From positions 1-64,000 of the forward strand of contig NZ_NFJF01000008.1 of assembly GCF_002159735.1 (NCBI RefSeq): a stretch of DNA of 64,000 nucleotides. Reading direction: 5' to 3'. The DNA comes from Olsenella sp. An270 (lineage in GTDB: Bacteria > Actinomycetota > Coriobacteriia > Coriobacteriales > Atopobiaceae). Both the position numbers and the translations under genes were made by a program. The notes beneath the pieces were generated by a model. The model had not been told where the DNA came from. It worked only from the letters and a program-made list of their open reading frames with translations, and made no database searches. Shown here piece by piece: positions 1 through 64,000 of the stretch (positions are counted from its first letter, which is position 1; every line of letters starts with the position of its first letter).

Positions 1-903
1 GCCCCGAGCGACCCCGAGTGGGGCAAGACCAGCTATCGGCCGCAGCTCTCGAGCGTCGCGCGCCGCGCCTCGCTCTTCGACCTCCCCGATCCCTCGGCCA
101 ACGAGGTCGACCCGTTCGCGACCGACCCCAACGCGACGCGCGTCCAGGCTCCCGCCGCCGACGATTCCGCGGACGCCCCCGTCATGGCCGAGCCGCTCGA
201 GACGATCGGCGCGGAGGACCTCGAGGCCGCCGGCCGCGGCGCGAAGAAGGCGGGCGGCTTCGTCAGCTCGCTCCTCGGCCGCCTTCGCGGCAAGGCCCCC
301 GAGACACAGGACGAGCCCGAGAAGGACGAGCCCTCCGACGACGACCGCACCTGGCGCGGTGGCGCCACGACGCGCGGCGGCCTGCGCCTCGTCGAGGATG
401 ACGAGCAGCCGAGCGAGGAGGAGCTGCGCGAGGCGGCCCTCTCCCTGGGCGACGACGCCCTGGTCTCCCATGACATCTGGTTCGTCGCTCTCGGCGGCTC
501 CGCGCTCGACCACGCCGGCATGCGCGCGTTCCTCGCGCGTCACCGCTCCGAGATCAGGGGCTGCTTCCTGGTCAACCTCGACTGCATCGGCGCCGGCCAC
601 CTCGCCACCCTCAAGAACGAGGGCCTGGAGGGGACGCGCCGCGCGGACCGCAGGATGACGCGCCTGCTCTCCGGCGCCGCGTCGGACCTGCACGTCGAGC
701 TGGGCCAGGAGGAGCACGACTGGGCCGACACCGACGCGACCCCCGCCATGCGCTCGTCGCTGCGCGCCGTGACCATCATGGGCCTCGACGGCAACGGCCT
801 CCCCGCGCTCTCCCGCACGCCCGATGACGTGATCGAGAACGTGAGCGGCGACCAGGCGGCCAAGGTCACCGAGGTCGTCACGGAGATGATCCGTCGCTCC
901 TAG
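1..903 (+). CDS. M28-like metallopeptidase, C-terminal part (5' truncated by window)
   Basis: The frame is open from base 1 to a TAG at 901-903, so the true start lies upstream of the window. The last 150 residues resemble the C-terminal half of M28 (aminopeptidase Y/S-type) zinc peptidases: a strand-rich DIWFVALGGSALDHAGMRAF segment, then a buried LVNLDCIGAG stretch, then a TPDDVIENV stretch near the end that matches the family's final metal-site region. The classical histidine and acidic metal ligands are not all evident, so activity is uncertain. About 100 residues of acidic, basic and Ser/Thr-rich low-complexity sequence (roughly 185-430) interrupt or precede the domain. The family match is from pattern recognition only. 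It could be an inactive homologue. Confidence 0.55.
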   Translation, partial: APSDPEWGKTSYRPQLSSVARRASLFDLPDPSANEVDPFATDPNATRVQAPAADDSADAPVMAEPLETIGAEDLEAAGRGAKKAGGFVSSLLGRLRGKAPETQDEPEKDEPSDDDRTWRGGATTRGGLRLVEDDEQPSEEELREAALSLGDDALVSHDIWFVALGGSALDHAGMRAFLARHRSEIRGCFLVNLDCIGAGHLATLKNEGLEGTRRADRRMTRLLSGAASDLHVELGQEEHDWADTDATPAMRSSLRAVTIMGLDGNGLPALSRTPDDVIENVSGDQAAKVTEVVTEMIRRS

Positions 904-1337
904 GCCGTATTCGGTTGTTCTCTAGAGGAGCTGCGACCTCCCGGCATGACCCACTGCCGGGGGTCTGCCCCCGCCGGGCACGTCACCTCCCCTCGGTCGC
1001 GAGCGCGGCGCGCCCGTCCTTCTCGGCCTTCTGGCCCTTGGCTGCGCGCGAGCGCCCTCGGCTCCCTCCGACGTCTTTCTCACCCTTGTGACCTCCTGTC
1101 CTCGACGATGGGAGGCCACATGCTATCCGGGCAAGCTTTCACCAGAATGTCGCTGGCGGACCCGAGGCTGCCGCCCAGCTGACCGCAGGCTGCGCCACCT
1201 GCCGGAGCACCAGCTCACGGCCCTCGCCGACGTCCTTCTCGCCCGCGCCATCCGTTCCCGGCGCCGCGCACGAGAACGACCGCGTCCACAGACCCTCCAT
1301 CCCCTCGCCGCGACCCCTCCATGTGAATCGCGGCGCC
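904..1337. other. intergenic stretch without a recognisable gene
   Basis: No reading frame here has a convincing start, ribosome site or protein-like composition. I looked for tmRNA, RNase P RNA and SRP RNA signatures on both strands and saw none. A GC-rich dyad near 955-985 (GGGGG-tctg-CCCCC) could be a weak terminator for the upstream peptidase. The word GTCCTTCTCG, common between genes in this window, occurs at 1232. Confidence 0.5.
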
Positions 1338-1367
1338 TTGCCACCCCTTGCCGGGGCGGGGTATACT
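1338..1367 (+). promoter_or_regulatory. promoter of tRNA-Gly
   Basis: TTGCCA (1338-1343) and TATACT (1362-1367) are separated by 18 bp. Each matches the housekeeping sigma consensus at five of six bases. The tRNA begins 30 bp after the -10 box. Confidence 0.7.
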
Positions 1368-1396
1368 TCTCACTGCGCCGAACAGGCGCCACAGTC

Positions 1397-1471
1397 GCGG
1401 GCATCGCCAAGTGGTAAGGCATCAGCTTCCCAAGCTGACACTCGCGGGTTCGAGTCCCGTTGCCCGCTCCA
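1397..1471 (+). tRNA. tRNA-Gly (anticodon CCC)
   Basis: The acceptor arms GCGGGCA (1397-1403) and TGCCCGC (1461-1467) pair fully. The anticodon stem TCAGC/GCTGA encloses the loop TTCCCAA with anticodon CCC. The T-arm GCGGG-TTCGAGT-CCCGT is normal. The discriminator is T and CCA (1469-1471) is encoded. Confidence 0.95.
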
Positions 1472-1479
1472 GAACAAGC

Positions 1480-1503
1480 GGGGCCCCATCCGGGGCCCTT
1501 TTT
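1480..1503 (+). terminator. intrinsic terminator after tRNA-Gly
   Basis: GGGGCCCC (from 1480) pairs with GGGGCCC (1492-1498) across a short loop and is followed by TTTTT (1499-1503). Confidence 0.8.
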
Positions 1504-1548
1504 GCTGCCGCTCGCCGCCCCCGGGCGAGCCCGATGAAAGGAACCAGG

Positions 1549-2829
1549 GTGGCAGACATCCCCATGACCGACGAAGAGTGCCGCGTCGCGACCGACCGCC
1601 TCTCCGAGCAGCTCGACCTCTACGCCAGCCTCCTGGTGCGCAAGGGCGTCGCGCTGCGCCCCGGCCAGGAGCTCGTGCTCCAGGCCCCCGTCGAGCGCGC
1701 CGACTTCGTCCGCCGCGTGGTGCGCGCGGCCTACCGCTGCGACGCCGGCCACGTGACCGTGATCTGGGCGGACGACGAGGTCAGCCGCCTCACCTACGAG
1801 AACTGCCCGCTCGAGTTCTTCGAGCACACCCCCTCCTGGCAGGTCGAGCAGCTCAACTCGCTCGCCGAGGCCGGCGCGGCGTTTCTGTTCCTCGAGGGCC
1901 AGGACCCCACCATCCTGCGCGGCATCGACCCGGCCAAGCCCGCCGCGGCCTCCCGCGCCCGCAACACCGAGTGTCGCTCGTTCCGCGACGGCATGGACTT
2001 TGGCCACAACGCCTGGTGCATCGCCGGCGTTCCGGTCGAGGCCTGGGCCCGTGAGGTCTTCCCCGAGCTCTCACCGGCCGAGGCCCTCTACCGCCTCTGG
2101 GTCCTCATCCTCGAGGTCTCGCGCGCCGACGGCGAGGACCCCGAGAGCGCCTGGGAGACCCACAACGCCTCGTTCGAGAAGACCAAGCGCTTCCTCAACG
2201 ACCACGCCTTCGACGCCCTGCGCTACGAGGCCTCCAACGGCACCGACCTCACCGTCGGCCTGCCCGCCGGCCACGTCTGGGACGGCGGCGCGGGGCGCAC
2301 GCAGGACGGCGTGACCTTCTTCCCCAACATCCCCACCGAGGAGGTCTTCACCTCCCCCGACCGCCTGCGCGCCGACGGCGTGGTGCGCTCCGCCCTGCCG
2401 CTCGTCCACGCCGGCCAGGTCGTGCGCGACTTCTGGCTGCGCTTCGAGGGCGGCCGGGTCGTGGACTTTGGCGCCGAGCAGGGCCACGAGGCGCTGCGCC
2501 ACATCCTCGAGACCGACGAGGGCGCCCGTCGCCTCGGCGAGGTCGCGCTCGTCTCCAAGAACACCCCGATCCGCCAGAGCGACACCCTCTTCTACGACAC
2601 CCTCTACGACGAGAACGCGAGCTGCCACCTGGCGCTGGGCATGGGGTTCCCCGAGTGCGTCGCCGGCGGAACCAAGCTCAGCAAGGACGCCCTGCTCGAG
2701 CACGGCGTCAACCAGAGTGCCACGCACGTGGACTTCATGGTGGGCACCGACGACATGAACATCTACGGCCTCGACGCCGACGGCACCGAGACGCCGATCT
2801 TCGTGAACGGCCAGTGGGCCTGGGAGTAG
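1549..2829 (+). CDS. M29 family aminopeptidase (PepS/AmpS type)
   Basis: This is a cytosolic metallo-aminopeptidase that removes N-terminal residues from peptides. About 426 residues fits the M29 family (about 410). The N-terminal LYASLLVRKGVALRPGQELVLQ block is typical. The C-terminal half carries the family's metal-site segments: LPLVHAGQVVRDFWLRFEGG, a DTLFYDTLYDENASCHLALG block, and GVNQSATHVDFMVG. I chose GTG at 1549 because AAAGGAA (1537-1543) sits 5 nt upstream. ATG at 1534 or 1564 is possible. The gene stands alone between two tRNA genes and is followed by the tRNA-Lys promoter region. Confidence 0.9.
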   Translation: MADIPMTDEECRVATDRLSEQLDLYASLLVRKGVALRPGQELVLQAPVERADFVRRVVRAAYRCDAGHVTVIWADDEVSRLTYENCPLEFFEHTPSWQVEQLNSLAEAGAAFLFLEGQDPTILRGIDPAKPAAASRARNTECRSFRDGMDFGHNAWCIAGVPVEAWAREVFPELSPAEALYRLWVLILEVSRADGEDPESAWETHNASFEKTKRFLNDHAFDALRYEASNGTDLTVGLPAGHVWDGGAGRTQDGVTFFPNIPTEEVFTSPDRLRADGVVRSALPLVHAGQVVRDFWLRFEGGRVVDFGAEQGHEALRHILETDEGARRLGEVALVSKNTPIRQSDTLFYDTLYDENASCHLALGMGFPECVAGGTKLSKDALLEHGVNQSATHVDFMVGTDDMNIYGLDADGTETPIFVNGQWAWE

Positions 2830-2866
2830 CCGCCCCACGCGCCCCGCGTGGTAGAATCGACCCCAC

Positions 2867-2942
2867 GCGCCCTTAGCTCAGCTGGCAGAGCAGGGGACTT
2901 TTAATCCCAAGGCCCAGGGTTCGAACCCCTGAGGGCGCACCA
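2867..2942 (+). tRNA. tRNA-Lys (anticodon TTT)
   Basis: The acceptor arms GCGCCCT (2867-2873) and AGGGCGC (2932-2938) pair fully. The anticodon loop CTTTTAA gives anticodon TTT. The T-loop is TTCGAAC and CCA is encoded. A -10-like TAGAAT lies at 2852-2857 with no clear -35. Confidence 0.95.
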
Positions 2943-2953
2943 TCGCAGCATGT

Positions 2954-2983
2954 GGGCCGGACGCCTCCCCGGGCGCCCGGCCC
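2954..2983 (+). terminator. probable terminator after tRNA-Lys
   Basis: GGGCCGG (2954-2960) pairs with CCGGCCC (2977-2983), with extra GC pairing inside the loop. Only a short TTCT follows, so the T-tract is weak. Confidence 0.5.
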
Positions 2984-3137
2984 TTCTCGTAGCCCCCAAA
3001 GGGCCGGCGGCCCCGCCCCAATGTTTCAAGACGGAGTCTCTTCTCGCCGCCTTCCGCGGACGGCCCTACACTCAGCACGTCAGACAGCCGCGGGCCAATA
3101 GCCCGCGCCCGCTCAACTACTGAGGAGGCCAACGTTG

Positions 3138-3212
3138 ATGAACGTTCACAGCGCACCCGCGTGCGCCGCCCTCCTCGCATCCCGACGCCAGAACCGACGA
3201 ATCACGCCCTAG
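3138..3212 (+). CDS. putative arginine leader peptide (24 aa) of argG
   Basis: This small reading frame starts with ATG at 3138. GAGGAGG (3122-3128), a near-ideal ribosome site, lies 9 nt upstream. It ends with TAG at 3210-3212. The second half encodes SRRQNRRITP: four arginines in six codons, three of them CGA, a codon that is rare in this GC-rich genome. It lies 111 bp before argG and just upstream of an intrinsic terminator. Together these are the features of an amino-acid attenuation leader. A hairpin with CGCGGGC/GCCCGCG arms (3089-3107) precedes the ribosome site. Function is inferred; expression cannot be seen from sequence. Confidence 0.65.
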   Translation: MNVHSAPACAALLASRRQNRRITP

Positions 3213-3286
3213 ATGTCGCGCGTCGCTCCAGCATGCAGGTTTCTATCGCCAGCCCAGCTCAAGCGCCCCGCGACGTCGGGGCTTTT
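3183..3286 (+). promoter_or_regulatory. candidate arginine transcription attenuator of argG
   Basis: Mutually exclusive pairings are visible. Segment 1 (CGACGC, 3183-3188, on the first Arg codons) pairs with GCGTCG (3220-3225). Segment 2 (ATGTCGCG, 3213-3220) pairs with segment 3 (CGCGACGT, 3269-3276), 8 bp with one G-U. Segment 3 overlaps the 5' arm and loop of the terminator (3265-3286). A ribosome stalled on CGA/CGC codons would cover segment 1, free segment 2, and so disrupt the terminator, allowing argG transcription when charged tRNA-Arg is scarce. Confidence 0.6.
3265..3286 (+). terminator. intrinsic terminator in the argG leader
   Basis: GCCCCG (3265-3270) pairs with CGGGGC (3277-3282), followed by TTTT (3283-3286) and CTG. 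It lies 38 bp before the argG start and no gene ends just upstream, which fits an attenuator rather than a gene-end terminator. Confidence 0.75.
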
Positions 3287-3323
3287 CTGTGAGACGTAGA
3301 CCAACCCAAGGAAGGGAATCATC

Positions 3324-4553
3324 ATGGCAGAGAAGGAAAAGGTCGTCCTCGCGTACTCCGGCGGACTGGACACGTCCGTCATCGTCAAGTGGCTGCAGGT
3401 CGAGAAGAACCTCGACGTCATCGCCATCTGCGGCAACGTGGGACAGGACGAGAAGGACCTCTCCTGGATCAAGCAGAAGGCCCTCGACATGGGCGCCATC
3501 GCCTCCGAGGCCATCGACATGCGCGCCGAGTACGCCGACAAGATCCTCTCCAAGGCGATCTGGGCCAATGGCAAGTACGAGGGCGTCTACCCGCTGCTCT
3601 CCGCGCTGTCCCGCCCGCTGATCTCCAAGCACCTCGTGGACATCGCTCACCAGTACGGCGCCAAGTACATCGCCCACGGCTGCACCGGCAAGGGCAACGA
3701 CCAGGTCCGCTTTGAGACCTGCATCCGCGCGCTCGACCCCGAGCTTGAGATCATCGCGCCCGTGCGCGTGTGGGATCTCACCACGCGCGACTCCGAGATG
3801 GAGTGGGCCGAGGCCAACGGCGTGCCCGTGCCCACCACCAAGAAGAAGCCCTACTCCATCGACGACAACCTCTGGGGCCGCGCGATCGAGTGCGGCGTGC
3901 TCGAGGACACCTGGAACAAGCCGCCCGCGGACATCTGGACGATGACCAACAACCTCGAGGACTGCCCCGCCGAGCCGGAGGAGGTCGTGATCTCCTTCGA
4001 GGAGGGCATCCCCACCGCCATCAACGGCGAGAAGATGGACCTGCTCAGCCTCATCATCAAGGCCAACGAGATCGCCGGCCGCAACGGCTTTGGCCGCATC
4101 GACATGATCGAGGACCGCGTCGTGGGCATCAAGAGCCGCGAGTGCTACGAGTGCCCCGCCGCGCTGCTGCTCATCCAGGCGCACCAGACCCTCGAGCAGC
4201 TCTGCCTCGACGCCGAGACGCTCAAGCAGAAGGCCAAGATGGACGTCGAGTGGGCCTCGACCGTGTACCGCGGCCTGTGGTTCAGCCAGAACCGCATGGC
4301 GATCGACGCCTACAACGCCTACACGCAGAAGTTCGTCACCGGCGACGTCCGCATCATCCTGTGCAAGGGCGGCCTGTTTGTCGACGGCGTGCGCTCCGCG
4401 TACAGCCTCTATGACTACAACCTGGCCACCTACGACGAGGGCGACTCGTTCGACCACACCGCCGCCCGCGGCTTCATCGAGCTCCACGGCCTGCAGTCCA
4501 AGACCTGGTCCAAGGTCCAGGGTCCCGGCTCCGGCCTCCAGCCCGTGCACTAG
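3324..4553 (+). CDS. argG: argininosuccinate synthase
   Basis: This cytosolic enzyme condenses citrulline and aspartate using ATP, the penultimate step of arginine synthesis. The 409 residues match the family length. The PP-loop ATP site AYSGGLDTS is at residues 10-18, and GKGNDQVRF (122-130) binds citrulline and aspartate. ATG 3324 is preceded by AAGGAAGGG. The next step, argH, lies downstream on the same strand after an inverted-repeat-rich gap of 312 bp. Transcription is probably controlled by the leader described at 3138-3286. Confidence 0.97.
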   Translation: MAEKEKVVLAYSGGLDTSVIVKWLQVEKNLDVIAICGNVGQDEKDLSWIKQKALDMGAIASEAIDMRAEYADKILSKAIWANGKYEGVYPLLSALSRPLISKHLVDIAHQYGAKYIAHGCTGKGNDQVRFETCIRALDPELEIIAPVRVWDLTTRDSEMEWAEANGVPVPTTKKKPYSIDDNLWGRAIECGVLEDTWNKPPADIWTMTNNLEDCPAEPEEVVISFEEGIPTAINGEKMDLLSLIIKANEIAGRNGFGRIDMIEDRVVGIKSRECYECPAALLLIQAHQTLEQLCLDAETLKQKAKMDVEWASTVYRGLWFSQNRMAIDAYNAYTQKFVTGDVRIILCKGGLFVDGVRSAYSLYDYNLATYDEGDSFDHTAARGFIELHGLQSKTWSKVQGPGSGLQPVH

Positions 4554-4574
4554 GCGCAGTACGTTTCACGAGAA

Positions 4575-4606
4575 ACGGCCGGCCGGGAGAGCTCCCGGTC
4601 GGCCGT
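4575..4606 (+). terminator. strong hairpin after argG
   Basis: Fifteen pairs (one G-U) form between ACGGCCGGCCGGGAG (4575-4589) and CTCCCGGTCGGCCGT (4592-4606). No T-tract follows, so it may act as an mRNA-end stabiliser or a Rho-type terminator. Confidence 0.55.
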
Positions 4607-4636
4607 CACGCTAAGCGGGGGGCAAATCCGAGCTGA

Positions 4637-4791
4637 CCTGCCTTGAAAACCGACTTCTGAACACTTTTGTACCGTGAAGGGCCCAAGACCACCTTTTGTG
4701 GATAGCGTTTGCGCAGGTGGCCTGAGGCACGAAAGCTCGACGGCGGTATGCGCGAGCGGAAAACTATTCATAAGTCGGTTTTCAAGGCAGG
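4637..4791. repeat. 155-bp element with perfect 20-bp terminal inverted repeats
   Basis: CCTGCCTTGAAAACCGACTT (4637-4656) is repeated exactly in inverted orientation at 4772-4791. The 115 bp between is visibly more AT-rich than neighbouring genes and holds no gene. It resembles a miniature inverted-repeat element, but I see no target-site duplication next to the arms. Transcribed as RNA it would form a long-stem structure in the argH 5' leader. Confidence 0.65.
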
Positions 4792-4823
4792 CTCTTTCGT
4801 TCTGGCCGACCCGCGATGCCGTG

Positions 4824-4838
4824 CGATAAGCTTTATCG
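4824..4838 (+). promoter_or_regulatory. inverted repeat upstream of argH
   Basis: CGATAA-gct-TTATCG is a perfect 6-bp dyad centred 35 bp before the argH start. It could be an operator or overlap the promoter. No regulator can be assigned. Confidence 0.35.
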
Positions 4839-4865
4839 AGAGAGATCTGCGAGGAAGGAGCCACG

Positions 4866-6257
4866 ATGGCGCTGTGGGGCGGCAGGTTCGAGAAGGGCGT
4901 GGATCAGTTCACGCAGGAGTTTGGCGCGAGCCTCGAGGTCGACAAGAACATGGCGGCCCACGACATCGCCGGCAGCCGCGCGCACGCGCGCATGCTCGCC
5001 GAGCAGGGCATCATCTCCGCCGAGGACCAGGCCGCGATCGACGCGGGCCTCGCCGACATCGCCTCCCAGATCGAGGAGGGCACCTTCGCCTGGGACGTCA
5101 ACGACGAGGACGTCCACATGGCGGTCGAGGGCGCCCTCACCCGCGCGATCGGCGCGGCGGGCGGCCGCCTGCACACCGGCCGTTCCCGCAACGACCAGGT
5201 CGCCACCGACATCCGCCTGCTCGCCAAGGACCTCTGCGAGGAGCTCCTCGCCGGCAACGTCGAGCTGCGCCGCGTCCTGCTCGACGCGGCCGACAAGAAC
5301 CTCGACGTCGTGATGCCCGGCTACACGCACCTCCAGCACGCGCAGCCCGTGCTGCTCTCCCACCACCTGCTCGCGTACTTCTGGATGTTCACGCGCGACT
5401 TCACGCGCCTCGCTGCCGCCCGCGACGCCGCCGACGCCAACCCGCTCGGCGCGGCCGCGCTGGCAGGTACCACCTACCCGCTGAACCGCGCGCGCACCAC
5501 GGAGCTCCTGGGCTTCTCGCGCGCGATCCCCAACTCGCTCGACGCCGTCTCCGACCGCGACTACCTGCTCGACCTCGAGTACGCCTGCGCCGTGAGCATG
5601 ATGCACCTCTCGCGCCTCTGCGAGGAGATCGTGCTGTGGAGCTCCACCGAGTTTGGCTTCATCACGCTCTCGGACGAGTACTCCACCGGCTCCTCGATCA
5701 TGCCGCAGAAGAAGAACCCCGACTTCGCCGAGCTCACGCGCGGCAAGTGCGGCCGCGTCTACGGCGACCTGATGGCGCTGCTCACCACCATGAAGTCGCT
5801 GCCGCTCGCCTACAACAAGGACCTCCAGGAGTGCAAGGAGGGCCCGCTCGACGCCGCGCGCACGCTCTCCGACTGCATGGAGATCGCCGCGGGCATGGTG
5901 GAGACCTGGACCGTCAACGCCGACGTCATGCTCGCGCGGGCGGGCACGGGCTTCTCGGCCGCTACGGACGTGGCCGACTACCTGGCCAAGAAGGGCATGC
6001 CCTTCCGCGAGGCGCACCGCGTGGTGGGCGAGCTCGTGCTCTATTGCGAGAAGCACGGCAAGGGCCTCGAGGACCTCACGGCCGAGGAGTTTGCCGCGGC
6101 GAGCCCGCTCTTCGAGGCCGACATCGCGCAGGACCTGGACCCTGCCGGCATCGCCAACGCCCGTGTGACCTACGGCGGCACCGGCCACGATGCGGTTGTC
6201 GTGCAGCTGGGCGAGGCGCGCGAGACGCTAGCCGTGGACGCCGGCTCGCTGGCTTAG
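4866..6257 (+). CDS. argH: argininosuccinate lyase
   Basis: This enzyme cleaves argininosuccinate to arginine and fumarate, completing arginine synthesis. It has 463 residues, the normal size. The fumarase/aspartase superfamily signature GSSIMPQKKNPD starts at residue 275 and carries the catalytic serine. The TGRSRNDQV substrate loop lies near residue 105. ATG 4866 follows GAAGGAG at the usual distance. Its leader contains the 155-bp inverted-repeat element and a 6-bp dyad, so it may be transcribed separately from argG. The 3' end runs into a 31-bp repeat array. Confidence 0.97.
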   Translation: MALWGGRFEKGVDQFTQEFGASLEVDKNMAAHDIAGSRAHARMLAEQGIISAEDQAAIDAGLADIASQIEEGTFAWDVNDEDVHMAVEGALTRAIGAAGGRLHTGRSRNDQVATDIRLLAKDLCEELLAGNVELRRVLLDAADKNLDVVMPGYTHLQHAQPVLLSHHLLAYFWMFTRDFTRLAAARDAADANPLGAAALAGTTYPLNRARTTELLGFSRAIPNSLDAVSDRDYLLDLEYACAVSMMHLSRLCEEIVLWSSTEFGFITLSDEYSTGSSIMPQKKNPDFAELTRGKCGRVYGDLMALLTTMKSLPLAYNKDLQECKEGPLDAARTLSDCMEIAAGMVETWTVNADVMLARAGTGFSAATDVADYLAKKGMPFREAHRVVGELVLYCEKHGKGLEDLTAEEFAAASPLFEADIAQDLDPAGIANARVTYGGTGHDAVVVQLGEARETLAVDAGSLA

Positions 6258-6268
6258 ACGTCGGGGCC

Positions 6269-6486
6269 GAGAATCGCCGCTCTTGTCGCCCGCGTCTCCG
6301 GGAATCGGGGCCCTTGTACGGAGGGCTTCTAGGAATCCCCGGGGTTGTCACGGGTTGGCGCCCGAGAGCGGTACAAGGTCGCCAAAAGTTAGAGCCATCC
6401 GGGACAAACCCGGCAAATCCTAGAAGCGTGGGCGACAAGGGCGCGGATTCCCGGATCGCCGCGGGACAAGCCCCGCGATTTCTAGA
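6269..6486. repeat. 31-bp dyad array A
   Basis: Three left-pointing units have CTTGT-type cores starting at 6282, 6313 and 6344. Four right-pointing units have cores at 6371 (GTACAA), 6403, 6434 and 6465. Spacings are 31, 31, then 27 across the centre, then 32, 31, 31. Right-hand units read roughly GACAAGGGCG, then GATTCCTAGA, then a variable GC-rich stretch. The array fills the argH-purB gap and holds no gene. Confidence 0.85.
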
Positions 6487-6550
6487 CGCGGCCCGCCTGC
6501 GCTAGAATCAGACCCGAGAACAGCGCGCCGCAACCGCCGAGGAGGCCTCC

Positions 6551-7897
6551 ATGATCGACCGCTACACCCGTCCCGAGATGGGCCACATCTTCTCCCTGGA
6601 GAACAAGTACCGCATCTGGCAGGAGATCGAGGTCCTGGCCTGCGAGGCCCACGCCGAGATGGGCAAGATCGGCATCACGCGCGAGGAGGCTGCCTGGATC
6701 CGCGCGCACGCCGACTTCAACAAGGACGAGGTCGACGCCATCGAGGCCGTGACCAACCACGACGTCATCGCCTTCCTCACCAACATGGGCGAGTACATCG
6801 ACCGCGACGTCCCCGAGGGCGAGCCCAAGCCGTCGCGCTGGGTCCACTTTGGCATGACGTCCTCCGACCTCGGCGACACGGCCCTCTGCTACCAGCTCGT
6901 CCAGGCCACCGACATCCTCATCGAGGACTGCAGGAAGCTCGGCGAGATCTGCAAGCGCCGCGCCTTCGAGGAGCGCGACACCCTCTGCGTGGGCCGCACC
7001 CACGGCATCCATGCCGAGCCCATGACCTTTGGCATGAAGTTCGGCAGCTGGGCCTGGGAGCTCAAGCGCGACTACGACCGCCTCAAGGACGCCCGCGCCA
7101 ACGTGGCCTTTGGCGCGATTTCCGGCGCGGTGGGCACCTACTCCTCCATCGACCCGTTCGTCGAGGAGTACGTCTGCGAGCACCTGGGCCTCGTGCACGA
7201 CCCGCTGTCCACGCAGGTCATCTCCCGCGACCACCACGCCTACCTCGCCGGCGTCCTGGCCACCACCGCCGCCACCTGCGAGCGCATCGCCACGGAGATC
7301 CGCAACCTCCAGAAGACCGACACCCTCGAGGCCGAGGAGCCGTTCCGCAAGGGCCAGAAGGGCAGCTCGGCCATGCCGCACAAGCGCAACCCCATCACGG
7401 TCGAGAAGGTCTGCGGCCTCTCCCGCGTGGTGAAGGCCAACGCGCAGGTCGCCTTTGACAACGTGGCGCTCTGGCACGAGCGCGACATCTCGCACTCCTC
7501 CGCCGAGCGCGTGGCGCAGGCCGACAGCTTCATCGCGCTCGACCACATGTTCCAGTGCCTCACGCGCATCGTGGACGGCCTGATCCTCTACCCGGCGCAG
7601 ATGCTCGCCAACCTCAACAAGACGCGCGGCCTGATCTACTCCTCCAAGGTGCTCCTCGCCCTCGTGGAGACGGGCATCACCCGCGAGCAGGCCTACGCCA
7701 TCGTGCAGGAGAACGCCATGGCCACGTGGCGCGAGGTCCAGCAGTGCGAGGGCGGCACCACGTTCCGCGAGAAGCTCGAGGCCGACCCGCGCTGCACCGT
7801 GCCGGCTGCCGAGCTGGACAAGATCTTCGACCCGCGCGCCTTCCTCACGCGCGCCGGCGTGGTCTTCGACCGCCTGGAGCAGCTGAGCTTCGAGTAG
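6551..7897 (+). CDS. purB: adenylosuccinate lyase
   Basis: It catalyses two purine steps: SAICAR to AICAR plus fumarate, and adenylosuccinate to AMP plus fumarate. It has 448 residues. The superfamily signature GSSAMPHKRNP starts at residue 271, and the GRTHGIHAEP motif with a catalytic histidine lies near residue 150. ATG 6551 follows GAGGAGG. A -10-like TAGAAT is at 6503-6508, immediately after repeat array A, whose last unit occupies the expected -35 position. The other purine genes here, purC and purH, are unlinked. Confidence 0.97.
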   Translation: MIDRYTRPEMGHIFSLENKYRIWQEIEVLACEAHAEMGKIGITREEAAWIRAHADFNKDEVDAIEAVTNHDVIAFLTNMGEYIDRDVPEGEPKPSRWVHFGMTSSDLGDTALCYQLVQATDILIEDCRKLGEICKRRAFEERDTLCVGRTHGIHAEPMTFGMKFGSWAWELKRDYDRLKDARANVAFGAISGAVGTYSSIDPFVEEYVCEHLGLVHDPLSTQVISRDHHAYLAGVLATTAATCERIATEIRNLQKTDTLEAEEPFRKGQKGSSAMPHKRNPITVEKVCGLSRVVKANAQVAFDNVALWHERDISHSSAERVAQADSFIALDHMFQCLTRIVDGLILYPAQMLANLNKTRGLIYSSKVLLALVETGITREQAYAIVQENAMATWREVQQCEGGTTFREKLEADPRCTVPAAELDKIFDPRAFLTRAGVVFDRLEQLSFE

Positions 7898-7926
7898 CGG
7901 GTATAAGGGGCACGGAGGATTTTCCG

Positions 7927-7950
7927 GGCGAGAAGAACGTCCTTCTCGCC
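7927..7950. repeat. GAGAAG/CTTCTC dyad before the TSCPD gene
   Basis: GGCGAGAAG (7927-7935) and CTTCTCGCC (7942-7950) form a perfect 9-bp inverted repeat around AACGTC. It contains two back-to-back copies of the recurrent GTYCTTCTCG word. It may be a weak terminator for purB. Confidence 0.55.
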
Positions 7951-7964
7951 AGTTTGGAGGGACC

Positions 7965-8228
7965 ATGCACTTTGACTACACCCCGCGCGGCGTCTGCGCG
8001 CGGGCCATCCACATCGACCTGTCCGAGGACGGCACGACCATCGAGCGGGTCTCGTTCGAGGGCGGCTGCAACGGCAACCTCAAGGCCGTGAGCAAGCTCG
8101 TGGCCGGGCATCCCGTTGACGAGATCGTGGGCATCCTCGCGGGCAACACCTGCGGCCCGCGCCCCACGTCCTGCGCCGACCAGCTCGCGCGCGCCCTCAC
8201 GGAGGCGTCGTCGAGCGCCCGCGCCTAG
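7965..8228 (+). CDS. TSCPD domain protein (TIGR03905-like)
   Basis: An 87-residue protein that is essentially one TSCPD domain, the small module otherwise found at the C-terminus of vitamin B12-dependent ribonucleotide reductases. FEGGCNGNLKAVSKLV and AGNTCGPRPTSCADQLARAL carry conserved cysteines likely to bind metal or stabilise the fold. ATG 7965 follows TTGGAGGG. The next gene starts 2 bp after its stop, so the two are probably co-transcribed. The biochemical role of the stand-alone family is unknown to me. Confidence 0.8.
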   Translation: MHFDYTPRGVCARAIHIDLSEDGTTIERVSFEGGCNGNLKAVSKLVAGHPVDEIVGILAGNTCGPRPTSCADQLARALTEASSSARA

Positions 8229-8230
8229 CC

Positions 8231-9436
8231 ATGCGCGCCCCCCGGCTCACACGCCGCTCCTTCTTCAAGACCGCGGCCGCAGGCTCCGTCGCGGCCGCGG
8301 CGGCGATCGGCGTGCTCTCGGGCTGCACGCACTCGGGCGACGAGGAGACGTCGGAGCCCGTCGTCGTCGACGAGGACTCGGCCGAGAACATCATCGACAC
8401 GTTCGAGTCCGTCGACCTGACGCTGGCGGAGGAGGGGTCGTGGTCCCTCCCGCTCGGCAACGTGCTGCACCCGGCCGAGGGCACCTGGATCCCGGTGACC
8501 ACCGCGGGCTCCTCCGCCATCCCCATGGTGAAGGCGTCCGCGCTCTCGCTCGCCTCCGGCCAGATGGTCGAGGTCGTCCCCGAGCCCGTCGGCAAGGGCG
8601 CGACCATCGTCATCTACGACGTCCGCTGCTCCGACTACGTCTTCGCCTGGGTCGAGCTCGACCTCCAGTCGCGCGCCTGGGCGCTCTATGCCGCGCCCTT
8701 CTCGGGCGGCGCCCTCAGCGGCGACGCCGTGACCCTCTGGGAGGGCGACGCCGACTACGACCCGGCCCCCTTCGCCGTTGCCGGCCGCGTGGTCGTCTGG
8801 CAGGTCCAGCCGTCGACGAGCGGCACGCGCACGACCGAGTCCTCCCACTGCTACCTCTGGCACCTCGGCGACTCCGAGGCCAAGTCGGTGCTCGAGTCGC
8901 CGGGGCGCTTTGCCACCGCCCCCACCGCTTCGGGCGACGCGGTCGTCCTCACCCCGCGCGTCCGCGCGGACGAGGGGACGTTCTACGGCGTGACGGCCTA
9001 CTCGCTCTCGGACGACCTCGAGACCCGTCTCGACCAGCTGGTCATGCCCCAGAACGTGCGCCCGTTCCGGGCGACGCGCGTGGGCGAGCGCTTCATGGTC
9101 TCGGTGGAGGCGAGCTACAGCACCGGCGGCCTCCTCGGCCAGATGGGCACCTACGTGGGGACGGCCGACGGCGGCTTCTTCCGCCTCAACCGAGAGCCCT
9201 CGGAGCTGGGCTGCGGCCACGGGGACGTGGTCATCGTCAAGAGCCTGGCCTCCTACTTCGTCATCGACCTCGCCAAGCGGCAGTACGCGGTGCTCGGCTC
9301 GGCCGACCGGTCGGTCGACTACGGCGACTACCCCGCCCGCGAGGGGGAGTGCGACCTCTTCGTCACCTACGCCACCGTCAAGGACGCCGACACGGGATAC
9401 CCGGCCACGGTCTCCGTACGCACCTTCCGCCTGTGA
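8231..9436 (+). CDS. Tat-exported lipoprotein of unknown function
   Basis: 401 residues. The N-terminus has a twin-arginine signal (TRRSFFK, arginines at 8-9), an alanine-rich hydrophobic core and a lipobox LSGC with cysteine 32, so the mature protein should be anchored outside the membrane. The rest is acidic and Ser/Thr-rich, with repeating strand-like stretches such as VIYDVRCSDYVFAWVELDL and VVWQVQPSTSGTRTTESSHCYLWHLG that suggest a beta-propeller. No catalytic motif is recognised. It starts 2 bp after the TSCPD gene with no good ribosome site, so translation may be coupled. A two-component pair follows. Confidence 0.7.
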   Translation: MRAPRLTRRSFFKTAAAGSVAAAAAIGVLSGCTHSGDEETSEPVVVDEDSAENIIDTFESVDLTLAEEGSWSLPLGNVLHPAEGTWIPVTTAGSSAIPMVKASALSLASGQMVEVVPEPVGKGATIVIYDVRCSDYVFAWVELDLQSRAWALYAAPFSGGALSGDAVTLWEGDADYDPAPFAVAGRVVVWQVQPSTSGTRTTESSHCYLWHLGDSEAKSVLESPGRFATAPTASGDAVVLTPRVRADEGTFYGVTAYSLSDDLETRLDQLVMPQNVRPFRATRVGERFMVSVEASYSTGGLLGQMGTYVGTADGGFFRLNREPSELGCGHGDVVIVKSLASYFVIDLAKRQYAVLGSADRSVDYGDYPAREGECDLFVTYATVKDADTGYPATVSVRTFRL

Positions 9437-9521
9437 GGGCGCATTGACCCCCCTGCGGTGGGGTACACTAGTGACACTTACGGGCCGGGATTCGGCGACG
9501 CGAGAAACCAGGGAGGCCAAG

Positions 9522-10232
9522 ATGGCTTCAGACGAGAAGAAGATCCTGCTGGTCGAGGACGAGAAGGCGATCCGCGACGCCGTCGCCGCCTATCTCGAGC
9601 GCGAGAGCTACATCGTGCGCGGCGTCGGCGACGGGCAGAGCGCGGTCGAGGAGTTCGAGAAGCACTCCTTCGACCTCGTCATCCTTGACCTCATGCTCCC
9701 CAAGCTCTCCGGCGAGCGCGTGTGCCGCGCCATCCGCGAGACCTCCAACGTGCCCATCATCATGCTCACCGCCAAGGGCGAGGTCGAGGACCGCATCATC
9801 GGCCTCGAGCTCGGCGCCGACGACTACCTGATCAAGCCCTTCTCGCCGCGCGAGCTGGTCGCCCGCGTGCGCGCCCTGCTGCGCCGCGCCCACACCGAGG
9901 CCGAGCCCGCGCTTGAGACGCTCGACTTTGGTGACCTCGTGATCGACATCTCGGGCCACAAGGTCCTCGTGGAGGGCAAGGAGGTCGACCTCACGGCGTC
10001 CGAGTTCAAGCTGCTCACCACCCTCGCGCGCTACCCGGGTCGCGTCTACACCCGCATGGAGCTCGTCGAGAAGGTCCTGGGCTACGACTTCGAGGGCTAC
10101 GAGCGCACCATTGACTCCCACGTCAAGAACCTGCGCGCCAAGCTGGGCGACGACCCGCGCAACCCGCGCTGGCTCTACACCGTGCACGGCGTCGGGTACC
10201 GCTTCGAGGCTCCCGAGAAGCCGGCCGAGTAG
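9522..10232 (+). CDS. OmpR/PhoB-family response regulator
   Basis: 236 residues. The N-terminal receiver domain has acidic residues at the start (LLVEDE), phospho-acceptor Asp56 (DLVILDLMLP) and the conserved lysine in LIKPFSPRELV. The C-terminal winged helix (about 130-232) ends in the typical RTIDSHVKNLRAKLG recognition region and YTVHGVGYRFE. I chose ATG 9522 because GGGAGG is 5 nt upstream; a longer TTG frame from 9444 adds unrelated residues. TACACT (9464-9469) may be the -10. It is the partner of the kinase that starts 9 bp downstream. Confidence 0.93.
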   Translation: MASDEKKILLVEDEKAIRDAVAAYLERESYIVRGVGDGQSAVEEFEKHSFDLVILDLMLPKLSGERVCRAIRETSNVPIIMLTAKGEVEDRIIGLELGADDYLIKPFSPRELVARVRALLRRAHTEAEPALETLDFGDLVIDISGHKVLVEGKEVDLTASEFKLLTTLARYPGRVYTRMELVEKVLGYDFEGYERTIDSHVKNLRAKLGDDPRNPRWLYTVHGVGYRFEAPEKPAE

Positions 10233-10241
10233 GCCGGGCGC

Positions 10242-11765
10242 ATGTCCGCTCGATTTGTCACCGGGGGGAGGGCGCACGCCGAGGAAAGCGGCGAGCGGCC
10301 CTCCTCCGGCTATGGCTCGTGGAACACCATCAAGCGCCGCCCCAAGCGCGGGCGCCCCTACGTGACGAGCCTCACCTTTGCCTTTGCCCTCACGGCCATC
10401 ATGACGGCGCTCGTCCTGGTGGTGGTTCTCGCCATCGTGTGGGAGCGGCAGTTCATGGCCTACACCCGGCAGAACATGCAGGCGCTCGCCGACTCCACCG
10501 CGGCCGCCATCTCCGAGGCGTACGCCGTCGAGGGCGAGCTGAGCGAGGAGGTCGCGGCCGTCGCCGAGTCCGCCTCGTCGGTGTCCTCCGAGATCGTGGT
10601 GCAGGTCACCACCGCCGACGGCGAGGTCCTCTACGACGACACCTGGGCGACCTCGTCGGGTCGCGGGTCGGGCGGGCGTGTTGGGACACGCGTCCCGGCC
10701 ACGGTCCCGACCGCCGAGAACGCCACCGTGAGCGCCGTCATCACCGCGCCCAGCGGGAAGGTCGTGGGTTCGGTGAGGCTCTGGGCGCTGGGGTCCGAGG
10801 CGCTGCTCACCAAGACCGACGCCGCCTTCCGGACCAACTCCTACGGCGCCATCGCCACCGCCGCGGCCATCGCGGCCATTCTCGCCTGCGTGATCGGCTA
10901 CTTTGTCTCGCGCGCCATATCCCGGCCCATCCAGCGGATCACCTCCACCGCCAAGCAGATCAGGAACGGCGACCTCACGGCACGCTCCAAGGTCGCCGGC
11001 ACCGACGAGGTGGGCCAGCTGGGCGAGACGTTCGACGACATGGCCAGCACGATCGAGCGCGACCTCAAGCTCGAGCACCGCCTCACCGGCGACGTCGCGC
11101 ACGAGCTGCGCACGCCCCTCATGGCCATGCAGGCTACGGTCGAGGCCATGCAGGACGGCGTGCTCCCGGCCGACGACGAGCACCTCGAGGTCGTGGCGTC
11201 CGAGGTGAGGCGGCTCTCCCGGCTCATCGACGCCATGCTCAAGCTGTCGCGCCTGGAGAACGGGACGACCGAGCTCAAGACCGAGCGGACCGACCTCGTC
11301 TACCTGGTGAGGAGCCTGGTCTCCTCGCAGCACCAGCTCTTCCACGAGAGGGGCCTCCACCTGCGCTTCGTTGACGAGACGCCCCACGGCGAGCTCTACG
11401 CCGACGTCGACCCCGACCTCCTGCGCGAGGCCATCGTCAACCTCATGAGCAACGCGATGCGCTACACCAACGCCGACGGCTGGGTGAAGGTCTCGCTGCG
11501 CCAGGACCGCTCCGACGTGCTCATCGCCGTGCAGGACACGGGCATCGGCATCGCCAAGGAGGACATCCCGCAGACCTTCGCGCGCTTCTGGCGCTCCGAC
11601 GTGAGCCGCGAGCGCGTCTCGGGCGGCCTGGGCGTGGGGCTGGCCATCACCAAGGAGATCGTCGACCGCCACAACGGCACGATCCTCGTTGAGTCCGAGC
11701 TCGGCCGCGGCACCACCTTCACGCTGCGCATCCCCCAGCGCGCCCCCCGCCAGCAGGACCGCTAG
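10242..11765 (+). CDS. HAMP-containing sensor histidine kinase
   Basis: 507 residues. There is a basic N-terminal tail, TM1 (about 48-70), an extracytoplasmic sensor of about 120 residues, TM2 (about 205-228), HAMP, and a HisKA domain with phospho-acceptor His287 in DVAHELRTPLMAM. The ATPase domain has NLMSNAMRYTNADG, DTGIGI, GGLGVGLAITKEI and GRGTTFTLRIP. It lies 9 bp after the OmpR-type regulator, so it forms a standard two-component system. The signal is unknown. The preceding Tat lipoprotein could be a sensory partner, but only position suggests this. Confidence 0.92.
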   Translation: MSARFVTGGRAHAEESGERPSSGYGSWNTIKRRPKRGRPYVTSLTFAFALTAIMTALVLVVVLAIVWERQFMAYTRQNMQALADSTAAAISEAYAVEGELSEEVAAVAESASSVSSEIVVQVTTADGEVLYDDTWATSSGRGSGGRVGTRVPATVPTAENATVSAVITAPSGKVVGSVRLWALGSEALLTKTDAAFRTNSYGAIATAAAIAAILACVIGYFVSRAISRPIQRITSTAKQIRNGDLTARSKVAGTDEVGQLGETFDDMASTIERDLKLEHRLTGDVAHELRTPLMAMQATVEAMQDGVLPADDEHLEVVASEVRRLSRLIDAMLKLSRLENGTTELKTERTDLVYLVRSLVSSQHQLFHERGLHLRFVDETPHGELYADVDPDLLREAIVNLMSNAMRYTNADGWVKVSLRQDRSDVLIAVQDTGIGIAKEDIPQTFARFWRSDVSRERVSGGLGVGLAITKEIVDRHNGTILVESELGRGTTFTLRIPQRAPRQQDR

Positions 11766-11835
11766 CCGCCTGGGGCGCGGCGTGGTGCATCGAACGCTTG
11801 AGCTGGGTATGGGATTTCTTGTCCGGTCCTGTGGA

Positions 11836-11841
11836 TACAAT
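11836..11841 (+). promoter_or_regulatory. -10 box of the restriction-modification-like island
   Basis: TACAAT lies about 50 bp before the first island gene in a locally AT-richer stretch. No clear -35 is at 16-18 bp. Confidence 0.45.
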
Positions 11842-11891
11842 CTTCGGGCTATGATGGGTCTTGGCCTATGGCCTCGCGGAAGGAGCGAGAG

Positions 11892-13070
11892 ATGGCGAAC
11901 GCCTCCATGCTGGTGATTCAAGATGATGTCTACTCTGGTTCGCTGCACTTGGATGAGGTGCTTCTCTCCGCAATCTCGGAGGCGGAGGGAGGCGCCGCCG
12001 CCTTCGCGTTTGCGACTAAGAACGGTCTGAGCGCCATTTTTGATAGCGAGGAGTTTGCTGCCTTCTGTAGGAGCGGTCATCATTTTGAGCTTTACCTGGG
12101 GATTGATGCCGTTACCAATGTTGAGACCTTGGAGTATGCGGGAGAGCTGTCCAGCAAGCACGGCGGGAGGCTCATCGTCAGGGTGTACTACGACAGTGGG
12201 CACCCAGGCATCTTTCACCCCAAGATAAGCTGGTTTAAGAATCCCGAAGGTGATGGCTGCGTGGCATTCGTCGGATCGGGAAACCTCACGGTTGCGGGCC
12301 TGCAGGGGAACATCGAGGTCTTCTCATGGATGGAACAGGATAGGGCTTCGTTTGAGGAAACCCTGAGAACATGGAATGGATGGATTGACGCAGCCAGTAA
12401 GGCGGGCAGGGTCCATGATGTGGATGACCCCGAAGTTCTCGCGCGTGCCGAAATGAACGCATGGGGCCGCTCGCGATCCGCCCTTGTGCGCGGGATTGAT
12501 AGGGATGACATTTCAGCGGAGGCTATAGATAGCGTTCCGCTGAATGACGAGAACCTCATTATGATCTCCTGCGTCCCTCGCCAGCAGGGACGCGGTTGGT
12601 CACAGTTTGCGATGGCAAAGGAGTATTACACCGATTACTTCGAGTTTGAAGTCGATGAAAGTACGGGCGTTCCGAAATCGACTGGTCAGCGACGCGTGCT
12701 TCTTCAATCGGTTGGGGAGGACGGTACTCTCGGTAACCTCGAAAGCAGGGCGGGCAATATCAGCAGCACAAGTAGAAACTTCAGAATGGAGCTTGAGGCG
12801 GCGAGGGGAGTTGCTGTTCTTGATGGCGACAATCCCGTTGTTGTCTTCAGAAAAACGGGGGCTCGCTCGTATCTCTACGAGGTGTTCGGCTCGGATTCCC
12901 CGTGGTCTGCGAGACTCAAGGAGTTTGCTCGCCAGCACAACCCCGACCTTCGCGGAAATCAGCTCCCCAAGTGCCGCGCCTCAATCACAGAGTTGGCGAG
13001 CATAATGCCAGCGCTTCCCCTTCTTAAAATCGAGGGGCCTTGGGTTGAGTTGGACGGTGCCGGTGATTAA
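11892..13070 (+). CDS. PLD-family nuclease, probable restriction endonuclease
   Basis: 392 residues. A single phospholipase-D-type catalytic motif is visible: HPK at 109-111 (FHPKISWF) followed by VGSGNLTVAGLQGNIEV (GSGN 128-131, Glu142). One motif per chain is typical of PLD-fold nucleases such as Nuc, BfiI and NgoFVII, which form one active site per dimer. The C-terminal 250 residues have no motif I know and would be the place for a DNA-binding domain. ATG 11892 follows GGAAGGAG; an in-frame ATG at 11868 is less likely. The next gene, a DNA methyltransferase, overlaps its stop. GC content drops visibly from here to 15488, suggesting acquisition by transfer. Confidence 0.75.
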   Translation: MANASMLVIQDDVYSGSLHLDEVLLSAISEAEGGAAAFAFATKNGLSAIFDSEEFAAFCRSGHHFELYLGIDAVTNVETLEYAGELSSKHGGRLIVRVYYDSGHPGIFHPKISWFKNPEGDGCVAFVGSGNLTVAGLQGNIEVFSWMEQDRASFEETLRTWNGWIDAASKAGRVHDVDDPEVLARAEMNAWGRSRSALVRGIDRDDISAEAIDSVPLNDENLIMISCVPRQQGRGWSQFAMAKEYYTDYFEFEVDESTGVPKSTGQRRVLLQSVGEDGTLGNLESRAGNISSTSRNFRMELEAARGVAVLDGDNPVVVFRKTGARSYLYEVFGSDSPWSARLKEFARQHNPDLRGNQLPKCRASITELASIMPALPLLKIEGPWVELDGAGD

Positions 13071-14364
13071 GTTGTCCGGAAACGCGGAAGCGCTCGTCTA
13101 CTATCTTGGCAGCAAACGGAGAATGGCTGACTTGGTGGTTTGCGCCGCTCGTGACCTTGCGGGAGAGGGCGCCACCGCCATAGATCTATTCTCTGGCACG
13201 GGATCGACGTCTGTGGCTCTTGCCTGCAGCTTTGCTGTGACCTCTGTTGACGTTCAGGAATATTCACGTGTTATGTGCTCGGCCCTCATCGAGGAGGGCT
13301 CTCCTATCGTGGATGACAGGGTATTCCTGGACAGGTGGGCGTCGTTCAAGGAAGGCCTTCTTTGCCGCTACGGCAGGCTTGTTTCCTACGAGCAGGGGAT
13401 TCTTGGCTCGCCGGATGAAAACGCAGGAGAATTGTCCAGCATTATCGAACATGGCTGCCTGCTCGCGATGGACGGGATGGCAAGCCCCGAGCTCTCCGGA
13501 CTTATGCGCGAGAGCCTCGTCACCCCCCTTCCCGATGGGCTCACCGATACGATTGTTCGCTACTATGGAGGCACGTACTTCTCGTACCTTCAGGCTGTCG
13601 AGCTATCTGCGGCCTGTTCTGCCGCTCGCACCTTCGATGGATGGCAGCGCGACCGCTACCTAGCCTCGGTGATTTGCGCTGCGAGTCATTGCGGCAGCAC
13701 AGTGGGCGGGCAGTTTGCTCAGCCGCTGAGAACTGTCGATCGACGGGGATTAGTCAAGACGAAGACAATACGTAAGGCGACGGCCTGTCGAGCTAAGAGT
13801 GTCTCGCGCGCGACTATGAGTGCCCTGGAAGAAATAGATGCGCTCAGAAAACCGGGTCCGCATAACACGGCCATACGAGCGGAGTGCCGCGAATGGCTCA
13901 GGGAGCAGAAGCCCCGGGCGGATGTCATATATGCCGATCCGCCCTACAGCCGCTATCACTACAGTCGCTACTATCACGTTCTCGAGACAATTGCTCGTGG
14001 TGATAGTCCGGACATCACCCCAAATCCAGCCACAGGTCGGCCGTCTCGCGGCATGTATCGAGCGGGACGCTATCAGTCTCCGTTTTCGACAAGAGGCGGC
14101 GCGTCCGGGGCATTTGAGGAGCTGTTTGTGGGGTGTTCGGCGAGCGCGCCGGCTCTTGTGCTCTCGTACTCCCCCTATCCGAGCGACCGGCCTTCGACGC
14201 CACGAATGATAACGATTGACGATTTGACCGCTTTGGCCAAGCAGAGCTATCGGCACGTTGACGTGGTGAAGGTTGATGACATCACTCACAGTAAGCTTAC
14301 GAAAAAAGAGTCCTTTCTCGAGACAAGCGAAACCGCGGAGCTGATGATTCTATGCAGGAACTAA
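13063..14364 (+). CDS. DNA adenine methyltransferase, D12/Dam-like
   Basis: About 433 residues. The N-terminal YYLGSKRRMADLV block and the SAM-binding motif DLFSGTGSTS (41-50) are followed much later by the catalytic DPPY (292-295, in YADPPYSRYHYSRYYH). Motif I before DPPY is the alpha-type order of N6-adenine methylases. GTG 13063 overlaps the stop of the nuclease gene by 8 bp, implying translational coupling; an upstream TTG (13045) is an alternative start. Its product should protect host DNA at the target of the upstream nuclease. Codon use is less GC-biased than in the flanking genes. Confidence 0.8.
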   Translation: MIKLSGNAEALVYYLGSKRRMADLVVCAARDLAGEGATAIDLFSGTGSTSVALACSFAVTSVDVQEYSRVMCSALIEEGSPIVDDRVFLDRWASFKEGLLCRYGRLVSYEQGILGSPDENAGELSSIIEHGCLLAMDGMASPELSGLMRESLVTPLPDGLTDTIVRYYGGTYFSYLQAVELSAACSAARTFDGWQRDRYLASVICAASHCGSTVGGQFAQPLRTVDRRGLVKTKTIRKATACRAKSVSRATMSALEEIDALRKPGPHNTAIRAECREWLREQKPRADVIYADPPYSRYHYSRYYHVLETIARGDSPDITPNPATGRPSRGMYRAGRYQSPFSTRGGASGAFEELFVGCSASAPALVLSYSPYPSDRPSTPRMITIDDLTALAKQSYRHVDVVKVDDITHSKLTKKESFLETSETAELMILCRN

Positions 14365-15488
14365 GTGGAATTCTGACGTCGGAAGCGGGTGGCCTTCTCG
14401 TTCGCGGTAACAACGTGAGGGTCCTCGACGCCTTTGGCGGACGCCTGTCTGGCAAGGCATGCTGTGTGTATATGGATCCGCCGTATCGCAACGGCGATAG
14501 CTACTCCCATTACCGAGATGAGGCCACGCACGAGGAGTGGATCAGCTACATGGCGTCGCTGTTGCCCAGAGTGTGGGACGTTGTTGCTGACGAGGGTAGC
14601 GTCTGGATTTCCATCGACGACGAGGAGATGGCCTACCTCAAAGTTCTATGTGACGTTCACTTTGGGCGTTCGTCGTACGTGGCAACGATTGTCTGGCAGC
14701 ACCGCACAACAAGAGAGAATCGTGCGGCGTTCTCGCATAATCACGAGTACCTCCTTGTTTACGCAAAGAACCCCGATCTGTTCAAGCGTACGCGGAACAA
14801 GATTGCAGCCCCCGACCTTGCCGATCGGTATAAGAATCCGGATGACGACCCCAGGGGACCGTGGCAGTCGATTACAGCGACGGCCCAAGCGGGACATGCC
14901 GTCCCGACGCAGTTCTATCCAGTAATCTCCCCGACAACAGGGAAGAGGAATATGCCCCCTAAGGGTCGCTGTTGGGTATATGCAGAGGACCGCATGAACG
15001 AAGAGATTGCTGCGGGGAATATTTGGTTCGGAAGCGACGGGAATGGCGTTCCAAGAATAAAGAGGTTTCTCAGGGACAAAATGCCGGAGGTTGTTCCCAA
15101 CACGCTTTGGACAGCCGATGAGGTTGGAACGACCATGAGCGCAAAAAAACAGCTGCTCAAAATGTTTCCGGATGACAAGGATGAGGTTTTTGAGACTCCA
15201 AAGCCGGAGGGACTGCTTGCTAGAATCATTGGGATTTCAACCAATCCTGGCGACATCGTCCTCGATCCGTTCCTCGGTTCGGGTACAACAGCTGCCGTTG
15301 CTCAGAAGATGGGAAGGCGTTATTTAGGAATCGATAGGAGCGAGAAGAGCTTTGAGGTCGCTCGCAGCCGGCTTGATGCGGTGATTGCGGGCGATCAGTC
15401 TGGGATTTCGGCAGACGTCTGCTGGAAGGGCGGAGGATTCTACCAAACCGCAACGCTTGTTGACGATCAGGTGCTCCTTAGCGCCTGA
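14352..15488 (+). CDS. site-specific DNA methyltransferase, beta-class (Mod-like)
   Basis: 378 residues. The catalytic DPPY comes first (42-45, in CCVYMDPPYRNGDSYS) and the SAM motif DPFLGSGTTAAVAQ comes late (from 305). This is the beta-class order seen in type III Mod subunits and many type II N4/N6 methylases. The start overlaps the previous methylase by 13 bp. Two methylases of different permuted classes beside one nuclease suggest an asymmetric recognition sequence with each enzyme modifying one strand. No helicase or Res subunit is present, so a type III system is unlikely. Confidence 0.82.
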   Translation: MQELSGILTSEAGGLLVRGNNVRVLDAFGGRLSGKACCVYMDPPYRNGDSYSHYRDEATHEEWISYMASLLPRVWDVVADEGSVWISIDDEEMAYLKVLCDVHFGRSSYVATIVWQHRTTRENRAAFSHNHEYLLVYAKNPDLFKRTRNKIAAPDLADRYKNPDDDPRGPWQSITATAQAGHAVPTQFYPVISPTTGKRNMPPKGRCWVYAEDRMNEEIAAGNIWFGSDGNGVPRIKRFLRDKMPEVVPNTLWTADEVGTTMSAKKQLLKMFPDDKDEVFETPKPEGLLARIIGISTNPGDIVLDPFLGSGTTAAVAQKMGRRYLGIDRSEKSFEVARSRLDAVIAGDQSGISADVCWKGGGFYQTATLVDDQVLLSA

Positions 15489-15524
15489 GGAGATGGGATG
15501 ACACCACGCCGCCCTCGGGTGACG

Positions 15525-15542
15525 TATACTCAAGTTTTGAGT
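15525..15542 (+). promoter_or_regulatory. purC promoter -10 with overlapping dyad
   Basis: TATACT (15525-15530) overlaps ACTCAA-gtt-TTGAGT (15528-15542), a perfect 6-bp inverted repeat near the expected transcription start. A repressor site is possible. The regulator is unknown. Confidence 0.5.
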
Positions 15543-15567
15543 GAAACGCCTAGGAAAGGTGGCCGGA

Positions 15568-16452
15568 ATGGCTGAGATGGAACTTCGCCCGGACTCGCAC
15601 GGCAAGGTCCGCGACATCTACGACTGCGGTGACAGCCTGCTCATGGTGGCGTCCGACCGCATCAGCGCCTATGACTTCATCCTGCCCGACGAGATCCCCT
15701 ACAAGGGCGAGATCCTCACGCGCATCTCCGCGTTCTGGTTCGACCGCTTCCAGGACCTCATCCCCAACCACATGATCTCCTGCGACGTGGCCGACCTCCC
15801 CGAGGAGTTCAAGCCCTACGCCGACTATCTGGCCGGCCGCTCCATGCTGGTCAAGAAGGCCCAGACCGTGCCCATCGAGTGCATCGTCCGCGGCTACCTC
15901 ACCGGCTCCGGCAAGAAGACCTACGACGAGGACGGCACCGTCTGCGGCATCAAGCTGCCCGACGGGCTGACCGAGGCCTCCAAGCTCCCCGAGCCCATCT
16001 TCACCCCGTCCACCAAGGCGGAGCTCGGCGACCACGACGAGAACATCTCGTTCGAGCGCTGCTGCGAGATCGTGGGCGCCGACGTCGCCGAGCAGCTGCG
16101 CGACGCGTCGCTCTCCATCTACAAGGCCGCGGCCGACTACGCCGCCGAGCAGGGCATCATCATCGCCGACACCAAGTTCGAGTTTGGCTTCATCGACGGC
16201 AGGCTCACGCTCATCGACGAGTGCCTCACGCCCGATTCGAGCCGCTTCTGGCCCGCCGACTCCTACGAGGAGGGCAAGGTCCAGCCTAGCTACGACAAGC
16301 AGTACGTCCGCGACTGGCTGCGCGCCAACTGGGACATGACCGGCGAGCCGCCGCGCATCCCCGCCGACGTCATCAAGGGCACCTCCGACCGCTACCAGGA
16401 GGCCTTCCAGATCATCACCGGCACCGAGTTCGCGCCCGCCCGCGCCCGCTAG
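15568..16452 (+). CDS. purC: SAICAR synthetase
   Basis: Phosphoribosylaminoimidazole-succinocarboxamide synthase joins aspartate to CAIR using ATP in purine synthesis. It has 294 residues, the usual size of the longer bacterial/yeast type. Typical segments are GKVRDIYDCGD, VASDRISAYDFIL near the N-terminus, VECIVRGYLTGSGKKTY as VPIECIVRGYLTGS, and LIDECLTPDSSRFW near the C-terminus. ATG 15568 follows AGGAAAGG; GTG 15541 would add nine residues. It is downstream of the restriction-modification island but with its own promoter. Confidence 0.96.
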   Translation: MAEMELRPDSHGKVRDIYDCGDSLLMVASDRISAYDFILPDEIPYKGEILTRISAFWFDRFQDLIPNHMISCDVADLPEEFKPYADYLAGRSMLVKKAQTVPIECIVRGYLTGSGKKTYDEDGTVCGIKLPDGLTEASKLPEPIFTPSTKAELGDHDENISFERCCEIVGADVAEQLRDASLSIYKAAADYAAEQGIIIADTKFEFGFIDGRLTLIDECLTPDSSRFWPADSYEEGKVQPSYDKQYVRDWLRANWDMTGEPPRIPADVIKGTSDRYQEAFQIITGTEFAPARAR

Positions 16453-16484
16453 GCCCGCCGGGACCAGCCAAGACAAGGAGACCC

Positions 16485-17126
16485 ATGTCACTGAGAGACA
16501 CCATCGAGGGCGCCCTCCAGGAGGCCGAGGGCAACACTGTTGGCCGCCCCAAGAAGGAGGCCGAGGCCATCACCGGGGACGACGACAAGAAGGGCTTCTC
16601 GCGCAGCTCGACGGCGAAGGCCCGTCCCGCCCGCGAGGCGGCCTCCTCCGTGAAGACCTCCTCGGGCTCCTCCTCCAGGGGTGCCTTCGGGGCGACCGAG
16701 ACCAAGGAGGAGAAGCGCGACCGCCGTCGTCGCGAGCGCGAGGAGGACAACCTCCGCAACCGCGCGTACGACCTCGTGCTGAGGAGCATGCCCGACTACC
16801 GTCGCACCGACCGCGTCTTCTGGGTCCTGGTGGGCGTGGGCATGGTCTTCGCGATCGTCTCGCTCGTGGCGATGTACCGCTTCGGCGAGGTCGACGACGT
16901 CACCTCCCCCGTGGGCATCGCGTCCACCGTGTCGCTGCTGCTCGCCTACGGCTGCATCATCGGCGCCATCATCTTCGACTTCGTGAAGCGCCGACCGTTC
17001 CGCAAGCAGGCTCAGGCGCGCGTGGGCACCCTCTCCGAGAAGAAGCTCGTCGAGCTCTTCGAGCAGGAGCGCGCCGCGCAGCTCGCGCGCCAGGCCGCCA
17101 AGGACGCCCGTCGCAAGAGCAAGTAG
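16485..17126 (+). CDS. small membrane protein of unknown function
   Basis: 213 residues. The first 90 are charged and Ser/Lys-rich, probably disordered, ending in a basic KEEKRDRRRREREEDNLRNR stretch. Two transmembrane helices follow (about 108-128 and 143-165, RVFWVLVGVGMVFAIVSLVAM and a second hydrophobic run), then a basic, possibly coiled C-terminus (LVELFEQERAAQLARQAAK). Both ends are probably cytoplasmic. ATG 16485 has AAGGAG upstream. It lies 32 bp after purC and may be co-transcribed. No family recognised. Confidence 0.7.
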   Translation: MSLRDTIEGALQEAEGNTVGRPKKEAEAITGDDDKKGFSRSSTAKARPAREAASSVKTSSGSSSRGAFGATETKEEKRDRRRREREEDNLRNRAYDLVLRSMPDYRRTDRVFWVLVGVGMVFAIVSLVAMYRFGEVDDVTSPVGIASTVSLLLAYGCIIGAIIFDFVKRRPFRKQAQARVGTLSEKKLVELFEQERAAQLARQAAKDARRKSK

Positions 17127-17129
17127 GCT

Positions 17130-17158
17130 TTGTCGCTGCTCGGCGCCGGTGGTAGAAT
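17130..17158 (+). promoter_or_regulatory. promoter of tRNA-Arg(CCT)
   Basis: TTGTCG (17130-17135) and TAGAAT (17153-17158) are 17 bp apart, 10 bp before the tRNA. Confidence 0.6.
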
Positions 17159-17167
17159 GTCCACCAT

Positions 17168-17243
17168 GCCTTCGTAGCTCAGGGGATAGAGCACCGCTCT
17201 CCTAAAGCGGGTGTCGGCCGTTCGAATCGGCCCGGGGGCACCA
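17168..17243 (+). tRNA. tRNA-Arg (anticodon CCT)
   Basis: The acceptor GCCTTCG pairs with CGGGGGC (17233-17239) with two G-T pairs. The anticodon stem CCGCT/AGCGG holds the loop CTCCTAA, anticodon CCT. The T-arm is GGCCG-TTCGAAT-CGGCC and CCA is encoded (17241-17243). Confidence 0.93.
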
Positions 17244-17251
17244 GACATGTC

Positions 17252-17287
17252 GCAGGCCGGGGTTCTTCTCGCCCCGGCCTGCTTTTT
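17252..17287 (+). terminator. intrinsic terminator after tRNA-Arg
   Basis: GCAGGCCGGGG (17252-17262) pairs fully with CCCCGGCCTGC (17272-17282), then TTTTT. The loop is TTCTTCTCG, the core of the recurrent GTYCTTCTCG word. Confidence 0.9.
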
Positions 17288-17302
17288 CATGCGGACAAAC
17301 GC

Positions 17303-17372
17303 GCCGAGACAGAGAATCGGCACAGAACGGGTCCCATTCGAGCCCTGTTCTGTGCCGTTTCTCTGTCTCGGC
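17303..17372. repeat. 70-nt long hairpin element
   Basis: GCCGAGACAGAGAA (17303-17316) and CGGCACAGAAC (17318-17328) pair with GTTCTGTGCCG (17347-17357) and TTCTCTGTCTCGGC (17359-17372), with one T-T mismatch between the blocks. This gives at least 25 paired positions around a loop of about 18 nt. The arms are A/G-rich on one strand, unlike a normal GC terminator, and TTTGTTGT follows. It may be a transposon-derived miniature element, or a terminator or small RNA of the minus-strand operon. Confidence 0.65.
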
Positions 17373-17380
17373 TTTGTTGT

Positions 17381-17512
17381 GCGAGAAGAACCGTCGGGGC
17401 TCGGAGGGTATGCGGCATCGACTTGGGCGGATGTTCTTCTCGCCAGGCCGTTTACCAGCGGATGCGCAAAACGAGGTCGTTCGCATAACCCGAGGGATGC
17501 CGCATAACCTCC
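17381..17512. repeat. nested inverted repeats before the pknB 3' end
   Basis: GCGAGAAGAAC (17381-17391) and GTTCTTCTCGC (17433-17443) are a perfect 11-bp inverted pair. A second pair, GGAGGGTATGCGGCATC (17403-17419) and GATGCCGCATAACCTCC (17496-17512), matches at 16 of 17 positions and interleaves with the first. No convincing gene lies between the tRNA-Arg terminator and 17589. Confidence 0.6.
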
Positions 17513-17588
17513 GGGGAGGAGCGGGGTGGCCTCAACGGGCACGACAAGAGAAGGGCCGCCGGGCGAGAAGCCCGACGGCCCGCTGCCG

Positions 17589-19562
17589 CTACTGCGTGAC
17601 GGTGGCTCCCTCGCCGATCGTCTCGCCGCCCTCGGAGGGCGTGCCGGGATTCTCGGGCTCGGTGGGCTCCTGTGCCTGCTGCTCCTCGGTCGTGAGCGTG
17701 ATCGTGGAGCCGTACGGGGCGGAGTCTGTCGCGGACTGCCAGACGACGATGCCGTCGCTCGGGCCGTTGATGTTGACGGTGAAGCCGCTGTTCCTGAGCG
17801 CGGTGCTCGCCTGGCTGCCCGTCCAGCCGATCACGTTGGTCACGTTGACGTACTGGACGCCAATGGAGACGGTGATGGTGACCGTGGAGCCGGCGGGCGC
17901 GCTCTCGCCCACGCCGGGGTTGACGGCGGTGACCGTGCCCTCGGGCTTGTCGGAGTGCTGCTGGCTCACCTGGACGACGAAGCCCTCGTCCTCAAGACGC
18001 TTGGTGGCGCTGGACTGGGAGTCGCCCACCACGTTGGGGATGACCTTCTGGCTGGCGCCGCTGGAGATGTGGTAGGTGATCGCCGTGCCGGCGTCGACCA
18101 TCGCTCCGGGCTCGGTGTCCTGCGAGGCGACCTTGCCCTCGTCGACCTCGTCGCTCTCCTCGTCGGCGCCGCGGTTGCCGGTGAGCTTGGCGTCCTTAAG
18201 GGCCTCCTCGGCCTCCTCCTGCGTCTTGTTGCGCAGGTCGGGGACCTCGACCTGCTCGATGGGGGCGGGTCCGTTGGAGACCTTGAAGTTGATGACGCTG
18301 CCCTCGGGCATCTCGCGATAGGCCGCGGGGTCCTGCTCGCAGACGATGCCCTTGTCGACCGAGTCGTTGTAGGTGTACTCGGGCTCGCCGGGGACGAAGC
18401 CCGCCTCCTCGATTGCCTCCTCCGCCTGCTCGACGGTGAGGGTCGCGAGGTTGGGGACGGTCCTCATGGCCGTGCCGGAGCCGAGCAGCGACACGAGCGC
18501 GAAGATGACGATCGCCGCGGCCGCGATGCCGCCGACCACGCCGAGAATGACGTTGCGCCGGCGCCTGCTCTGGCGCTCCGCCTCCTCGGCGGCCGCCTGG
18601 GCGGTGGCGCTCTGCGCGTAGAAGCGCCCGGTGCGCTCGGTGCGGGGCATGGTGGCCGTGCCGCCCGCCATGGGCTTGGCGCCGCGCTCGAGCTTGTTGG
18701 TCACCTGGGCGGGCAGCATCGCCGTGGCGGTGTTGACGGCCTGCATGCGACCGGCGAGGTAGTCTCGCAGCGTGCGGTAGAGCTCGTCGGCGGTCTGGAA
18801 GCGGTCGGCGGGGCTCTTCTGCATGCACTTGAGGATGATGGCCTCGAGCTGCGGGTCCACGTTGGGGTTGAGCTGGCTGGGCGGCTTGGGCTGCTCGCTC
18901 ACCTGCTTGAGGGCCACGGAGATGGCGTCGTCGCCCTGGAAGGGGACCTGGCCGGTCGCCGCCTCGTACATGACGATGCCGAGCGAGTAGATGTCGGTGG
19001 TGGGGCCGAGCTCCTTACCCTGCGTCTGCTCGGGGGAGACGTAGTGGGCGGTCCCGAGGACGGAGTTGTCCTGCGTGAGGTGGCTGTTCTTGGCGCGCGC
19101 GATGCCGAAGTCCATCACCTTGATGTTGCCGTCGGGCTGCACCATGATGTTCTGCGGCTTGATGTCGCGGTGGATGATGTCGTGGCGGTGCGCCACCGAG
19201 AGCGCCTGCGCGATCTGCGAGCCGATCTGCGCGACCTTCTTGCAGTCGAGCGCGCCGTGCTTGCGGATGCCGCTCTTGAGGTCGGTGCCGCGCAGGTACT
19301 CCATGACGATGTAGTAGGTGTCGGCGTCCTTGCCCCAGTCGTAGACGCTCACGATGTAGGGGCTCTGGAGCGCCGCGGCCGCCTGCGCCTCCTGCTTGAA
19401 GCGCGCCGCGAACGAGGGGTCGTTCGCGTACTGCGGCAGCATCGTCTTGATTGCCACCGTGCGCCCGAGCACCTCGTCGAGCCCGCGGTAGACGGTTGCC
19501 ATCCCGCCCGCGCCGATCTTGTCCTGGACCTGGTAGCGTCCGCCGAGTAGCATCGCTGACAT
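17589..19562 (-). CDS. pknB: PASTA-domain Ser/Thr protein kinase PknB
   Basis: 657 residues. The cytoplasmic kinase domain has GAGGMATVYRG (17-27), the ATP lysine Lys39, HRDIKPQN (131-138) and DFG (151-153). After a Pro/Arg-rich linker, a single transmembrane helix (about 335-360) leads to four extracellular PASTA repeats, each starting with a V-P-N/D motif. The family senses muropeptides or lipid II and phosphorylates cell-wall and division proteins. It is the last gene of the fhaA-fhaB-pstP-rodA::pbpA-pknB operon, 58 bp after the previous gene, with GGAGATG upstream. The PknA gene that sits before pknB in mycobacteria is absent from this position. Confidence 0.95.
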   Translation of the reverse strand: MSAMLLGGRYQVQDKIGAGGMATVYRGLDEVLGRTVAIKTMLPQYANDPSFAARFKQEAQAAAALQSPYIVSVYDWGKDADTYYIVMEYLRGTDLKSGIRKHGALDCKKVAQIGSQIAQALSVAHRHDIIHRDIKPQNIMVQPDGNIKVMDFGIARAKNSHLTQDNSVLGTAHYVSPEQTQGKELGPTTDIYSLGIVMYEAATGQVPFQGDDAISVALKQVSEQPKPPSQLNPNVDPQLEAIILKCMQKSPADRFQTADELYRTLRDYLAGRMQAVNTATAMLPAQVTNKLERGAKPMAGGTATMPRTERTGRFYAQSATAQAAAEEAERQSRRRRNVILGVVGGIAAAAIVIFALVSLLGSGTAMRTVPNLATLTVEQAEEAIEEAGFVPGEPEYTYNDSVDKGIVCEQDPAAYREMPEGSVINFKVSNGPAPIEQVEVPDLRNKTQEEAEEALKDAKLTGNRGADEESDEVDEGKVASQDTEPGAMVDAGTAITYHISSGASQKVIPNVVGDSQSSATKRLEDEGFVVQVSQQHSDKPEGTVTAVNPGVGESAPAGSTVTITVSIGVQYVNVTNVIGWTGSQASTALRNSGFTVNINGPSDGIVVWQSATDSAPYGSTITLTTEEQQAQEPTEPENPGTPSEGGETIGEGATVTQ

Positions 19563-19620
19563 CGCATCTCCTATCCCTCGCGGGCCGCGCCCGCGCCGTG
19601 TCGTGTGGTCGTCGCCATCA

Positions 19621-22586
19621 TCAGCTCCCCGCCCCGGAGGCCTGCGCCTGGAGGGAGGCGGCGAGGACCCTGCCGGCGAGACTCGCCGCGAGGCCCTCCA
19701 CGTCGCTGCCCTGACCCTCGACGCAGACGGATATGACGAGCGTCGGCTCGTCGTACGGGGCGAACCCGATGAAGAGCGAGTTGATGTGCCCGTTCTCGAC
19801 CTCGGCCGTGCCGGTCTTGCCGGCGACGCGCGTGCCCGAGACCCGGGCCGCCGTGCCCGTGCCGCTCTCGACCACGGCGAGCATGGCCTCCTTGAGCTGG
19901 GCGGCGGTGTCGGCCGAGATCGCCTGGCCGAGCGAGCGCGGCTGCGTGGAGGAGGTCTCCACCCCCTCGGGCGAGAGCACGTGGCTCACCACGTAGGGGT
20001 CCATGGCCACGCCGCCGTTGGCGATGGCCTGGGCCACCACGGCGTTCTGCATGACGGTGGTCTGCGGGCCGGCGGGGCTCTCGTGCTGGCCCACGGGCTG
20101 GCCGCAGGCCGCCCACGCCGTCTCCCACTCCGTCATCTCGGCTGGGTCGGGCATGAGGGAGGCGAGGCTTGGGAAGTCCTGGCCGATCTCCTGCCCGTAG
20201 CCGAAGGCGTTGGCGTAGCTGACGAGGGTGTTGGACCCGGTCGCGACGCCGAGCTGGGCGAACGCGGTGTTTGCCGAGACGGCGAACGCGTCTGCCACGG
20301 TGGTCTCGCCGTAGTCGGCGTCGTGGATGTTGGTGACCTCCGCGCCGCCGATCTCCATCGAGGCGGGGGCGCTCACGGTGGCGTCGAGCGAGGTGGTCCC
20401 GGAGTCGAGCGCCGCGGCGAGCGTGACGGCCTTGAACGTGGAGCCGGGAGCGTAGAGCGCCTGCGTCGCGCGGTTCACGAGCTCGCCGCTCGTGCCCGAG
20501 GAGATGACCGTCTCGAGGTCGGCCGCGTCGTAGGTGGGCGACGACGCGCTCGCGAGGACGGCGCCCGTCTTGGGGTCGAGCACCACGATTGCGCCGGTGT
20601 AGCCCTGCAGGGCGCTCTCGGCCGCGCGCTGGATCTGCGAGTTGATGGTCAGCTGCACCGTGGAGCCCGCCTGGGCCACGCCGGCGAGCGAGTAGAGGGC
20701 GCTGCGCCAGTTGGAGTAGTCCTTGCGGCCGGTGAGCGTCTCGTTCATGGTGGACTCCACGCCGGCGGAGCCGTACTGCGAGGAGATGTAGCCCACGGTG
20801 TGGCGCGCGAGCGTGCCCTGCGGGTAGCTGCGCGCGTAGGTCCCGTCGGGCTGCTGGATGCTCTCGGCGAGCGTCACGCCGTCCGAGGTGATGATCGCGC
20901 CGCGCTGCACGTAGGCGCTGCGGGCGATCGTGTGGTTGTTGGAGGGCAGGCTCTGGATGCGCTCGGCGTCGATCTGCTGGATGTAGGTGAGGTTGGCGAC
21001 GAGCGCGGCAAAGAAGAGCGAGAAGACCGTGATGAGCGCGGTCAGGCGTTTGCCCAGCGCGACGCGCCCGAGCACGCCCGACTCCGCCGTGGTGAGGCCA
21101 AAGCGCCCGCGCGCGTGGCTGCCGTGCACGACGGCGGCGGCATGCGCGCCCTGGGACGGGACCTGGCTCGCGAGGGTGAGGACGGGGTCGCGTCGCTCGC
21201 TCCTGCGCTCCGTCCCGCTGCTCATCTGCGTCTCGCGCCCGGTGCCCTCGTCGCCGGCGCGCAGCAGCAGGCCAACGATCACAAAGCTGGCGAGAAGGGA
21301 CGTGCCGCCCTGGCTCATGAAGGGGAGGGTCACGCCCGTGAGGGGCAGCAGCTTGGTGACGCCGCCCACGATGATGAACGCCTGGATGGAGATGGCGCAG
21401 GTGAGGCCGACGGCCGCGAACGCGGAGCAGTCGGACTTGGCACGCGCCGCCGTGGCGAGGCCGCGCACGCAGAAGAGCAGGAACGCGATCAGCACGGCCG
21501 AGCCGCCGAGAAGACCCATCTCCTCGCCGATCGCGGCAAAGATGAAGTCGCTCTGGACGAAGGGGATGGTGGTGGACAGGCCGTTGCCGATGCCCACGCC
21601 CAGCAGGCCGCCGTCGGCGAGCGAGTAGAGGCCCTGCACGATCTGGTAGCCGCCGCTCGACGCCGCGGACCACGGGTCGATCCAGATGTTGACGCGGTTG
21701 GCCACGTGGCCAAAGAGGAAGTAGCAGGCCACGCCGCCCACGGCGAGCAGAAGCAGGCTCACCACGACGTAGCTCACGCGCCCGGTGGCCACGTAGATCA
21801 TGATCACGAAGAACGCGAAGAACAGCAGGGCGCTGCCCAGGTCGCGCTCAAAGACCACCACGAGCAGGCTGATGCCCCACATGACCAGCAGCGGCAGCAG
21901 CATGCGCAGGCGCGGGAGCGTGACGGGGCCAAAGCGCCGCATGGACGCCGAGAGCGCCTCGCGGTTGGAGGCGAGGTAGAACGCCAGGAAGAGCGTGATC
22001 GCGATCTTGGCGAACTCGCCGGGCTGGAAGCTGAAGTTGCCGATGTAGATCCAGAGCTTGGAGCCGTTCTGCTCGGTTCCCAGGATCATCGGCAGGACGA
22101 GAAGGACCACGCCGGCGACCCCGAGGGTGTACTTGTAGTCGGCCAGCGCGTCGAGGTCGCGCACGACCGCGAGCACCGCGACCATGGCGGCCACGGAGAG
22201 GAAGAGCCACACGACCTGGCTCACCGCGGCGTCGGGCGCGAGGCGGGTGAGGAAGGTGATGCCCGTCCCCGAGAGCGCGAAGACGATGGGCAGGATCGCC
22301 GAGTCCGCGCCGGGCGCGAGGAAGCGGATGGCCACGTGCGCGGCGGCGAAGGCCGCGAACAGCCCGATCGGCACACCGAGGGTGGCGAGGCTCAGCGGCG
22401 TGTTGGACTCGACCTGGTACATGGCGTAGAGGAGGGTGACCGGCACCGCGGCGAGGCAGAGCAGGAGGAGCTCCGTGTTGCGGCGGCCGTGGCCGTGTCG
22501 GCGCTCCTGTCCGGCTGCGGGTGGCGCGGCCATGACGGAGGCCTCGACCTCGGAGCGCGACATCGCGGGCGTGTAGCGTCTGCGCC

Positions 22587-22590
<4 letters not shown>
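19621..22590 (-). CDS. RodA/FtsW (SEDS) glycosyltransferase fused to class B penicillin-binding protein
   Basis: 989 residues in one uninterrupted frame. Residues about 35-445 are a SEDS polytopic membrane protein (peptidoglycan polymerase, RodA/FtsW type). A basic linker of about 60 residues follows, then one membrane helix (about 510-532) and a PBP2/PbpA-like region with transpeptidase motifs SxxK (Ser717, APGSTFKAV), SAN, and KTGT (Lys925). In other actinobacteria rodA and pbpA are adjacent separate genes in this order. GTG 22590 overlaps the pstP stop (GTGA). An in-frame ATG at 21225 (residue 456) could permit separate translation of the PBP half, but no strong ribosome site is seen. Confidence 0.93.
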
Positions 22591-23824
<1,234 letters not shown>

Positions 23825-23828
<4 letters not shown>

Positions 23829-24238
23829 CCGCGACTCACTCGCATGATGGTGTCGCCGACCTGCACCTCGTCTCCCTCTCGCAGGGTGACGGGCTGGTCG
23901 ATGGCGTGGCCGTTCACGAGGGTCCCGTTGGTGGAGCCCAGGTCCTCGAGGACGAGCGCGGGCCCCTGGAGGGTGAGCCGCGCGTGCGTGGACGAGACGT
24001 AGGGCTCGTCGATCACAACGTCGGAGGAGGGGGAGCGGCCGATGACGACCGGCCCCAGGATGTCGACGTGCAGCCCGCGGAGCGCGCGCGTGCCCTTCTC
24101 GACGTCGATCGCCCAGATCGCCGCGTCGCGGCGCTGACCGCGCACCAGGCCGACGCCGGTGCGCATGACCGCGAACAGGAACAGGTAGAGGACGACGACG
24201 AGAAGGACGCGCCCCGCAAAGAGCACGAGGTCGATCAT
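23825..24238 (-). CDS. fhaB: FHA-domain membrane protein FhaB (FipA-like)
   Basis: 137 residues. An N-terminal membrane helix (LVLFAGRVLLVVVLYLFLFAV) is followed by a short linker and a C-terminal FHA domain (about 60-135) with IGRSPSSDVVI, SSTHARL and DLGSTNGTLVNG. These are the phosphothreonine-binding arginine, serine, histidine and asparagine positions. It probably docks phosphorylated cell-wall proteins at the membrane. The start ATG 24238 overlaps the fhaA stop (ATGA), and its own stop overlaps pstP, so the three genes are translationally coupled. Confidence 0.92.
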
Positions 24239-25305
24239 CGCGGGTTCTCCCTGAACTCGAGGTTCGTGAGGCCGAGGGTGATGAGGTCGCCGTCGCGCAG
24301 GACGCACTCGTTGACGTCGACGTCGTTGACCAGCGTGCCGTTGGTGGAGCGGAGGTCGGCGATGTGCCAGTCGCGCCCGTCGAAGGAGAGCTCGGCGTGG
24401 GCGCGCGAGACGTTGGGGTCGCGCAGGACGACGCCCGCCTGCGAGCGCTCGCGGCCGATGACGGTGGACGGCGCGCTGGCGGTGTAGGTGCGGCCGCTCT
24501 GGCGGTCGATGAGCAGGCAGGTGACGGGCTGGGGCTCGGCGGGGGCGGCGCTCGCCGGGGCTCCGGCGGCAGCGGCATCGCCGACGCCGCGGCGCAGGTC
24601 GACGAGGGGGACGCTGCGACGCTGGGTCTGCGGGACGGGGACGGAGCCGGGGCCCTCGCCGGGCACCACGACCGGGGCGGGCCCGCCCAGCGGGACCGGC
24701 ATGGGGGTCGAGGCGGACGCCGAGGCGACGGGCAGGGGCTCGACGTCGGCCGGCATCACGTCCAGGCCGGCGTCTGCGGAGAGCGGGGCGGGCGCGGGCA
24801 CCGCCGCGGGCGCGACGGAGCGCGGCGTGGGCGCCTCCTGGCGACGGCCGCGCGGGTGGACCTGGGCGGCAGCGCCGCCGGCGCTCGAGTTGCCGGCGAG
24901 GAACGCACGCTCCTCCTCGCGCAGGCGGCCGAGGGTGCCCGCGTCGACGTTCTCGGCGAAGACGGCGAACTTGCCCGACTTGAGGCCGGGGTCGACCATG
25001 AAGCGCACGAGCGGGCTGCCCACGAACGCGTAGCCCCGCTTCTGGGCCTGGGCGGTCACGAAGGCCGCGGTCTCGTAGGTGATCTGCTCGTAGAGCGGGC
25101 GCATGAGGGAGTCGTCGGTGGCCGAGACGAGCACGGTGTAGAGGGCGGGCGCGGTGTCCACGCCGTCGATCTCATAGGTCTCGTTCTCCATCTCGCGCGC
25201 GGCGCGCTTGGCGAGCTTCTTGAACGAGAAGGGCTCGGTGTATCCCTGGGGGGCGGCCCCGAAGACAGAACCGATTCGGGACTCGAAGTCACTCAGAAAG
25301 CTCAT
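24235..25305 (-). CDS. fhaA: FhaA (DUF3662 plus FHA domain)
   Basis: 356 residues. Residues 1-125 match the DUF3662/FhaA N-terminal domain (MSFLSDFESRIGSVFG, then a VDPGLKSGKFAVFAE segment). A Pro/Ala/Val-rich linker of about 130 residues follows, then a C-terminal FHA domain with VIGRERSQAGVVL, SRAHAELSF and DLRSTNGTLVND. It binds threonine-phosphorylated partners of the PknB system in mycobacteria. Its start lies 17 bp inside the end of the upstream kinase gene. The long linker suggests a flexible scaffold. Confidence 0.93.
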   Translation of the reverse strand: MSFLSDFESRIGSVFGAAPQGYTEPFSFKKLAKRAAREMENETYEIDGVDTAPALYTVLVSATDDSLMRPLYEQITYETAAFVTAQAQKRGYAFVGSPLVRFMVDPGLKSGKFAVFAENVDAGTLGRLREEERAFLAGNSSAGGAAAQVHPRGRRQEAPTPRSVAPAAVPAPAPLSADAGLDVMPADVEPLPVASASASTPMPVPLGGPAPVVVPGEGPGSVPVPQTQRRSVPLVDLRRGVGDAAAAGAPASAAPAEPQPVTCLLIDRQSGRTYTASAPSTVIGRERSQAGVVLRDPNVSRAHAELSFDGRDWHIADLRSTNGTLVNDVDVNECVLRDGDLITLGLTNLEFRENPR

Positions 25306-27058
25306 CTAACTCCTCGCCTTCCGGGCCATCGTAGAGCGGGCCTCTCAGGACGGTCGCGATGCACATAAGCACACTCAAGAGTACCGCAAGGACGAGCGTC
25401 GACCAGTCGAGGGCTGCCCATATACCGCTATTCTCCACGGCGGCCGCGAGGAGGGCGGACCCTGCGAGGCACGCTAGGCCGAGGACCTGCCCAGCGATGC
25501 CGCTTGCAACCGACCCGCGCATCGCGAGTGCCGACGAGAGCGCCGCGCAGGCGAGCGACCCCGCGAGCAGGAGCCAGAACGCGGGGTCGGCCGCCTGCGC
25601 GAGCAGGGCGGAGACGAACGCGTCGGACACGAACGACGAGGACAGCGCCGCGTGGAAGACGACGCCGGCGAGGTAGCCGAGCAGCGTGGTGAGCGTCGCC
25701 GGGGCCGGGTCGAGCGCGTAGCCCGAGAGCGCGGCGCCGCAGGTCGGCGACGGGAGGCAGCAGGGCAGGAGCAGCGCGAGCGAGCTGAGCCGCTCCCGGC
25801 GCCCGACGACTGCCCACCAGACGAGGCCGCCGGCCGCCAGCACGGCGGCGACCAGGCCCGGCGCCGCCGTGCCCGACACGCTCGCGGCGAGCGCCGAGAC
25901 CAGCGCCGTGACGAGGAGCGGGGCGGAGACCGGCGGCCACGCGGCGCCGGCGAGGGCGCACACGAGCGGCGCGACCACGGCGGGGACGTCGCCCGCGAGC
26001 CACGGGACGTGCGGCGTCAGGAGCCTCAGGGCCGAGAAGGTCAGAAGCGCGGTCGCGAGGCGCGCGGCGAGCCCCTCGGGGAGGCGCAGGCCACCGCCCG
26101 CCCCGCCGCGGCTGACGAGCCCGCCGCCCGCGGGGTCGTCGTCCTCCTCGGCCTGGGCGACGAGCTCGCGCAGCGACTCGGCGCCCATCGAGGGGAGGCC
26201 GAGGTGCGGGACGAGCCCCTCGGCAAAGTCGAGGGCGTCCGCGTCGCGGCCCGACGGCTCGGGGGAGAGCTCGGTCAGCAGTGACGCCTCGGCGGCCGGG
26301 TCGATTCCCGGGCAGAGCCTGGTGAGGCGCCCCGGCCCCTTGGCGATGCGCCGCCGCGACTCCTCCGCGCTCTTTGCCAGGAACGGGTTGGAGCCGGTGA
26401 GCGCCTGCCAGATCACCACGGCGAGCGAGAAGACGTCGGTGCGCTCGTCCACCATGCCGCCGTCGATCTGCTCGGGCGGCATGTAGCCCACGGTGCCGCC
26501 GCGCGCGTCGCCGTAGCCGGCGGCCGAGGCCAGCGTCGCCATGCCAAAGTCGGCGAGCTTCACCACGCCCTGGCGGTCGATCATGATGTTGGTCGGCTTG
26601 ATGTCCAGGTGCAGCACGCGGTTCTCGTGCGCGAAGGCCAGGGCGCGCGCCACCCCCTGGAGCACGTGGGCGCACTCGTCGGGTGTGAGCCGGCCCCCCT
26701 CCACGCGGGCGAGCAGCTCCGCGAGGTTGAGGCCGTCGACGTACTCCATGACCAGGTAGGCGAAGGTGCCGTCGGACTCGAAGTCAAAGACGGTGACGAT
26801 GTTTGGGTGCCCGAGCATGCAGGCCGTGCGCGCCTCCGCCAGCGCCTCCGCGGCGGTGGTGCCCGTCTCGGTGGCGAGCGGCATGCGCTTGATCGCCACG
26901 CGGCGCTGCAGGCGCGTGTCCCAGCAGGTGCAGACCGTGCCAAAGCCCCCGCGACCGCGCCTCTCGAGCACGCGGTAGCGGCGGAGCAGGTACTCGTCGC
27001 GTGGCAGGGTCGCCGTCTGCAGGGGGGTGTGGTGCACCCTGTTGGGCGTGTCGCTCAC
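25289..27058 (-). CDS. Ser/Thr protein kinase with C-terminal polytopic membrane domain
   Basis: 589 residues, first gene of the cell-wall signalling operon. The kinase domain has GRGGFGTV (35-42), ATP lysine Lys57, HLDIKPTN (150-157, with leucine where HRD kinases have arginine) and DFG (170-172). After about residue 330 the protein turns strongly hydrophobic, with perhaps eight membrane segments rich in Ala/Leu/Val and no PASTA repeats. The HRD arginine is replaced, so activation-loop phosphorylation may not be needed. GTG 27058 has GAGGAG upstream. Its 3' end overlaps fhaA. Repeat array B lies just upstream, in the promoter region. Confidence 0.88.
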   Translation of the reverse strand: MSDTPNRVHHTPLQTATLPRDEYLLRRYRVLERRGRGGFGTVCTCWDTRLQRRVAIKRMPLATETGTTAAEALAEARTACMLGHPNIVTVFDFESDGTFAYLVMEYVDGLNLAELLARVEGGRLTPDECAHVLQGVARALAFAHENRVLHLDIKPTNIMIDRQGVVKLADFGMATLASAAGYGDARGGTVGYMPPEQIDGGMVDERTDVFSLAVVIWQALTGSNPFLAKSAEESRRRIAKGPGRLTRLCPGIDPAAEASLLTELSPEPSGRDADALDFAEGLVPHLGLPSMGAESLRELVAQAEEDDDPAGGGLVSRGGAGGGLRLPEGLAARLATALLTFSALRLLTPHVPWLAGDVPAVVAPLVCALAGAAWPPVSAPLLVTALVSALAASVSGTAAPGLVAAVLAAGGLVWWAVVGRRERLSSLALLLPCCLPSPTCGAALSGYALDPAPATLTTLLGYLAGVVFHAALSSSFVSDAFVSALLAQAADPAFWLLLAGSLACAALSSALAMRGSVASGIAGQVLGLACLAGSALLAAAVENSGIWAALDWSTLVLAVLLSVLMCIATVLRGPLYDGPEGEELDELSE

Positions 27059-27129
27059 GGCGTCTCCTCGTTTCAGCTGCGTTGGCCGTGCGAGGATATT
27101 TTAGCGCTTGCGGGCGGGGTTCCGCGCGT

Positions 27130-27464
27130 CCGGAAATCGCCGCCCTTGTCCGCCGCGATTCCGGGAATGCGCGCCTTTGTCGCCCGTCGCCCTAAGAATC
27201 CCCGCCCTTGTCGCTCGCGACTCTAAGAATCCCCGCCCTTGTCGGCGGGCGTTCTAGAAAACGCCGCCCTTGCACGGGTTTCGTCGTCCCAGCCCGTACA
27301 AGGGCCGCGATTCCTAGAGTCCCCCAGGACAAGGGCGGAGATTCTAGGAAGCGCCGAGGACAAGGGCCGCGATTCCTAGAGTCCCCCAGAACAAACCCGC
27401 CGATTCCTAGAACGGCGGGCGACAAGGGCGGCGATTCCCGGGCCCCACAACAAGGGCGCAGAAA
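27130..27464. repeat. 31-bp dyad array B (largest)
   Basis: Five left-pointing cores (27145, 27176, 27207, 27238, 27269) are exactly 31 bp apart. Across the centre, 27 bp leads to GTACAA at 27296, then right-pointing cores follow at 27328, 27359, 27390 and 27421 (32, 31, 31, 31) and a last one at 27449 (28). It occupies the divergent gap between the kinase operon and tRNA-Leu. No gene is visible in it. Confidence 0.88.
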
Positions 27465-27468
27465 ACAC

Positions 27469-27497
27469 TTGGCAGCGCGCGACGGATGCGCTACGAT
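27469..27497 (+). promoter_or_regulatory. promoter of tRNA-Leu
   Basis: TTGGCA (27469-27474) and TACGAT (27492-27497) are 17 bp apart, 10 bp before the tRNA and directly after repeat array B. Confidence 0.7.
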
Positions 27498-27507
27498 AGC
27501 TCAGCAC

Positions 27508-27594
27508 GCGGGCGTGGCGGAATTGGCAGACGCGTACGGTTCAGGTCCGTATGGGGGCAACTCCATGAAGGTTCAAGTCCTTTCGCCCGCACCA
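27508..27594 (+). tRNA. tRNA-Leu (anticodon CAG)
   Basis: The 87-nt class II tRNA has acceptor GCGGGCG/CGCCCGC, an anticodon stem TACGG/CCGTA with loop TTCAGGT, a long variable arm (TGGGGGCAACTCCA) and encoded CCA. Confidence 0.95.
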
Positions 27595-27604
27595 TGACCT
27601 GCAG

Positions 27605-27632
27605 GGGCCTCGGCTTTGCCGGGGCCCTTTTT
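27605..27632 (+). terminator. intrinsic terminator after tRNA-Leu
   Basis: GGCCTCGGC pairs with GCCGGGGCC around TTT, followed by CTTTTT ending at 27632. Confidence 0.85.
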
Positions 27633-27659
27633 CGTGGCCGAGAAGGACGGGCGGCGCCG

Positions 27660-27851
27660 CTACTCCTCGTCGGCGTCGTCGAAGAGGTCCCAGTCGCCCT
27701 CGGACTTCTCGTGGTTGAAGTAGCGGCGCTTGGTCTTGCGCTCCATGAGGATGGCGATGATCAGGCAGATCACGATGCCGCCCACGATGAGGCAAAGCAC
27801 GCCCGTCGTGTCGTTGAAGAGCCACGTGAAGAAATCGCCGATTGCCTGCAT
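27660..27851 (-). CDS. small single-pass membrane protein
   Basis: 63 residues. [14 protein letters not shown] is followed by one membrane helix ([20 protein letters not shown]) and a charged cytoplasmic tail ending [11 protein letters not shown]. No family known. GGGAGG lies only one base before ATG 27851, which is too close; an in-frame ATG at 27878 (adding nine residues) is the alternative. It is transcribed divergently from serS, with a shared symmetric -10 region at 27884-27897. Confidence 0.6.
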
Positions 27852-27883
27852 GCCGCCTCCCGGAACGCGTCGTTTCATCCGCA

Positions 27884-27897
27884 CAAGTATATACTTG
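27884..27897. promoter_or_regulatory. symmetric divergent -10 region (serS / small membrane protein)
   Basis: CAAGTATATACTTG is a perfect 14-bp palindrome. It contains TATACT on both strands, so the -10 boxes of the two divergent genes overlap completely. Confidence 0.55.
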
Positions 27898-27951
27898 GGT
27901 GGCCGTCGCGCGAGCGTCGGCGGACGTAAGCGACCGAAGCAAGGAGCCAGC

Positions 27952-29235
27952 ATGCTCGACATCAAGTTCGTCCGCGAGAACCCCGACGCAGTGGACAGGG
28001 CGTGCGAGTCGCGCCAGAACGCGCACTGGGACCGGGAGCGCTTCTTCGAGCTGGACGAGGAGCGTCGCTCCGTGATCGTTGAGGTCGAGGCGCTGCAGGC
28101 CGAGCGCAACTCCGTCTCCAAGCAGATTGGCCAGCTCATGCGCGAGGGCAAGAAGGACGAGGCCGAGGCCGCCAAGGCCAAGGTCACCGCCAACAAGGAG
28201 CGCATCGCCGAGCTGGACGACAAGCGCGCCGAGGTCGAGAAGGCCCTCTTCGACCTGGTGGCCGCCATCCCCAACATCCCGCACGAGAGCGTCCCGTACG
28301 GCAAGGACGACTCCGACAACCCCGAGGTGCGCCGCTGGGGCACCCCGCGCGAGTTTGACTTCGAGGCCAAGGCGCACTGGGACCTCGGCCCCGAGCTGGG
28401 CGTCATTGACTTCGACCGCGGCGTCAAGATCGCCGGCACGCGCTTCTACGTGCTGGGCGGCCTCGGCGCCCGCCTGGAGCGCGCGCTCATCAGCTTCATG
28501 ATCGACATGCACGTCAAGGCCGGCTTCAAGGAGTGGTGGCTGCCCGTCATCACCAACCGCGAGACGCTCTTTGGCACGGGCCAGCTCCCCAAGTTCGAGG
28601 ACGACCTCTACCACGTGAACCCCGACCTCTACCTCATCCCCACGGCCGAGGTCATGCTCACCAACCTGCACCGCGACGAGATCCTGGACGCGAGCCAGCT
28701 GCCGCTGTGGTACACCGCCTTCACGCCGTGCTTCCGCGAGGAGGCGGGCTCCGCCGGCCGCGACACGCGCGGCATCATCCGCGTCCACCAGTTCGACAAG
28801 GTGGAGATGGTCAAGTTTGCCAAGCCCGAGGACTCGATGAACCAGCTCGAGAGCATGGTCGCCGAGGCCGAGGCCGTGCTGCAGACGCTGGGCCTGCCCT
28901 ACCACGTGGTCACGCTCTGCACCGGCGACATCGGCTTCTCCGCCACCAAGTGCTACGACATCGAGGTCTGGCTGCCCAGCTACAACGCCTACAAGGAGAT
29001 CTCCTCCTGCTCCAACTGCTGGGACTTCCAGGCCCGCCGCGCCAACATCCGCTACAAGGACCCCGCCGAGTTCAAGGGCACCCGCCTCGTGCACACGCTC
29101 AACGGCTCCGGCCTTGCCGTGGGCCGCACCATGGCGGCGATCCTCGAGAACTACCAGAACCCCGACGGCAGCGTCACGGTGCCCGAGGCCCTTCGCCCGT
29201 ACATGGGCGGCGTTGAGGTCATCCGCCCGGAGTAG
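27952..29235 (+). CDS. serS: seryl-tRNA synthetase
   Basis: Class II aminoacyl-tRNA synthetase, 427 residues. The N-terminal antiparallel coiled coil that holds the tRNA long arm spans about 28-105 (charged Glu/Lys/Ala-rich). The catalytic core shows motif 2 ([29 protein letters not shown]) split here as [15 protein letters not shown] and HQFDKVEM, and motif 3 near the end ([17 protein letters not shown]). ATG 27952 follows AAGGAG. I see no T-box leader. A tRNA-Ser(GCT) gene is elsewhere in the window. Confidence 0.97.
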
Positions 29236-29267
29236 ACCGCTCGCCGAGAAGGGCGCCGCGCGAACGG

Positions 29268-29283
29268 TAGAACACTTGTTCTA
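29268..29283. promoter_or_regulatory. LexA-like dyad upstream of 29341
   Basis: TAGAACA-ct-TGTTCTA is a perfect 7-bp inverted repeat with the GAAC-N4-GTTC core of Gram-positive LexA boxes. It lies between serS and the next gene, about 60 bp before that gene's start. The LexA sequence preference in this lineage is unknown to me. Confidence 0.4.
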
Positions 29284-29340
29284 GTCTGGCGTTCGTGCTC
29301 TACTGTATCCCCAAGAGAGATACGGGGAGAGGAGAGCGCG

Positions 29341-29691
29341 ATGCGGGAGCATGAGGTGGCACGCTTTGAGAGCGCCGGGGACGTCCGGACGGTGTCCGTC
29401 GTCGAGGGGGACGACGGCGTGGTCGAGGTCCGCGAGCGGGTGAGCGGGCCGTCGGCCCTCGTGGCCTACGGCGAGGAGGAGCATGGGCTTCGCGTGCTGT
29501 TCTCGCCCGCGGCGGTCCCCGGGCTGCTGCGGGCCGTCGGAGAGACGGGCCACCCCTCGCTCGCGGACTATCTCGCGGACGAGAAGAACGCGCTCATCGA
29601 CCTCATGGACCTCTGCGACGCTCGTGACGTCGCATACACCTTCGTCGGCGTCGGGCCCGCGAGCGGCGTCCAGTGCCGGCCGGCAATGTGA
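29341..29691 (+). CDS. hypothetical protein
   Basis: 116 residues, acidic, no signal peptide or membrane segment. The first half reads as alternating strands (VRTVSVVEGDDGVVEVRERV, ALVAYGEEEHGLRVLF). The second half is helical with LADEKNALIDLMDLCDARDVAYTFVGVG. No motif recognised. ATG 29341 follows GGGGAGAGGAG. It lies 9 bp before deoC and is probably co-transcribed with it. The dyad at 29268-29283 lies in its promoter region. Confidence 0.65.
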   Translation: MREHEVARFESAGDVRTVSVVEGDDGVVEVRERVSGPSALVAYGEEEHGLRVLFSPAAVPGLLRAVGETGHPSLADYLADEKNALIDLMDLCDARDVAYTFVGVGPASGVQCRPAM

Positions 29692-29700
29692 GGGGGAGAC

Positions 29701-30408
29701 ATGCGCTACACCCTGAGCGACCTCGCGCTGATGGTCGACCACACCAACCTCCACGCCGACGCGACGGAGGACGACCTGCGCCGGCTCTGCGACGAGGCCC
29801 GACGCTACGGCTTCAGGATGGTCGCCGTCAACTCGGTCCAGTCGCGGCTGTGCGCGGAGCTTCTCGCCGGCAGCGACGTCCACGTGGGGGCGGCCATCTC
29901 GTTCCCGCTCGGCCAGACCTCGGTTGCCGCAAAGGTCTTCGAGACGCGCGACGCGATCCAGAGCGGTGCCAACGAGATTGACTACGTGGTCAACCTCACC
30001 GAGGTGAAGGCCGGCAACTGGTCCTACGTCGCCGACGAGATGGCACGCATCGTGGAGGTCTGCCGCGACGCCGGCGCCCCCTCCAAGGTGATCTTTGAGA
30101 ACTGCCTGCTCACGCAGGACGAGAAGATCCGTCTGTGCGAGGTCGCAAGCGAGGTGCTGCCCACGTTCGTGAAGACCTCCACCGGGTTCTCCACGGGAGG
30201 CGCCACGGTCGAGGACGTGCGTCTCATGCGCGAGCACGTGGACGCGCGCGTCAAGGTGAAGGCGGCCGGGGGCATCCGCACAGCCGACGACTTCCTCGCC
30301 ATGGTTGCGGCGGGCGCCGAGCGCATAGGCTGCAGCGCCAGCGTCTCCATCATGGAGGAGCTCGCCGCTCGGATGGAGCGCGCGGGTGTGGATTACGTCG
30401 AGGTCTAG
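29701..30408 (+). CDS. deoC: deoxyribose-phosphate aldolase
   Basis: It cleaves 2-deoxyribose-5-phosphate to glyceraldehyde-3-phosphate and acetaldehyde in deoxynucleoside catabolism. It has 235 residues, the length of the short DeoC class. VDHTNLHADATEDDL at the N-terminus and the Schiff-base lysine Lys158 in FVKTSTGFSTGGAT are diagnostic. GIRTADDFLAMVAAGAERIG completes the TIM barrel phosphate site. GAGGGGGAG precedes ATG 29701. It follows the unknown gene by 9 bp. A hairpin shared with the convergent tRNA-Arg terminates transcription. Confidence 0.96.
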   Translation: MRYTLSDLALMVDHTNLHADATEDDLRRLCDEARRYGFRMVAVNSVQSRLCAELLAGSDVHVGAAISFPLGQTSVAAKVFETRDAIQSGANEIDYVVNLTEVKAGNWSYVADEMARIVEVCRDAGAPSKVIFENCLLTQDEKIRLCEVASEVLPTFVKTSTGFSTGGATVEDVRLMREHVDARVKVKAAGGIRTADDFLAMVAAGAERIGCSASVSIMEELAARMERAGVDYVEV

Positions 30409-30439
30409 CGCCGCGGCGAGCAATGGGCAGATAAGCAAA

Positions 30440-30467
30440 ACGGGAGGCTCCCGAGGGAGCCTCCCGT
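30440..30467. terminator. bidirectional terminator between deoC and tRNA-Arg(ACG)
   Basis: ACGGGAGGCTCC (30440-30451) and GGAGCCTCCCGT (30456-30467) form a perfect 12-bp stem. On the minus strand it is followed by TTTTGC, on the plus strand by ACTTTG, so it serves the tRNA best. Confidence 0.8.
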
Positions 30468-30475
30468 ACTTTGCG

Positions 30476-30552
30476 TGGTGCGGCGTATAGGATTCGAACC
30501 TATGACGCCCTGATTCGTAGTCAGGTCCTCTATCCAGCTGAGGTAACGCCGC
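30476..30552 (-). tRNA. tRNA-Arg (anticodon ACG)
   Basis: On the minus strand the acceptor GCGGCGT pairs with ACGCCGC. The anticodon stem CCTGA/TCAGG holds the loop CTACGAA, anticodon ACG (inosine-modified in most bacteria, so it reads CGU, CGC and CGA). The T-loop is TTCGAAT and CCA is encoded. Confidence 0.95.
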
Positions 30553-30636
30553 GTGCAGCTGAGTATGTTGCCACGATGCTCGCCGTCCGTCAAGCCTCAC
30601 GAGAAAAAATGGCGAAGTTGTGGTGAAGGCGGGGCT

Positions 30637-30671
30637 CCGCGCTCGGCGGGCGCATCGCTCGCCGAGCGCGG
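30637..30671. other. long GC hairpin upstream of the aldo/keto reductase
   Basis: CCGCGCTCGGCG (30637-30648) pairs fully with CGCCGAGCGCGG (30660-30671). The interior extends the stem to nearly the whole 35 nt. No T-tract on either side. No gene is visible in the 204-bp gap. Confidence 0.55.
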
Positions 30672-30756
30672 CCGCCGCTCCCTCTCGGGGCGAGGCGTTG
30701 CGCGCGCCCCGCCGGGTACGCTCTTCTAAATCACGTCCCAAAGAGGAGGAGTGCTC

Positions 30757-31689
30757 ATGGAATACATTGAGTTCGGCACCCAGAAGGCGCAGGTATCCAA
30801 GGTCATGCTCGGCCTCATGCGCATCGACAGCATGAGCGTCGAGGAGGTCTCCGAGCTCGTGCAGGGCGCCCGCGAGGAGGGCATCAACGCGCTCGACATC
30901 GCCGACGTCTACGGCCTCGGCAAGTGCGAGTCCATTCTCGGTGAGGTCTTCAAGGCCAACCCCGGGCTGCGCGACAAGTTCTTCCTGCAGACCAAGTTTG
31001 GCATCCGCAAGGAGGAGTCGGGCTTCACCTGGTACGACTTCTCAAAGGACTACCTCGTCGAGGCCGCCGACGCCTGCCTCGAGCGCCTTGGCGTCGACCA
31101 CGTTGACTGCCTGCTGTTGCACCGTCCCGACGTCCTGATGATCGGCGAGGACGTCGCCGAGGTCATGGACGGCCTCATGGCGTCCGGCAAGATCCTCGAC
31201 TGGGGCGTCAGCAACCAGAACCCGGCCACAATGAACCGCATCGCCCGCTACGCCAAGACCCCGATGGTTACCACGCAGATGCAGCTCTCCTGCGCCTTTG
31301 CCCCTGCCTTTGACGCCTTCTTCAACGTCAACATGGAGAACGACGAGGCTATCATGCGCGAGGGCGGCGTCTTCGAGTACTGCCTCGAGCACGACATGGT
31401 CATCCAGACCTGGTCTGCGTTCCAGTACGGCTACTTTGGCGGCTCGTTCCTCGGCAGCGATAAGTACCCCGAGCTCAACGCCGTTCTCGAGCGCATTGGC
31501 GCCGAGCAGGGCGTCTCGTCGGCCGCCGTGGCCCTCGCGTGGATTCTGCGCTTCCCGGCCAAGATGCAGGCCGTCATTGGCACGACCAAGCTGCACCGCG
31601 TCCAGGACTCCGCCAAGGCGTGCGACGTCACCCTCACCGAGCGCGAGTGGTACGAGATCTACCAGGCCGCCGGTAAGGTCATGCCGTAG
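30757..31689 (+). CDS. aldo/keto reductase (YdhF-like)
   Basis: 310 residues, an NAD(P)H-dependent TIM-barrel oxidoreductase of unknown substrate. The catalytic tetrad is visible: Asp and Tyr in LDIADVYGLG, Lys in FLQTKFG, His in LLLHRPD. The C-terminal cofactor site includes VIGTTKLHRV. ATG 30757 lies 5 nt after GAGGAGGAG; GTG 30751 is an unlikely start. It stands on its own, with hairpins at both ends, and precedes the creatininase cluster. A functional link to that cluster is not shown by the sequence. Confidence 0.92.
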   Translation: MEYIEFGTQKAQVSKVMLGLMRIDSMSVEEVSELVQGAREEGINALDIADVYGLGKCESILGEVFKANPGLRDKFFLQTKFGIRKEESGFTWYDFSKDYLVEAADACLERLGVDHVDCLLLHRPDVLMIGEDVAEVMDGLMASGKILDWGVSNQNPATMNRIARYAKTPMVTTQMQLSCAFAPAFDAFFNVNMENDEAIMREGGVFEYCLEHDMVIQTWSAFQYGYFGGSFLGSDKYPELNAVLERIGAEQGVSSAAVALAWILRFPAKMQAVIGTTKLHRVQDSAKACDVTLTEREWYEIYQAAGKVMP

Positions 31690-31716
31690 GCGAGAAGCAC
31701 GGGCAAGTTGAGAGGT

Positions 31717-31750
31717 GCGGTGCCCGTCACGAGCGCGTGGCGGGCACCGC
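31717..31750 (+). terminator. hairpin after the aldo/keto reductase
   Basis: GCGGTGCCCGTCACG and CGTGGCGGGCACCGC form a 15-bp stem (one G-U) closed by the tetraloop AGCG. No T-tract follows. Confidence 0.55.
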
Positions 31751-31865
31751 GCTCTGTGTTACCAGTGTGAGAACGTCCGCAAGCGCCCACACGAGCCGCC
31801 TACAATGGCAGGCGTCAAGAGAGGGGGGCGCGCCCGGCGCCTCCTCGGCAAGGGAGGTCAACACC

Positions 31866-32714
31866 GTGCGCATAGAAACCTCTACCTGGCCCGCCGTCAA
31901 GCGCTTTTTTGACGAGGGCAACGACCTGGTCATTCTCGCCGTCGGATCGACCGAAGAGCACGGGCGGCACAACCCTCTGGGCGTCGACACCATCGCCCCC
32001 AACTACCTGCTCGACCTCATCGAGGCGGCCGACCCGAACATCCTCATCGCCCCGACGGTGCCCTACGGCGCCGCGGACGACCTTGTGGGCTACCCCGGCA
32101 CGCTGAGCATCGGCTACCGCCTGCTCTACGAGGTGGTCGGCCGCCTGTGCAATCAGCTCTACGACTACGGCGCGCGCCGCTTCGTGCTGCTCAACGGCCA
32201 CGGGCCCAACATCAAGCCGCTCTCCCAGGTGGGCGAGGAGCTCGATCGCCGCGGCTGCCGCTGCGCGCTCATGAACTGGTGGCTCATGGCCGGCGAGATC
32301 AACCCCGCTTGGAGGGGCGGCCACGGCGCGGGCGAGGAGACGAGCGCGATGCTCGCCGTCGACCCGGCGCTCGTGGACATGAGCGAGCTCGAGGGCGAGC
32401 GCGGCGAGATGGGAATTGTGAACGACGTGAGCGACGCCCTGCCGAGCGACGGCTGGAGCAACGTGCTGTACAAAGGCGTGCACGTGGGCATGCCGCGCGA
32501 CGCGGTGCGCTACGCCTCCAACGGCTGGATCGGCCCCGACCACGCCAAGACGGCGAGCAAGGAGTGGGGCGATGCAATGATGCGGGGCACTGCCGACTAC
32601 ATCGTCGACTTTCTGCAGGAGTTTCGCCGCTGCCCGCTGCCCGAGCCGCTGCCCGTGCGCTCGGCGGGCGCCACGGGCACGTTCGCTGAAAAGCCCGGCG
32701 CGATCCGGGCGTAG
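31866..32714 (+). CDS. creatininase-family amidohydrolase, paralogue 1
   Basis: 282 residues of the creatininase/MftE/ArfB metal-dependent amidohydrolase family. The metal-ligand regions are conserved: STEEHGRHNPLGVDT (Glu, His, Asp), LLNGHGPN (His; the usual second Gly replaced by Pro) and GHGAGEETSAML (Glu). The MNWWLM double tryptophan is also typical. GTG 31866 follows AAGGGAGGTC. A -10-like TACAAT is at 31801-31806. It is the first of three tandem paralogues followed by a peptidase and a peptide transporter. The substrate is unknown; family members cleave cyclic or linear amides. Confidence 0.88.
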   Translation: MRIETSTWPAVKRFFDEGNDLVILAVGSTEEHGRHNPLGVDTIAPNYLLDLIEAADPNILIAPTVPYGAADDLVGYPGTLSIGYRLLYEVVGRLCNQLYDYGARRFVLLNGHGPNIKPLSQVGEELDRRGCRCALMNWWLMAGEINPAWRGGHGAGEETSAMLAVDPALVDMSELEGERGEMGIVNDVSDALPSDGWSNVLYKGVHVGMPRDAVRYASNGWIGPDHAKTASKEWGDAMMRGTADYIVDFLQEFRRCPLPEPLPVRSAGATGTFAEKPGAIRA

Positions 32715-32753
32715 GGAGCCGCACCGGGGACGGCGCGAACGACAGGGGGACCG

Positions 32754-33638
32754 ATGTTTCTCGCACGCAGCACATGGCCGCAGGTGAGGGCCTACTTCGA
32801 GAGCCATGACACCGTGCTCATGGGCGTGGGGTCAATCGAGTGCCACGGCCGCCACAACCCGCTCGGCACCGACACGATGGCCCCGGACCATCTCGTGAGG
32901 CTGGTCGACGAGCGCATGCCGGAGGTGCTCATCGCGCCGACCCAGCCCTACGGCGCGACCGACGACCTCATGGGCTACCCCGGGACCATCTCCCTCGGCG
33001 TCCAGGGTCTCGTCGACGTGATGAGCACGATCACCGGCCAGCTCTACGACTACGGCGCGCGCCGCTTCGTGTTCGTCAACGGGCACGGCGGCAACGTCAA
33101 GTCTCTCAGCACGGTGTGCATGGACCTCAACCGCCGCGGGTGTCTCGCGGCGCTCGTGAACTGGTGGAAGGTTGCCCCGCAGCTCAACGCCGAGTGGGGC
33201 GGCGGCCACGGCGACGGCATGGAGACGAGCGCGAACCTCGCCATCGACCCCGACGCGGTCGACCTGTCCGCCTACGCGCCGGAGGGCCTGCGCAACGACC
33301 TTGGGCTCGCCGAGGGCGACGAGGCCAGCGAGGTCGCGGGTGGCCCGTTCAGGACCACCGGCTGGAGCACGGTCGAGTTCGAGGGAGTGAGCGTGGACTT
33401 CCCGCGCCGCCTCGATCGCTTCAGCTCCAACGGCTGGCTCGGCTACGGCCTGGGCGTGCCCCCCGAGACGGCAAGCGCCGAGCGTGGCCGCGCCATGCTC
33501 GAGGGCACGGCCGACTACCTCGTCCGCTTCGTGCGCGCCCTCGAGGCGACGGCGCTGCCCGGCCCGCTCGACGACGCCCGCGAGCTGCGTCGCGCCGACG
33601 CGCACATCGAGCGCCTGCGGCAGGGCGCCCAGCGCTAG
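32754..33638 (+). CDS. creatininase-family amidohydrolase, paralogue 2
   Basis: 294 residues. SIECHGRHNPLGTDTM, FVNGHGGN and GHGDGMETSANL hold the full set of metal ligands, and VNWWKV the tryptophan pair. It is closest to its neighbours in the N-terminal half and differs most in the loop before the C-terminal helix (GDEASEVAGGPFRTTGWSTV). It starts 39 bp after paralogue 1 on ATG 32754. Family enzymes are homohexamers; three linked paralogues raise the possibility of mixed complexes or three related substrates. Confidence 0.88.
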   Translation: MFLARSTWPQVRAYFESHDTVLMGVGSIECHGRHNPLGTDTMAPDHLVRLVDERMPEVLIAPTQPYGATDDLMGYPGTISLGVQGLVDVMSTITGQLYDYGARRFVFVNGHGGNVKSLSTVCMDLNRRGCLAALVNWWKVAPQLNAEWGGGHGDGMETSANLAIDPDAVDLSAYAPEGLRNDLGLAEGDEASEVAGGPFRTTGWSTVEFEGVSVDFPRRLDRFSSNGWLGYGLGVPPETASAERGRAMLEGTADYLVRFVRALEATALPGPLDDARELRRADAHIERLRQGAQR

Positions 33639-33689
33639 CCCGCGCCCTGCTCGCCTGTCTCTCGCCAAAGCGTCAGAACGGAGAAGCCC

Positions 33690-34463
33690 ATGCGTCTCGA
33701 GAGATCAACCTGGCCCCAGGTGAGGTCGTACTTCGCCGAGCGCGACACGGTGCTGCTGCTCTTTGGCTCCATCGAGCAGCATGGCCGCCACAATCCGCTC
33801 GGCACCGACCTGTTCGCGCCGCTCAAGCTTGCCGACCTGATCGAGGAGCGGCTGCCCGACCTGCTCATCGCGCCCGCGCTGCCGTTCGGCTCCACGCCGC
33901 GCTTTGCGGAGTTCCCCGGGACCGTCGACCTGGGCGACGAGCTGCTCCGTCAGGTCGCCCTGCGCGTCTGCGAGAGCCTCATGTCCCACGGGGCCCGCCA
34001 CTTCGTGCTGCTCAACGGGCATGGCGGCAACAGCAAGGCCCTGGGCGCCGCCCAGCTCGAACTCGCGCGCCGGGGCTGCCGCTGCGCCGAGCTCGACTGG
34101 TGGAGGATGGTCCGTGACATCAGGCCTGAGTGGGCAGGGGGCCACGGCGGTGCGCAGGAGACCTCGGCCAACCTCTGCATCGATCCCTCGCTCGTGGACA
34201 TGGGCGCCCTGGCGGGCGAGGGGCTCGTCGACGACTTGGGCCCGGAGCTGCCCACGACCTACTTCGACACCGTGCGCTTCAAGGGCGTTGACGTGTGCGT
34301 TCCACGCCCCACCAGCGAGTACGCCGAGAACGGCTGGATGGGCGACGACAACCCGCGCGAGGCGAGCGCCGAGTGGGGCAGGCAGATGCTCTCCGCCGTG
34401 GCGGACTGGGCGGCCGAGTTCATATCCGCGTTCGCTCGCACCCCGCTGCCCATGCCCGCGTAG
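33690..34463 (+). CDS. creatininase-family amidohydrolase, paralogue 3
   Basis: 257 residues, the shortest of the three. SIEQHGRHNPLGTDL, LLNGHGGN and GHGGAQETSANL keep the metal ligands, and LDWWRM the tryptophans. The loop after LPFGSTPRFAEFPGTVDLG departs from the GATDDLMGYPGT pattern of the other two, so its active-site pocket probably differs. ATG 33690 lies 51 bp after paralogue 2 and the M42 peptidase starts 84 bp downstream, so all are likely one transcript. Confidence 0.87.
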   Translation: MRLERSTWPQVRSYFAERDTVLLLFGSIEQHGRHNPLGTDLFAPLKLADLIEERLPDLLIAPALPFGSTPRFAEFPGTVDLGDELLRQVALRVCESLMSHGARHFVLLNGHGGNSKALGAAQLELARRGCRCAELDWWRMVRDIRPEWAGGHGGAQETSANLCIDPSLVDMGALAGEGLVDDLGPELPTTYFDTVRFKGVDVCVPRPTSEYAENGWMGDDNPREASAEWGRQMLSAVADWAAEFISAFARTPLPMPA

Positions 34464-34547
34464 AACCCGTGTCCGGGCTCGCCGCACCACCGCGCGTCCG
34501 GTACGCGAGAGTTTTGCAAGCACCCGTCCGAAGGAGGATCAAACCGT

Positions 34548-35627
34548 ATGAACTTCAACGATTCAGAGGTCGTCTCGCTCGTCGAGAGCCTGTCCAACGC
34601 CCATGGCTGCTCGGGCTTCGAGGACGAGACGCTCGAGGCCGCCCACGCGTTCTGCGAGCCGTTCGCCACGATCGAGGAGAACTCCCTGCGCTGCGGCTTC
34701 GTCGTGCCGAAGAGCTTTGCCGGCGACAAGCCCGTCGTCATGCTCGACGCCCACGGCGACGAGGTCGGTCTCATGGTGAAGTCGATCCGCGACAACGGCT
34801 GCCTCACCTTCATCCAGCTCGGTCGCTACACCAGCGGCACCCTCGGCGGCCAGGACGTGCTCGTGCGCACCGTTGACGGCAACTGGATCCCCGGCGTGGT
34901 CGGCATTAAGCCGCCCCACTTCATGAGCGAGGCCGAGCGAGCCTCCCATGCCACCCCCGAGATGACCATCGACGTGGGCGCCACCTCCAAGCAGGACGCC
35001 GTCGAGAACTTCCGCGTGGGCATCGGCGAGCCGGTCGTCCCGGCCACCCGCTTCACCTGGGACAAGAAGAACCGCGTGATGTTCGGCAAGGCCTTCGACT
35101 GCCGCGTGGGCGTCGCCGCCATGCTGCTCGCCCTGCGCGAGCTCTCCACGCTCGACCTGCCGTTCGACGTCGTGGCCTCCATCAGCGCCCAGGAGGAAGT
35201 CGGTGAGCGCGGCGTTGCGTCGGCCGTCCGACGCTTCGAGCCCACGCTCTGCTACATGTTCGAGGGCTGCCCCGCCGACGACACCTTTGGCCCCGAGGCC
35301 GACATGCAGGCCCGCATCAAGCGCGGCCCGATGTTCCGCTACGCCGACGTGTGCATGATCACCAACCCGCGCTACCAGCGCTTCGTGCTCGGCGTCGCTG
35401 AGCGCGCCGGCATCCCCGTCCAGGCCTCCGTGCGCGAGGGCGGCGGCACCGACGGCGGCGTGGCGCACGTCATGGCCAACGGCATCCCCTGCGTGGTCTC
35501 GGGCGTGCCCTCGCGCTACGTCCACGCCGGATGCTCCATCGCGGCTCTTGACGACGTTGAGAACGCGGCGCGCCTGTGCGTCGAGGTCCTCTCGCAGCTC
35601 ACGCCCGAGGACGCCTCTCGCTTCTAG
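34548..35627 (+). CDS. M42-family metallopeptidase
   Basis: 359 residues, a dodecameric-type cytosolic aminopeptidase of the PepA/YsdC/FrvX group. The metal and catalytic residues are visible: His69 and Asp71 in MLDAHGDEVG, Asp in GKAFDCRVGVAAML, the Glu-Glu pair in SAQEEVGERG, Asp/Glu in FEGCPADDTFGPE and the final His in RYVHAGCSI. ATG 34548 follows GAAGGAGG. Its position between creatininase-type amidases and a peptide importer suggests it degrades the imported peptides. Confidence 0.9.
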   Translation: MNFNDSEVVSLVESLSNAHGCSGFEDETLEAAHAFCEPFATIEENSLRCGFVVPKSFAGDKPVVMLDAHGDEVGLMVKSIRDNGCLTFIQLGRYTSGTLGGQDVLVRTVDGNWIPGVVGIKPPHFMSEAERASHATPEMTIDVGATSKQDAVENFRVGIGEPVVPATRFTWDKKNRVMFGKAFDCRVGVAAMLLALRELSTLDLPFDVVASISAQEEVGERGVASAVRRFEPTLCYMFEGCPADDTFGPEADMQARIKRGPMFRYADVCMITNPRYQRFVLGVAERAGIPVQASVREGGGTDGGVAHVMANGIPCVVSGVPSRYVHAGCSIAALDDVENAARLCVEVLSQLTPEDASRF

Positions 35628-35846
35628 GTGAGCGCCGATTGAGTCGAGTTGGTTTCGGAAGCATAGCGGCGCGGTTTCGTAGTGTAACGTGACGGCCAAC
35701 AAGTCGCGCATCGCAGCTCTCCCTGCGCCTTGCTCGCCTACAGTGGCCGCGCGCAAGGTTCGAGGCGCTCTTGTGCCGAGACTAGATGTAGCGGGTCCTG
35801 CGCAGGAAGGGCGCAGGGCCAACCAATCCGGAAGGAAGGGCGGGAC

Positions 35847-37439
35847 ATGGACCATCTTCAGCTCAGTAGGCGCAACTTCCTCAAGGGCGGCGCCGGCTTC
35901 GCCGCGGCGGCCTCGCTTGCCAGCCTCGTTGGCTGCGGCGGCGAGCCGGTCACCTCGAGCGACGGCGCAGGCTCTGGCGACCAGGCTGCGAGCAAGATCG
36001 TCCTCGGGCGCCCGGTCGACTCCAACAACCTCGACCCTGTGACCTGCATCGGCAACGAGAACATCTTCATGTTCAACCTCATCGTCGAAGGCCTCGTCAA
36101 GACGGCCGACGACAGCGGCGACATCGAGCCCTGCCTCGCCGAGAAGTGGGACGTCTCTGACGACGGCCGCACCTACACGTTCCACGTCATGGAGGGCCTC
36201 AAGTTCTCCGACGGCAGCGACGTCACCGCCGAGGACTGGAAGTGGACGTTCGAGCGCGCGATGGCCGCGACGGACTCCCACTGGTACTCCTGCGTCGAGA
36301 ACATCGAGAGCGTCGAGTGCCCCGACGACACGACGGTCATCGTCACCACCAAGGAGGCCGCGGCGTCCACGCTGGCCAACCTCTCGATCTTTGAGGTGGG
36401 CGTCCAGTCCAAGGCCCACTTCGACGAGGTCGGCGAGGAGGAGTACGTCAACGCCGGCCCCGTCGGCACCGGTCCCTACGTCCTCGACGAGTGGGTCAAG
36501 GGCGAGTACATGACCTTCAAGGCCAACCCCAACTACCGCGAGGAGGGGCTGCCGCTGACCGAGGAGATTGAGTTCCGCGTCGTTGCCGACGACAACTCGC
36601 GCGTCATCCAGCTGCAGGGCGGCGACATCGACGTCGCCGACAGCGTGCCCTTCGCGAGCCTCCAGCAGCTCGAGGGTGACGCCAACTGCTCGCCACAGGT
36701 CGACCCCGCAACGATGGTCTATTGGATCTCGCTGAACACGCAGAACGAGTACCTCTCCAACCCACAGGTCCGCGAGGCCCTCTACCAGGCGACCGACGCC
36801 CAGGAGATCATCGACATGACCTCCTACGGCTACGCCGAGACCGCCGGCAGCGTCATCTCCGCGACCTCCGAGTACTGCGACACTTCGATCGAGCCTCCCG
36901 TGGCCGACGTCGAGGCTGCGAAGAAGCTGCTCGAGGAGGCCGGCTACCCCGATGGCTTCGAAATCAGCCTGCTCCTGCGCGGCGGCAACGCCCTCTACGA
37001 GTCCATCGCGCAGGTCATCCTCGACCAGTGGAAGAAGATAGGCGTCACCGTCAACATTGACAGCCGCGAGTCCACGGCCTACAGCCAGGCCCGCAACGAG
37101 CTCGACCTCGACGTTGTCATCTCCGGCTGGTCCGACGACGTGCCCGACCCTACCTCGCTGATGCAGTTCATCTTTGACTACGACGCCGCCTTCGGCTACT
37201 ACTCCGGCATGCAGCAGCCCGAGGAGCTGCAGGAGGTCAACAGGCAGGCCACGGTCGAGCTCGACGTGGAGAAGCGCAAGGAGCTCTACGCACAGATCCA
37301 GCAGGCCTTCCGCGAGGAGGCAATCTTCATCCCGTTCATGTCTGTGCCCTGGGCGTCGGCCATCCGCAACAACGTCACGGGCTACATTCAGACGCCGATG
37401 GGCAACTACCGCTTCCAGGAGATAGCCGTGACGGAGTAG
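35847..37439 (+). CDS. peptide ABC transporter substrate-binding lipoprotein (SBP family 5)
   Basis: 530 residues. It has a twin-arginine signal (LSRRNFLKGG, arginines 8-9) and a lipobox LVGC with Cys30, so it may be exported folded by Tat and then lipidated. The mature part is a family 5 (DppA/OppA) binding protein: AEKWDVSDDGRTYTFHVMEGLKFSDG and VGTGPYVLDEWVKGE are typical. ATG 35847 follows GGAAGGAAGGG. The 219-bp gap before it holds TACAGT (about 35738) and a CCTGCGC/GCGCAGG hairpin, so it may have its own promoter. The permease and ATPase genes follow. Confidence 0.92.
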   Translation: MDHLQLSRRNFLKGGAGFAAAASLASLVGCGGEPVTSSDGAGSGDQAASKIVLGRPVDSNNLDPVTCIGNENIFMFNLIVEGLVKTADDSGDIEPCLAEKWDVSDDGRTYTFHVMEGLKFSDGSDVTAEDWKWTFERAMAATDSHWYSCVENIESVECPDDTTVIVTTKEAAASTLANLSIFEVGVQSKAHFDEVGEEEYVNAGPVGTGPYVLDEWVKGEYMTFKANPNYREEGLPLTEEIEFRVVADDNSRVIQLQGGDIDVADSVPFASLQQLEGDANCSPQVDPATMVYWISLNTQNEYLSNPQVREALYQATDAQEIIDMTSYGYAETAGSVISATSEYCDTSIEPPVADVEAAKKLLEEAGYPDGFEISLLLRGGNALYESIAQVILDQWKKIGVTVNIDSRESTAYSQARNELDLDVVISGWSDDVPDPTSLMQFIFDYDAAFGYYSGMQQPEELQEVNRQATVELDVEKRKELYAQIQQAFREEAIFIPFMSVPWASAIRNNVTGYIQTPMGNYRFQEIAVTE

Positions 37440-37485
37440 GGAGGCGGACGCGCCCCTGGGCGCGGCGCAAGGTAACGCAAGCGGG

Positions 37486-37514
37486 CTGCGGCGCGGCGAT
37501 GACCCGCGCCGCAG
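37486..37514 (+). other. hairpin between binding-protein and permease genes
   Basis: CTGCGGCGCGG (37486-37496) pairs fully with CCGCGCCGCAG (37504-37514). Stable stems at this place in ABC operons commonly keep the binding-protein mRNA abundant relative to the permease; that role is inferred here. Confidence 0.5.
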
Positions 37515-37586
37515 TTCCGTGCGAAAGGGTACAGGAGCTCGGGTCGAGCCGGTCGAGCCGGGCGGGAGAGAGAAAGGGGGAGGGGC

Positions 37587-38540
37587 GTGGAGACACTGCG
37601 CTACGTTCTCAAGCGCGTTCTGCAGATGATCCCGGTGCTGATCGTCTCGGCCATCGCGATCTTTCTGCTGATGCGCCTCCTGCCGGGCGACGCGGCCCTC
37701 GCGACGCTGGGCGACAAGATCGACCCCGAGGTGTATGCGGCCCTTCGCGAGGAGATGGGTCTCAACCAGTCGCTCTGGACGCAGTTCACCGTCTGGGTTT
37801 TCGCACTCGCCCAGGGCGACCTGGGGACCTCGGTCATCTACAAGATTCCGGTTGCCGGGCTCGTGGCGAGCCGCATGCAGGTCACCGTTCTTCTCGCCGT
37901 GGTGGCGGTCGTCATGACCGTCGTCATCGCGCTGCCGCTGGGGTACCTCGCCGGCGCGAAGAAGGGCAAGCTCCCCGACGTGGTCGTCCGTCTGCTCGCG
38001 CTGCTGGGCCTCGCGGCCCCGTCGTTCTGGGTGGGCCTGATGCTGCTGATCGTATTCGGCGTGAGGCTGGCCATCTTCCCGACCTCGGGCTGGGGCAAGA
38101 CGATGGGTGAGCACTTCTGGTCGCTCATCCTGCCGGGCTTCACGCTGGCGTTCGCCTCGATTGCGGTCATCATCCGCAACGTGCGCAGCAACGTCGTCGA
38201 GGTGCGCAACGCCGACTACGTGAGCTTCGGGCGCTCCAAGGGCCTCTCGGCCTGGGCCATCTCGACCGGCTACATCCTGCGCAACGCCCTGATCCCCACC
38301 ACGACGCTGCTCTCCATGCGCATCATCGGCATGCTCTCTGGCTCCGTCGTCATCGAGAACATCTTTGGCCTGCCCGGGATCGGGTCGCTGCTCGTGCAGG
38401 CGGTCACCGGCCGCGACTACGCGGTGGTGCAAGCGTGCGTGCTCGTCTTCGTGATCATCACGCTCGTCGTGAACCTGCTCACGGACATCCTTTACACGAC
38501 GCTCGACCACCGCATCAAGTTGGGAGGTAACGAGGCATGA
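37587..38540 (+). CDS. dppB: peptide ABC transporter permease, DppB type
   Basis: 317 residues with about six membrane helices and the EAA-type cytoplasmic loop RNVRSNVVEVRNADYVSFGRSKGLS. It begins METLRYVLKRVLQMIPVLIV, typical of DppB/OppB. GTG 37587 is preceded by GGGGGAGGGG. The stop overlaps the next gene start (ATGA). With the following permease it forms the membrane channel for the binding protein encoded at 35847. Confidence 0.93.
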   Translation: METLRYVLKRVLQMIPVLIVSAIAIFLLMRLLPGDAALATLGDKIDPEVYAALREEMGLNQSLWTQFTVWVFALAQGDLGTSVIYKIPVAGLVASRMQVTVLLAVVAVVMTVVIALPLGYLAGAKKGKLPDVVVRLLALLGLAAPSFWVGLMLLIVFGVRLAIFPTSGWGKTMGEHFWSLILPGFTLAFASIAVIIRNVRSNVVEVRNADYVSFGRSKGLSAWAISTGYILRNALIPTTTLLSMRIIGMLSGSVVIENIFGLPGIGSLLVQAVTGRDYAVVQACVLVFVIITLVVNLLTDILYTTLDHRIKLGGNEA

Positions 38541-39418
38541 GCGCAGACGCTTCCACGGCTCCCGGTCTCAAGATGCCCGAGAAGGGGAAGGCCAAGGCCA
38601 AGGGCGTGCCCATCTGGCGCCGTAGTCCCAGCCTGGTCATAGGTGCCGTCATCGTGCTGGCGACCTGCGTCGTCGCCGCGTTCCCGAGCCTGTTCACCTC
38701 GCAGGACCCGCTGGCCCTCAACCCGAAGGAGATGCTGCTCCCGCCGAGCCCCCAGCACCTGTTTGGCACCGACAACTTCGGCTACGACGTCTTCACGCGC
38801 GTCATCTACGCCACCCGCCTCGACCTTCTCATCGGTGTCGCCTCGGCCGGCATGCCGTTCCTCGTGGGCTCGGCGCTGGGGCTGGTGTGCGGCTACTACG
38901 GGGGGAAGTTCGACGCCTTCATGATGCGCGTCCTCGATGTGTTCATGGCCTTCCCGTTCATGGTCCTGGCCATCGCCATCGTTGCCATCCTCGGAAACGG
39001 CGTGACGAACCTCATCATTGCGATGTGGGTCGTGAGCTGGCCGCCTTACACGCGCCTCGTGCGCGCCGAGGTCCTCATCGCGAAGGGCTCCGAGTACGTG
39101 CAGGCGGCGCGGACGCTGGGCTACAGCGACCTCAAGATCATGTTCCGCCACATCCTGCCGAACGTCATCAGCAGCTCCATCGTGTACCTCGCCTCCGACA
39201 TCGTCATGTGCATCATGAGCGCGGCAACGCTGAGCTTCCTGGGCCTGGGCGTGCCCTCGCCCACGCCGGAGTGGGGCGCCATCATCTCGGGCGGCAAGGG
39301 CTTCATATCCACCGCCTGGTGGATCTCCGCCCTTCCGGGCCTGGTGATGGTCGTGGTCGGTCTGGGCTTCTCGCTTCTTGGCGACGGCCTGAACGACCTG
39401 CTCAGGACCAGGGACTAG
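38537..39418 (+). CDS. dppC: peptide ABC transporter permease, DppC type
   Basis: 293 residues. An N-terminal cytoplasmic tail rich in Lys and Gly, then six helices; the first periplasmic segment carries the FGTDNFGYDVFTRVIYATR motif of DppC/OppC permeases. The cytoplasmic coupling loop is RAEVLIAKGSEYVQAARTLG. ATG 38537 overlaps the dppB stop by 4 bp, and the ATPase gene starts 11 bp after its own stop. Confidence 0.94.
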   Translation: MSADASTAPGLKMPEKGKAKAKGVPIWRRSPSLVIGAVIVLATCVVAAFPSLFTSQDPLALNPKEMLLPPSPQHLFGTDNFGYDVFTRVIYATRLDLLIGVASAGMPFLVGSALGLVCGYYGGKFDAFMMRVLDVFMAFPFMVLAIAIVAILGNGVTNLIIAMWVVSWPPYTRLVRAEVLIAKGSEYVQAARTLGYSDLKIMFRHILPNVISSSIVYLASDIVMCIMSAATLSFLGLGVPSPTPEWGAIISGGKGFISTAWWISALPGLVMVVVGLGFSLLGDGLNDLLRTRD

Positions 39419-39429
39419 GGGGTGCGACC

Positions 39430-40475
39430 ATGACCTATCAGACGCCCGCCCAGAGCGGCGGCACCTTACTCGAGGTCAAGGACCTCAGCATGTTCTACCT
39501 CACCAAGAGCTCGTGCGTGCGCGCCGTCAACGAGGTGAGCTTCACCGTGCGCGAGGGCGAGACCTTTGGGCTCGTGGGCGAGTCGGGCTGCGGCAAGTCG
39601 ACCGCGGTGCGCTCGCTGATCCGCCTCCTGCCCGAGGCGGGCAAGATCGTGAGCGGCACCATCACGTACAAGGGCCAGGACGTCACTGCGATGAGTGAGC
39701 GCGAGGTCAGGAGGCTGCGCGGCCGCGAGATCGGGATGATCTTCCAGGACCCCATGACCTCGCTCAATCCCGTGACCAAGGTGTCCAAGCAGTTCTACGA
39801 GTCCCTCAAGGCCGAGGGCCTCTCGCGAAGGGAGATGCGCGAGCGCGCGATCGAGCTCCTGCGCCTTGTCGACATTCCAGAGCCCGAGCAGCGCCTCGAC
39901 AACTACGTCCACGAGATGTCCGGTGGCATGCGCCAGCGCGTGATGATTGCGATTGCCCTGGCGAGCCGCCCAAAGCTGCTTCTTGCCGACGAGCCCACCA
40001 CTGCCCTTGACGTCACCATCCAGGACCAGATCATTGCGCTGCTCAACAGCCTGCGCGCCAAGCTCGGCATGAGCGTCCTTCTCGTCACGCACGACCTTGG
40101 GGTTGTCAACGAGATGTGCGACCACGTTGCCGTGATGTACGCGGGCCGCATCGTCGAGACCGCCGACACGCACGGGCTGCTGCACGACTCGCGCCACCCC
40201 TACACCTGCGGCCTGATCAACTCGCTGCCGGCCGAGCACGACACCCGCACCCGCCTCGAGCCCATCCACGGCGCGCCGCCCAATCTCGCGCAGGAGATCG
40301 TGGGGTGCCCGTTCGCGCCGCGCTGCCCCTACGCCACCGACGTGTGCCGCAGCGTCCTGCCCGAGATGTCCGAGGTGGCGCCGGGCCACCAGGTGCGCTG
40401 CCACCACGCCGACCCGACGGACCGCGCGCGCATGACCGAGCCCACCAGCTCCGTGACCCTGCAAGGAGGTGCGGC

Positions 40476-40479
<4 letters not shown>
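39430..40479 (+). CDS. dppD: peptide ABC transporter ATPase, DppD type
   Basis: 349 residues. Walker [10 protein letters not shown], the Q-loop MIFQDPM, signature [12 protein letters not shown], Walker [13 protein letters not shown] and H-loop [10 protein letters not shown] are all present. The C-terminal oligopeptide-transporter extension (about 255-335) contains [14 protein letters not shown] and a final C, the cysteine cluster that binds an Fe-S centre in some family members. I chose ATG 39430; the frame extends upstream through dppC without meaning. The stop overlaps dppF (ATGA). Confidence 0.94.
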
Positions 40480-41537
<1,058 letters not shown>

Positions 41538-41581
41538 GGCATGTCCCCAGGCTCAAATGGGGCAGCGTCGGGCGCGCGGTC

Positions 41582-41917
41582 CTACTGCATAACCGCTCCG
41601 CAGGTGGAGCGCTGGTAGGCGGTGTAGGTCACGGTGCCGGTCGAGGCGAAGGGGTTGTACTGGCGGTAGAGCGGCACCGTCTTAGCGTCGTCGGAGTACC
41701 AGCCAATGCCCTCGTCGCGCCAACCGGCCTTGACCAGCGTGTTCTTTTCGCCGACGTTCGTGGTGTAGAAGTGCTCGCCCGTGTACCTGTTGTAGAGACG
41801 GCACATCGCCTTGTTGACCCCCTCGGCGGCCCCGGCGGCCGCGGGCAGCGAAGCAACGGCCACAACGAGGGCAACGAGAAGCGGCGCAACGCGCCTCAGC
41901 AGTCCCTTGGCAGACAT
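41582..41917 (-). CDS. small secreted protein with DUF5648-like repeat
   Basis: 111 residues. A Sec signal peptide (MSAKGLLRRVAPLLVALVVAV, Ala-rich end) is followed by one domain: MCRLYNRYTGEHFYTTNVGEKNTL, GWRDEGIGWYS and PLYRQYNPFAS. This LYN-GEHFYT pattern is the repeat found at the ends of many Coriobacteria and Firmicutes surface proteins, usually in several copies. Here a single copy is the whole protein, so it may be a fragment or a minimal secreted unit. ATG 41917 has GGGGGGA upstream. A longer in-frame start at 42001 is less likely. Confidence 0.7.
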   Translation of the reverse strand: MSAKGLLRRVAPLLVALVVAVASLPAAAGAAEGVNKAMCRLYNRYTGEHFYTTNVGEKNTLVKAGWRDEGIGWYSDDAKTVPLYRQYNPFASTGTVTYTAYQRSTCGAVMQ

Positions 41918-42037
41918 GGGTCCCCCTTCGCTTGCGTGGCCCCTAGGATAGTTCTTCTCGCCGCCGCAATCTGCGGCACGCGCTACCTGAACCTGGTTCA
42001 AACGGCGCGGCGTGGGGGCGGCACGGTACGGGGCACG

Positions 42038-42072
42038 AAAAAGGCCCGCCCCGCGCGCGGCGGGACGGGCCC
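42038..42072 (-). terminator. intrinsic terminator of tRNA-Ser
   Basis: On the minus strand GGCCCG-t-CCCGC pairs with GCGGG-g-CGGGCC, followed by TTTTT (plus-strand AAAAA at 42038-42042). Confidence 0.8.
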
Positions 42073-42081
42073 AGCAGAATC

Positions 42082-42173
42082 TGGCGGAGAGCTGGGGATT
42101 CGAACCCCAGATAGGATTTGCATCCTATACTCGCTTAGCAGGCGAGCACCTTCGGCCTCTCGGTCAGCTCTCC
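42082..42173 (-). tRNA. tRNA-Ser (anticodon GCT)
   Basis: 92-nt class II tRNA. The acceptor GGAGAGC/GCTCTCC pairs fully. The anticodon stem CTCGC/GCGAG holds CTGCTAA, anticodon GCT. There is a long variable arm (TATAGGATGCAAATCCTAT), T-loop TTCGAAT, discriminator G and encoded CCA. Confidence 0.95.
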
Positions 42174-42222
42174 GTAAGTAGTGCCAGAGAATGATACCCC
42201 ACAACCGGCCAACTCACAACTG

Positions 42223-43173
42223 CTACCCCAGCAGCTTTGCGAGAAACTCCGCGTCGCAGACAACGTCGTCCCGGTGCGCCGCCACGCGCTCCCACGAGAA
42301 CGTGCCCACGAGCTCGGCCGCCGGCCCCTCCCAGCCCTTCTCGGCAAGGCCAAGGGCGCCGGCCAGCACGCCCACCACGCGCTCCGGACGCACCCCGCGC
42401 TCGCGAAGGACGCCGAGGTCGAGGTCGCGGTCGCGCTTGGAGAGGCGCCGGCCGTCCGGCGCAACCAGAAGCGGTACGTGGCCGTACTCGGGCGCCTCCC
42501 AGCCGAGAAGCCCGGCGAGGTAGGTCTGCCGGGCGCACGATCCCAGAAGGTCGCGCCCGCGAACGACCTGCGTCACGCCCATGAGCGCGTCGTCAACGAC
42601 CACCGCGAGCTGGTAGGCCACAACGCCGTCGCTGCGGCGCACGAGAAAGTCGCCGCACTCGCGCGCGAGCACCTCGCGCTGCGGGCCGTACGCGAGGTCG
42701 GAGAACTCGATCGTGCCGGCGGGGTCGCCCACCTCGGGCACGCGCAGCCTCGTCGCGGGCGGGCGCACGGCCGAGCGGCGCGCGACCTCCTCGGCGGAGA
42801 GTCCGCGGCACGTTCCCGCGTAGACGGGCGTGCCGTCGGAGGCGTGCGGCGCGCTCGCGGCGTGCAGCTCGGCGCGCGAGCAGAAGCAGGGGTAGGTGAG
42901 GCCGGCGGCGTCCAGGCGCGCGATCGCCTCGTCGTAGAGCGCGGCGCGCCCGCTCTGCCAGAGGGGACCCTCGTCCCAGTCGAGGCCCAGCCAGCGCAGG
43001 TCGTCGATCAGCAGCTCCGCTCGCTCGTGGCTTGCGGCCCGCGGGTCCAGGTCCTCGATGCGCAGGACCATCTCGCCGCCCTCGGCGCGCGCCGAGAGCC
43101 ACGCAACCAGCGCGGCGAAGACGTTGCCCAGGTGCATCCGCCCGGAGGGCGTGGGAGCAAACCGTCCGCGCAC
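42223..43173 (-). CDS. gluQ: glutamyl-Q tRNA(Asp) synthetase
   Basis: 316 residues, a truncated glutamyl-tRNA-synthetase-like enzyme that attaches glutamate to queuosine in tRNA-Asp. It has RFAPTPSGRMHLGN (HIGH-type motif) and LSKRDRD (KMSKS-type motif), and lacks the anticodon-binding domain of GluRS. The CFCSRAELHAA-to-GTCRG segment supplies the zinc-site cysteines. GTG 43173 overlaps the stop of the upstream acetyltransferase gene (TAGTG). The presence of a QueT-type transporter gene at 53579 fits a salvage-dependent queuosine pathway. Confidence 0.9.
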   Translation of the reverse strand: MRGRFAPTPSGRMHLGNVFAALVAWLSARAEGGEMVLRIEDLDPRAASHERAELLIDDLRWLGLDWDEGPLWQSGRAALYDEAIARLDAAGLTYPCFCSRAELHAASAPHASDGTPVYAGTCRGLSAEEVARRSAVRPPATRLRVPEVGDPAGTIEFSDLAYGPQREVLARECGDFLVRRSDGVVAYQLAVVVDDALMGVTQVVRGRDLLGSCARQTYLAGLLGWEAPEYGHVPLLVAPDGRRLSKRDRDLDLGVLRERGVRPERVVGVLAGALGLAEKGWEGPAAELVGTFSWERVAAHRDDVVCDAEFLAKLLG

Positions 43174-43823
43174 TACAGTGCCTGCTCGTAGACGTAGACG
43201 TAGAACTCGTCCGTCTCGGGGTCCACGCCGGGCCAGTAGGCGCGCGAGCGGCGGCGCGTCGCCTGCGTGAGGCCCTTGTGCTCGTAGAAGCCAACGTCGC
43301 AGCTGTCGTCGGTGAGCAGGTGGTAGCCCTCGGCCCCGGTCTCGCGCAGGTGCTCCAGCGCGGTCGAGAAGAGCCTGCCGCCCAGGCCCAGGCCCTTGGC
43401 GTCCGGCGACACGATCAGCAGCTTCACGGCGGCGGCCCCGCCCACGGGGTTCGTCGCGGCGTACTCGCGCTCGAGCTCGGCCTCCTCGTGCACGCCGCCC
43501 ATCTCGGTCCGCACGGCCTCGGCGAGCCCGGGGTCCTTCTCGGCCGCCCGCGTCAGGCGCGCCTCGAGCTCGGACCAGCCGGCCCCTTCGTCGGCCTCGC
43601 GGTCGCGCTCGGCCAAAAGGACCACGCCCAGGATCTCCCCGCCGCGCTCGGCGACGAGCGACCAGGTGGTCTGCGCCAGGTAGTGCGCGAGCTCGATCTG
43701 GCTCGCAGCGCGCTGGGCAGCCTCGTCGAACTCCGGCAGCCACGTGCGGCCGAGCAGCTCCGCCGCGCGCTCGAAGTCGTCCGGCGCGAAGGCGCGCCAC
43801 GTCAACTTTTCAGTCTGCGTCAT
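43173..43823 (-). CDS. GNAT-family N-acetyltransferase
   Basis: 216 residues. The core motif A is SPDAKGLGLGGRLFSTALEHLRE, the acetyl-CoA pyrophosphate loop; later strands include GYHLLTDDSCDVGFYEHKGLTQ and end in EFYVYVYEQAL. The substrate is unknown. I chose ATG 43823 because GGAGGAC lies 5 nt upstream; ATG 43853 would add ten residues. It precedes gluQ in the same transcription unit and is divergent from purH, with which it shares a 69-bp promoter gap. Confidence 0.88.
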   Translation of the reverse strand: MTQTEKLTWRAFAPDDFERAAELLGRTWLPEFDEAAQRAASQIELAHYLAQTTWSLVAERGGEILGVVLLAERDREADEGAGWSELEARLTRAAEKDPGLAEAVRTEMGGVHEEAELEREYAATNPVGGAAAVKLLIVSPDAKGLGLGGRLFSTALEHLRETGAEGYHLLTDDSCDVGFYEHKGLTQATRRRSRAYWPGVDPETDEFYVYVYEQAL

Positions 43824-43892
43824 GTTGTCCTCCAGCTGCGGTATCGTAGACACGACGGTACATCATGTCGTCTTCAAACCCAAGGAGGGGCC

Positions 43893-45530
43893 ATGGCAGA
43901 CACTCCCATCAAGCGGGCGCTCGTCTCCGTCACGGACAAGACGGGCGTCGTCGCCTTCGTCAAGGCGCTCGAGGACGAGTTTGGCGTCGAGGTGATCTCC
44001 ACCGGCGGCACCGCGCGCGTGCTCGAGGAGGCCGGCGTCCGTGTGGTGCCCATCGAGCAGTACACGGGCTTCCCGGAGATGATGGACGGCCGCGTGAAGA
44101 CGCTGCACCCCAAGGTCCACGGCGGCCTGCTCGCCCGCCGCGACAACCCGTCCCACATGGCCGAGGCCGCCGAGCACGGCATCGGCATGATCGACCTCGT
44201 GGTCGTGAACCTCTACGAGTTCGAGAAGACCGTGGCAAATCCCGAGGTCACCTTTGACGACGCCATCGAGCACATCGACATCGGTGGCCCCTCCATGCTG
44301 CGCTCCGCGGCCAAGAACGCCGACTCCGTGACCGTGGTCTCCGACCCCGACGACTACGACGAGGTCCTGGACACCATGCGCGCCATGGGCGGCTGCACCA
44401 CGCTCGAGCTGCGCCGCTACCTGCAGCTCAAGGTCTACGAGACCACGGCCTGCTACGACGCCGCCATCGCCAACTGGCTGGCTGACCGCTACGACGAGGA
44501 CTTCCCCGAGGAGCTCGAGGACGCCGAGGACGCCCCCGCCACGCCGGACGAGCTGGGCGTCTACCTGGAGAAGGTCGACGACCTGCGCTACGGCGAGAAC
44601 CCCCAGCAGACGGCCGCCGTCTACCGCTTCGCCGACGACTTCGCCGAGCTGGGCTCCTCCGAGTACCCGCTCGTGGGCGCCGAGCAGCTCCAGGGCAAGC
44701 CGCTCTCCTACAACAACTACCTGGACGCGGACGCCGCGTGGAACCTCGTGCGCGAGTTTGACGCCCCGGCCTGCGTGATCCTCAAGCACCAGAACCCCTG
44801 CGGCTCCGCCGTGGCCGACGACGTCACGACCGCCTACGACCGCGCCTTCGCGTGCGACCCCAAGAGCGCCTTCGGCGGGATCATCGCCTGCAACCGCGAG
44901 GTTCCCTACGAGTTGGTGGAGCACTTCGCCGACGAGAACAAGCAGTTCGTCGAGGTGATCATCGCCCCGAGCTACACGCCCGAGGCGCTCGAGCGCATGG
45001 CCAAGCGCCCCAACCTGCGCGTGCTGGCCACCGGCGGCGTGGGCGCCCACGCCGAGTACGAGCTGCGCTCCATCGACGGCGGTGTGCTGCTGCAGAACGT
45101 GGACTCCGTCTCCGAGGACCCCGAGACCTTCACCTGCCCGACGGAGCGCAAGCCCACGCCGGAGGAGATGGACGAGCTCATGTTTGCCTGGCGCGTCTGC
45201 AAGGGCGTCAAGTCCAACGCGATCCTGGTCTCCAAGGGCAAGGCCGGCATCGGCATGGGCCCGGGCCAGCCCAACCGCGTTGACTCCGCGCTTCTCGCCT
45301 GCGAGCGCGCCGACGAGGCCTGCGAGCGCATGGGCGTCGAGAAGGGCGGCTACGCCTGCGCGTCCGACGCCTTCTTCCCGTTCCGCGACAACGTGGACGT
45401 GCTCGCCGAGCACGGCGTGACCTGCATCATCCAGCCCGGAGGCTCCAAGCGCGACGACGAGTCCATCGAGGCCTGCAACGAGCACGGCATCGCGATGGTC
45501 TTCACCGGCAACCGCCACTTCCGCCACTAG
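43893..45530 (+). CDS. purH: bifunctional AICAR transformylase/IMP cyclohydrolase
   Basis: 545 residues. It carries out the last two steps of IMP synthesis. Residues 1-150 are the MGS-like cyclohydrolase domain with [14 protein letters not shown] and [10 protein letters not shown] (69-78). The rest is the formyltransferase domain with the catalytic KH pair (298-299, in [10 protein letters not shown]). The acidic insertion [16 protein letters not shown] lies between the domains. ATG 43893 follows AAGGAGGGG. Slightly longer than the usual 510-530 residues. Followed by a good terminator and repeat array C. Confidence 0.97.
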
Positions 45531-45555
45531 CGCGCGTCCCTCTCGCCCGCTCTTG

Positions 45556-45591
45556 CGCCCCGGCAGGCCCCGCGCCCGCTGGGGCGTTTTT
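45556..45591 (+). terminator. intrinsic terminator after purH
   Basis: CGCCCCGGC (45556-45564) pairs with GCTGGGGCG (45578-45586), one G-U, then TTTTT (45587-45591). Confidence 0.85.
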
Positions 45592-45599
45592 CTCGGCCG

Positions 45600-45790
45600 T
45601 CTAAGAATCGTGCCCCTTGTCCGGGGCGCTTCTAGAGAACGCGCCCCTTGTCCCGAGTGCGTCTGGAAATCGCCGGGATTGTCCGATTAGAGGGCCGCCA
45701 AACGGTACAAGCCCCCGGATTCTTAGACGCGACAAGGACAAGGGCGGCGATTCCCGGACACGCCCCGGACAAGGGCGGCGATTCCGGGAA
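45600..45790. repeat. 31-bp dyad array C
   Basis: Three left-pointing cores (45616, 45647, 45678) are 31 bp apart. The centre step is 27 bp to GTACAA at 45705, then right-pointing cores at 45737 and 45768 (32, 31). Units end in CTAG or CCGG words (TTCTTAG, TTCCCGG). It lies between the purH terminator and the next gene's promoter, whose TAGAAT -10 is at 45813-45818. Confidence 0.85.
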
Positions 45791-45852
45791 GGCCCCGCCC
45801 CCGCCTCCGCGCTAGAATGTGGGCCTCACGTCATCGAGCGAGGGGAGGGCGC

Positions 45853-46551
45853 ATGCCGGCCGAGAAGAACGACACTCCGTGGACGGAGGACTTCGCCCTG
45901 GGCACGCCCGCGCTCGTGTGCCGGTGGCGCCTGGCAGAACGCACCCTGCCGCTCGAGAACCGGCACCTGCGCGCCCTCTCCCGGCGCGTCGTCGACGACG
46001 CTCCCGTGTCCCCCCAGCTCGTCGCCTGGGCAAAGCAGCACATCGAGTGGACGCTCGGGAGCGGCGCCTCCCGCTACCCTGACGGCGTCCTCATGGTCAT
46101 CGTCGACGACGCAGGTCGCGCGGCCATGACCGTGGGCCCCTACGAGCCCCTGCCGGTGACGACCGTCTCGGCGCTCGCCGAGCGCGCCCTCCGCTCCGCC
46201 GTCGAGGCGCTCGGCACGGGCGTCGCGCCCGAGTCTCTCTGGGTGGTCCGCGGCGACCGCCTCGTCTGCGGGACGTCGGGCGACCTCCCCTCGTCGGGGG
46301 CCGCGTCGCTGGTCAGGGACCTCGCCCGAACCCTGGGCGTCTCCGTCTCCAACGAGGAGGCGCTCGCCCGCTCGGTCATGGACGGCGCGGCCGACTTCGA
46401 CGAGGCGTTCCTCGTGTCCGACGAGCACGGCGTCGTCCCCGCGTCCGACGCCCCCGGCCCGAGGTCGCGGCGCCTCGCCGACGGCTACGCGCGCCTGCTC
46501 GACGCCGCCCGCCACCGAGACGAGGGCGCCGACGGCATCGCCCGGGTGTAA
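45853..46551 (+). CDS. unknown protein with weak class IV aminotransferase-like pattern
   Basis: 232 residues, no signal or membrane segment. The last third (ALARSVMDGAADFDEAFLVSDEHGVVPASDAPGPRSRRLADGYARLLD) follows the order of the C-terminal part of class IV PLP enzymes (branched-chain or D-amino acid aminotransferase, ADC lyase), where AdEaFltn, vvPv and a later GP precede the last helix. I cannot identify a PLP lysine, so it is probably a non-catalytic relative or an unrelated protein. ATG 45853 is preceded by GAGGGGAGGG. The -10-like TAGAAT at 45813 suggests its own promoter. The membrane protein gene follows by 52 bp. Confidence 0.6.
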   Translation: MPAEKNDTPWTEDFALGTPALVCRWRLAERTLPLENRHLRALSRRVVDDAPVSPQLVAWAKQHIEWTLGSGASRYPDGVLMVIVDDAGRAAMTVGPYEPLPVTTVSALAERALRSAVEALGTGVAPESLWVVRGDRLVCGTSGDLPSSGAASLVRDLARTLGVSVSNEEALARSVMDGAADFDEAFLVSDEHGVVPASDAPGPRSRRLADGYARLLDAARHRDEGADGIARV

Positions 46552-46603
46552 CGTGGGAGGGGGCCGAGAAGGGCCCCGCCGACCAGTCGCAAGGAGGCAT
46601 GAC

Positions 46604-47266
46604 ATGGAGCAGCAGCCCCAGGGCGCCCCGCCCCGTCCGCAGTCGCCCGTCGACCAGCAGCCGCCGCGCCCGCCGCAGCCCGCCGAGAACGCCCCCGGAG
46701 ACTGGGGCCGCATAGGGGGCGGGCTGCTCGCCTTCATCGTCCTGCAGGCGATCCAGACCTTCGTCCTGCTCTCCGACCTCCCCTCCGCGCTCGAGGGGGC
46801 GCTCGAGGGCGTCATGGCCCCCGGCCGCGCCGGCATTGCGGGCATGGCCGAGGCGGCCTGCGACTGGGTCACGCTCGTCACGCTCGTCGCCTACGCCGCG
46901 GTGATCATCGTCGCGCTGGTCCAGCTCATCCAGCGCCACCCGGCCTTCCTGCGCAACTTCCAGATCGCCGGCGTCATCGCCATCGCGGGCAACCTCGTCG
47001 TGTTCCTCCTCATGGAGGCGGTCCACGTCTACTACACGACAAACCCCGGGGCGCTCGGGGACGGGACGGCCTACGGCTACTCCTGGCAGGCGGGCACGCA
47101 CTGGACGTTCGTGGTCCTGGCCCTCATGTGGACGATCTTCTGGACGCTGTACTTCGCGCGCTCGGTGCGCATGCGCCACTACATGAGCCCCGACAACCCC
47201 TACACCACCGCGAACGGCCTGCCCTACATGGAGCGGGCGCTCTTCGGGCGGGGGATGCGCGGGTAG
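46604..47266 (+). CDS. multi-pass membrane protein of unknown function
   Basis: 220 residues. A Pro/Gln-rich cytoplasmic N-terminus (about 1-40) is followed by four hydrophobic helices: GGGLLAFIVLQAIQTFVLLS, VTLVTLVAYAAVIIVALVQLI, a third around IAGVIAIAGNLVVFLLMEAV, and FVVLALMWTIFWTLYFARSV. The pattern of Trp and Tyr near the ends of the helices resembles DUF2569-type small membrane proteins, but this is a loose similarity. ATG 46604 follows AAGGAGG. It probably shares a transcript with the preceding gene. Confidence 0.65.
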   Translation: MEQQPQGAPPRPQSPVDQQPPRPPQPAENAPGDWGRIGGGLLAFIVLQAIQTFVLLSDLPSALEGALEGVMAPGRAGIAGMAEAACDWVTLVTLVAYAAVIIVALVQLIQRHPAFLRNFQIAGVIAIAGNLVVFLLMEAVHVYYTTNPGALGDGTAYGYSWQAGTHWTFVVLALMWTIFWTLYFARSVRMRHYMSPDNPYTTANGLPYMERALFGRGMRG

Positions 47267-47446
47267 CGCGCCGGAGGGCCGGACGATGTGCGCGTTCGCC
47301 GAGCGCTCGTCGTCCTTCTCGCCCGACTGGCACATTTTGGGTAGTACTATGGGTGTGAATGGGCCACGGCCTCGTTCCGTCATGCGCCTGTGACGGGCCG
47401 GACCCGCCCACGAGGGATTCGTTGGAATCGCTACGAAGGAGAGGAT

Positions 47447-50400
47447 ATGGCTCGCAAGTTTAAGTCCATGGACGGCAACGAGGCGGCATCGTACGTCTCG
47501 TATGCGTTCACCGAGGTGGCGGGCATCTACCCGATCACCCCGTCCAGCCCCATGGCCGACCACGTCGACCAGTGGGCCGCTCAGGGCATGAAGAACGTCT
47601 TTGGCACCCCGGTCAAGGTCGTCGAGATGGAGTCCGAGGCGGGCGCCGCGGGCACCGTCCACGGCTCGCTCGGCGCCGGCGCCCTCACGACCACCTACAC
47701 GGCGTCGCAGGGCCTGCTCCTCATGATCCCCAACATGTACAAGATCGCCGGCGAGGGCCTTCCGGGCGTCTTCCACGTGTCCGCCCGTACCGTGGCCTCC
47801 CACGCCCTCAACATCTTTGGCGATCACTCCGACGTCATGGCCTGCCGCCAGACCGGCTTTGCCATGCTCGCCGAGGGCAACGTCCAGGAGGTCATGGACC
47901 TCGCGCCGGTGGCCCACCTCGCGGCCATCGAGGGCAAGGTGCCGTTCCTGAACTTCTTCGACGGCTTCCGCACCTCCCACGAGATCCAGAAGGTCGCGGT
48001 CTGGGACTTCGACGACCTCAAGGACATGCTCGACATGGACGCCGTCCAGGCGTTCCGCGACCACGCCCTCAACCCGGAGCACCCGCACGCCCGCGGCTCC
48101 CACGAGAACGGCGACATCTTCTTCCAGCACCGCGAGGCCTGCAACAAGGCCTACGAGGCGCTGCCCGCCGTGGTCCAGTCCTACATGGACAAGATCAACG
48201 AGAAGCTCGGCACGAGCTATCACCTCTTCGACTACTACGGCGCCGATGACGCCGACCGCGTGGTCGTCTGCATGGGCTCCTTCTGCGACACCCTCGAGGA
48301 GGTCATCGACTACCTGAACGCCCACGGCGAGAAGGTCGGCCTCGTGAAGGTGCGCCTCTACCGCCCGTGGTCCGTCGAGGACTTCGTGGCCGCGCTGCCC
48401 GCGACCGTCAAGAAGATCGCCGTCCTGGACCGCACCAAGGAGCCCGGCTCCATCGGCGAGCCCCTCTACCAGGACGTCATCACCGCCCTCTACGAGGCCG
48501 GCAAGTCCGAGATCACCGTGGTCGGCGGCCGCTACGGCCTTGGCTCCAAGGATGAGCCCCCCGCGGCTGCCTTCGCCGTCTACAAGGAGCTCGAGAAGGA
48601 CGCCCCCGCCCGCGAGTTCACCATCGGCATCGTGGACGACGTCACCAACCTCTCCCTCCCCATGGACCCGGACGCCCCCAACACGGCCGACCCGTCCACG
48701 ATCGAGTGCAAGTTCTGGGGTCTCGGCGGCGACGGCACCGTCGGCGCCAACAAGAACTCCATCAAGATCATCGGCGACCACACCGACAAGTACGTCCAGG
48801 CCTACTTCCAGTACGACTCCAAGAAGACCGGCGGCGTCACGATCTCGCACCTGCGCTTCGGTGACTCCCCGATCCGCTCGCCGTACTACATCAACAAGGC
48901 CAACTTCGTGGCCTGCCACAACCCGTCCTACATCGTCAAGAACTTCCCCATGGTTCGCGACGTCAAGCCGGGCGGCACGTTCCTGGTGAACTGCCAGTGG
49001 TCCGACGAGGAGTTCGCCGAGAAGCTCAGCGCCGAGGCCAAGCGCTACATCGCCAAGAACAACATCAACGTCTACCTGATCGACGCCATCGACCTCGCCG
49101 AGAAGGTCGGCATGGGCAAGCGCACCAACACGGTGCTGCAGTCCGCGTTCTTCTCGCTGGCCCAGGTCCTTCCCGCCGCGGACGCCGTCCAGTACATGAA
49201 GGACGCCGCCGAGAAGTCCTACGCCAAGAAGGGCCAGAACATCGTCGAGGCCAACTGGAAGGCCATCGACGCCGGCGCCACCGCCTACCACAAGTTTGAG
49301 GTGCCCGCCGAGTGGGCGACCGCCGAGGACGAGAAGGTCGAGCTCACGCTCGAGGGCCGCGAGGCCATCGTCAAGCAGGTCCGCGAGCTCATGGAGCCGA
49401 TCAACCGCATGGACGGCGACTCGCTGCCCGTCTCCAAGTTCGTCGACGTCGTCGACGGCCAGTGGGAGCTCGGTGCCTCCGCGTACGAGAAGCGCGGCGT
49501 CGCCGTCATGGTGCCGCACTGGGACGAGTCCAAGTGCATCCAGTGCAACCAGTGCTCGTTCGTGTGCCCGCACGCCACGATCCGTCCGATTGTCATGAAC
49601 GCCGACGAGCAGGCCGCCGCTCCCGAGGAGATGCGCCGCATCGACGTCATGGTTCCCAAGAACTCCGGCCTCACCTTCACCATGGCCGTGTCCCCGCTCG
49701 ACTGCATGGGCTGCACCAACTGCGTCAAGGTCTGCCCGAAGGGCGCCCTCGAGATGGTGCCGCAGGAGTCCGAGCTCGACCAGGCTCCGGTGTGGGACTA
49801 CGCGGTGAACAAGGTCTCCGAGAAGAAGGAGCTCGTCGCTGCCAACGTCAAGGGCAGCCAGTTCGCTAAGCCCTACCTCGAGTTCTCCGGCTCCTGCGCC
49901 GGCTGCGCCGAGACCGCCTACGCGCGCCTCGTCACGCAGGTCTGCGGTGACCGCATGTTCATCTCCAACGCCACCGGCTGCTCCTCCATCTGGGGCAACC
50001 CCGCTGCCACCTCGCCCTTCACGGTCAACGAGTGCGGCCACGGCCCGGCGTGGAACAACTCCCTCTTCGAGGACAACGCCGAGCACGGCCTGGGTCTCGC
50101 CCTCGGCTATGACGCCGTCCAGGAGAAGATCGTCGCCGAGACCGAGAAGATCCTCCAGTGCGACAAGGCCTCCGAGGCCCTGAAGGAGGCCGCGACCGCC
50201 TGGCTCGAGGCCCGCAAGGACACCGAGGCCAGCAAGACGGCTGCCGCCGCCTACGTCGCCGAGCTCGAGAAGAGCGACTGCGAGACCGCCAAGGCTGTCC
50301 TCGCCGACAAGGCCTACCTCACCAAGAAGGCCTTCTGGATCTTCGGCGGCGACGGCTGGGCGTATGACATCGGCTTCGGCGGCCTCGATCACGTCCTCGC

Positions 50401-50983
50401 CTCCGGCAACAACGTGAACGTCTTCGTCTTTGACACCGAGGTCTACTCCAACACCGGCGGCCAGGCCTCCAAGGCCTCCAACATCGGCCAGGTGGCCCAG
50501 TTCGCGGCCTCCGGCAAGGTGACCAAGAAGAAGAGCCTCGCCGAGATCGCCATGTCCTACGGCTACGTCTACGTGGCCCAGGTCGCCATGGGCGCCAACA
50601 TGAACCAGACGCTCAAGGCCATCCACGAGGCCGTGAACTACGACGGCCCGTCGCTGATCATCGGCTACAGCCCGTGCGAGATGCACTCCATCAAGGGCGG
50701 CGGCATGCAGAACTGCCAGATGGAGATGAAGAAGGCCGTGGAGTGCGGCTACTGGAACCTCTTCCGCTTCAACCCGGCTGCCCCCACGGGCAAGAAGTTT
50801 ACGCTCGACTCCAAGGAGCCGGCTGGCGGGTACCAGGACTTCCTGATGAACGAGGCCCGCTACACCTCGCTCACCCGCTCCTTCCCCGAGCGCGCCAAGG
50901 AGCTCTTCGCCCAGAACGAGGAGGCCGCCATGGCTCGCTACGCGCACCTGCTCAAGCTCAAGGACCTCTACGCCGAGGCGTAA
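47447..50983 (+). CDS. nifJ: pyruvate:ferredoxin (flavodoxin) oxidoreductase
   Basis: 1178 residues, the single-chain homodimeric enzyme that converts pyruvate and CoA to acetyl-CoA and CO2 while reducing ferredoxin. Domains in order: pyruvate-binding domain (YPITPSSPMADHVDQWA), transketolase C-like domain, gamma domain, ferredoxin-like domain with two 4Fe-4S motifs (CIQCNQCSFVCP from 697, CMGCTNCVKVCP from 753), and the TPP domain (GDGWAYDIG from about 968, then EVYSNTGGQ). An extra proximal cluster is expected from CAGC in SGSCAGCAETAY. ATG 47447 follows AAGGAGAGG. TACTAT (47345-47350) may be the -10. Terminated by the hairpin at 51014. Confidence 0.97.
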   Translation: MARKFKSMDGNEAASYVSYAFTEVAGIYPITPSSPMADHVDQWAAQGMKNVFGTPVKVVEMESEAGAAGTVHGSLGAGALTTTYTASQGLLLMIPNMYKIAGEGLPGVFHVSARTVASHALNIFGDHSDVMACRQTGFAMLAEGNVQEVMDLAPVAHLAAIEGKVPFLNFFDGFRTSHEIQKVAVWDFDDLKDMLDMDAVQAFRDHALNPEHPHARGSHENGDIFFQHREACNKAYEALPAVVQSYMDKINEKLGTSYHLFDYYGADDADRVVVCMGSFCDTLEEVIDYLNAHGEKVGLVKVRLYRPWSVEDFVAALPATVKKIAVLDRTKEPGSIGEPLYQDVITALYEAGKSEITVVGGRYGLGSKDEPPAAAFAVYKELEKDAPAREFTIGIVDDVTNLSLPMDPDAPNTADPSTIECKFWGLGGDGTVGANKNSIKIIGDHTDKYVQAYFQYDSKKTGGVTISHLRFGDSPIRSPYYINKANFVACHNPSYIVKNFPMVRDVKPGGTFLVNCQWSDEEFAEKLSAEAKRYIAKNNINVYLIDAIDLAEKVGMGKRTNTVLQSAFFSLAQVLPAADAVQYMKDAAEKSYAKKGQNIVEANWKAIDAGATAYHKFEVPAEWATAEDEKVELTLEGREAIVKQVRELMEPINRMDGDSLPVSKFVDVVDGQWELGASAYEKRGVAVMVPHWDESKCIQCNQCSFVCPHATIRPIVMNADEQAAAPEEMRRIDVMVPKNSGLTFTMAVSPLDCMGCTNCVKVCPKGALEMVPQESELDQAPVWDYAVNKVSEKKELVAANVKGSQFAKPYLEFSGSCAGCAETAYARLVTQVCGDRMFISNATGCSSIWGNPAATSPFTVNECGHGPAWNNSLFEDNAEHGLGLALGYDAVQEKIVAETEKILQCDKASEALKEAATAWLEARKDTEASKTAAAAYVAELEKSDCETAKAVLADKAYLTKKAFWIFGGDGWAYDIGFGGLDHVLASGNNVNVFVFDTEVYSNTGGQASKASNIGQVAQFAASGKVTKKKSLAEIAMSYGYVYVAQVAMGANMNQTLKAIHEAVNYDGPSLIIGYSPCEMHSIKGGGMQNCQMEMKKAVECGYWNLFRFNPAAPTGKKFTLDSKEPAGGYQDFLMNEARYTSLTRSFPERAKELFAQNEEAAMARYAHLLKLKDLYAEA

Positions 50984-51013
50984 GTTCTTCTCGCTGAGCT
51001 GATCGCGAAAGCT

Positions 51014-51043
51014 GCGGCCCCCGGCACTGCCGGGGGCCGCTTT
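51014..51043 (+). terminator. terminator after nifJ
   Basis: GCGGCCCCCGGC (51014-51025) and GCCGGGGGCCGC (51029-51040) form a perfect 12-bp stem around ACT, followed by TTTGTGTT. Confidence 0.75.
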
Positions 51044-51066
51044 GTGTTGCGGGCACGTACCACCCA

Positions 51067-51194
51067 GAGGTCCTTCTCGCCCCGCATGACTTTTGAGGCC
51101 GCAAAAGTCACGTGATTTTTTCCGCCAACTGGGAAAACGTCAGGACTCGACGGAGATTTGAGGCCTCAAAAGTCGCACGGGCGAGAAGAACCTC
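51067..51194. repeat. 128-bp inverted-repeat element
   Basis: GAGGTCCTTCTCGCCC (51067-51082) matches the inverse of 51179-51194 with one change, and GACTTTTGAGGCC (51088-51100) matches the inverse of 51162-51174 exactly. The 61-bp middle is AT-rich and contains TTTTTT. It lies between the nifJ terminator and the convergent MurT::GatD gene, with no coding content. It has the form of a miniature inverted-repeat element with composite arms. Confidence 0.65.
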
Positions 51195-51206
51195 GCGCCG
51201 CTGTCC

Positions 51207-53357
51207 CTACCGACGCGTGGCGATGCGCATCGCCACATCGTGGGCGAGCGTCTCCAGCGCGTCGTCGAGCGGTGCGAGCTCGACCGCGTCACCGCGGCGT
51301 TCGAGCGCGCGCGAGATGAGCCAGTCGGTGACGCCGGGGTTCTTGGGCAGGATGGGGCCGTGCAGGTACGTGCCCACGACGCCGCCGTGCAGCACGCCCT
51401 CGCCGCCGTCCTCGCCGTTATTGCCGGTGCCGGTGACGAGCGCACGCCCGAGGGGCTTCTCGCCCGCGCCGAGCAGCGTCCGCCCCGCGTGGTTCTCAAA
51501 GCCCACGATCGGCGTGTCGCACACCGACGACTCGATTGCCACGTTGCCGATCAGGCGCGTGTCGCCGGCAACGGTCTCGAGGTCCAGGACGTGCAGGCCC
51601 TCGACCCGCTCGGAGCCCATCATGTAGGAGTGGCCCAGCAGTTGGTAGCCACCACAGATGGCGAGAAGGACCCCGCCGTCGGCCACGTACGCGGCGAGCT
51701 TCTCGCGCTGCTTCTGGAGCTCGTGACAGACCGCGAGCTGGTCGCGGTCTGCGCCGCCACCGAGCAGGACGACGTCAGCGTCGGAGAGGTCGAGCTCTTG
51801 GCCCATGAGGACCTGGTCCACGCGGCAGGGGATGCCGCGCCAGGCGCAGCGCTTGGCGAGCGAGGCGATGTTGCCGCCGTCGCCGTAGAGGTTGAGGGCG
51901 TCGGGATAGAGGTGGACGACGCGCAGCGGGCGCTCAAGCGCGACATCCGGGACGTCCCCTCGCTCGGCAGGCGGGGTCGCGACGGATGCCCGGGCTGCGG
52001 GCGCGGCCCCCGCCCCGGCGAGGCGCTCGAGGTCGGCGACGACGGGCGGGAAGGCGGTGTAGTTGGCGATCACGTGGAGCCTCTCGCCTTCGGGCAGCAG
52101 GGCGACGGCGCCCTCGACGTCGTCGACGAGCTCGATCGGCGCACCCAGCTCCGCGTACTTCACGCGCACGGCCATGTCCTCGCGGCGCGTGCCGCCCACG
52201 CAAACGAGCCGCAGGTCGGAGAGGTCGCGCAGTCGCTCGAGGTCGATGTCCCAGATCCAGGAGACGTCATGGCCGTCGGCGTCGTTGTCGTTCAGGAAGA
52301 GGGCGAGGTAGCGGCCGTCCTCGGCGCGCGCCTGCTGGATCATCCGGTTGAAGCCCGTCGGGTTCTTCGCCAGGTTGGAGACGACCTCGCGCCCGCCGTC
52401 GAGCGAGAACACCTTGCCGCGCCCGCTCGCGGGCTCGTAGGCGTCGAGCACCTCCTGGAAGCGCGCGGCGTCCCCGCCCGCGGCGAGGCACCCGGCCAGG
52501 GCCGCCATCACGTTGTAGACCATGTAGAGGCCGCTGTAGCGGGTCCGCACGTGGTGGCGGACCACCTCCGCCCCGCGGCGGTCCTCCACGTCGAACTCAA
52601 ACCCGCCGCAGGTCAGACGCACGTTCACGGCGGCGAACGCGAGAGCGGGGCGCTCCCAGCCGCACGCGGGGCAGCGGTAGCGCCCCAGCTGGCCGTAGTG
52701 CACGTAGTCGTACTCAAGGCCCGTGTTGCAGCGTGCGCAGAAGCGGCTGTCGGAGATGCGGTCGGCCTCGAGGTCGGTGGGCTCGTCTATGCCAAAGGGC
52801 AGGCCGGGGTTGTCCACGCGGTCGGCGATCGCCGCGCACAGCGGGTCGTCGGCGTTGAACACGAGCGCGGTCTCGGGGGAGCGGCGCAGGGCCTCGGCTA
52901 TCACGTCCTGGGTGTGGTCGATTTCCCCGTAGCGGTCGAGCTGGTCGCGGAAGAGGTTGAGCAGGACGAGCGCGTCCGGTCGCAGCGCCGGCAGCACGCG
53001 CACGGTGTAGAGCTCGTCGCACTCGAAGCAGCCCGCGCGCCCGCCGCTCTTCTCGCCCGCGAGCACCAGGGCCGCGGCGATGCCGGACTCCATGTTGTTG
53101 CCGGCGCGGTTGCACACGACGTTGCGCCCGGGGCCGCAGAGTGCGTCGGCGAGCAGGCCGGTCGTGGTCGTCTTCCCGTTGGTGCCCGTGACCACGAGCC
53201 GGGGGGAGAGCGAGCCGGCGAGCTCGGCGATGACGTTGGGGTCCACGCGCAGGGCCACGGCGCCCGGGACGTTGCCCCCGCCGCGATGGAGGAGCCTGGT
53301 GGTGCCCCAGTGCGCCGACGCGGCGGCGAGGCGGGCGAGGGTCACGCGCAGCTTCAT
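51207..53357 (-). CDS. MurT::GatD fusion, lipid II isoglutaminyl synthase
   Basis: 716 residues in one frame. Residues 1-475 are a MurT-type Mur ligase: ATP site TGTNGKTTT (57-65), a zinc ribbon with Cys207, 210, 229 and 232, and the C-terminal LNDNDADGHDVSWIWD motif. A linker of about 25 Ala/Pro-rich residues leads to a GatD-type glutamine amidotransferase (about 477-716) with nucleophile Cys568 (LLAICGGYQ) and His666 (GTYLHGPILPKNP). Together they amidate D-Glu of lipid II to D-isoglutamine. In Staphylococcus aureus these are two proteins in a complex. ATG 53357 follows GGAAGGAG; longer upstream frame is unlikely. A TATAGT -10 is at 53394-53399 on the minus strand. Confidence 0.92.
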   Translation of the reverse strand: MKLRVTLARLAAASAHWGTTRLLHRGGGNVPGAVALRVDPNVIAELAGSLSPRLVVTGTNGKTTTTGLLADALCGPGRNVVCNRAGNNMESGIAAALVLAGEKSGGRAGCFECDELYTVRVLPALRPDALVLLNLFRDQLDRYGEIDHTQDVIAEALRRSPETALVFNADDPLCAAIADRVDNPGLPFGIDEPTDLEADRISDSRFCARCNTGLEYDYVHYGQLGRYRCPACGWERPALAFAAVNVRLTCGGFEFDVEDRRGAEVVRHHVRTRYSGLYMVYNVMAALAGCLAAGGDAARFQEVLDAYEPASGRGKVFSLDGGREVVSNLAKNPTGFNRMIQQARAEDGRYLALFLNDNDADGHDVSWIWDIDLERLRDLSDLRLVCVGGTRREDMAVRVKYAELGAPIELVDDVEGAVALLPEGERLHVIANYTAFPPVVADLERLAGAGAAPAARASVATPPAERGDVPDVALERPLRVVHLYPDALNLYGDGGNIASLAKRCAWRGIPCRVDQVLMGQELDLSDADVVLLGGGADRDQLAVCHELQKQREKLAAYVADGGVLLAICGGYQLLGHSYMMGSERVEGLHVLDLETVAGDTRLIGNVAIESSVCDTPIVGFENHAGRTLLGAGEKPLGRALVTGTGNNGEDGGEGVLHGGVVGTYLHGPILPKNPGVTDWLISRALERRGDAVELAPLDDALETLAHDVAMRIATRR

Positions 53358-53447
53358 GGGTCTCCTTCCGCGGGGGCGTCGGGTAGCAGCACTACTATAG
53401 CGCCCCGCGGCGGCGCCCCATGCTGCGACCACGGGGTGCAACTCTGC

Positions 53448-53578
53448 TAGTATCAGTCCTGTCGTGCCCACGGGGATGCTTCTTTTGGAGTGCTTTCCAC
53501 CGGGATCCCGCTTGTCGTGGGTTCGTCATGCCCGCGCGCGGGCATCCAGCAAAGCCCTCCGACAGAGAAGAGAGAACC
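53448..53578 (+). promoter_or_regulatory. promoter -10 and structured leader of the QueT-type gene
   Basis: TAGTAT (53448-53453) would start an RNA of about 120 nt. It contains CCCACG (53467-53472) pairing with CGTGGG (53516-53521) around an internal GGGAT/ATCCC helix, and a hairpin ATGCCCG-cgcg-CGGGCAT (53528-53545) 33 nt before the start codon. I do not recognise a known preQ1 riboswitch class. There is no terminator, so any control would be at translation. Confidence 0.45.
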
Positions 53579-54217
53579 ATGGAGCAGCACAACACCCTCA
53601 CGCACCCCGCCGACCCGTCCGTCGCCCATGCCCGCCGCGTCGCGCGGATCGGCATGATCGCCGCGGTCTACGCCGCGCTCACCCTCGCGTCCCTGCTCTT
53701 CCTCGGCAGCCTGGCCTGGGGCCCGGTCCAGTTCCGCGTCTCCGAGGCGGTCTGCGTCCTCGCCCTGTTCACGGCCGACGCCGTCCCGGGCCTCGCGCTC
53801 GGCTGCGTCATCGCCAACCTGGCCAACATCGTGCTCTCCGGCACCGGCATGCTCGGCATGCTCGACGTGGTCTTCGGCAGCCTTGCCACGGTCCTGGGCG
53901 CCTGGTTCACCTGGCGCAACCGCCGCCGCCCCGCCCTCGCGCTCATGGGGCCCGTGATCGCCAACGCGCTCATCGTCCCCGCCTACCTCCCGCTCATGCT
54001 GCAGGGCATCGGCTTCTACACGATCCCGTTCACCACCATCGCGCTCGACGGGGCCTATCCCGCCATGTACCTGTTTGGCCTGCTCGCCACCGGCGCGGGC
54101 GAGGCCGTGGTCATGTACGCGCTGGGCATGCCGCTCTTCCGCGCCCTCTCGCGCACCCCGCTCGCGCGCGAGCTCTCCGAGGGGGACGCCGCCCCCGCGC
54201 CCGCCGGGAGGGACTAG
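53579..54217 (+). CDS. queT: QueT-type ECF transporter S component
   Basis: 212 residues with about six membrane helices. The pattern WGPVQFRVSEAVCVLALFTADAVPGLALGCVIANL and DVVFGSLATVLGAWFTW is that of QueT-family substrate-binding (S) components, which import queuosine precursors through the shared ECF energising module. ATG 53579 is the first methionine after the leader; only a weak purine-rich stretch (AGAAGAGAG) precedes it. The next gene begins 3 bp after the stop. The ECF ATPases are not in this window. gluQ at 42223 supports a queuosine-related role. Confidence 0.85.
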   Translation: MEQHNTLTHPADPSVAHARRVARIGMIAAVYAALTLASLLFLGSLAWGPVQFRVSEAVCVLALFTADAVPGLALGCVIANLANIVLSGTGMLGMLDVVFGSLATVLGAWFTWRNRRRPALALMGPVIANALIVPAYLPLMLQGIGFYTIPFTTIALDGAYPAMYLFGLLATGAGEAVVMYALGMPLFRALSRTPLARELSEGDAAPAPAGRD

Positions 54218-54220
54218 CGC

Positions 54221-55516
54221 GTGAATCCCGTCGTCGTCATCCCGTCCTTCTGGGACCGCAGCGCGCGTCCCGGCGCCCTCGGCGAGCGCGGGGTGTACGA
54301 CTACACCACGCCGATCGACAAGCCCCTCCCCGAGCTCGAGGTCTGCCTCTCATCGCTCGAGCAGGTGAGCGGCGTGCTGCGCGTCATCGTACTCGTGGTC
54401 GCCCCAAAGTCCTGCGAGGAGGCGGCGCGCGCCCGCGTGAACAGCATCTGCCGCGCCCATGCCGACCTCAACCCGCTCGTGATCGGAAGCCAGGAGGCGG
54501 CGCACGTCGAGCGCGCGGTGGGCCGCATGGCGCATCACGTGGCGGGGGAGACCGTGTCGCTGCGCGGCTACGGGGCCATACGCAACATGGGCCTTGCCGT
54601 CGCCGCGGCCCTGGGTCACGACGTGGTGGTCTTCCTCGACGACGACGAGGTCGCGACGGGGTCGGACTTCCTCACCAGGGCCGTCTGGGGCCTGGGCTCG
54701 CTCACGCGCCAGAACCTGCCGGTCCTCGTCAAGAGCGGCTTCTTCGTGGACGCGCTGGGCAGTCCCTACGCCGAGCCCTCCGGGGCGTGGAGCGAGAAGT
54801 ACTGGACCAAGGCCGCCGACTTCAACCGCGTGATGGAGCGTGCCCAGACGAGCTCGTCGCGCATCACGCGCTCCAACCACATGTGCGGCGGGTGCTGCGC
54901 GCTGCACGCCGCGGCCTTCTCGAAGGTTCCCTTCGATCCCTACATCACGCGCGGCGAGGACCTCGACTACGTGCTCGACCTGCGCGCCAACGGCATGGAC
55001 GTCTGGTTTGACAACGAGTGGTACGTCCAGGCCAACCCGCCCGAGGAGATGGCCGGCGCGCCGTCGCTGTTCATGCAGGACGTGCATCGCTGGCTCTACG
55101 GGTACCGCAAGCTCGACGCCATGAACGCCCGCCGCGACCTGCGGACGATTACCTACGAGTCGCTCATGCCCTACCCGGCGCCGTGGCTCTTCCCGGAGGT
55201 GCGCCGCCGCGTGTTCCGCACGGCGCTGCGCCGCTTCATCACCGGTCCCGACCGCCTCGCGTACCTGCGCATCCTCACCAAGGGGCGCTATGACGCGGAC
55301 CGGTTCGCCCGCTCCGCGAGCTCGCGGTACCTCTCGTTCGCGATGGTCTGGCCCACGATCGTCCAGGCGCTCTGGGGCGACCGCGTGATCGCGTCCGCGA
55401 TCCTGAGCACGGGGCAGGTGGCGCCCGCCGCGCCGCCCGTCGCCCCGGCACCCGCCCCCGAGGCGGACCCGTTGGCCGACACGGGGGCCTTCCCCGTCCA
55501 GGGAGGTGCGATCTGA
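54221..55516 (+). CDS. GT-A type glycosyltransferase family 2-like protein
   Basis: 431 residues. A Rossmann-like start (VVVIPSFWDRS), a DDDE metal-binding motif (VVFLDDDEVATG), and RGEDLDYVLDLRANGMDVWFD, which occupies the catalytic ED position of GT2 enzymes. CGGCCALHAAAF precedes it. The C-terminal 40 residues are Pro/Ala-rich. There is no membrane anchor apparent. GTG 54221 starts 3 bp after queT and the stop overlaps the following sensor kinase gene (TGATG), so queT, this gene and the LytS/LytTR pair form one apparent operon. Acceptor and product are unknown. Confidence 0.72.
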   Translation: MNPVVVIPSFWDRSARPGALGERGVYDYTTPIDKPLPELEVCLSSLEQVSGVLRVIVLVVAPKSCEEAARARVNSICRAHADLNPLVIGSQEAAHVERAVGRMAHHVAGETVSLRGYGAIRNMGLAVAAALGHDVVVFLDDDEVATGSDFLTRAVWGLGSLTRQNLPVLVKSGFFVDALGSPYAEPSGAWSEKYWTKAADFNRVMERAQTSSSRITRSNHMCGGCCALHAAAFSKVPFDPYITRGEDLDYVLDLRANGMDVWFDNEWYVQANPPEEMAGAPSLFMQDVHRWLYGYRKLDAMNARRDLRTITYESLMPYPAPWLFPEVRRRVFRTALRRFITGPDRLAYLRILTKGRYDADRFARSASSRYLSFAMVWPTIVQALWGDRVIASAILSTGQVAPAAPPVAPAPAPEADPLADTGAFPVQGGAI

Positions 55517-56871
55517 TGGGCGTGCGCAGCCGGATCACGGGCTGGGTCGCCGGAGGCGTTCTTATCGCCTGCGCGGTGGCTCTTTCCTTTGCCCTGGTCA
55601 GAAGCGTGAATGACGGAATGATGGCGGTTGCTGTGCTCGTGGGCTGCGGCTTTGCCGCGGTGATCGTCCTCGGCGGCGCCGTCAACCTCTCGCCCGAGGA
55701 CACCCGCTCCGAGGCGACCGAGCGCACCCTGCGCGTCGCCACGGGCACGCTCGCCCACCTGCACGGCGGCCTCACCGAGGAGAACGCCCGCGCCCTCTGC
55801 GCGCTCCTGCTCCCCGAGACGAGCGCGATCGGCATCGCCATCACCGACACCTCCAAGGTCCTTGCGCTGGAGGGGATGGTCGACACCCCGTTCGTCCCCG
55901 GCACTCCCAACGCCAAGCCGACTCTGGAGGTGCTGGAGAGCAAGCGCATGGAGACGTTCGTCTCGGTCGACCAGGAGAGCCAGGACGTGCGGCGCTTCTC
56001 GATCGGACGCCGCCGCGACGGCCACGTCTTTGGCATGATCGTTCCGCTGCTCGTGCAGGACCGGGCGATCGGGACCGTCAAGCTCTACTACCGCCGCGAC
56101 CTGGACATAGACCGCACGCAGCTCGCCATCGCCGAGGGGCTGGGGACCCTGCTCTCCACGCAGCTCTCCTCCTACGAGCTGGACCGGCAGGCCGAGCTCA
56201 CGGCGCGCGCCGAGGTCAAGGCCCTTCAGGCGCAGATCAACCCGCACTTCCTCTTCAACACCCTCAACACGATCGCCTCGTTCACCCGCACCAACCCCAC
56301 GAAGGCCCGCGACCTGCTCCGCGAGTTCTCGACCTTCTATCGCAGGACCCTGGAGAGCTCCGAGAAGACCCTCATCCCGCTCTCGCAGGAGCTCGAGCAG
56401 ACGCGCCGCTACCTCAAGATCGAGAAGGCGCGCTTCGGCGAGGACCGCGTCGTGGAGACCGAGCACGTCGAGGAGGGCTGCGGGGAGCTGCCCGTACCCT
56501 CGTTCCTGGTTCAGCCTATCGTTGAGAACGCGGTGCGTCACGCCATGCGCGACGAGGGCCCCCTCAACATCGACATCCAGGTCGCGACCGATGGTGATGA
56601 TATTCTTATCGCCGTGGTCGACGATGGCCTCGGCATGGACAAGGCGGTCGCGGACCGTCTGCTCGCCGCGGCGGCGGAGCCCCGCGAGAGCTCGGCGCCC
56701 GGTCAGGGCACGGGCATGGCGCTGCGCAACGTCGCCGAGCGCGTCGAGCGCTTCTTCGGCGTGGGGTCCGGCGTGGAGATCGTCTCCAAGCCGGGCGAGG
56801 GGACGTGCGTCACCCTGAGGCTCGTGGGTGGCAGGAACAGGCTCGTGGCGCTTCGCCGCGAGAGCGAGTAG
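55516..56871 (+). CDS. LytS/YehU-type sensor histidine kinase
   Basis: 451 residues. Two N-terminal membrane helices (GWVAGGVLIACAVALSFALV and a second at about 36-58), a GAF-like domain (about 70-215), then a His_kinase domain with ALQAQINPHFLFNTLNTIASF, the phospho-acceptor histidine lying in NPHF. The ATPase has VENAVRHAM, DDGLGMD and GTGMALRNVAERVERFFG. ATG 55516 overlaps the previous stop by one base. Its partner is the LytTR regulator 51 bp downstream. Unlike LytS it has only two membrane helices. Confidence 0.92.
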   Translation: MGVRSRITGWVAGGVLIACAVALSFALVRSVNDGMMAVAVLVGCGFAAVIVLGGAVNLSPEDTRSEATERTLRVATGTLAHLHGGLTEENARALCALLLPETSAIGIAITDTSKVLALEGMVDTPFVPGTPNAKPTLEVLESKRMETFVSVDQESQDVRRFSIGRRRDGHVFGMIVPLLVQDRAIGTVKLYYRRDLDIDRTQLAIAEGLGTLLSTQLSSYELDRQAELTARAEVKALQAQINPHFLFNTLNTIASFTRTNPTKARDLLREFSTFYRRTLESSEKTLIPLSQELEQTRRYLKIEKARFGEDRVVETEHVEEGCGELPVPSFLVQPIVENAVRHAMRDEGPLNIDIQVATDGDDILIAVVDDGLGMDKAVADRLLAAAAEPRESSAPGQGTGMALRNVAERVERFFGVGSGVEIVSKPGEGTCVTLRLVGGRNRLVALRRESE

Positions 56872-56922
56872 GATGTACCTTGCCGCCAGACGCCGGCGGG
56901 ACGGACACGAAGGGAACTGCAC

Positions 56923-57639
56923 ATGCGCGCGATGATTGTTGACGACGAGGCTCCGGCTCGCTCCGAGCTGCACTACCTGCTCGACGAGACGGGGAGGGTC
57001 GAGTCGGTCACGGAGGCATCCAGCGCCCGCGAGGCCGTCGAGAAGCTGATGGAGGCCAAGGCCGACGTCATGTTCCTGGACATCCAGATGCCCAAGACCT
57101 CCGGCATGCAGCTCGCCGAGGCCATCCACAAGCTCAAGAACCCGCCCGCCGTGGTCTTCGTGACGGCCTATAGCGAGTACGCGCTCGAGGCCTTCGAGGT
57201 CGACGCGATCGACTACCTGATGAAGCCGGTCGACCCCGAGCGCCTGAACCAGGCCCTCGACAAGGTGCAGGCGCGCGTGAAGCCGCAGCCCCAGAGTCAC
57301 TCCTCCGTGGAGCGCATCCCGGTGGTCAAGAGCGGCCGCAAGGTGCTCGTCCCCATCGACCAGATCCGCTACATCGAGGCCAAGGACGACTACTCCTGCA
57401 TCTACACCGACACCGACCGGTTCCTCTCCACGATCTCGCTCGCCAAGCTCGAGCAGAAGCTCGCGCCGCACGGCTTCTTCCGCGTGCACCGCGGCTACAT
57501 CGTGAACCTCGAGTACGTCGAGGACGTCGAGGTCATCTCCTCCGGCATCCTCCAGCTGGGCGTCAACGGCATCGAGGGCAAGAAGATCTCGGTCTCGCGC
57601 CGCCGCGTCGTCGCGCTCAAGCGCGCGCTCGGCCTCTAG
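56923..57639 (+). CDS. LytTR-family response regulator
   Basis: 238 residues. Receiver domain with MIVDDEAPARSEL, phospho-acceptor Asp53 (VMFLDIQMP) and Lys in LMKPVDPERL. The C-terminal LytTR DNA-binding domain (about 125-236) has VPIDQIRYIEAKDDYSCIYT, FFRVHRGYIVNLEYV and KKISVSRRRVVALKRAL. ATG 56923 follows AAGGGAAC. It regulates with the LytS-type kinase upstream. Target sites are unknown; the family often controls cell-envelope or autolysis genes. Confidence 0.94.
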   Translation: MRAMIVDDEAPARSELHYLLDETGRVESVTEASSAREAVEKLMEAKADVMFLDIQMPKTSGMQLAEAIHKLKNPPAVVFVTAYSEYALEAFEVDAIDYLMKPVDPERLNQALDKVQARVKPQPQSHSSVERIPVVKSGRKVLVPIDQIRYIEAKDDYSCIYTDTDRFLSTISLAKLEQKLAPHGFFRVHRGYIVNLEYVEDVEVISSGILQLGVNGIEGKKISVSRRRVVALKRALGL

Positions 57640-57651
57640 GCGGGGAGCCGC

Positions 57652-58113
57652 GTGGCCGTACAGCGCTTCGACATCATCTCCGACACGCACGGCTTCCTCT
57701 CGCCCGAGCTGCTCTCCGAGCTTGCCGGCGCCGACGTCATCGTGCACGCGGGCGACATCTGCTCCGCGTCCGACTTCCGGACGCTCTCCGACATCGCCCC
57801 GGTGCGGATGGCCCTCGGCAACAACGACTGGGTCTACGACTACGGTCCCATGGTCAAGGACCGCATCGTGTTTTTGGGCGGCGGGCTCAGGTGGCAGACG
57901 GCGCACTACCGCTGGCGCCTCAACCTGACGATGTGCGACGTCGCGATCTTCGGGCACACGCACACGCCCGTCCTCGAGCGCGACGAGTGGACCGGCGCGC
58001 TGGTCATGAACCCCGGCAGCCCCACCTACCCGCGCCGCTCCAAGCCGTCGATGGGCCGCATCCTCGTCGAGGACGGCCAGGTCGTGGACGCGCAGATCAT
58101 CACGCTGGGGTAG
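57652..58113 (+). CDS. YfcE/MJ0936-type metallophosphoesterase
   Basis: 153 residues. The dinuclear-metal motifs are complete: ISDTHGF (Asp-x-His), VHAGDIC (Asp), LGNNDWV (Asn-Asp, as GNND), and FGHTHTPVL (His-x-His). These small phosphodiesterases hydrolyse cyclic nucleotides or simple phosphodiesters; the true substrate is unknown. GTG 57652 begins 12 bp after the LytTR gene, with GGGGAG upstream, so it is probably in the same operon. Repeat array D follows. Confidence 0.9.
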   Translation: MAVQRFDIISDTHGFLSPELLSELAGADVIVHAGDICSASDFRTLSDIAPVRMALGNNDWVYDYGPMVKDRIVFLGGGLRWQTAHYRWRLNLTMCDVAIFGHTHTPVLERDEWTGALVMNPGSPTYPRRSKPSMGRILVEDGQVVDAQIITLG

Positions 58114-58140
58114 CGGGCCGACGTTCTTCTCGGCTGCCGC

Positions 58141-58409
58141 GCCCTTGTTCCGCGCTGCCCTAGAAAACCGGGCCTTTGTCCTGCGACACTCTAGAAAACC
58201 GGGTCCTTGTCCTGAGAGCCTCTAATAATTCGTGCCCTTGTCCAGGCGGAGGCCCCTATGCGCGTACAAGGGCGCCGTTTTCTAGAAGGCCGGCCGACAA
58301 GGGCGGCGATTCTTAGAGCGGCGGGCGACAAGGGCGCGCATTCCTAGAATCGCCTCAGACAAGCCCCGCGATTCCTAGAACCGCCCCAGACAAGGGCGCC
58401 AAATCCTAG
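58141..58409. repeat. 31-bp dyad array D
   Basis: Left-pointing cores at 58144, 58175, 58206 and 58237 (31, 31, 31). The centre step is 27 bp to GTACAA at 58264, then right-pointing cores at 58296, 58327, 58358 and 58389 (32, 31, 31, 31). Units carry TTCTAGAA and CTAGAAAACC words. The last CCTAG (58405-58409) supplies the stop codon of the convergent PAP2 gene. Confidence 0.88.
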
Positions 58410-59110
58410 GCGTCGTCTGCCTGCCGCGGCTCGTCCACCGCGACGAACGTGGGCGCCACCACGCGGGTGTAGAAGACCAGCCACACGAGCGAGACGCAGA
58501 ACCCGGCGAGCACGTCGGACGCGTAGTGGACGCCCAGGTAGATGCGGCTCACGCCCACCATCACGATCACGAGGACAAACAGGGCGCACCACACCACGCG
58601 CATGACGTCGCGGCGGTGGTAGCGCCAGACCATCCAGATGAGCAGGCCAAAGAACGCCATCGCCACCATCGAGTGGCCGGACGGGAAGCTGTAGCCGCTC
58701 TCCGAGATGAGGCGGAACCCGTCGGGGCGCGGGCGCTGCACGAGGTACTTGAGCACGGTGTTGAGCGCGACCACGCAGACCAGGTTCACGGCCACGCACC
58801 AGCCCGGGGCCTTGCCCGGCGCCAGCGCGGCGATCACGGCCGCCATCACCGCGAGCACCACCACCGACGCCAGGGAGGTGAACGCCTCCATGACGGGCGT
58901 GAGCGTGTCGGAGCGAAGCCGCTCAACGAAGAGCTGGTAGGCGGCAACGTCAAGACGCATGATCTCCCCGCCTGCCACCTCGCCGAGCAGCCACACAAAG
59001 ACGAGCGCGGCGCCGAGAAGGACCACCACGCGCGGGTTCTTCCTGAGAAGGCCCAGGGAGCCGCGCGCGACGTCGCGCGCTCCCCGGGCGAGCTCCTGAC
59101 GACGGGACAT
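58406..59110 (-). CDS. PAP2-family membrane phosphatase
   Basis: 234 residues, about six membrane helices. The phosphatase signature is complete: KYLVQRPRP (K-x6-RP), PSGHS, and SRIYLGVHYASD (SR-x5-H). The family includes undecaprenyl- and phosphatidylglycerol-phosphate phosphatases, so lipid carrier recycling is a plausible role. ATG 59110 lies 2 bp after the thioredoxin stop, making a two-gene operon. Its stop codon (plus-strand CTA 58406-58408) is within the last unit of repeat array D. Confidence 0.9.
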   Translation of the reverse strand: MSRRQELARGARDVARGSLGLLRKNPRVVVLLGAALVFVWLLGEVAGGEIMRLDVAAYQLFVERLRSDTLTPVMEAFTSLASVVVLAVMAAVIAALAPGKAPGWCVAVNLVCVVALNTVLKYLVQRPRPDGFRLISESGYSFPSGHSMVAMAFFGLLIWMVWRYHRRDVMRVVWCALFVLVIVMVGVSRIYLGVHYASDVLAGFCVSLVWLVFYTRVVAPTFVAVDEPRQADDA

Positions 59111-59112
59111 CG

Positions 59113-59430
59113 CTAGAGGTTTGCCTCGATCTCGCCCACGAGCATGGGCTTGGGCATGTTGCCGACCATGGTGTGCACCGGTTGCCCGCCCTTGAACAGG
59201 ATCAGCGTGGGGATGGAGACGATGCCAAAGCGCGCGGCGAGGTCCGCCTCGTCGTCGACGTTGCACTTGTAGACCGTCAGCCGGTCGGCCATCTCCTGGG
59301 CGACCTGGTCGACGACGGGACCGAGCGCGCGGCACGGGCCGCACCACGACGCCCAGAAGTCAACGAGGACCGGCTTGTCGGCGCTGGCGAGGGTGGAGTC
59401 GAACTCGGCGGCGGTGATTGCCTGGGCCAT
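59113..59430 (-). CDS. trxA: thioredoxin
   Basis: 105 residues, the standard size. The redox motif WASWCGPC has Cys30 and Cys33. The cis-proline IPTLILFKGGQPV is conserved. It reduces cytosolic disulphides using thioredoxin reductase, which is not in this window. ATG 59430; the gene is first in a transcript with the PAP2 phosphatase. The divergent gene at 59539 shares the 108-bp promoter gap. Confidence 0.97.
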   Translation of the reverse strand: MAQAITAAEFDSTLASADKPVLVDFWASWCGPCRALGPVVDQVAQEMADRLTVYKCNVDDEADLAARFGIVSIPTLILFKGGQPVHTMVGNMPKPMLVGEIEANL

Positions 59431-59538
59431 GGGAAACCTCCCCGTTCATGCGGACGGACCGTCCGCGGACTGTTCTTGTTGGGGCTTATACCCCGAACTA
59501 CACTGTTCTTGTCGCACGGCGGGAGGACGGAGGGACGC

Positions 59539-60093
59539 ATGGCGAGTGAGCGTGACGCGCGGAGGCGCGCGTGCGTGGACAAGACGGCGGCCGAGGTGGA
59601 CGCGCTGGTCGCGCGCGGCGTCCTTGCCGGCGGAAACGCGTTCTCCGCGGTCCTTCTCGTCAAGGGCGAGCTCACGCAGGCCGAGAGGGACGGCGAGCCC
59701 GCGTTCTCCGGCTCCGACGGGACGGCGCTCAGGGCGTCGCTCGAGCGCCTGGGCTACGCGCCCGAGGACTGGGAGTGGCTGCTCTCCGTCGACGCCTCCG
59801 GGGAGCCGCTCGACGCGGCCCTGCTGCGCGAGGCCGTGACCGCATTCGACCCGGACACCCTCGTCTGCTGCGACGAGGAGGCGGCCGCGCTCCTGCGCGA
59901 GGCCTACGCCGACGACCTGGCCGTCCTCGATCGCCTCGAGGAGGCCATGCTCGCGCCCGGCGTGGTGGTCCACGTCTGCGGCATGCGCGCGCTCAACCTC
60001 GGCGGCTTTGCGGCGGCGCTCGCCGACGCCCGCGAGAAGCAGGTCATGTGGGCACGCCTCAAGCAGATCCCGCCGCTCGGCGAGCCGTTCTAG
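59539..60093 (+). CDS. unknown protein, distantly uracil-DNA-glycosylase-like
   Basis: 184 residues, soluble. The segment [27 protein letters not shown] followed by a strand, then [21 protein letters not shown], has the layout of the G-x-PF-x-G-x-AG...L...GL and P-x-x-VxLG-x-x-A segments of family 4/5 uracil-DNA glycosylases. The catalytic GE(A)PG loop and final His motif are not evident, so it would be a degenerate member. The similarity is from reading only. ATG 59539 follows GGAGGACGGAGG. It lies 82 bp before pgi, which has its own -10 (TATCAT, about 60135). Confidence 0.6.
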
Positions 60094-60175
60094 CGTTCGC
60101 GCCGGCCACCGCCCGCCCCGCCACGCGCCGGGGCTATCATCTGTGTATCTGTCGCATCCGCGGAAGGAGCCGTCC

Positions 60176-61870
<1,695 letters not shown>

Positions 61871-61894
61871 CGCGCGTCGCGACGCGTGATGTCG

Positions 61895-61929
61895 GGGCCG
61901 CCGGGTTCTTCTCGCCCGGCGGCCCTTTT
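61895..61929 (+). terminator. intrinsic terminator after pgi
   Basis: GGGCCGCCGGG (61895-61905) and CCCGGCGGCCC (61915-61925) pair fully, followed by TTTT. The loop TTCTTCTCG is the same as in the tRNA-Arg(CCT) terminator. Confidence 0.9.
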
Positions 61930-61947
61930 GCGCTGGGGGCGGCTGAA

Positions 61948-62136
61948 CCTAGGAATTGCCGCCCTTGTCCTGCGAGCGTCTAGAAAACCGGGGCCTTGTC
62001 CGCCGCGGCCTCCGTATGGCCGTACAACCCCGCCGTTTTCTAGGGAAACACGCGACAAGGGCGCAGATTGCTAGATGTGCGCTGGACAACCTCCCAAAAT
62101 CCTAGAAGCGTCCCTGCCAAGCCCGCGGTTTACCGG
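61948..62136. repeat. 31-bp dyad array E
   Basis: Two left-pointing cores (61964, 61995) 31 bp apart, a 27-bp centre step to GTACAA at 62022, then right-pointing cores at 62054, 62085 and a degenerate one (GCCAAG) at 62116 (32, 31, 31). It fills the pgi-DUF362 gap. The promoter -10 TACAAT of the next gene is at 62191-62196. Confidence 0.85.
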
Positions 62137-62229
62137 ATCCCGGTCCGCCGCCAACCTTGGCGACGCCGCGTCTCTTGCGTTGGCGCTGGCGTACAATCCC
62201 CCTGAGGGAAAAACGAGGAGAGGGGACGC

Positions 62230-63414
62230 ATGGACGCCGCAAAGGTCTACTACACCAACCTGCGCACGTACGCCAAGGAGAGCCAGCTCGACAAGCTCAG
62301 GCGCCTGATCCGCAAGGCCGGCATCGACCAGATCGACTTTGAGAACAAGTTCGTCGCCATCAAGATCCACTTTGGCGAGCTGGGCAACCTCAGCTTCCTG
62401 CGCCCCAACTACGCGCGCGCCGTCGCCGACGTGGTCAAGGAGCTGGGCGGCAAGCCCTTCCTCACCGACTGCAACACGCTCTACGTGGGCAGCCGCAAGA
62501 ACGCGCTCGAGCACCTCGACTGCGCGTACCAGAACGGCTTCACCCCGTACGCCACCGGCTGCCAGGTGATCATCGCCGACGGCCTCAAGGGCACCGACGA
62601 GACCCTCGTGCCCGTCAAGAACGGCGAGTACGTCAAGGAGGCCAAGATCGGCCACGCCCTCATGGACGCCGACATCGTGATCAGCCTCACGCACTTCAAG
62701 GGCCACGAGCAGGCCGGCTTTGGCGGCGCGATGAAGAACCTGGGCATGGGCGGCGGCTCGCGTGCGGGCAAGATGGAGCAGCACTCGGCGGGCAAGCCGA
62801 GCGTGGACCACGAGAGGTGCGTCGGCTGCCACGCGTGCGAGCGCATCTGCGCGCACGGTGCCATCGGCTTTGAGGCCACGCGCGAGCGCGAGCTTGCGAG
62901 CGGCAAGGTCGTCACCGTGCCCGTGGCCACGATCGACCACGACCGCTGCGTGGGCTGCGGCCGCTGCATCGGCGCCTGCAACCAGGACGCCATCGCGCCC
63001 GACTACGACCAGGCCGTCGACGTGCTCAACTACAAGATCGCCGAGTACACGCAGGCCGTGGTGCAGGACCGCCCGAGCTTCCACATCTCCATCGCGATCG
63101 ACATCAGCCCCAACTGCGACTGCCACCCCGAGAACGACACGCCCATCGTGCCCGACCTGGGCATGTTCGCGAGCTTTGATCCCGTTGCGCTCGACCAGGC
63201 CTGCATCGACATGGCCCTGGCCGCGCCGACGATGCCCAACACCGAGCTGACGGACATGCGCGCCAAGCTCGAGGCCGAGGGTGGCGTCCCGGAGCGCTGC
63301 CAGCACGACCACTTCAACCTCACGCACCCCGACACCAACTGGCGCTCCATGATCGAGCACGCCGAGAAGATCGGGCTGGGCACGAGCCACTACGAGCTGA
63401 TTGAGGTCAAGTAG
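62230..63414 (+). CDS. DUF362 protein with two 4Fe-4S ferredoxin motifs
   Basis: 394 residues. The DUF362 region (1-185 and 270-394) includes VAIKIHFGELGNLSFLRPNY, FLTDCNTLYVGSRKNALEHL and ISLTHFKGHEQAGFGGAMKNLGMGGGSRAGK. Two ferredoxin motifs are inserted: CVGCHACERICAHGAI (about 198) and CVGCGRCIGACNQDAI (about 240), each a CxxCxxCxxxC cluster. The family occurs in anaerobes and is thought to act in electron transfer or as an iron-sulphur maturase; no reaction is established. ATG 62230 follows GAGGAGAGGGG. It stands alone. Confidence 0.85.
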   Translation: MDAAKVYYTNLRTYAKESQLDKLRRLIRKAGIDQIDFENKFVAIKIHFGELGNLSFLRPNYARAVADVVKELGGKPFLTDCNTLYVGSRKNALEHLDCAYQNGFTPYATGCQVIIADGLKGTDETLVPVKNGEYVKEAKIGHALMDADIVISLTHFKGHEQAGFGGAMKNLGMGGGSRAGKMEQHSAGKPSVDHERCVGCHACERICAHGAIGFEATRERELASGKVVTVPVATIDHDRCVGCGRCIGACNQDAIAPDYDQAVDVLNYKIAEYTQAVVQDRPSFHISIAIDISPNCDCHPENDTPIVPDLGMFASFDPVALDQACIDMALAAPTMPNTELTDMRAKLEAEGGVPERCQHDHFNLTHPDTNWRSMIEHAEKIGLGTSHYELIEVK

Positions 63415-63430
63415 GGGAGCCGCGCCGAGC

Positions 63431-63516
63431 GTCCTTCTCGCCCGCGTTTGCCGCGCCTTCGCGAAGCTCGTACATTGGGTTCCTGAAAGTTCGTGAAACC
63501 GCAGGTCGAGAAGAAC
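63431..63516. repeat. inverted pair of the GTYCTTCTCG word before ribokinase
   Basis: GTCCTTCTCG (63431-63440) and CGAGAAGAAC (63507-63516) face each other across 66 bp. The inner sequence contains TTCGTGAAAC and GTTTGCCGCG but no gene. It follows the DUF362 stop by 16 bp. Confidence 0.5.
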
Positions 63517-63612
63517 CGTGCGGCCGTCGGTTTGATCGAGTGCACGAGTTTCCGCCCGGCGCGCCTGTACTAGAGTGGTGCCCGAGGCGAAGTCACAAGA
63601 CGGGAGGTCGCC

Positions 63613-64000
63613 ATGTCCAAGGTCATCGTCTTTGGCAGCATGAACATGGACCTCTCCATCGACGCGCCGCGCGTTCCGGCCGCCGGCGAGACGCTCTCCG
63701 GGTCCGGCTTCATCACGGCCGCCGGGGGGAAGGGCGCCAACCAGGCCGTCGCCGCGGCGCGGCTGGGCGCGGACGTGCGCATGATCGCCGCCGTGGGTGC
63801 GGACGGCTTTGGAGAGGAGCTCGCGGGCGGCCTCGCGGTGGCCGGCGTCGACGTCTCGCTCGTGCGCCGCCTGCCCGACGTCACGACCGGGGTCGCGGTG
63901 ATTCTGCGCACGGAGGGCGAGAACCGCATCGTGCTCCATGCGGGCGCCAACCATGCGCTCGCGGCGGCGGACGTGGCTGCCGACCTGCGACGCATTGGCG
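63613..64000 (+). CDS. rbsK: ribokinase (PfkB family), N-terminal part
   Basis: The frame runs open past base 64000, so only the first 129 residues are seen. VIVFGSMNMDLSIDAPRVPAAGETLSGS and the AAGGKGANQAVAAARLGADVRMIAAVG segment form the first PfkB signature, typical of ribokinase-type sugar kinases; GVDVSLVRR and TGVAVILRTEGENRIVLHAGAN continue the pattern. The GKGANQA motif favours ribokinase over fructokinase. ATG 63613 follows GGGAGGTC. The substrate assignment depends on the missing C-terminus. Confidence 0.85.
   Translation, partial: MSKVIVFGSMNMDLSIDAPRVPAAGETLSGSGFITAAGGKGANQAVAAARLGADVRMIAAVGADGFGEELAGGLAVAGVDVSLVRRLPDVTTGVAVILRTEGENRIVLHAGANHALAAADVAADLRRIG

Follow-up and report, generated by a model that had tools for sequence, protein, structure and literature searches.

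The window analysed here, a stretch of 64,000 nucleotides from the genome of Olsenella sp. An270, carries the arginine biosynthesis genes argG and argH and, upstream of argG, a short leader ORF followed by a terminator-like hairpin (Table 1). A 155-base element lies between the two genes at 4637-4791. It has 32-base inverted ends that are 91 % complementary, and pieces of it, mostly the arms, occur at about ten further sites of the genome, some of them paired, as would be seen for a small mobile repeat. The genes argC, argJ, argB and argD are located elsewhere in the genome; family models identified argJ and argC, and argB and argD were assigned from their position and translation. No Arg leader was visible by eye in the 290 nt upstream of argC of the argCJBD operon. 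Since these genes lack a visible Arg leader, the strict motif described below, whose one match in the genome is the argG leader, marks argG alone. A relaxed pattern (CGNCGNCARNNNCGNCGN) gave 172 matches in the same genome and was discarded as uninformative.

Upstream of the leader, a consensus scan found no sigma-70 promoter, and the -10 element in Table 1 is a putative one chosen by eye. The hairpin that follows it carries a compensatory change in L020 (GCAGGC/GCCTGC). The start codon of the leader ORF is located in the loop of another small palindromic hairpin, AACGTT-GATG-AACGTT at 3131-3146, which is also kept in the genus.

Table 1. Features of the argG leader region and related genes in the window
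Feature	Position	Strand	Remarks
Putative -10 element, TACACT	3067..3072	+	found by eye; position kept in genus alignment; TATAGT in most relatives
Hairpin, GCGGGC-CAATA-GCCCGC	3090..3106	+	between putative promoter and leader Shine-Dalgarno (SD) sequence; kept in genus
SD of leader ORF, GAGGAGG	3122..3128	+	kept within genus
Leader peptide ORF	3138..3212	+	24 codons and stop; ATG at 3138, TAG at 3210-3212
Control codons, CGA CGC CAG AAC CGA CGA (Arg-Arg-Gln-Asn-Arg-Arg)	3183..3200	+	leader codons 16-21
Arm 1 of covarying first helix, AGAACC	3190..3195	+	arm and partner covary across genera
Region 2, ATGTCGCG	3213..3220	+	5' half of antiterminator
GCGTCG, complement of Arg codons CGACGC (3183-3188)	3220..3225	+	first helix of the preliminary description
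Partner of arm 1, GGTTTCT	3238..3244	+	GGTTCT in relatives
Intrinsic terminator, GCCCCG-CGACGT-CGGGGC and TTTT	3265..3286	+	stem-loop 3265-3282; kept in relatives
Region 3, CGCGACGT	3269..3276	+	3' half of antiterminator; overlaps terminator left arm and loop
argG, argininosuccinate synthase	3324..4553	+	NCBIfam PRK00509/TIGR00032 equivalog
argH, argininosuccinate lyase	4866..6257	+	TIGR00838 equivalog; 312 nt downstream of argG
tRNA-Arg, anticodon ACG	30476..30552	-	sole tRNA gene found able to read CGA/CGC/CGU

A preliminary description of this DNA, made from the sequence alone, had proposed that a 24-codon ORF with a GAGGAGG ribosome-binding site precedes argG and that four of six consecutive codons near its end encode arginine, three of them as CGA. 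Both the ORF, which is translated as MNVHSAPACAALLASRRQNRRITP, and the Arg cluster are present as proposed. Among the 817 Arg codons of 30 genes in the window, only 17 (2.1 %) are CGA, while CGC accounts for 80 %. Because CGA is this rare, the probability of finding at least three CGA among four Arg codons by chance is about 4e-5 at the codon usage of the window. At the level of sequence, the comparative support beyond chance is overwhelming and far stronger than this codon-usage probability.

For the comparison, the argG protein was searched in the contigs of named genomes and in the genus of the window, which yielded 83 distinct upstream regions, 48 of them with an ORF containing the motif [RIN]R[QH]xRR. 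The first codon of the motif is CGA in 43 of the 48 leaders and the fifth in all of them, the third is CAG (Gln) in 47, the second is CGC, CGT or CGA, the sixth is CGA or CGT, and the fourth is filled by many different codons. None of the Arg codons of the motif in these leaders is CGG, AGA or AGG. These codon statistics are restricted to the 48 leaders found via the argG protein, as codon counts from a pattern search are biased by the pattern. A DNA pattern of the motif was also scanned over 299 genomes of the order. With C or T at position 6 and A or T at position 18 it had 54 matches, of which 43 are located upstream of argG by alignment or coordinates, two are located elsewhere and nine were not fetched. 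The matches span many genera of the Atopobiaceae, the family of the window, and one genus of a second family, whose argG is only 63-67 % identical. Across both families, the form CGA-CGC-CAG-NNN-CGA-CGA recurs in 56 distinct argG leaders. Leader-bearing argG sequences fall into two deep clades of the argG tree, and their distribution requires six gains or losses of the leader, compared to 27 for shuffled labels. The peptides N-terminal to the motif, such as MNVHSAHACAALLAA, MICTARSHGMVSL, MNNEITRQDAL, MKRTFAPMHTAHANEASL and MTIEWATRSL, cannot be aligned between genera, and the Arg cluster is therefore the part kept by selection.

Several variants of the leader were observed. In the genus members L014, L020 and L079, the leaders upstream of argG are eroded to two or three Arg codons, with peptide ends such as TSQMRRI and NRQMRRI before the stop codon. 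Their terminator is smaller and region 2 still matches its partner (GATGTC/GACATC in L079). Collinsella L055 and L057 have a longer argG leader with CGACGCCAG and CGACGACGA, which ends in TRRQRAISRRR with three CGA before the stop codon, and no terminator was found in these two leaders. They are possibly a distant variant of the same device and were excluded from the counts. Two argG lineages of the same family, L143-L188 and L001-L109, are about 65-70 % identical and both lie behind the same leader, suggesting an ancient duplication, a replacement or a transfer together with the leader.

The terminator that had been predicted at 3265-3282 with its TTTT was recovered as the sole terminator-like site between 2940 and 3340 by a terminator scan, with a fold of -12.2 kcal/mol (z -2.5). 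Also present as predicted is the antiterminator, in which ATGTCGCG is complementary to CGCGACGT with one G-U pair, and the computed fold of the RNA 3213-3290 pairs region 2 with region 3. Since region 3 lies inside the left arm and loop of the terminator, the two structures are mutually exclusive. Compensatory changes in several lineages support this pairing. Within the genus, ATGTCGCG/CGCGACGT is replaced by ACGTTGCG/CGCAACGT in L012 and L013, and L155 has CAATATCG/CGATATTG where L058 has CGATGTCG/CGGCATCG. In other genera, region 2 spans +39 to +46 relative to the first Arg codon, and the bases immediately 5' of the CCCGG of the terminator form its partner, with the pairs GTGCTGCT/AGCAGCAC, GTGTTGTC/GACAACAC, GTGTTGTT/AACAACAC and GTGTTTC/GAAGCAC.

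The first helix had to be revised. The pairing of the Arg codons CGACGC with GCGTCG in the preliminary description exists as written but is exact only in the window (L081) and its nearest relatives L001 and L002, and it is broken or weakened by G-U pairs elsewhere. A first helix formed from the Arg codons does covary, but its commoner pairing is that of AGAACC with GGTTTCT, which contains one bulged T in the window. Across genera, CAG-NNN-CGA pairs with bases that lie 42-72 nt past the start of the motif, shortly behind region 2, and the free fourth codon tracks this segment: AAC occurs with GGTTCT, GAC with GGTCC and GCT with AGCCT. The score of the first helix with its own partners is 13.3 compared to 11.5 +/- 0.48 for permuted partners, and the antiterminator has 81.5 % of the positions paired in 25 distinct pairs compared to 74.5 % for permuted partners, with none of 5000 permutations as high in either case; these controls leave the relatedness of the sequences in, and two-sided changes nonetheless recur in separate lineages. 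Slid versions of the antiterminator were paired at 27-52 %. In a formal count on 18 leaders, 83.7 % of the cells were paired compared to 33-45 % in slid versions, and the covariation score was reached by two of 500 shuffles. Neither codon meaning nor the first helix alone accounts for the full nucleotide conservation of codons 1-2 and 5-7. The check suggested beforehand, a comparison of argG leaders across relatives, thus supported the proposal, with the ORF and its Arg codons kept and the helices covarying.

Taken together, the leader is very likely a ribosome-mediated transcription attenuator that controls argG by sensing charged tRNA-Arg of the ACG/ICG isoacceptor. The testable features of such a device, namely a leader ORF with a ribosome-binding site, Arg codons, a terminator, an antiterminator and a protector helix, were all found. 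Sequence comparison supports the ORF, its Arg codons, the helices and their covariation, and the predicted antiterminator excludes the terminator, while a working terminator, transcription-translation coupling and arginine as the signal are what we infer. In the trp and his attenuators, a stalled ribosome leads to antitermination and normal reading to termination. The same signs would apply here because of the footprint geometry and the fold of region 2 with region 3 in the RNA from 3213. If the footprint is taken to extend about 11-14 nt beyond the first base of the A-site codon, a ribosome on any one of the four Arg codons reaches no further than 3194-3212 and leaves region 2 free, whereas at the stop codon it extends to 3221-3224 and hides region 2. 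With ample arginine, the ribosome would reach the stop codon and cover region 2, so that the terminator forms and transcription ends before argG. If charged tRNA-Arg is scarce, the ribosome would stall on a CGA or CGC codon and block the first helix, region 2 would be free to pair with region 3, and argG would be transcribed. If no ribosome is present, the first helix would enclose or pair region 2, and termination would be favoured. The minimum-energy fold of the full RNA 3183-3290 favours an antiterminator-like pairing, and termination therefore needs ribosome cover or cotranscriptional formation of the first helix.

Three other explanations of the leader were considered. The nascent peptide could itself be an arrest sequence, in which free arginine or a precursor, instead of slow decoding at scarce charged tRNA, makes the ribosome stall at Arg-Arg-Gln-X-Arg-Arg. 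The near invariance of RRQxRR, including the Gln in 47 of the 48 leaders, would agree with this. However, conservation between genera does not extend to the residues before the motif, the fourth codon is free as an amino acid yet tied to RNA pairing, and the AG of the Gln codon is part of the first helix. A peptide sensor also has no need for the conserved choice of CGA, and stalling in this leader would favour read-through, so that a biosynthetic gene would be regulated in the wrong direction if the ribosome stalled at high arginine. An arrest peptide is therefore very unlikely.

Also very unlikely is an RNA element that acts independently of translation, such as a riboswitch or a protein-binding RNA, in which the motif reads as Arg codons by chance. 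Although the motif hardly varies even at its wobble positions, which is more than coding would require, an Rfam scan of the window at the gathering threshold matched tRNA families only. Moreover, a start codon and an SD match of at least five bases with no stop codon in between were found in the Arg frame in 52 of the 56 distinct leaders, but only once in the next frame and never in the third, and start and motif are separated by a spacer of variable length, about 30 to 66 nt. This frame bias together with the variable spacer favours a translated ORF over a pure RNA motif. Another reading, with a remote chance of being correct, is that the leader acts on the translation of argG or via Rho and that the hairpin is not an intrinsic terminator. 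The window has a short T-run (TTTTCTGT), and a simple scan found no convincing terminator in about 14 of 66 leaders, e.g. L014, L026, L146, L148 and the L027 group. In most leaders, however, a strong hairpin runs directly into a T-run, such as TTTTTT in L024 and L176, well upstream of the ribosome-binding site of argG.

The choice of CGA can be related to the tRNA genes of the genome. Fifty tRNA genes were found, with the Arg anticodons ACG, CCG, TCT and CCT and none with TCG. Due to the missing TCG tRNA, the codons CGA, CGC and CGU all depend on the tRNA with the anticodon ACG, which is presumably edited to inosine. The preliminary description had already assigned CGA to this tRNA, and its gene was confirmed. 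It serves about 87 % of the Arg codons here, with CGA as its weakest codon. CGA was probably chosen as the rarest CGN codon, read only via inosine-adenine wobble by the major Arg-decoding tRNA. As it is both rare and dependent on this wobble on the main Arg tRNA, it should be the most starvation-sensitive codon. According to the selective-charging theory, a codon is well suited for control if its tRNA is the first to lose its charge, which applies to a tRNA in low supply relative to its codon use (PMC1183508). As far as sequence can tell, the choice of CGA fits this theory. It is possible, but unlikely, that the CGA-CGN-CAG-N-CGA-CGN cassette serves specifically to sense the inosine-34 tRNA-Arg through slow decoding. 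If so, the leader would report arginine supply, charging and the A-to-I editing of a single tRNA, and argG would respond both to arginine supply and to the charging and editing state of this tRNA.

In most bacteria, arginine biosynthesis genes are usually controlled by repression through ArgR and its ARG boxes. The contrast with ArgR drawn in the preliminary description holds for the genome of the window, which is 98.6 % complete and contains neither ArgR domain, while control searches were positive. It does not hold for most attenuator-bearing relatives, which encode ArgR. Within the genus, ArgR is present in 14 of the 23 members searched and absent from the genome of the window and eight others, and it is present in most attenuator-bearing genomes outside the genus. 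For this reason, the attenuator as a general replacement of a lost ArgR was rejected. In a scan for ARG boxes upstream of argG, scores of at least 14 were reached by 6 of the 35 regions without the leader and by 7 of the 56 with it, a weak signal that does not discriminate between them. In L176-L179 and L186-L188, ARG-box-like palindromes (e.g. AATGCATAAATATGCAAG) are located 370-474 nt upstream of argG and upstream of the leader, suggesting that repression and attenuation may act in series where ArgR is present.

The attenuator is conserved in a large part of one family of gut bacteria and in part of a second; many of these genomes also encode ArgR, and others lack it. These genomes provide a natural set in which the repressor was lost and the RNA switch was kept. 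They would also allow a test of whether control codons are selected to match the tRNA that is most sensitive to starvation, as the choice of CGA, which makes up about 2 % of the Arg codons, is nearly absolute. Judging from the arrangement of the leader, a gut bacterium would very probably switch on argG only when its ribosomes are short of arginine.

The leader shares its layout with the classical attenuators, namely the enterobacterial trp, his, leu, thr and phe attenuators and those of trp, trpS and leuS in Corynebacterium and Streptomyces (PMC1262725): a short ORF, repeated codons for the product amino acid, exclusive helices, a terminator and a biosynthetic gene. It differs from them in being specific for arginine and in its fixed hexacodon with CGA codons that overlap the first helix. 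In a survey of Actinobacteria from 2005, which does not mention Coriobacteria, arginine operons were reported to have no conserved RNA structures upstream (PMC1262725), and the main text of a survey of premature terminators from 2010 mentions neither arginine nor argG (PMC2965389). A literature search of open-access papers found no earlier report of an arginine attenuator at argG. The leader most likely represents classical attenuation with an amino-acid specificity for which these papers give no earlier case in Actinobacteria. Repression by ArgR also controls arginine biosynthesis, but through a DNA-binding repressor. The arginine T-boxes of Firmicutes (mentioned in PMC1262725) likewise control arginine genes at the RNA level by tRNA charging, but they bind the uncharged tRNA directly and without translation, and the Rfam scan found no T-box family in the window. 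In Staphylococcus aureus, the leader peptide rbfL likewise senses arginine limitation with rare Arg codons, but these are AGA and AGG, and it blocks the translation of a biofilm regulator and thus has the opposite sign (PMC13009471). For carA of Pseudomonas, a gene of the arginine and pyrimidine pathways, a leader peptide with attenuation was proposed in work cited in PMC4997734; as cited there, the attenuation is linked to pyrimidines, while arginine acts separately on transcription. Among ribosome-mediated attenuators, the specificity for arginine and the fixed CGA hexacodon of the argG leader are new as far as checked.

What the first reader, a model, noticed from the sequence alone, without database searches (positions are those of the whole stretch)
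27130..27464. 31-bp period equals about three helical turns, and unit tips alternate CTAG and CCGG
Seen: in the largest array the cores are exactly 31 bp apart over five left and four right units. Tips read TTCTAGAA, CCTAG or TTCCCGGG-like. Known: B-DNA has about 10.5 bp per turn, so 31 bp puts the units on one face, and CTAG is a rare tetranucleotide in many bacteria. Inference: phased cooperative binding by a nucleoid or chromosome-organising protein, with CTAG/CCGG interchange suggesting a tolerated or selected central step.
Basis: partly seen in the sequence, partly recalled or inferred. Interest (0 to 1): 0.7.

Follow-up and report, generated by a model that had tools for sequence, protein, structure and literature searches.

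The report
Helix-phased inverted DNA-site arrays
A group of gut bacteria carries dozens of strictly built DNA arrays at gene ends, in which a short motif repeats every three (in two relatives every four) turns of the double helix and flips direction at a fixed centre, so an unknown protein probably lines up along one face of the DNA there.

Summary
The array at 27127-27444 is real: five units on the minus strand, then five on the plus strand, exactly 31 bp apart, converging on a centre 25 bp wide. It is one of 46 such arrays read in this genome (five in the window). In G000, 247 of 256 same-strand spacings are 31 bp and 34 of 45 centres are 25 bp. The same grammar, mostly at the same gene junctions, occurs in three other Thermophilibacter-group genomes. 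Two further genomes carry a diverged motif with the same 25-bp centre but 41-bp spacing. Over seven genomes, 912 distances between the units' AA steps fall at 1, 2, 3, 4, 5, 6, 9, 10 or 12 helical turns. Unit cores are kept while spacers diverge, and left and right halves do not covary. This fits cooperative protein binding on one DNA face, not a hairpin. CTAG is 34 times denser inside arrays than outside. The binding protein is unknown. A nucleoprotein boundary between transcription units is my best guess at function, inferred only. REP-type transposase (RAYT) is absent from this genome. Arrays are missing from close relatives.

The parts
27127..27273 (-). left half of the array in the finding: five 31-bp units, cores (first A) at 27273, 27242, 27211, 27180, 27149
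27274..27297 (.). 24-bp centre between the innermost cores (core-to-core 25 bp); weakly conserved asymmetric AGGnCCTT-like middle across 62 centres (information 7.0 bits against 4.7 in shuffles)
27298..27444 (+). right half: five 31-bp units, cores at 27298, 27329, 27360, 27391, 27422; a tipless ACAAGGGC follows at 27450
6264..6488 (.). second array: 3 left and 4 right units, 31 bp, centre 25 bp
45598..45791 (.). third array: 3 left and 3 right units, 31 bp, centre 25 bp
58157..58412 (.). fourth array: 3 left and 5 right units, 31 bp, centre 25 bp; a further tipless left core at 58148
61946..62139 (.). fifth array: 2 left and 4 right units, 31 bp, centre 25 bp
27508..27594 (+). tRNA-Leu(CAG); its promoter (TTGGCA near 27470, TACGAT near 27493, read by eye) starts just beyond the array
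   Evidence: sequence
25289..27058 (-). gene divergent from the tRNA (protein-kinase-like by eye; not searched); the array lies between the two promoter regions

Best explanation
Each array is a double-stranded DNA platform for a sequence-specific DNA-binding protein that has not been identified. One protein unit reads a 22-bp site (consensus GACAAGGGCggcGATTCyTAGA). Neighbours bind on the same DNA face because sites are a whole number of helical turns apart (31 bp, or 41 bp in G055/G108). Two stacks of opposite polarity meet at a fixed centre, which keeps the same helical phase, so the whole array forms one cooperative, mirror-symmetric nucleoprotein structure. SHOWN by sequence: site, spacing, polarity, centre, phasing, placement between genes, conservation of cores but not spacers, absence of left-right pairing. 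INFERRED: that a protein binds, that it binds cooperatively, and that the structure acts as a boundary between transcription units (terminator or gene end on one side, next promoter on the other), for example by constraining supercoils or bridging DNA. I put the phased-protein part at about 0.85 and the boundary role at about 0.35.
For: Exact geometry: G000 247/256 spacings of 31 bp, 34/45 centres of 25 bp; G117 139/143, G102 68/70, G104 12/12, G036 145/157 spacings of 31 bp. G055 and G108: diverged motif, centre 25 bp in 24 of 33, spacing 41 bp in 125 of 151 and 31 bp in 23. All 912 AA-step distances near whole turns. Seven of 17 G055 arrays sit at a junction where G000-type genomes have an array. 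66 orthologous array pairs: nine core positions 92.6% identical, spacers 44.9% (non-orthologous 91.3% and 32.9%), unit number differs in 55 of 66. Left and right halves of one array do not pair better than halves of different arrays (0.469 against 0.465, sd 0.010; 708 of 2000 permutations reach it), so a hairpin is not what is kept. Arrays are intergenic: 25 tandem, 11 convergent, 4 divergent, 3 at contig ends; convergent 11/40 against 7/85 of other gaps of 60 bp or more (p = 0.006). The array in the finding lies between two divergent promoter regions, so it need not be transcribed.
Against: No protein was found, and no binding was measured. Arrays are absent or nearly so in most of the genus (22 of 31 genomes have no match), including G120, the closest relative on serS, so the function is dispensable. 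The RNA would fold very stably (z = -10.6), as any inverted array would, and arrays favour convergent gene ends, so a role in the transcript is not excluded. The centre shows a weak left-right association (79 of 2000 permutations), and one orthologous pair (L087/L142) shows a matched two-sided change in the innermost units (alignment). Distances within and between related genomes are not independent, so the null overstates the strength. Gene calls come from my own simple caller, which ignores tRNAs.
Confidence: 0.6

Rival explanations
1. REP/BIME- or REPIN-like miniature mobile repeats spread by a REP-associated transposase (RAYT), with hairpins as the moving form.
For: Dispersed, intergenic, inverted arrangement, many copies, patchy among relatives; literature describes BIMEs as regularly spaced REPs in alternating orientation (PMC2817692, passages).
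Against: No RAYT-family (PF01797) match in G000, the genome with 46 arrays, while array-less relatives have it (28 of 31 genus genomes match). Units do not alternate; they keep one polarity per half. No left-right covariation. Arrays stay at orthologous junctions: 16 of 20 in G117, 16 of 20 in G036, 10 of 13 in G102 with both flanks matching.
Confidence: 0.12
2. The arrays work in RNA: long hairpins that end transcription or protect 3' ends from either strand.
For: Very stable predicted fold; excess of convergent junctions.
Against: Spacers pair at chance level and variable positions do not covary; nearly invariant sequence inside the stems is not needed for a hairpin; the finding's array lies between divergent promoters; spacing 31 or 41 and centres of 4, 14, 25, 36, 46 bp follow the B-DNA turn.
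Confidence: 0.12
3. The arrays are paired ends of gene cassettes or recombination sites: transposase- or recombinase-binding arrays that let the DNA between two arrays move.
For: In T. provencensis (G104) two arrays bound a segment 97-100% identical to G000 inside over most of the parts read, while outside is 86.6% on one side (array included) and unmatched on the other; in G121 the only two full arrays flank an ABC-transporter pair.
Against: Most arrays sit singly between housekeeping-type genes and are shared between species; no recombinase gene was looked for systematically, and none stood out at the arrays examined by Pfam; no target-site duplications were noticed by eye at the sites compared.
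Confidence: 0.12

Closest known systems
REP / BIME / REPIN elements
   Same: Dispersed, intergenic, inverted organisation; proposed role in chromosome organisation and termination (PMC2817692 passages, PMC3116915 abstract).
   Different: Here units are asymmetric, keep one polarity per half, sit at exact helical-turn spacings, and no RAYT is present in G000.
Lrp/AsnC-type regulators on regularly spaced sites
   Same: Sites on one DNA face, two or three helical turns apart (PMC2995911 passage); in BarR the spacer differs between species by about one turn (PMC10201364 passages). The best analogue of how it may work.
   Different: Lrp sites are short and semi-palindromic, in few control regions; here sites are 22 bp, asymmetric, in two opposed stacks, at 46 places. 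No Lrp protein was tested.
H-NS-type nucleation at helically phased sites
   Same: Phased high-affinity sites seed a nucleoprotein structure (PMC5418058 passages).
   Different: H-NS sites are AT-rich (its abstract); these are GC-rich and exactly spaced.
MITEs with inverted ends
   Same: Non-coding, inverted halves (recalled; no MITE set was compared).
   Different: Variable number of units per half, conserved positions between species, no duplication noticed at ends.

Membership tests
REP/BIME/REPIN | RAYT transposase (PF01797) in the genome | tested here: not met
   0 matches in G000; 28 of 31 genus genomes match, array-less ones included
REP/BIME/REPIN | palindromic unit or doublet kept as a hairpin | tested here: not met
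   no left-right covariation, spacers at chance
REP/BIME/REPIN | dispersed in intergenic DNA in many copies | tested here: met
REP/BIME/REPIN | alternating orientation of units | tested here: not met
   minus units then plus units in 42 of 43 G000 groups (41 with a centre under 60 bp, 1 with 86 bp); 1 is one-sided at a contig end
Lrp/AsnC-type site array | sites a whole number of helical turns apart | tested here: met
Lrp/AsnC-type site array | binding by an Lrp/AsnC-family octamer | not tested
   no protein candidate examined
structured RNA / terminator | compensatory changes across the stem | tested here: not met
   centre alone is borderline (79 of 2000)
structured RNA / terminator | match to a described RNA family | tested here: not met
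   only tRNAs at Rfam gathering thresholds in the window
MITE / transposon ends | insertion at differing sites in close relatives | tested here: inconclusive
   most sites shared, but 10 of 17 G055 arrays are at junctions without a known array in the other genomes read
phage or plasmid element | present in phage or plasmid records | tested here: not met
   no match in either collection

The most novel reading that the evidence does not exclude
A lineage-specific chromosome system: a dedicated protein polymerises in helical register from a fixed centre in both directions on several dozen intergenic platforms and insulates neighbouring transcription units. Its site sequence and its step length (three or four turns) change together across the whole genome between relatives, and the complete set is lost when the protein is lost.
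Probability: 0.3. Interest if true: 0.88.

Novelty: new variant of a known kind. Interest (0 to 1): 0.75.

Why it matters
Nature has run the classic helical-phasing experiment here: some of the same intergenic junctions carry arrays stepped at three turns in some species and at four turns in others, with the same centre. That makes cooperative one-face assembly on bacterial DNA directly testable, offers a natural set of several dozen graded arrays per genome, and may reveal a new chromosome-organising or insulating protein in gut actinobacteria. I found no description in print in the searches made, which cover open-licence papers only.

Tried and rejected
Hairpin pairing as the conserved feature: rejected by the permutation test. 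Strict alternation of CTAG and CCGG: rejected. RAYT as the driver: rejected for G000. Known RNA family: none. Phage or plasmid origin: no match. Deciding gain against loss: the serS tree joins G000 with array-less G120 and G102 with array-less G112, but trees of other segments differ and are weakly supported, so transfer between species blurs the order; I did not settle it. Looking for the binding protein next to arrays: neighbours looked ordinary (ten proteins searched in Pfam). My first reading (about 70 arrays in G000, as in my note) was wrong, because one array gives several overlapping matches; with the units read gives 46. Lrp papers were read as passages only, as were those; outline and abstract; other papers as search listings.

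Full report
WHAT IS THERE. The stretch 27127-27444 holds ten copies of a 31-bp unit. Five read on the minus strand and five on the plus strand, and they converge on a centre. The unit's fixed part is about 22 bp, GACAAGGGCggcGATTCyTAGA; the remaining 9 bp are free. The distance between the first bases of the two innermost cores is 25 bp in all five arrays of the window: 6264-6488, 27127-27444, 45598-45791, 58157-58412 and 61946-62139.

GENOME-WIDE. I searched the host genome (G000, 2.01 Mb in 14 contigs) for ACAAGGGCNNNGATTC: 155 matches with at most one mismatch, none for the reversed pattern. I read the surrounding stretches with a weight matrix. That is about one array per 44 kb. One search also lists a possible array at the end of contig 9 that I did not read.

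GRAMMAR. Innermost units often read CCGTACAAGG, with T before the core in 43% against 1-3% elsewhere. Outermost units tend to lose the TA step of the tip: TA 33/85 against 185/245, CG 26/85 against 24/245. So CTAG and CCGG do not alternate; CG is a mark of the array's ends. CTAG is 15.07/kb inside and 0.44/kb outside; about half of the outside ones are at stop codons. The 24-bp centre is weakly conserved (62 centres, 7.0 bits against a shuffled mean of 4.7 and maximum of 4.9).

RELATIVES. An exact two-unit pattern scanned against 84,980 species gave 26 stretches, labelled Olsenella, Atopobium, Collinsella, Thermophilibacter or uncultured bacterium. In the host's genus, 9 of 31 genomes match the array model at E <= 0.001: G000, G036, G102, G117 richly, G055, G108, G104, G121 and G105 less. 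In the family sample only G000 and G036 of 101 had more than one exact unit-pattern match. Arrays of G117, G036 and G102 obey the same rules. 16 of 20, 16 of 20 and 10 of 13 of the arrays I read there have both flanks orthologous to a G000 array, so most arrays are shared landmarks, not recent insertions. Some junctions in G117, G036 and G102 hold two arrays side by side.

THE SPACING SWITCH. G055 and G108 carry a diverged unit, about GrGAAssyCGCCGATTCCGGGACG. Same inverted layout, centre 25 bp in 24 of 33 (others 4, 14, 36 and 26), but units 41 bp apart in 125 of 151 cases; 31 bp (23 cases) occurs near the centre. Seven of 17 G055 arrays lie at a junction where a G000-type genome also has one. 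The unit pattern of this type occurs 102 times in G055, 96 in G108, 11 in G121 and at most 5 times in any other of 140 family genomes (up to two mismatches). G121's two arrays also step mostly by 41 bp, with centres of 15 bp.

HELICAL PHASE. Measured between the nearly invariant AA steps, the distances, including across the centre, are 9, 19-20, 29-34, 40-42, 51, 61-63, 91-92, 101 and 123 bp: 912 distances, all near whole turns of 10.2-10.3 bp (the two worst are single cases of 33 and 34 bp); 0 of 2000 random sets did as well even with the period optimised (a test on offsets alone). These distances are not all independent, since relatives share arrays, and distances over 130 bp and plus-to-minus junctions between side-by-side arrays were left out. 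In addition a one-sided run in G116 repeats CGACAAGGAC every 21 bp, two turns.

WHAT IS KEPT. Between orthologous arrays the nine core positions are 92.6% identical and the spacers 44.9%, against 32.9% for unrelated arrays; the number of units differs in 55 of 66 pairs. Neighbouring units sometimes share a spacer (8-bp spacer at least 85% alike in 3.5% of adjacent pairs against 0.5% between arrays), which suggests growth by tandem duplication. Motif, step and place are kept; sequence between is not. Left and right halves of the same array are no more complementary than halves of different arrays (the 31 G000 arrays with a 25-bp centre). A conserved hairpin is therefore unlikely, though the RNA would fold strongly. 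Against this, the centre is borderline (79 of 2000) and one orthologous pair shows a matched two-sided change.

SETTING. Arrays fill gaps between genes: 25 tandem, 11 convergent, 4 divergent, 3 at contig ends. Compared with other gaps of 60 bp or more in the same stretches, convergent junctions are over-represented (11/40 against 7/85, p = 0.006) and divergent ones not significantly fewer (4/40 against 20/85, p = 0.09). The caller ignores tRNAs, so the finding's own junction is counted as tandem although gene and tRNA diverge. There the array separates the promoter regions of a divergent gene and tRNA-Leu; relatives without the array have a shorter gap, and three (G120, G112, G102) also lack the TTGGCA element.

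LOSS OR ABSENCE. At the junction near 58 kb the gap is 327 bp in G000 but 53-82 bp in G121, G055 and G120; G116, G119 and G112 hold another repeat family there. G120 is nearest to G000 on serS yet has no array in the model search (it is an 89% complete draft). Arrays are thus dispensable, or their loss follows loss of a partner; I could not decide.

CONCLUSION. The best reading is a cooperative, mirror-symmetric, one-face protein array on double-stranded DNA at gene boundaries. The protein and its role are inferred.

Noticed in passing
flanks of G000 arrays (L057-L088, window): GAGAAGGAC/GAGAAGAAC pointing away from the array occurs 14 times against 2.1 expected (5 times the other way, 2.1 expected) just outside arrays; similar words sit in terminator loops of relatives seen.
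   Followed up: partly
L148 and L230 (G104, T. provencensis) against L077 (G000): Two arrays bound a PTS/SIS/HAD gene block that is 97-100% identical between two species over most of the parts read, while DNA outside is 86.6% identical or unmatched.
   Followed up: partly
L281 (G121): The only two full arrays of this one-contig genome flank an ABC transporter/FtsX pair whose ATPase starts with a RelB-like stretch.
   Followed up: partly
L194, L196, L197, L205, L213, L214: G116, G119 and G112 carry another inverted repeat family (AATAACACGCAGAAT ... ATTCTGCGTGTTATT) at the same junctions.
   Followed up: no
L194:1342-1446 (G116): Direct repeats with core CGACAAGGAC every 21 bp, two helical turns, one-sided.
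   Followed up: no
L119, L120, L121 (G120, G112, G102) upstream of tRNA-Leu: The array junction is shortened so far that the TTGGCA element is gone; a TTGCGG with about 17-bp spacing to TACGAT remains (read by eye).
   Followed up: no
G000 C7 start and end, C10 end (L066, L074, L084): Contigs break at arrays next to an identical 96-97 bp stretch, probably a repeated gene or element.
   Followed up: no
L083 (G000 C10, 175.6 and 177.2 kb): Two neighbouring arrays share nearly the same centre in opposite orientation, as after an inversion or duplication.
   Followed up: no
window 12001-16000: G+C drops to 0.57 against about 0.68 around it, a possible foreign segment.
   Followed up: no
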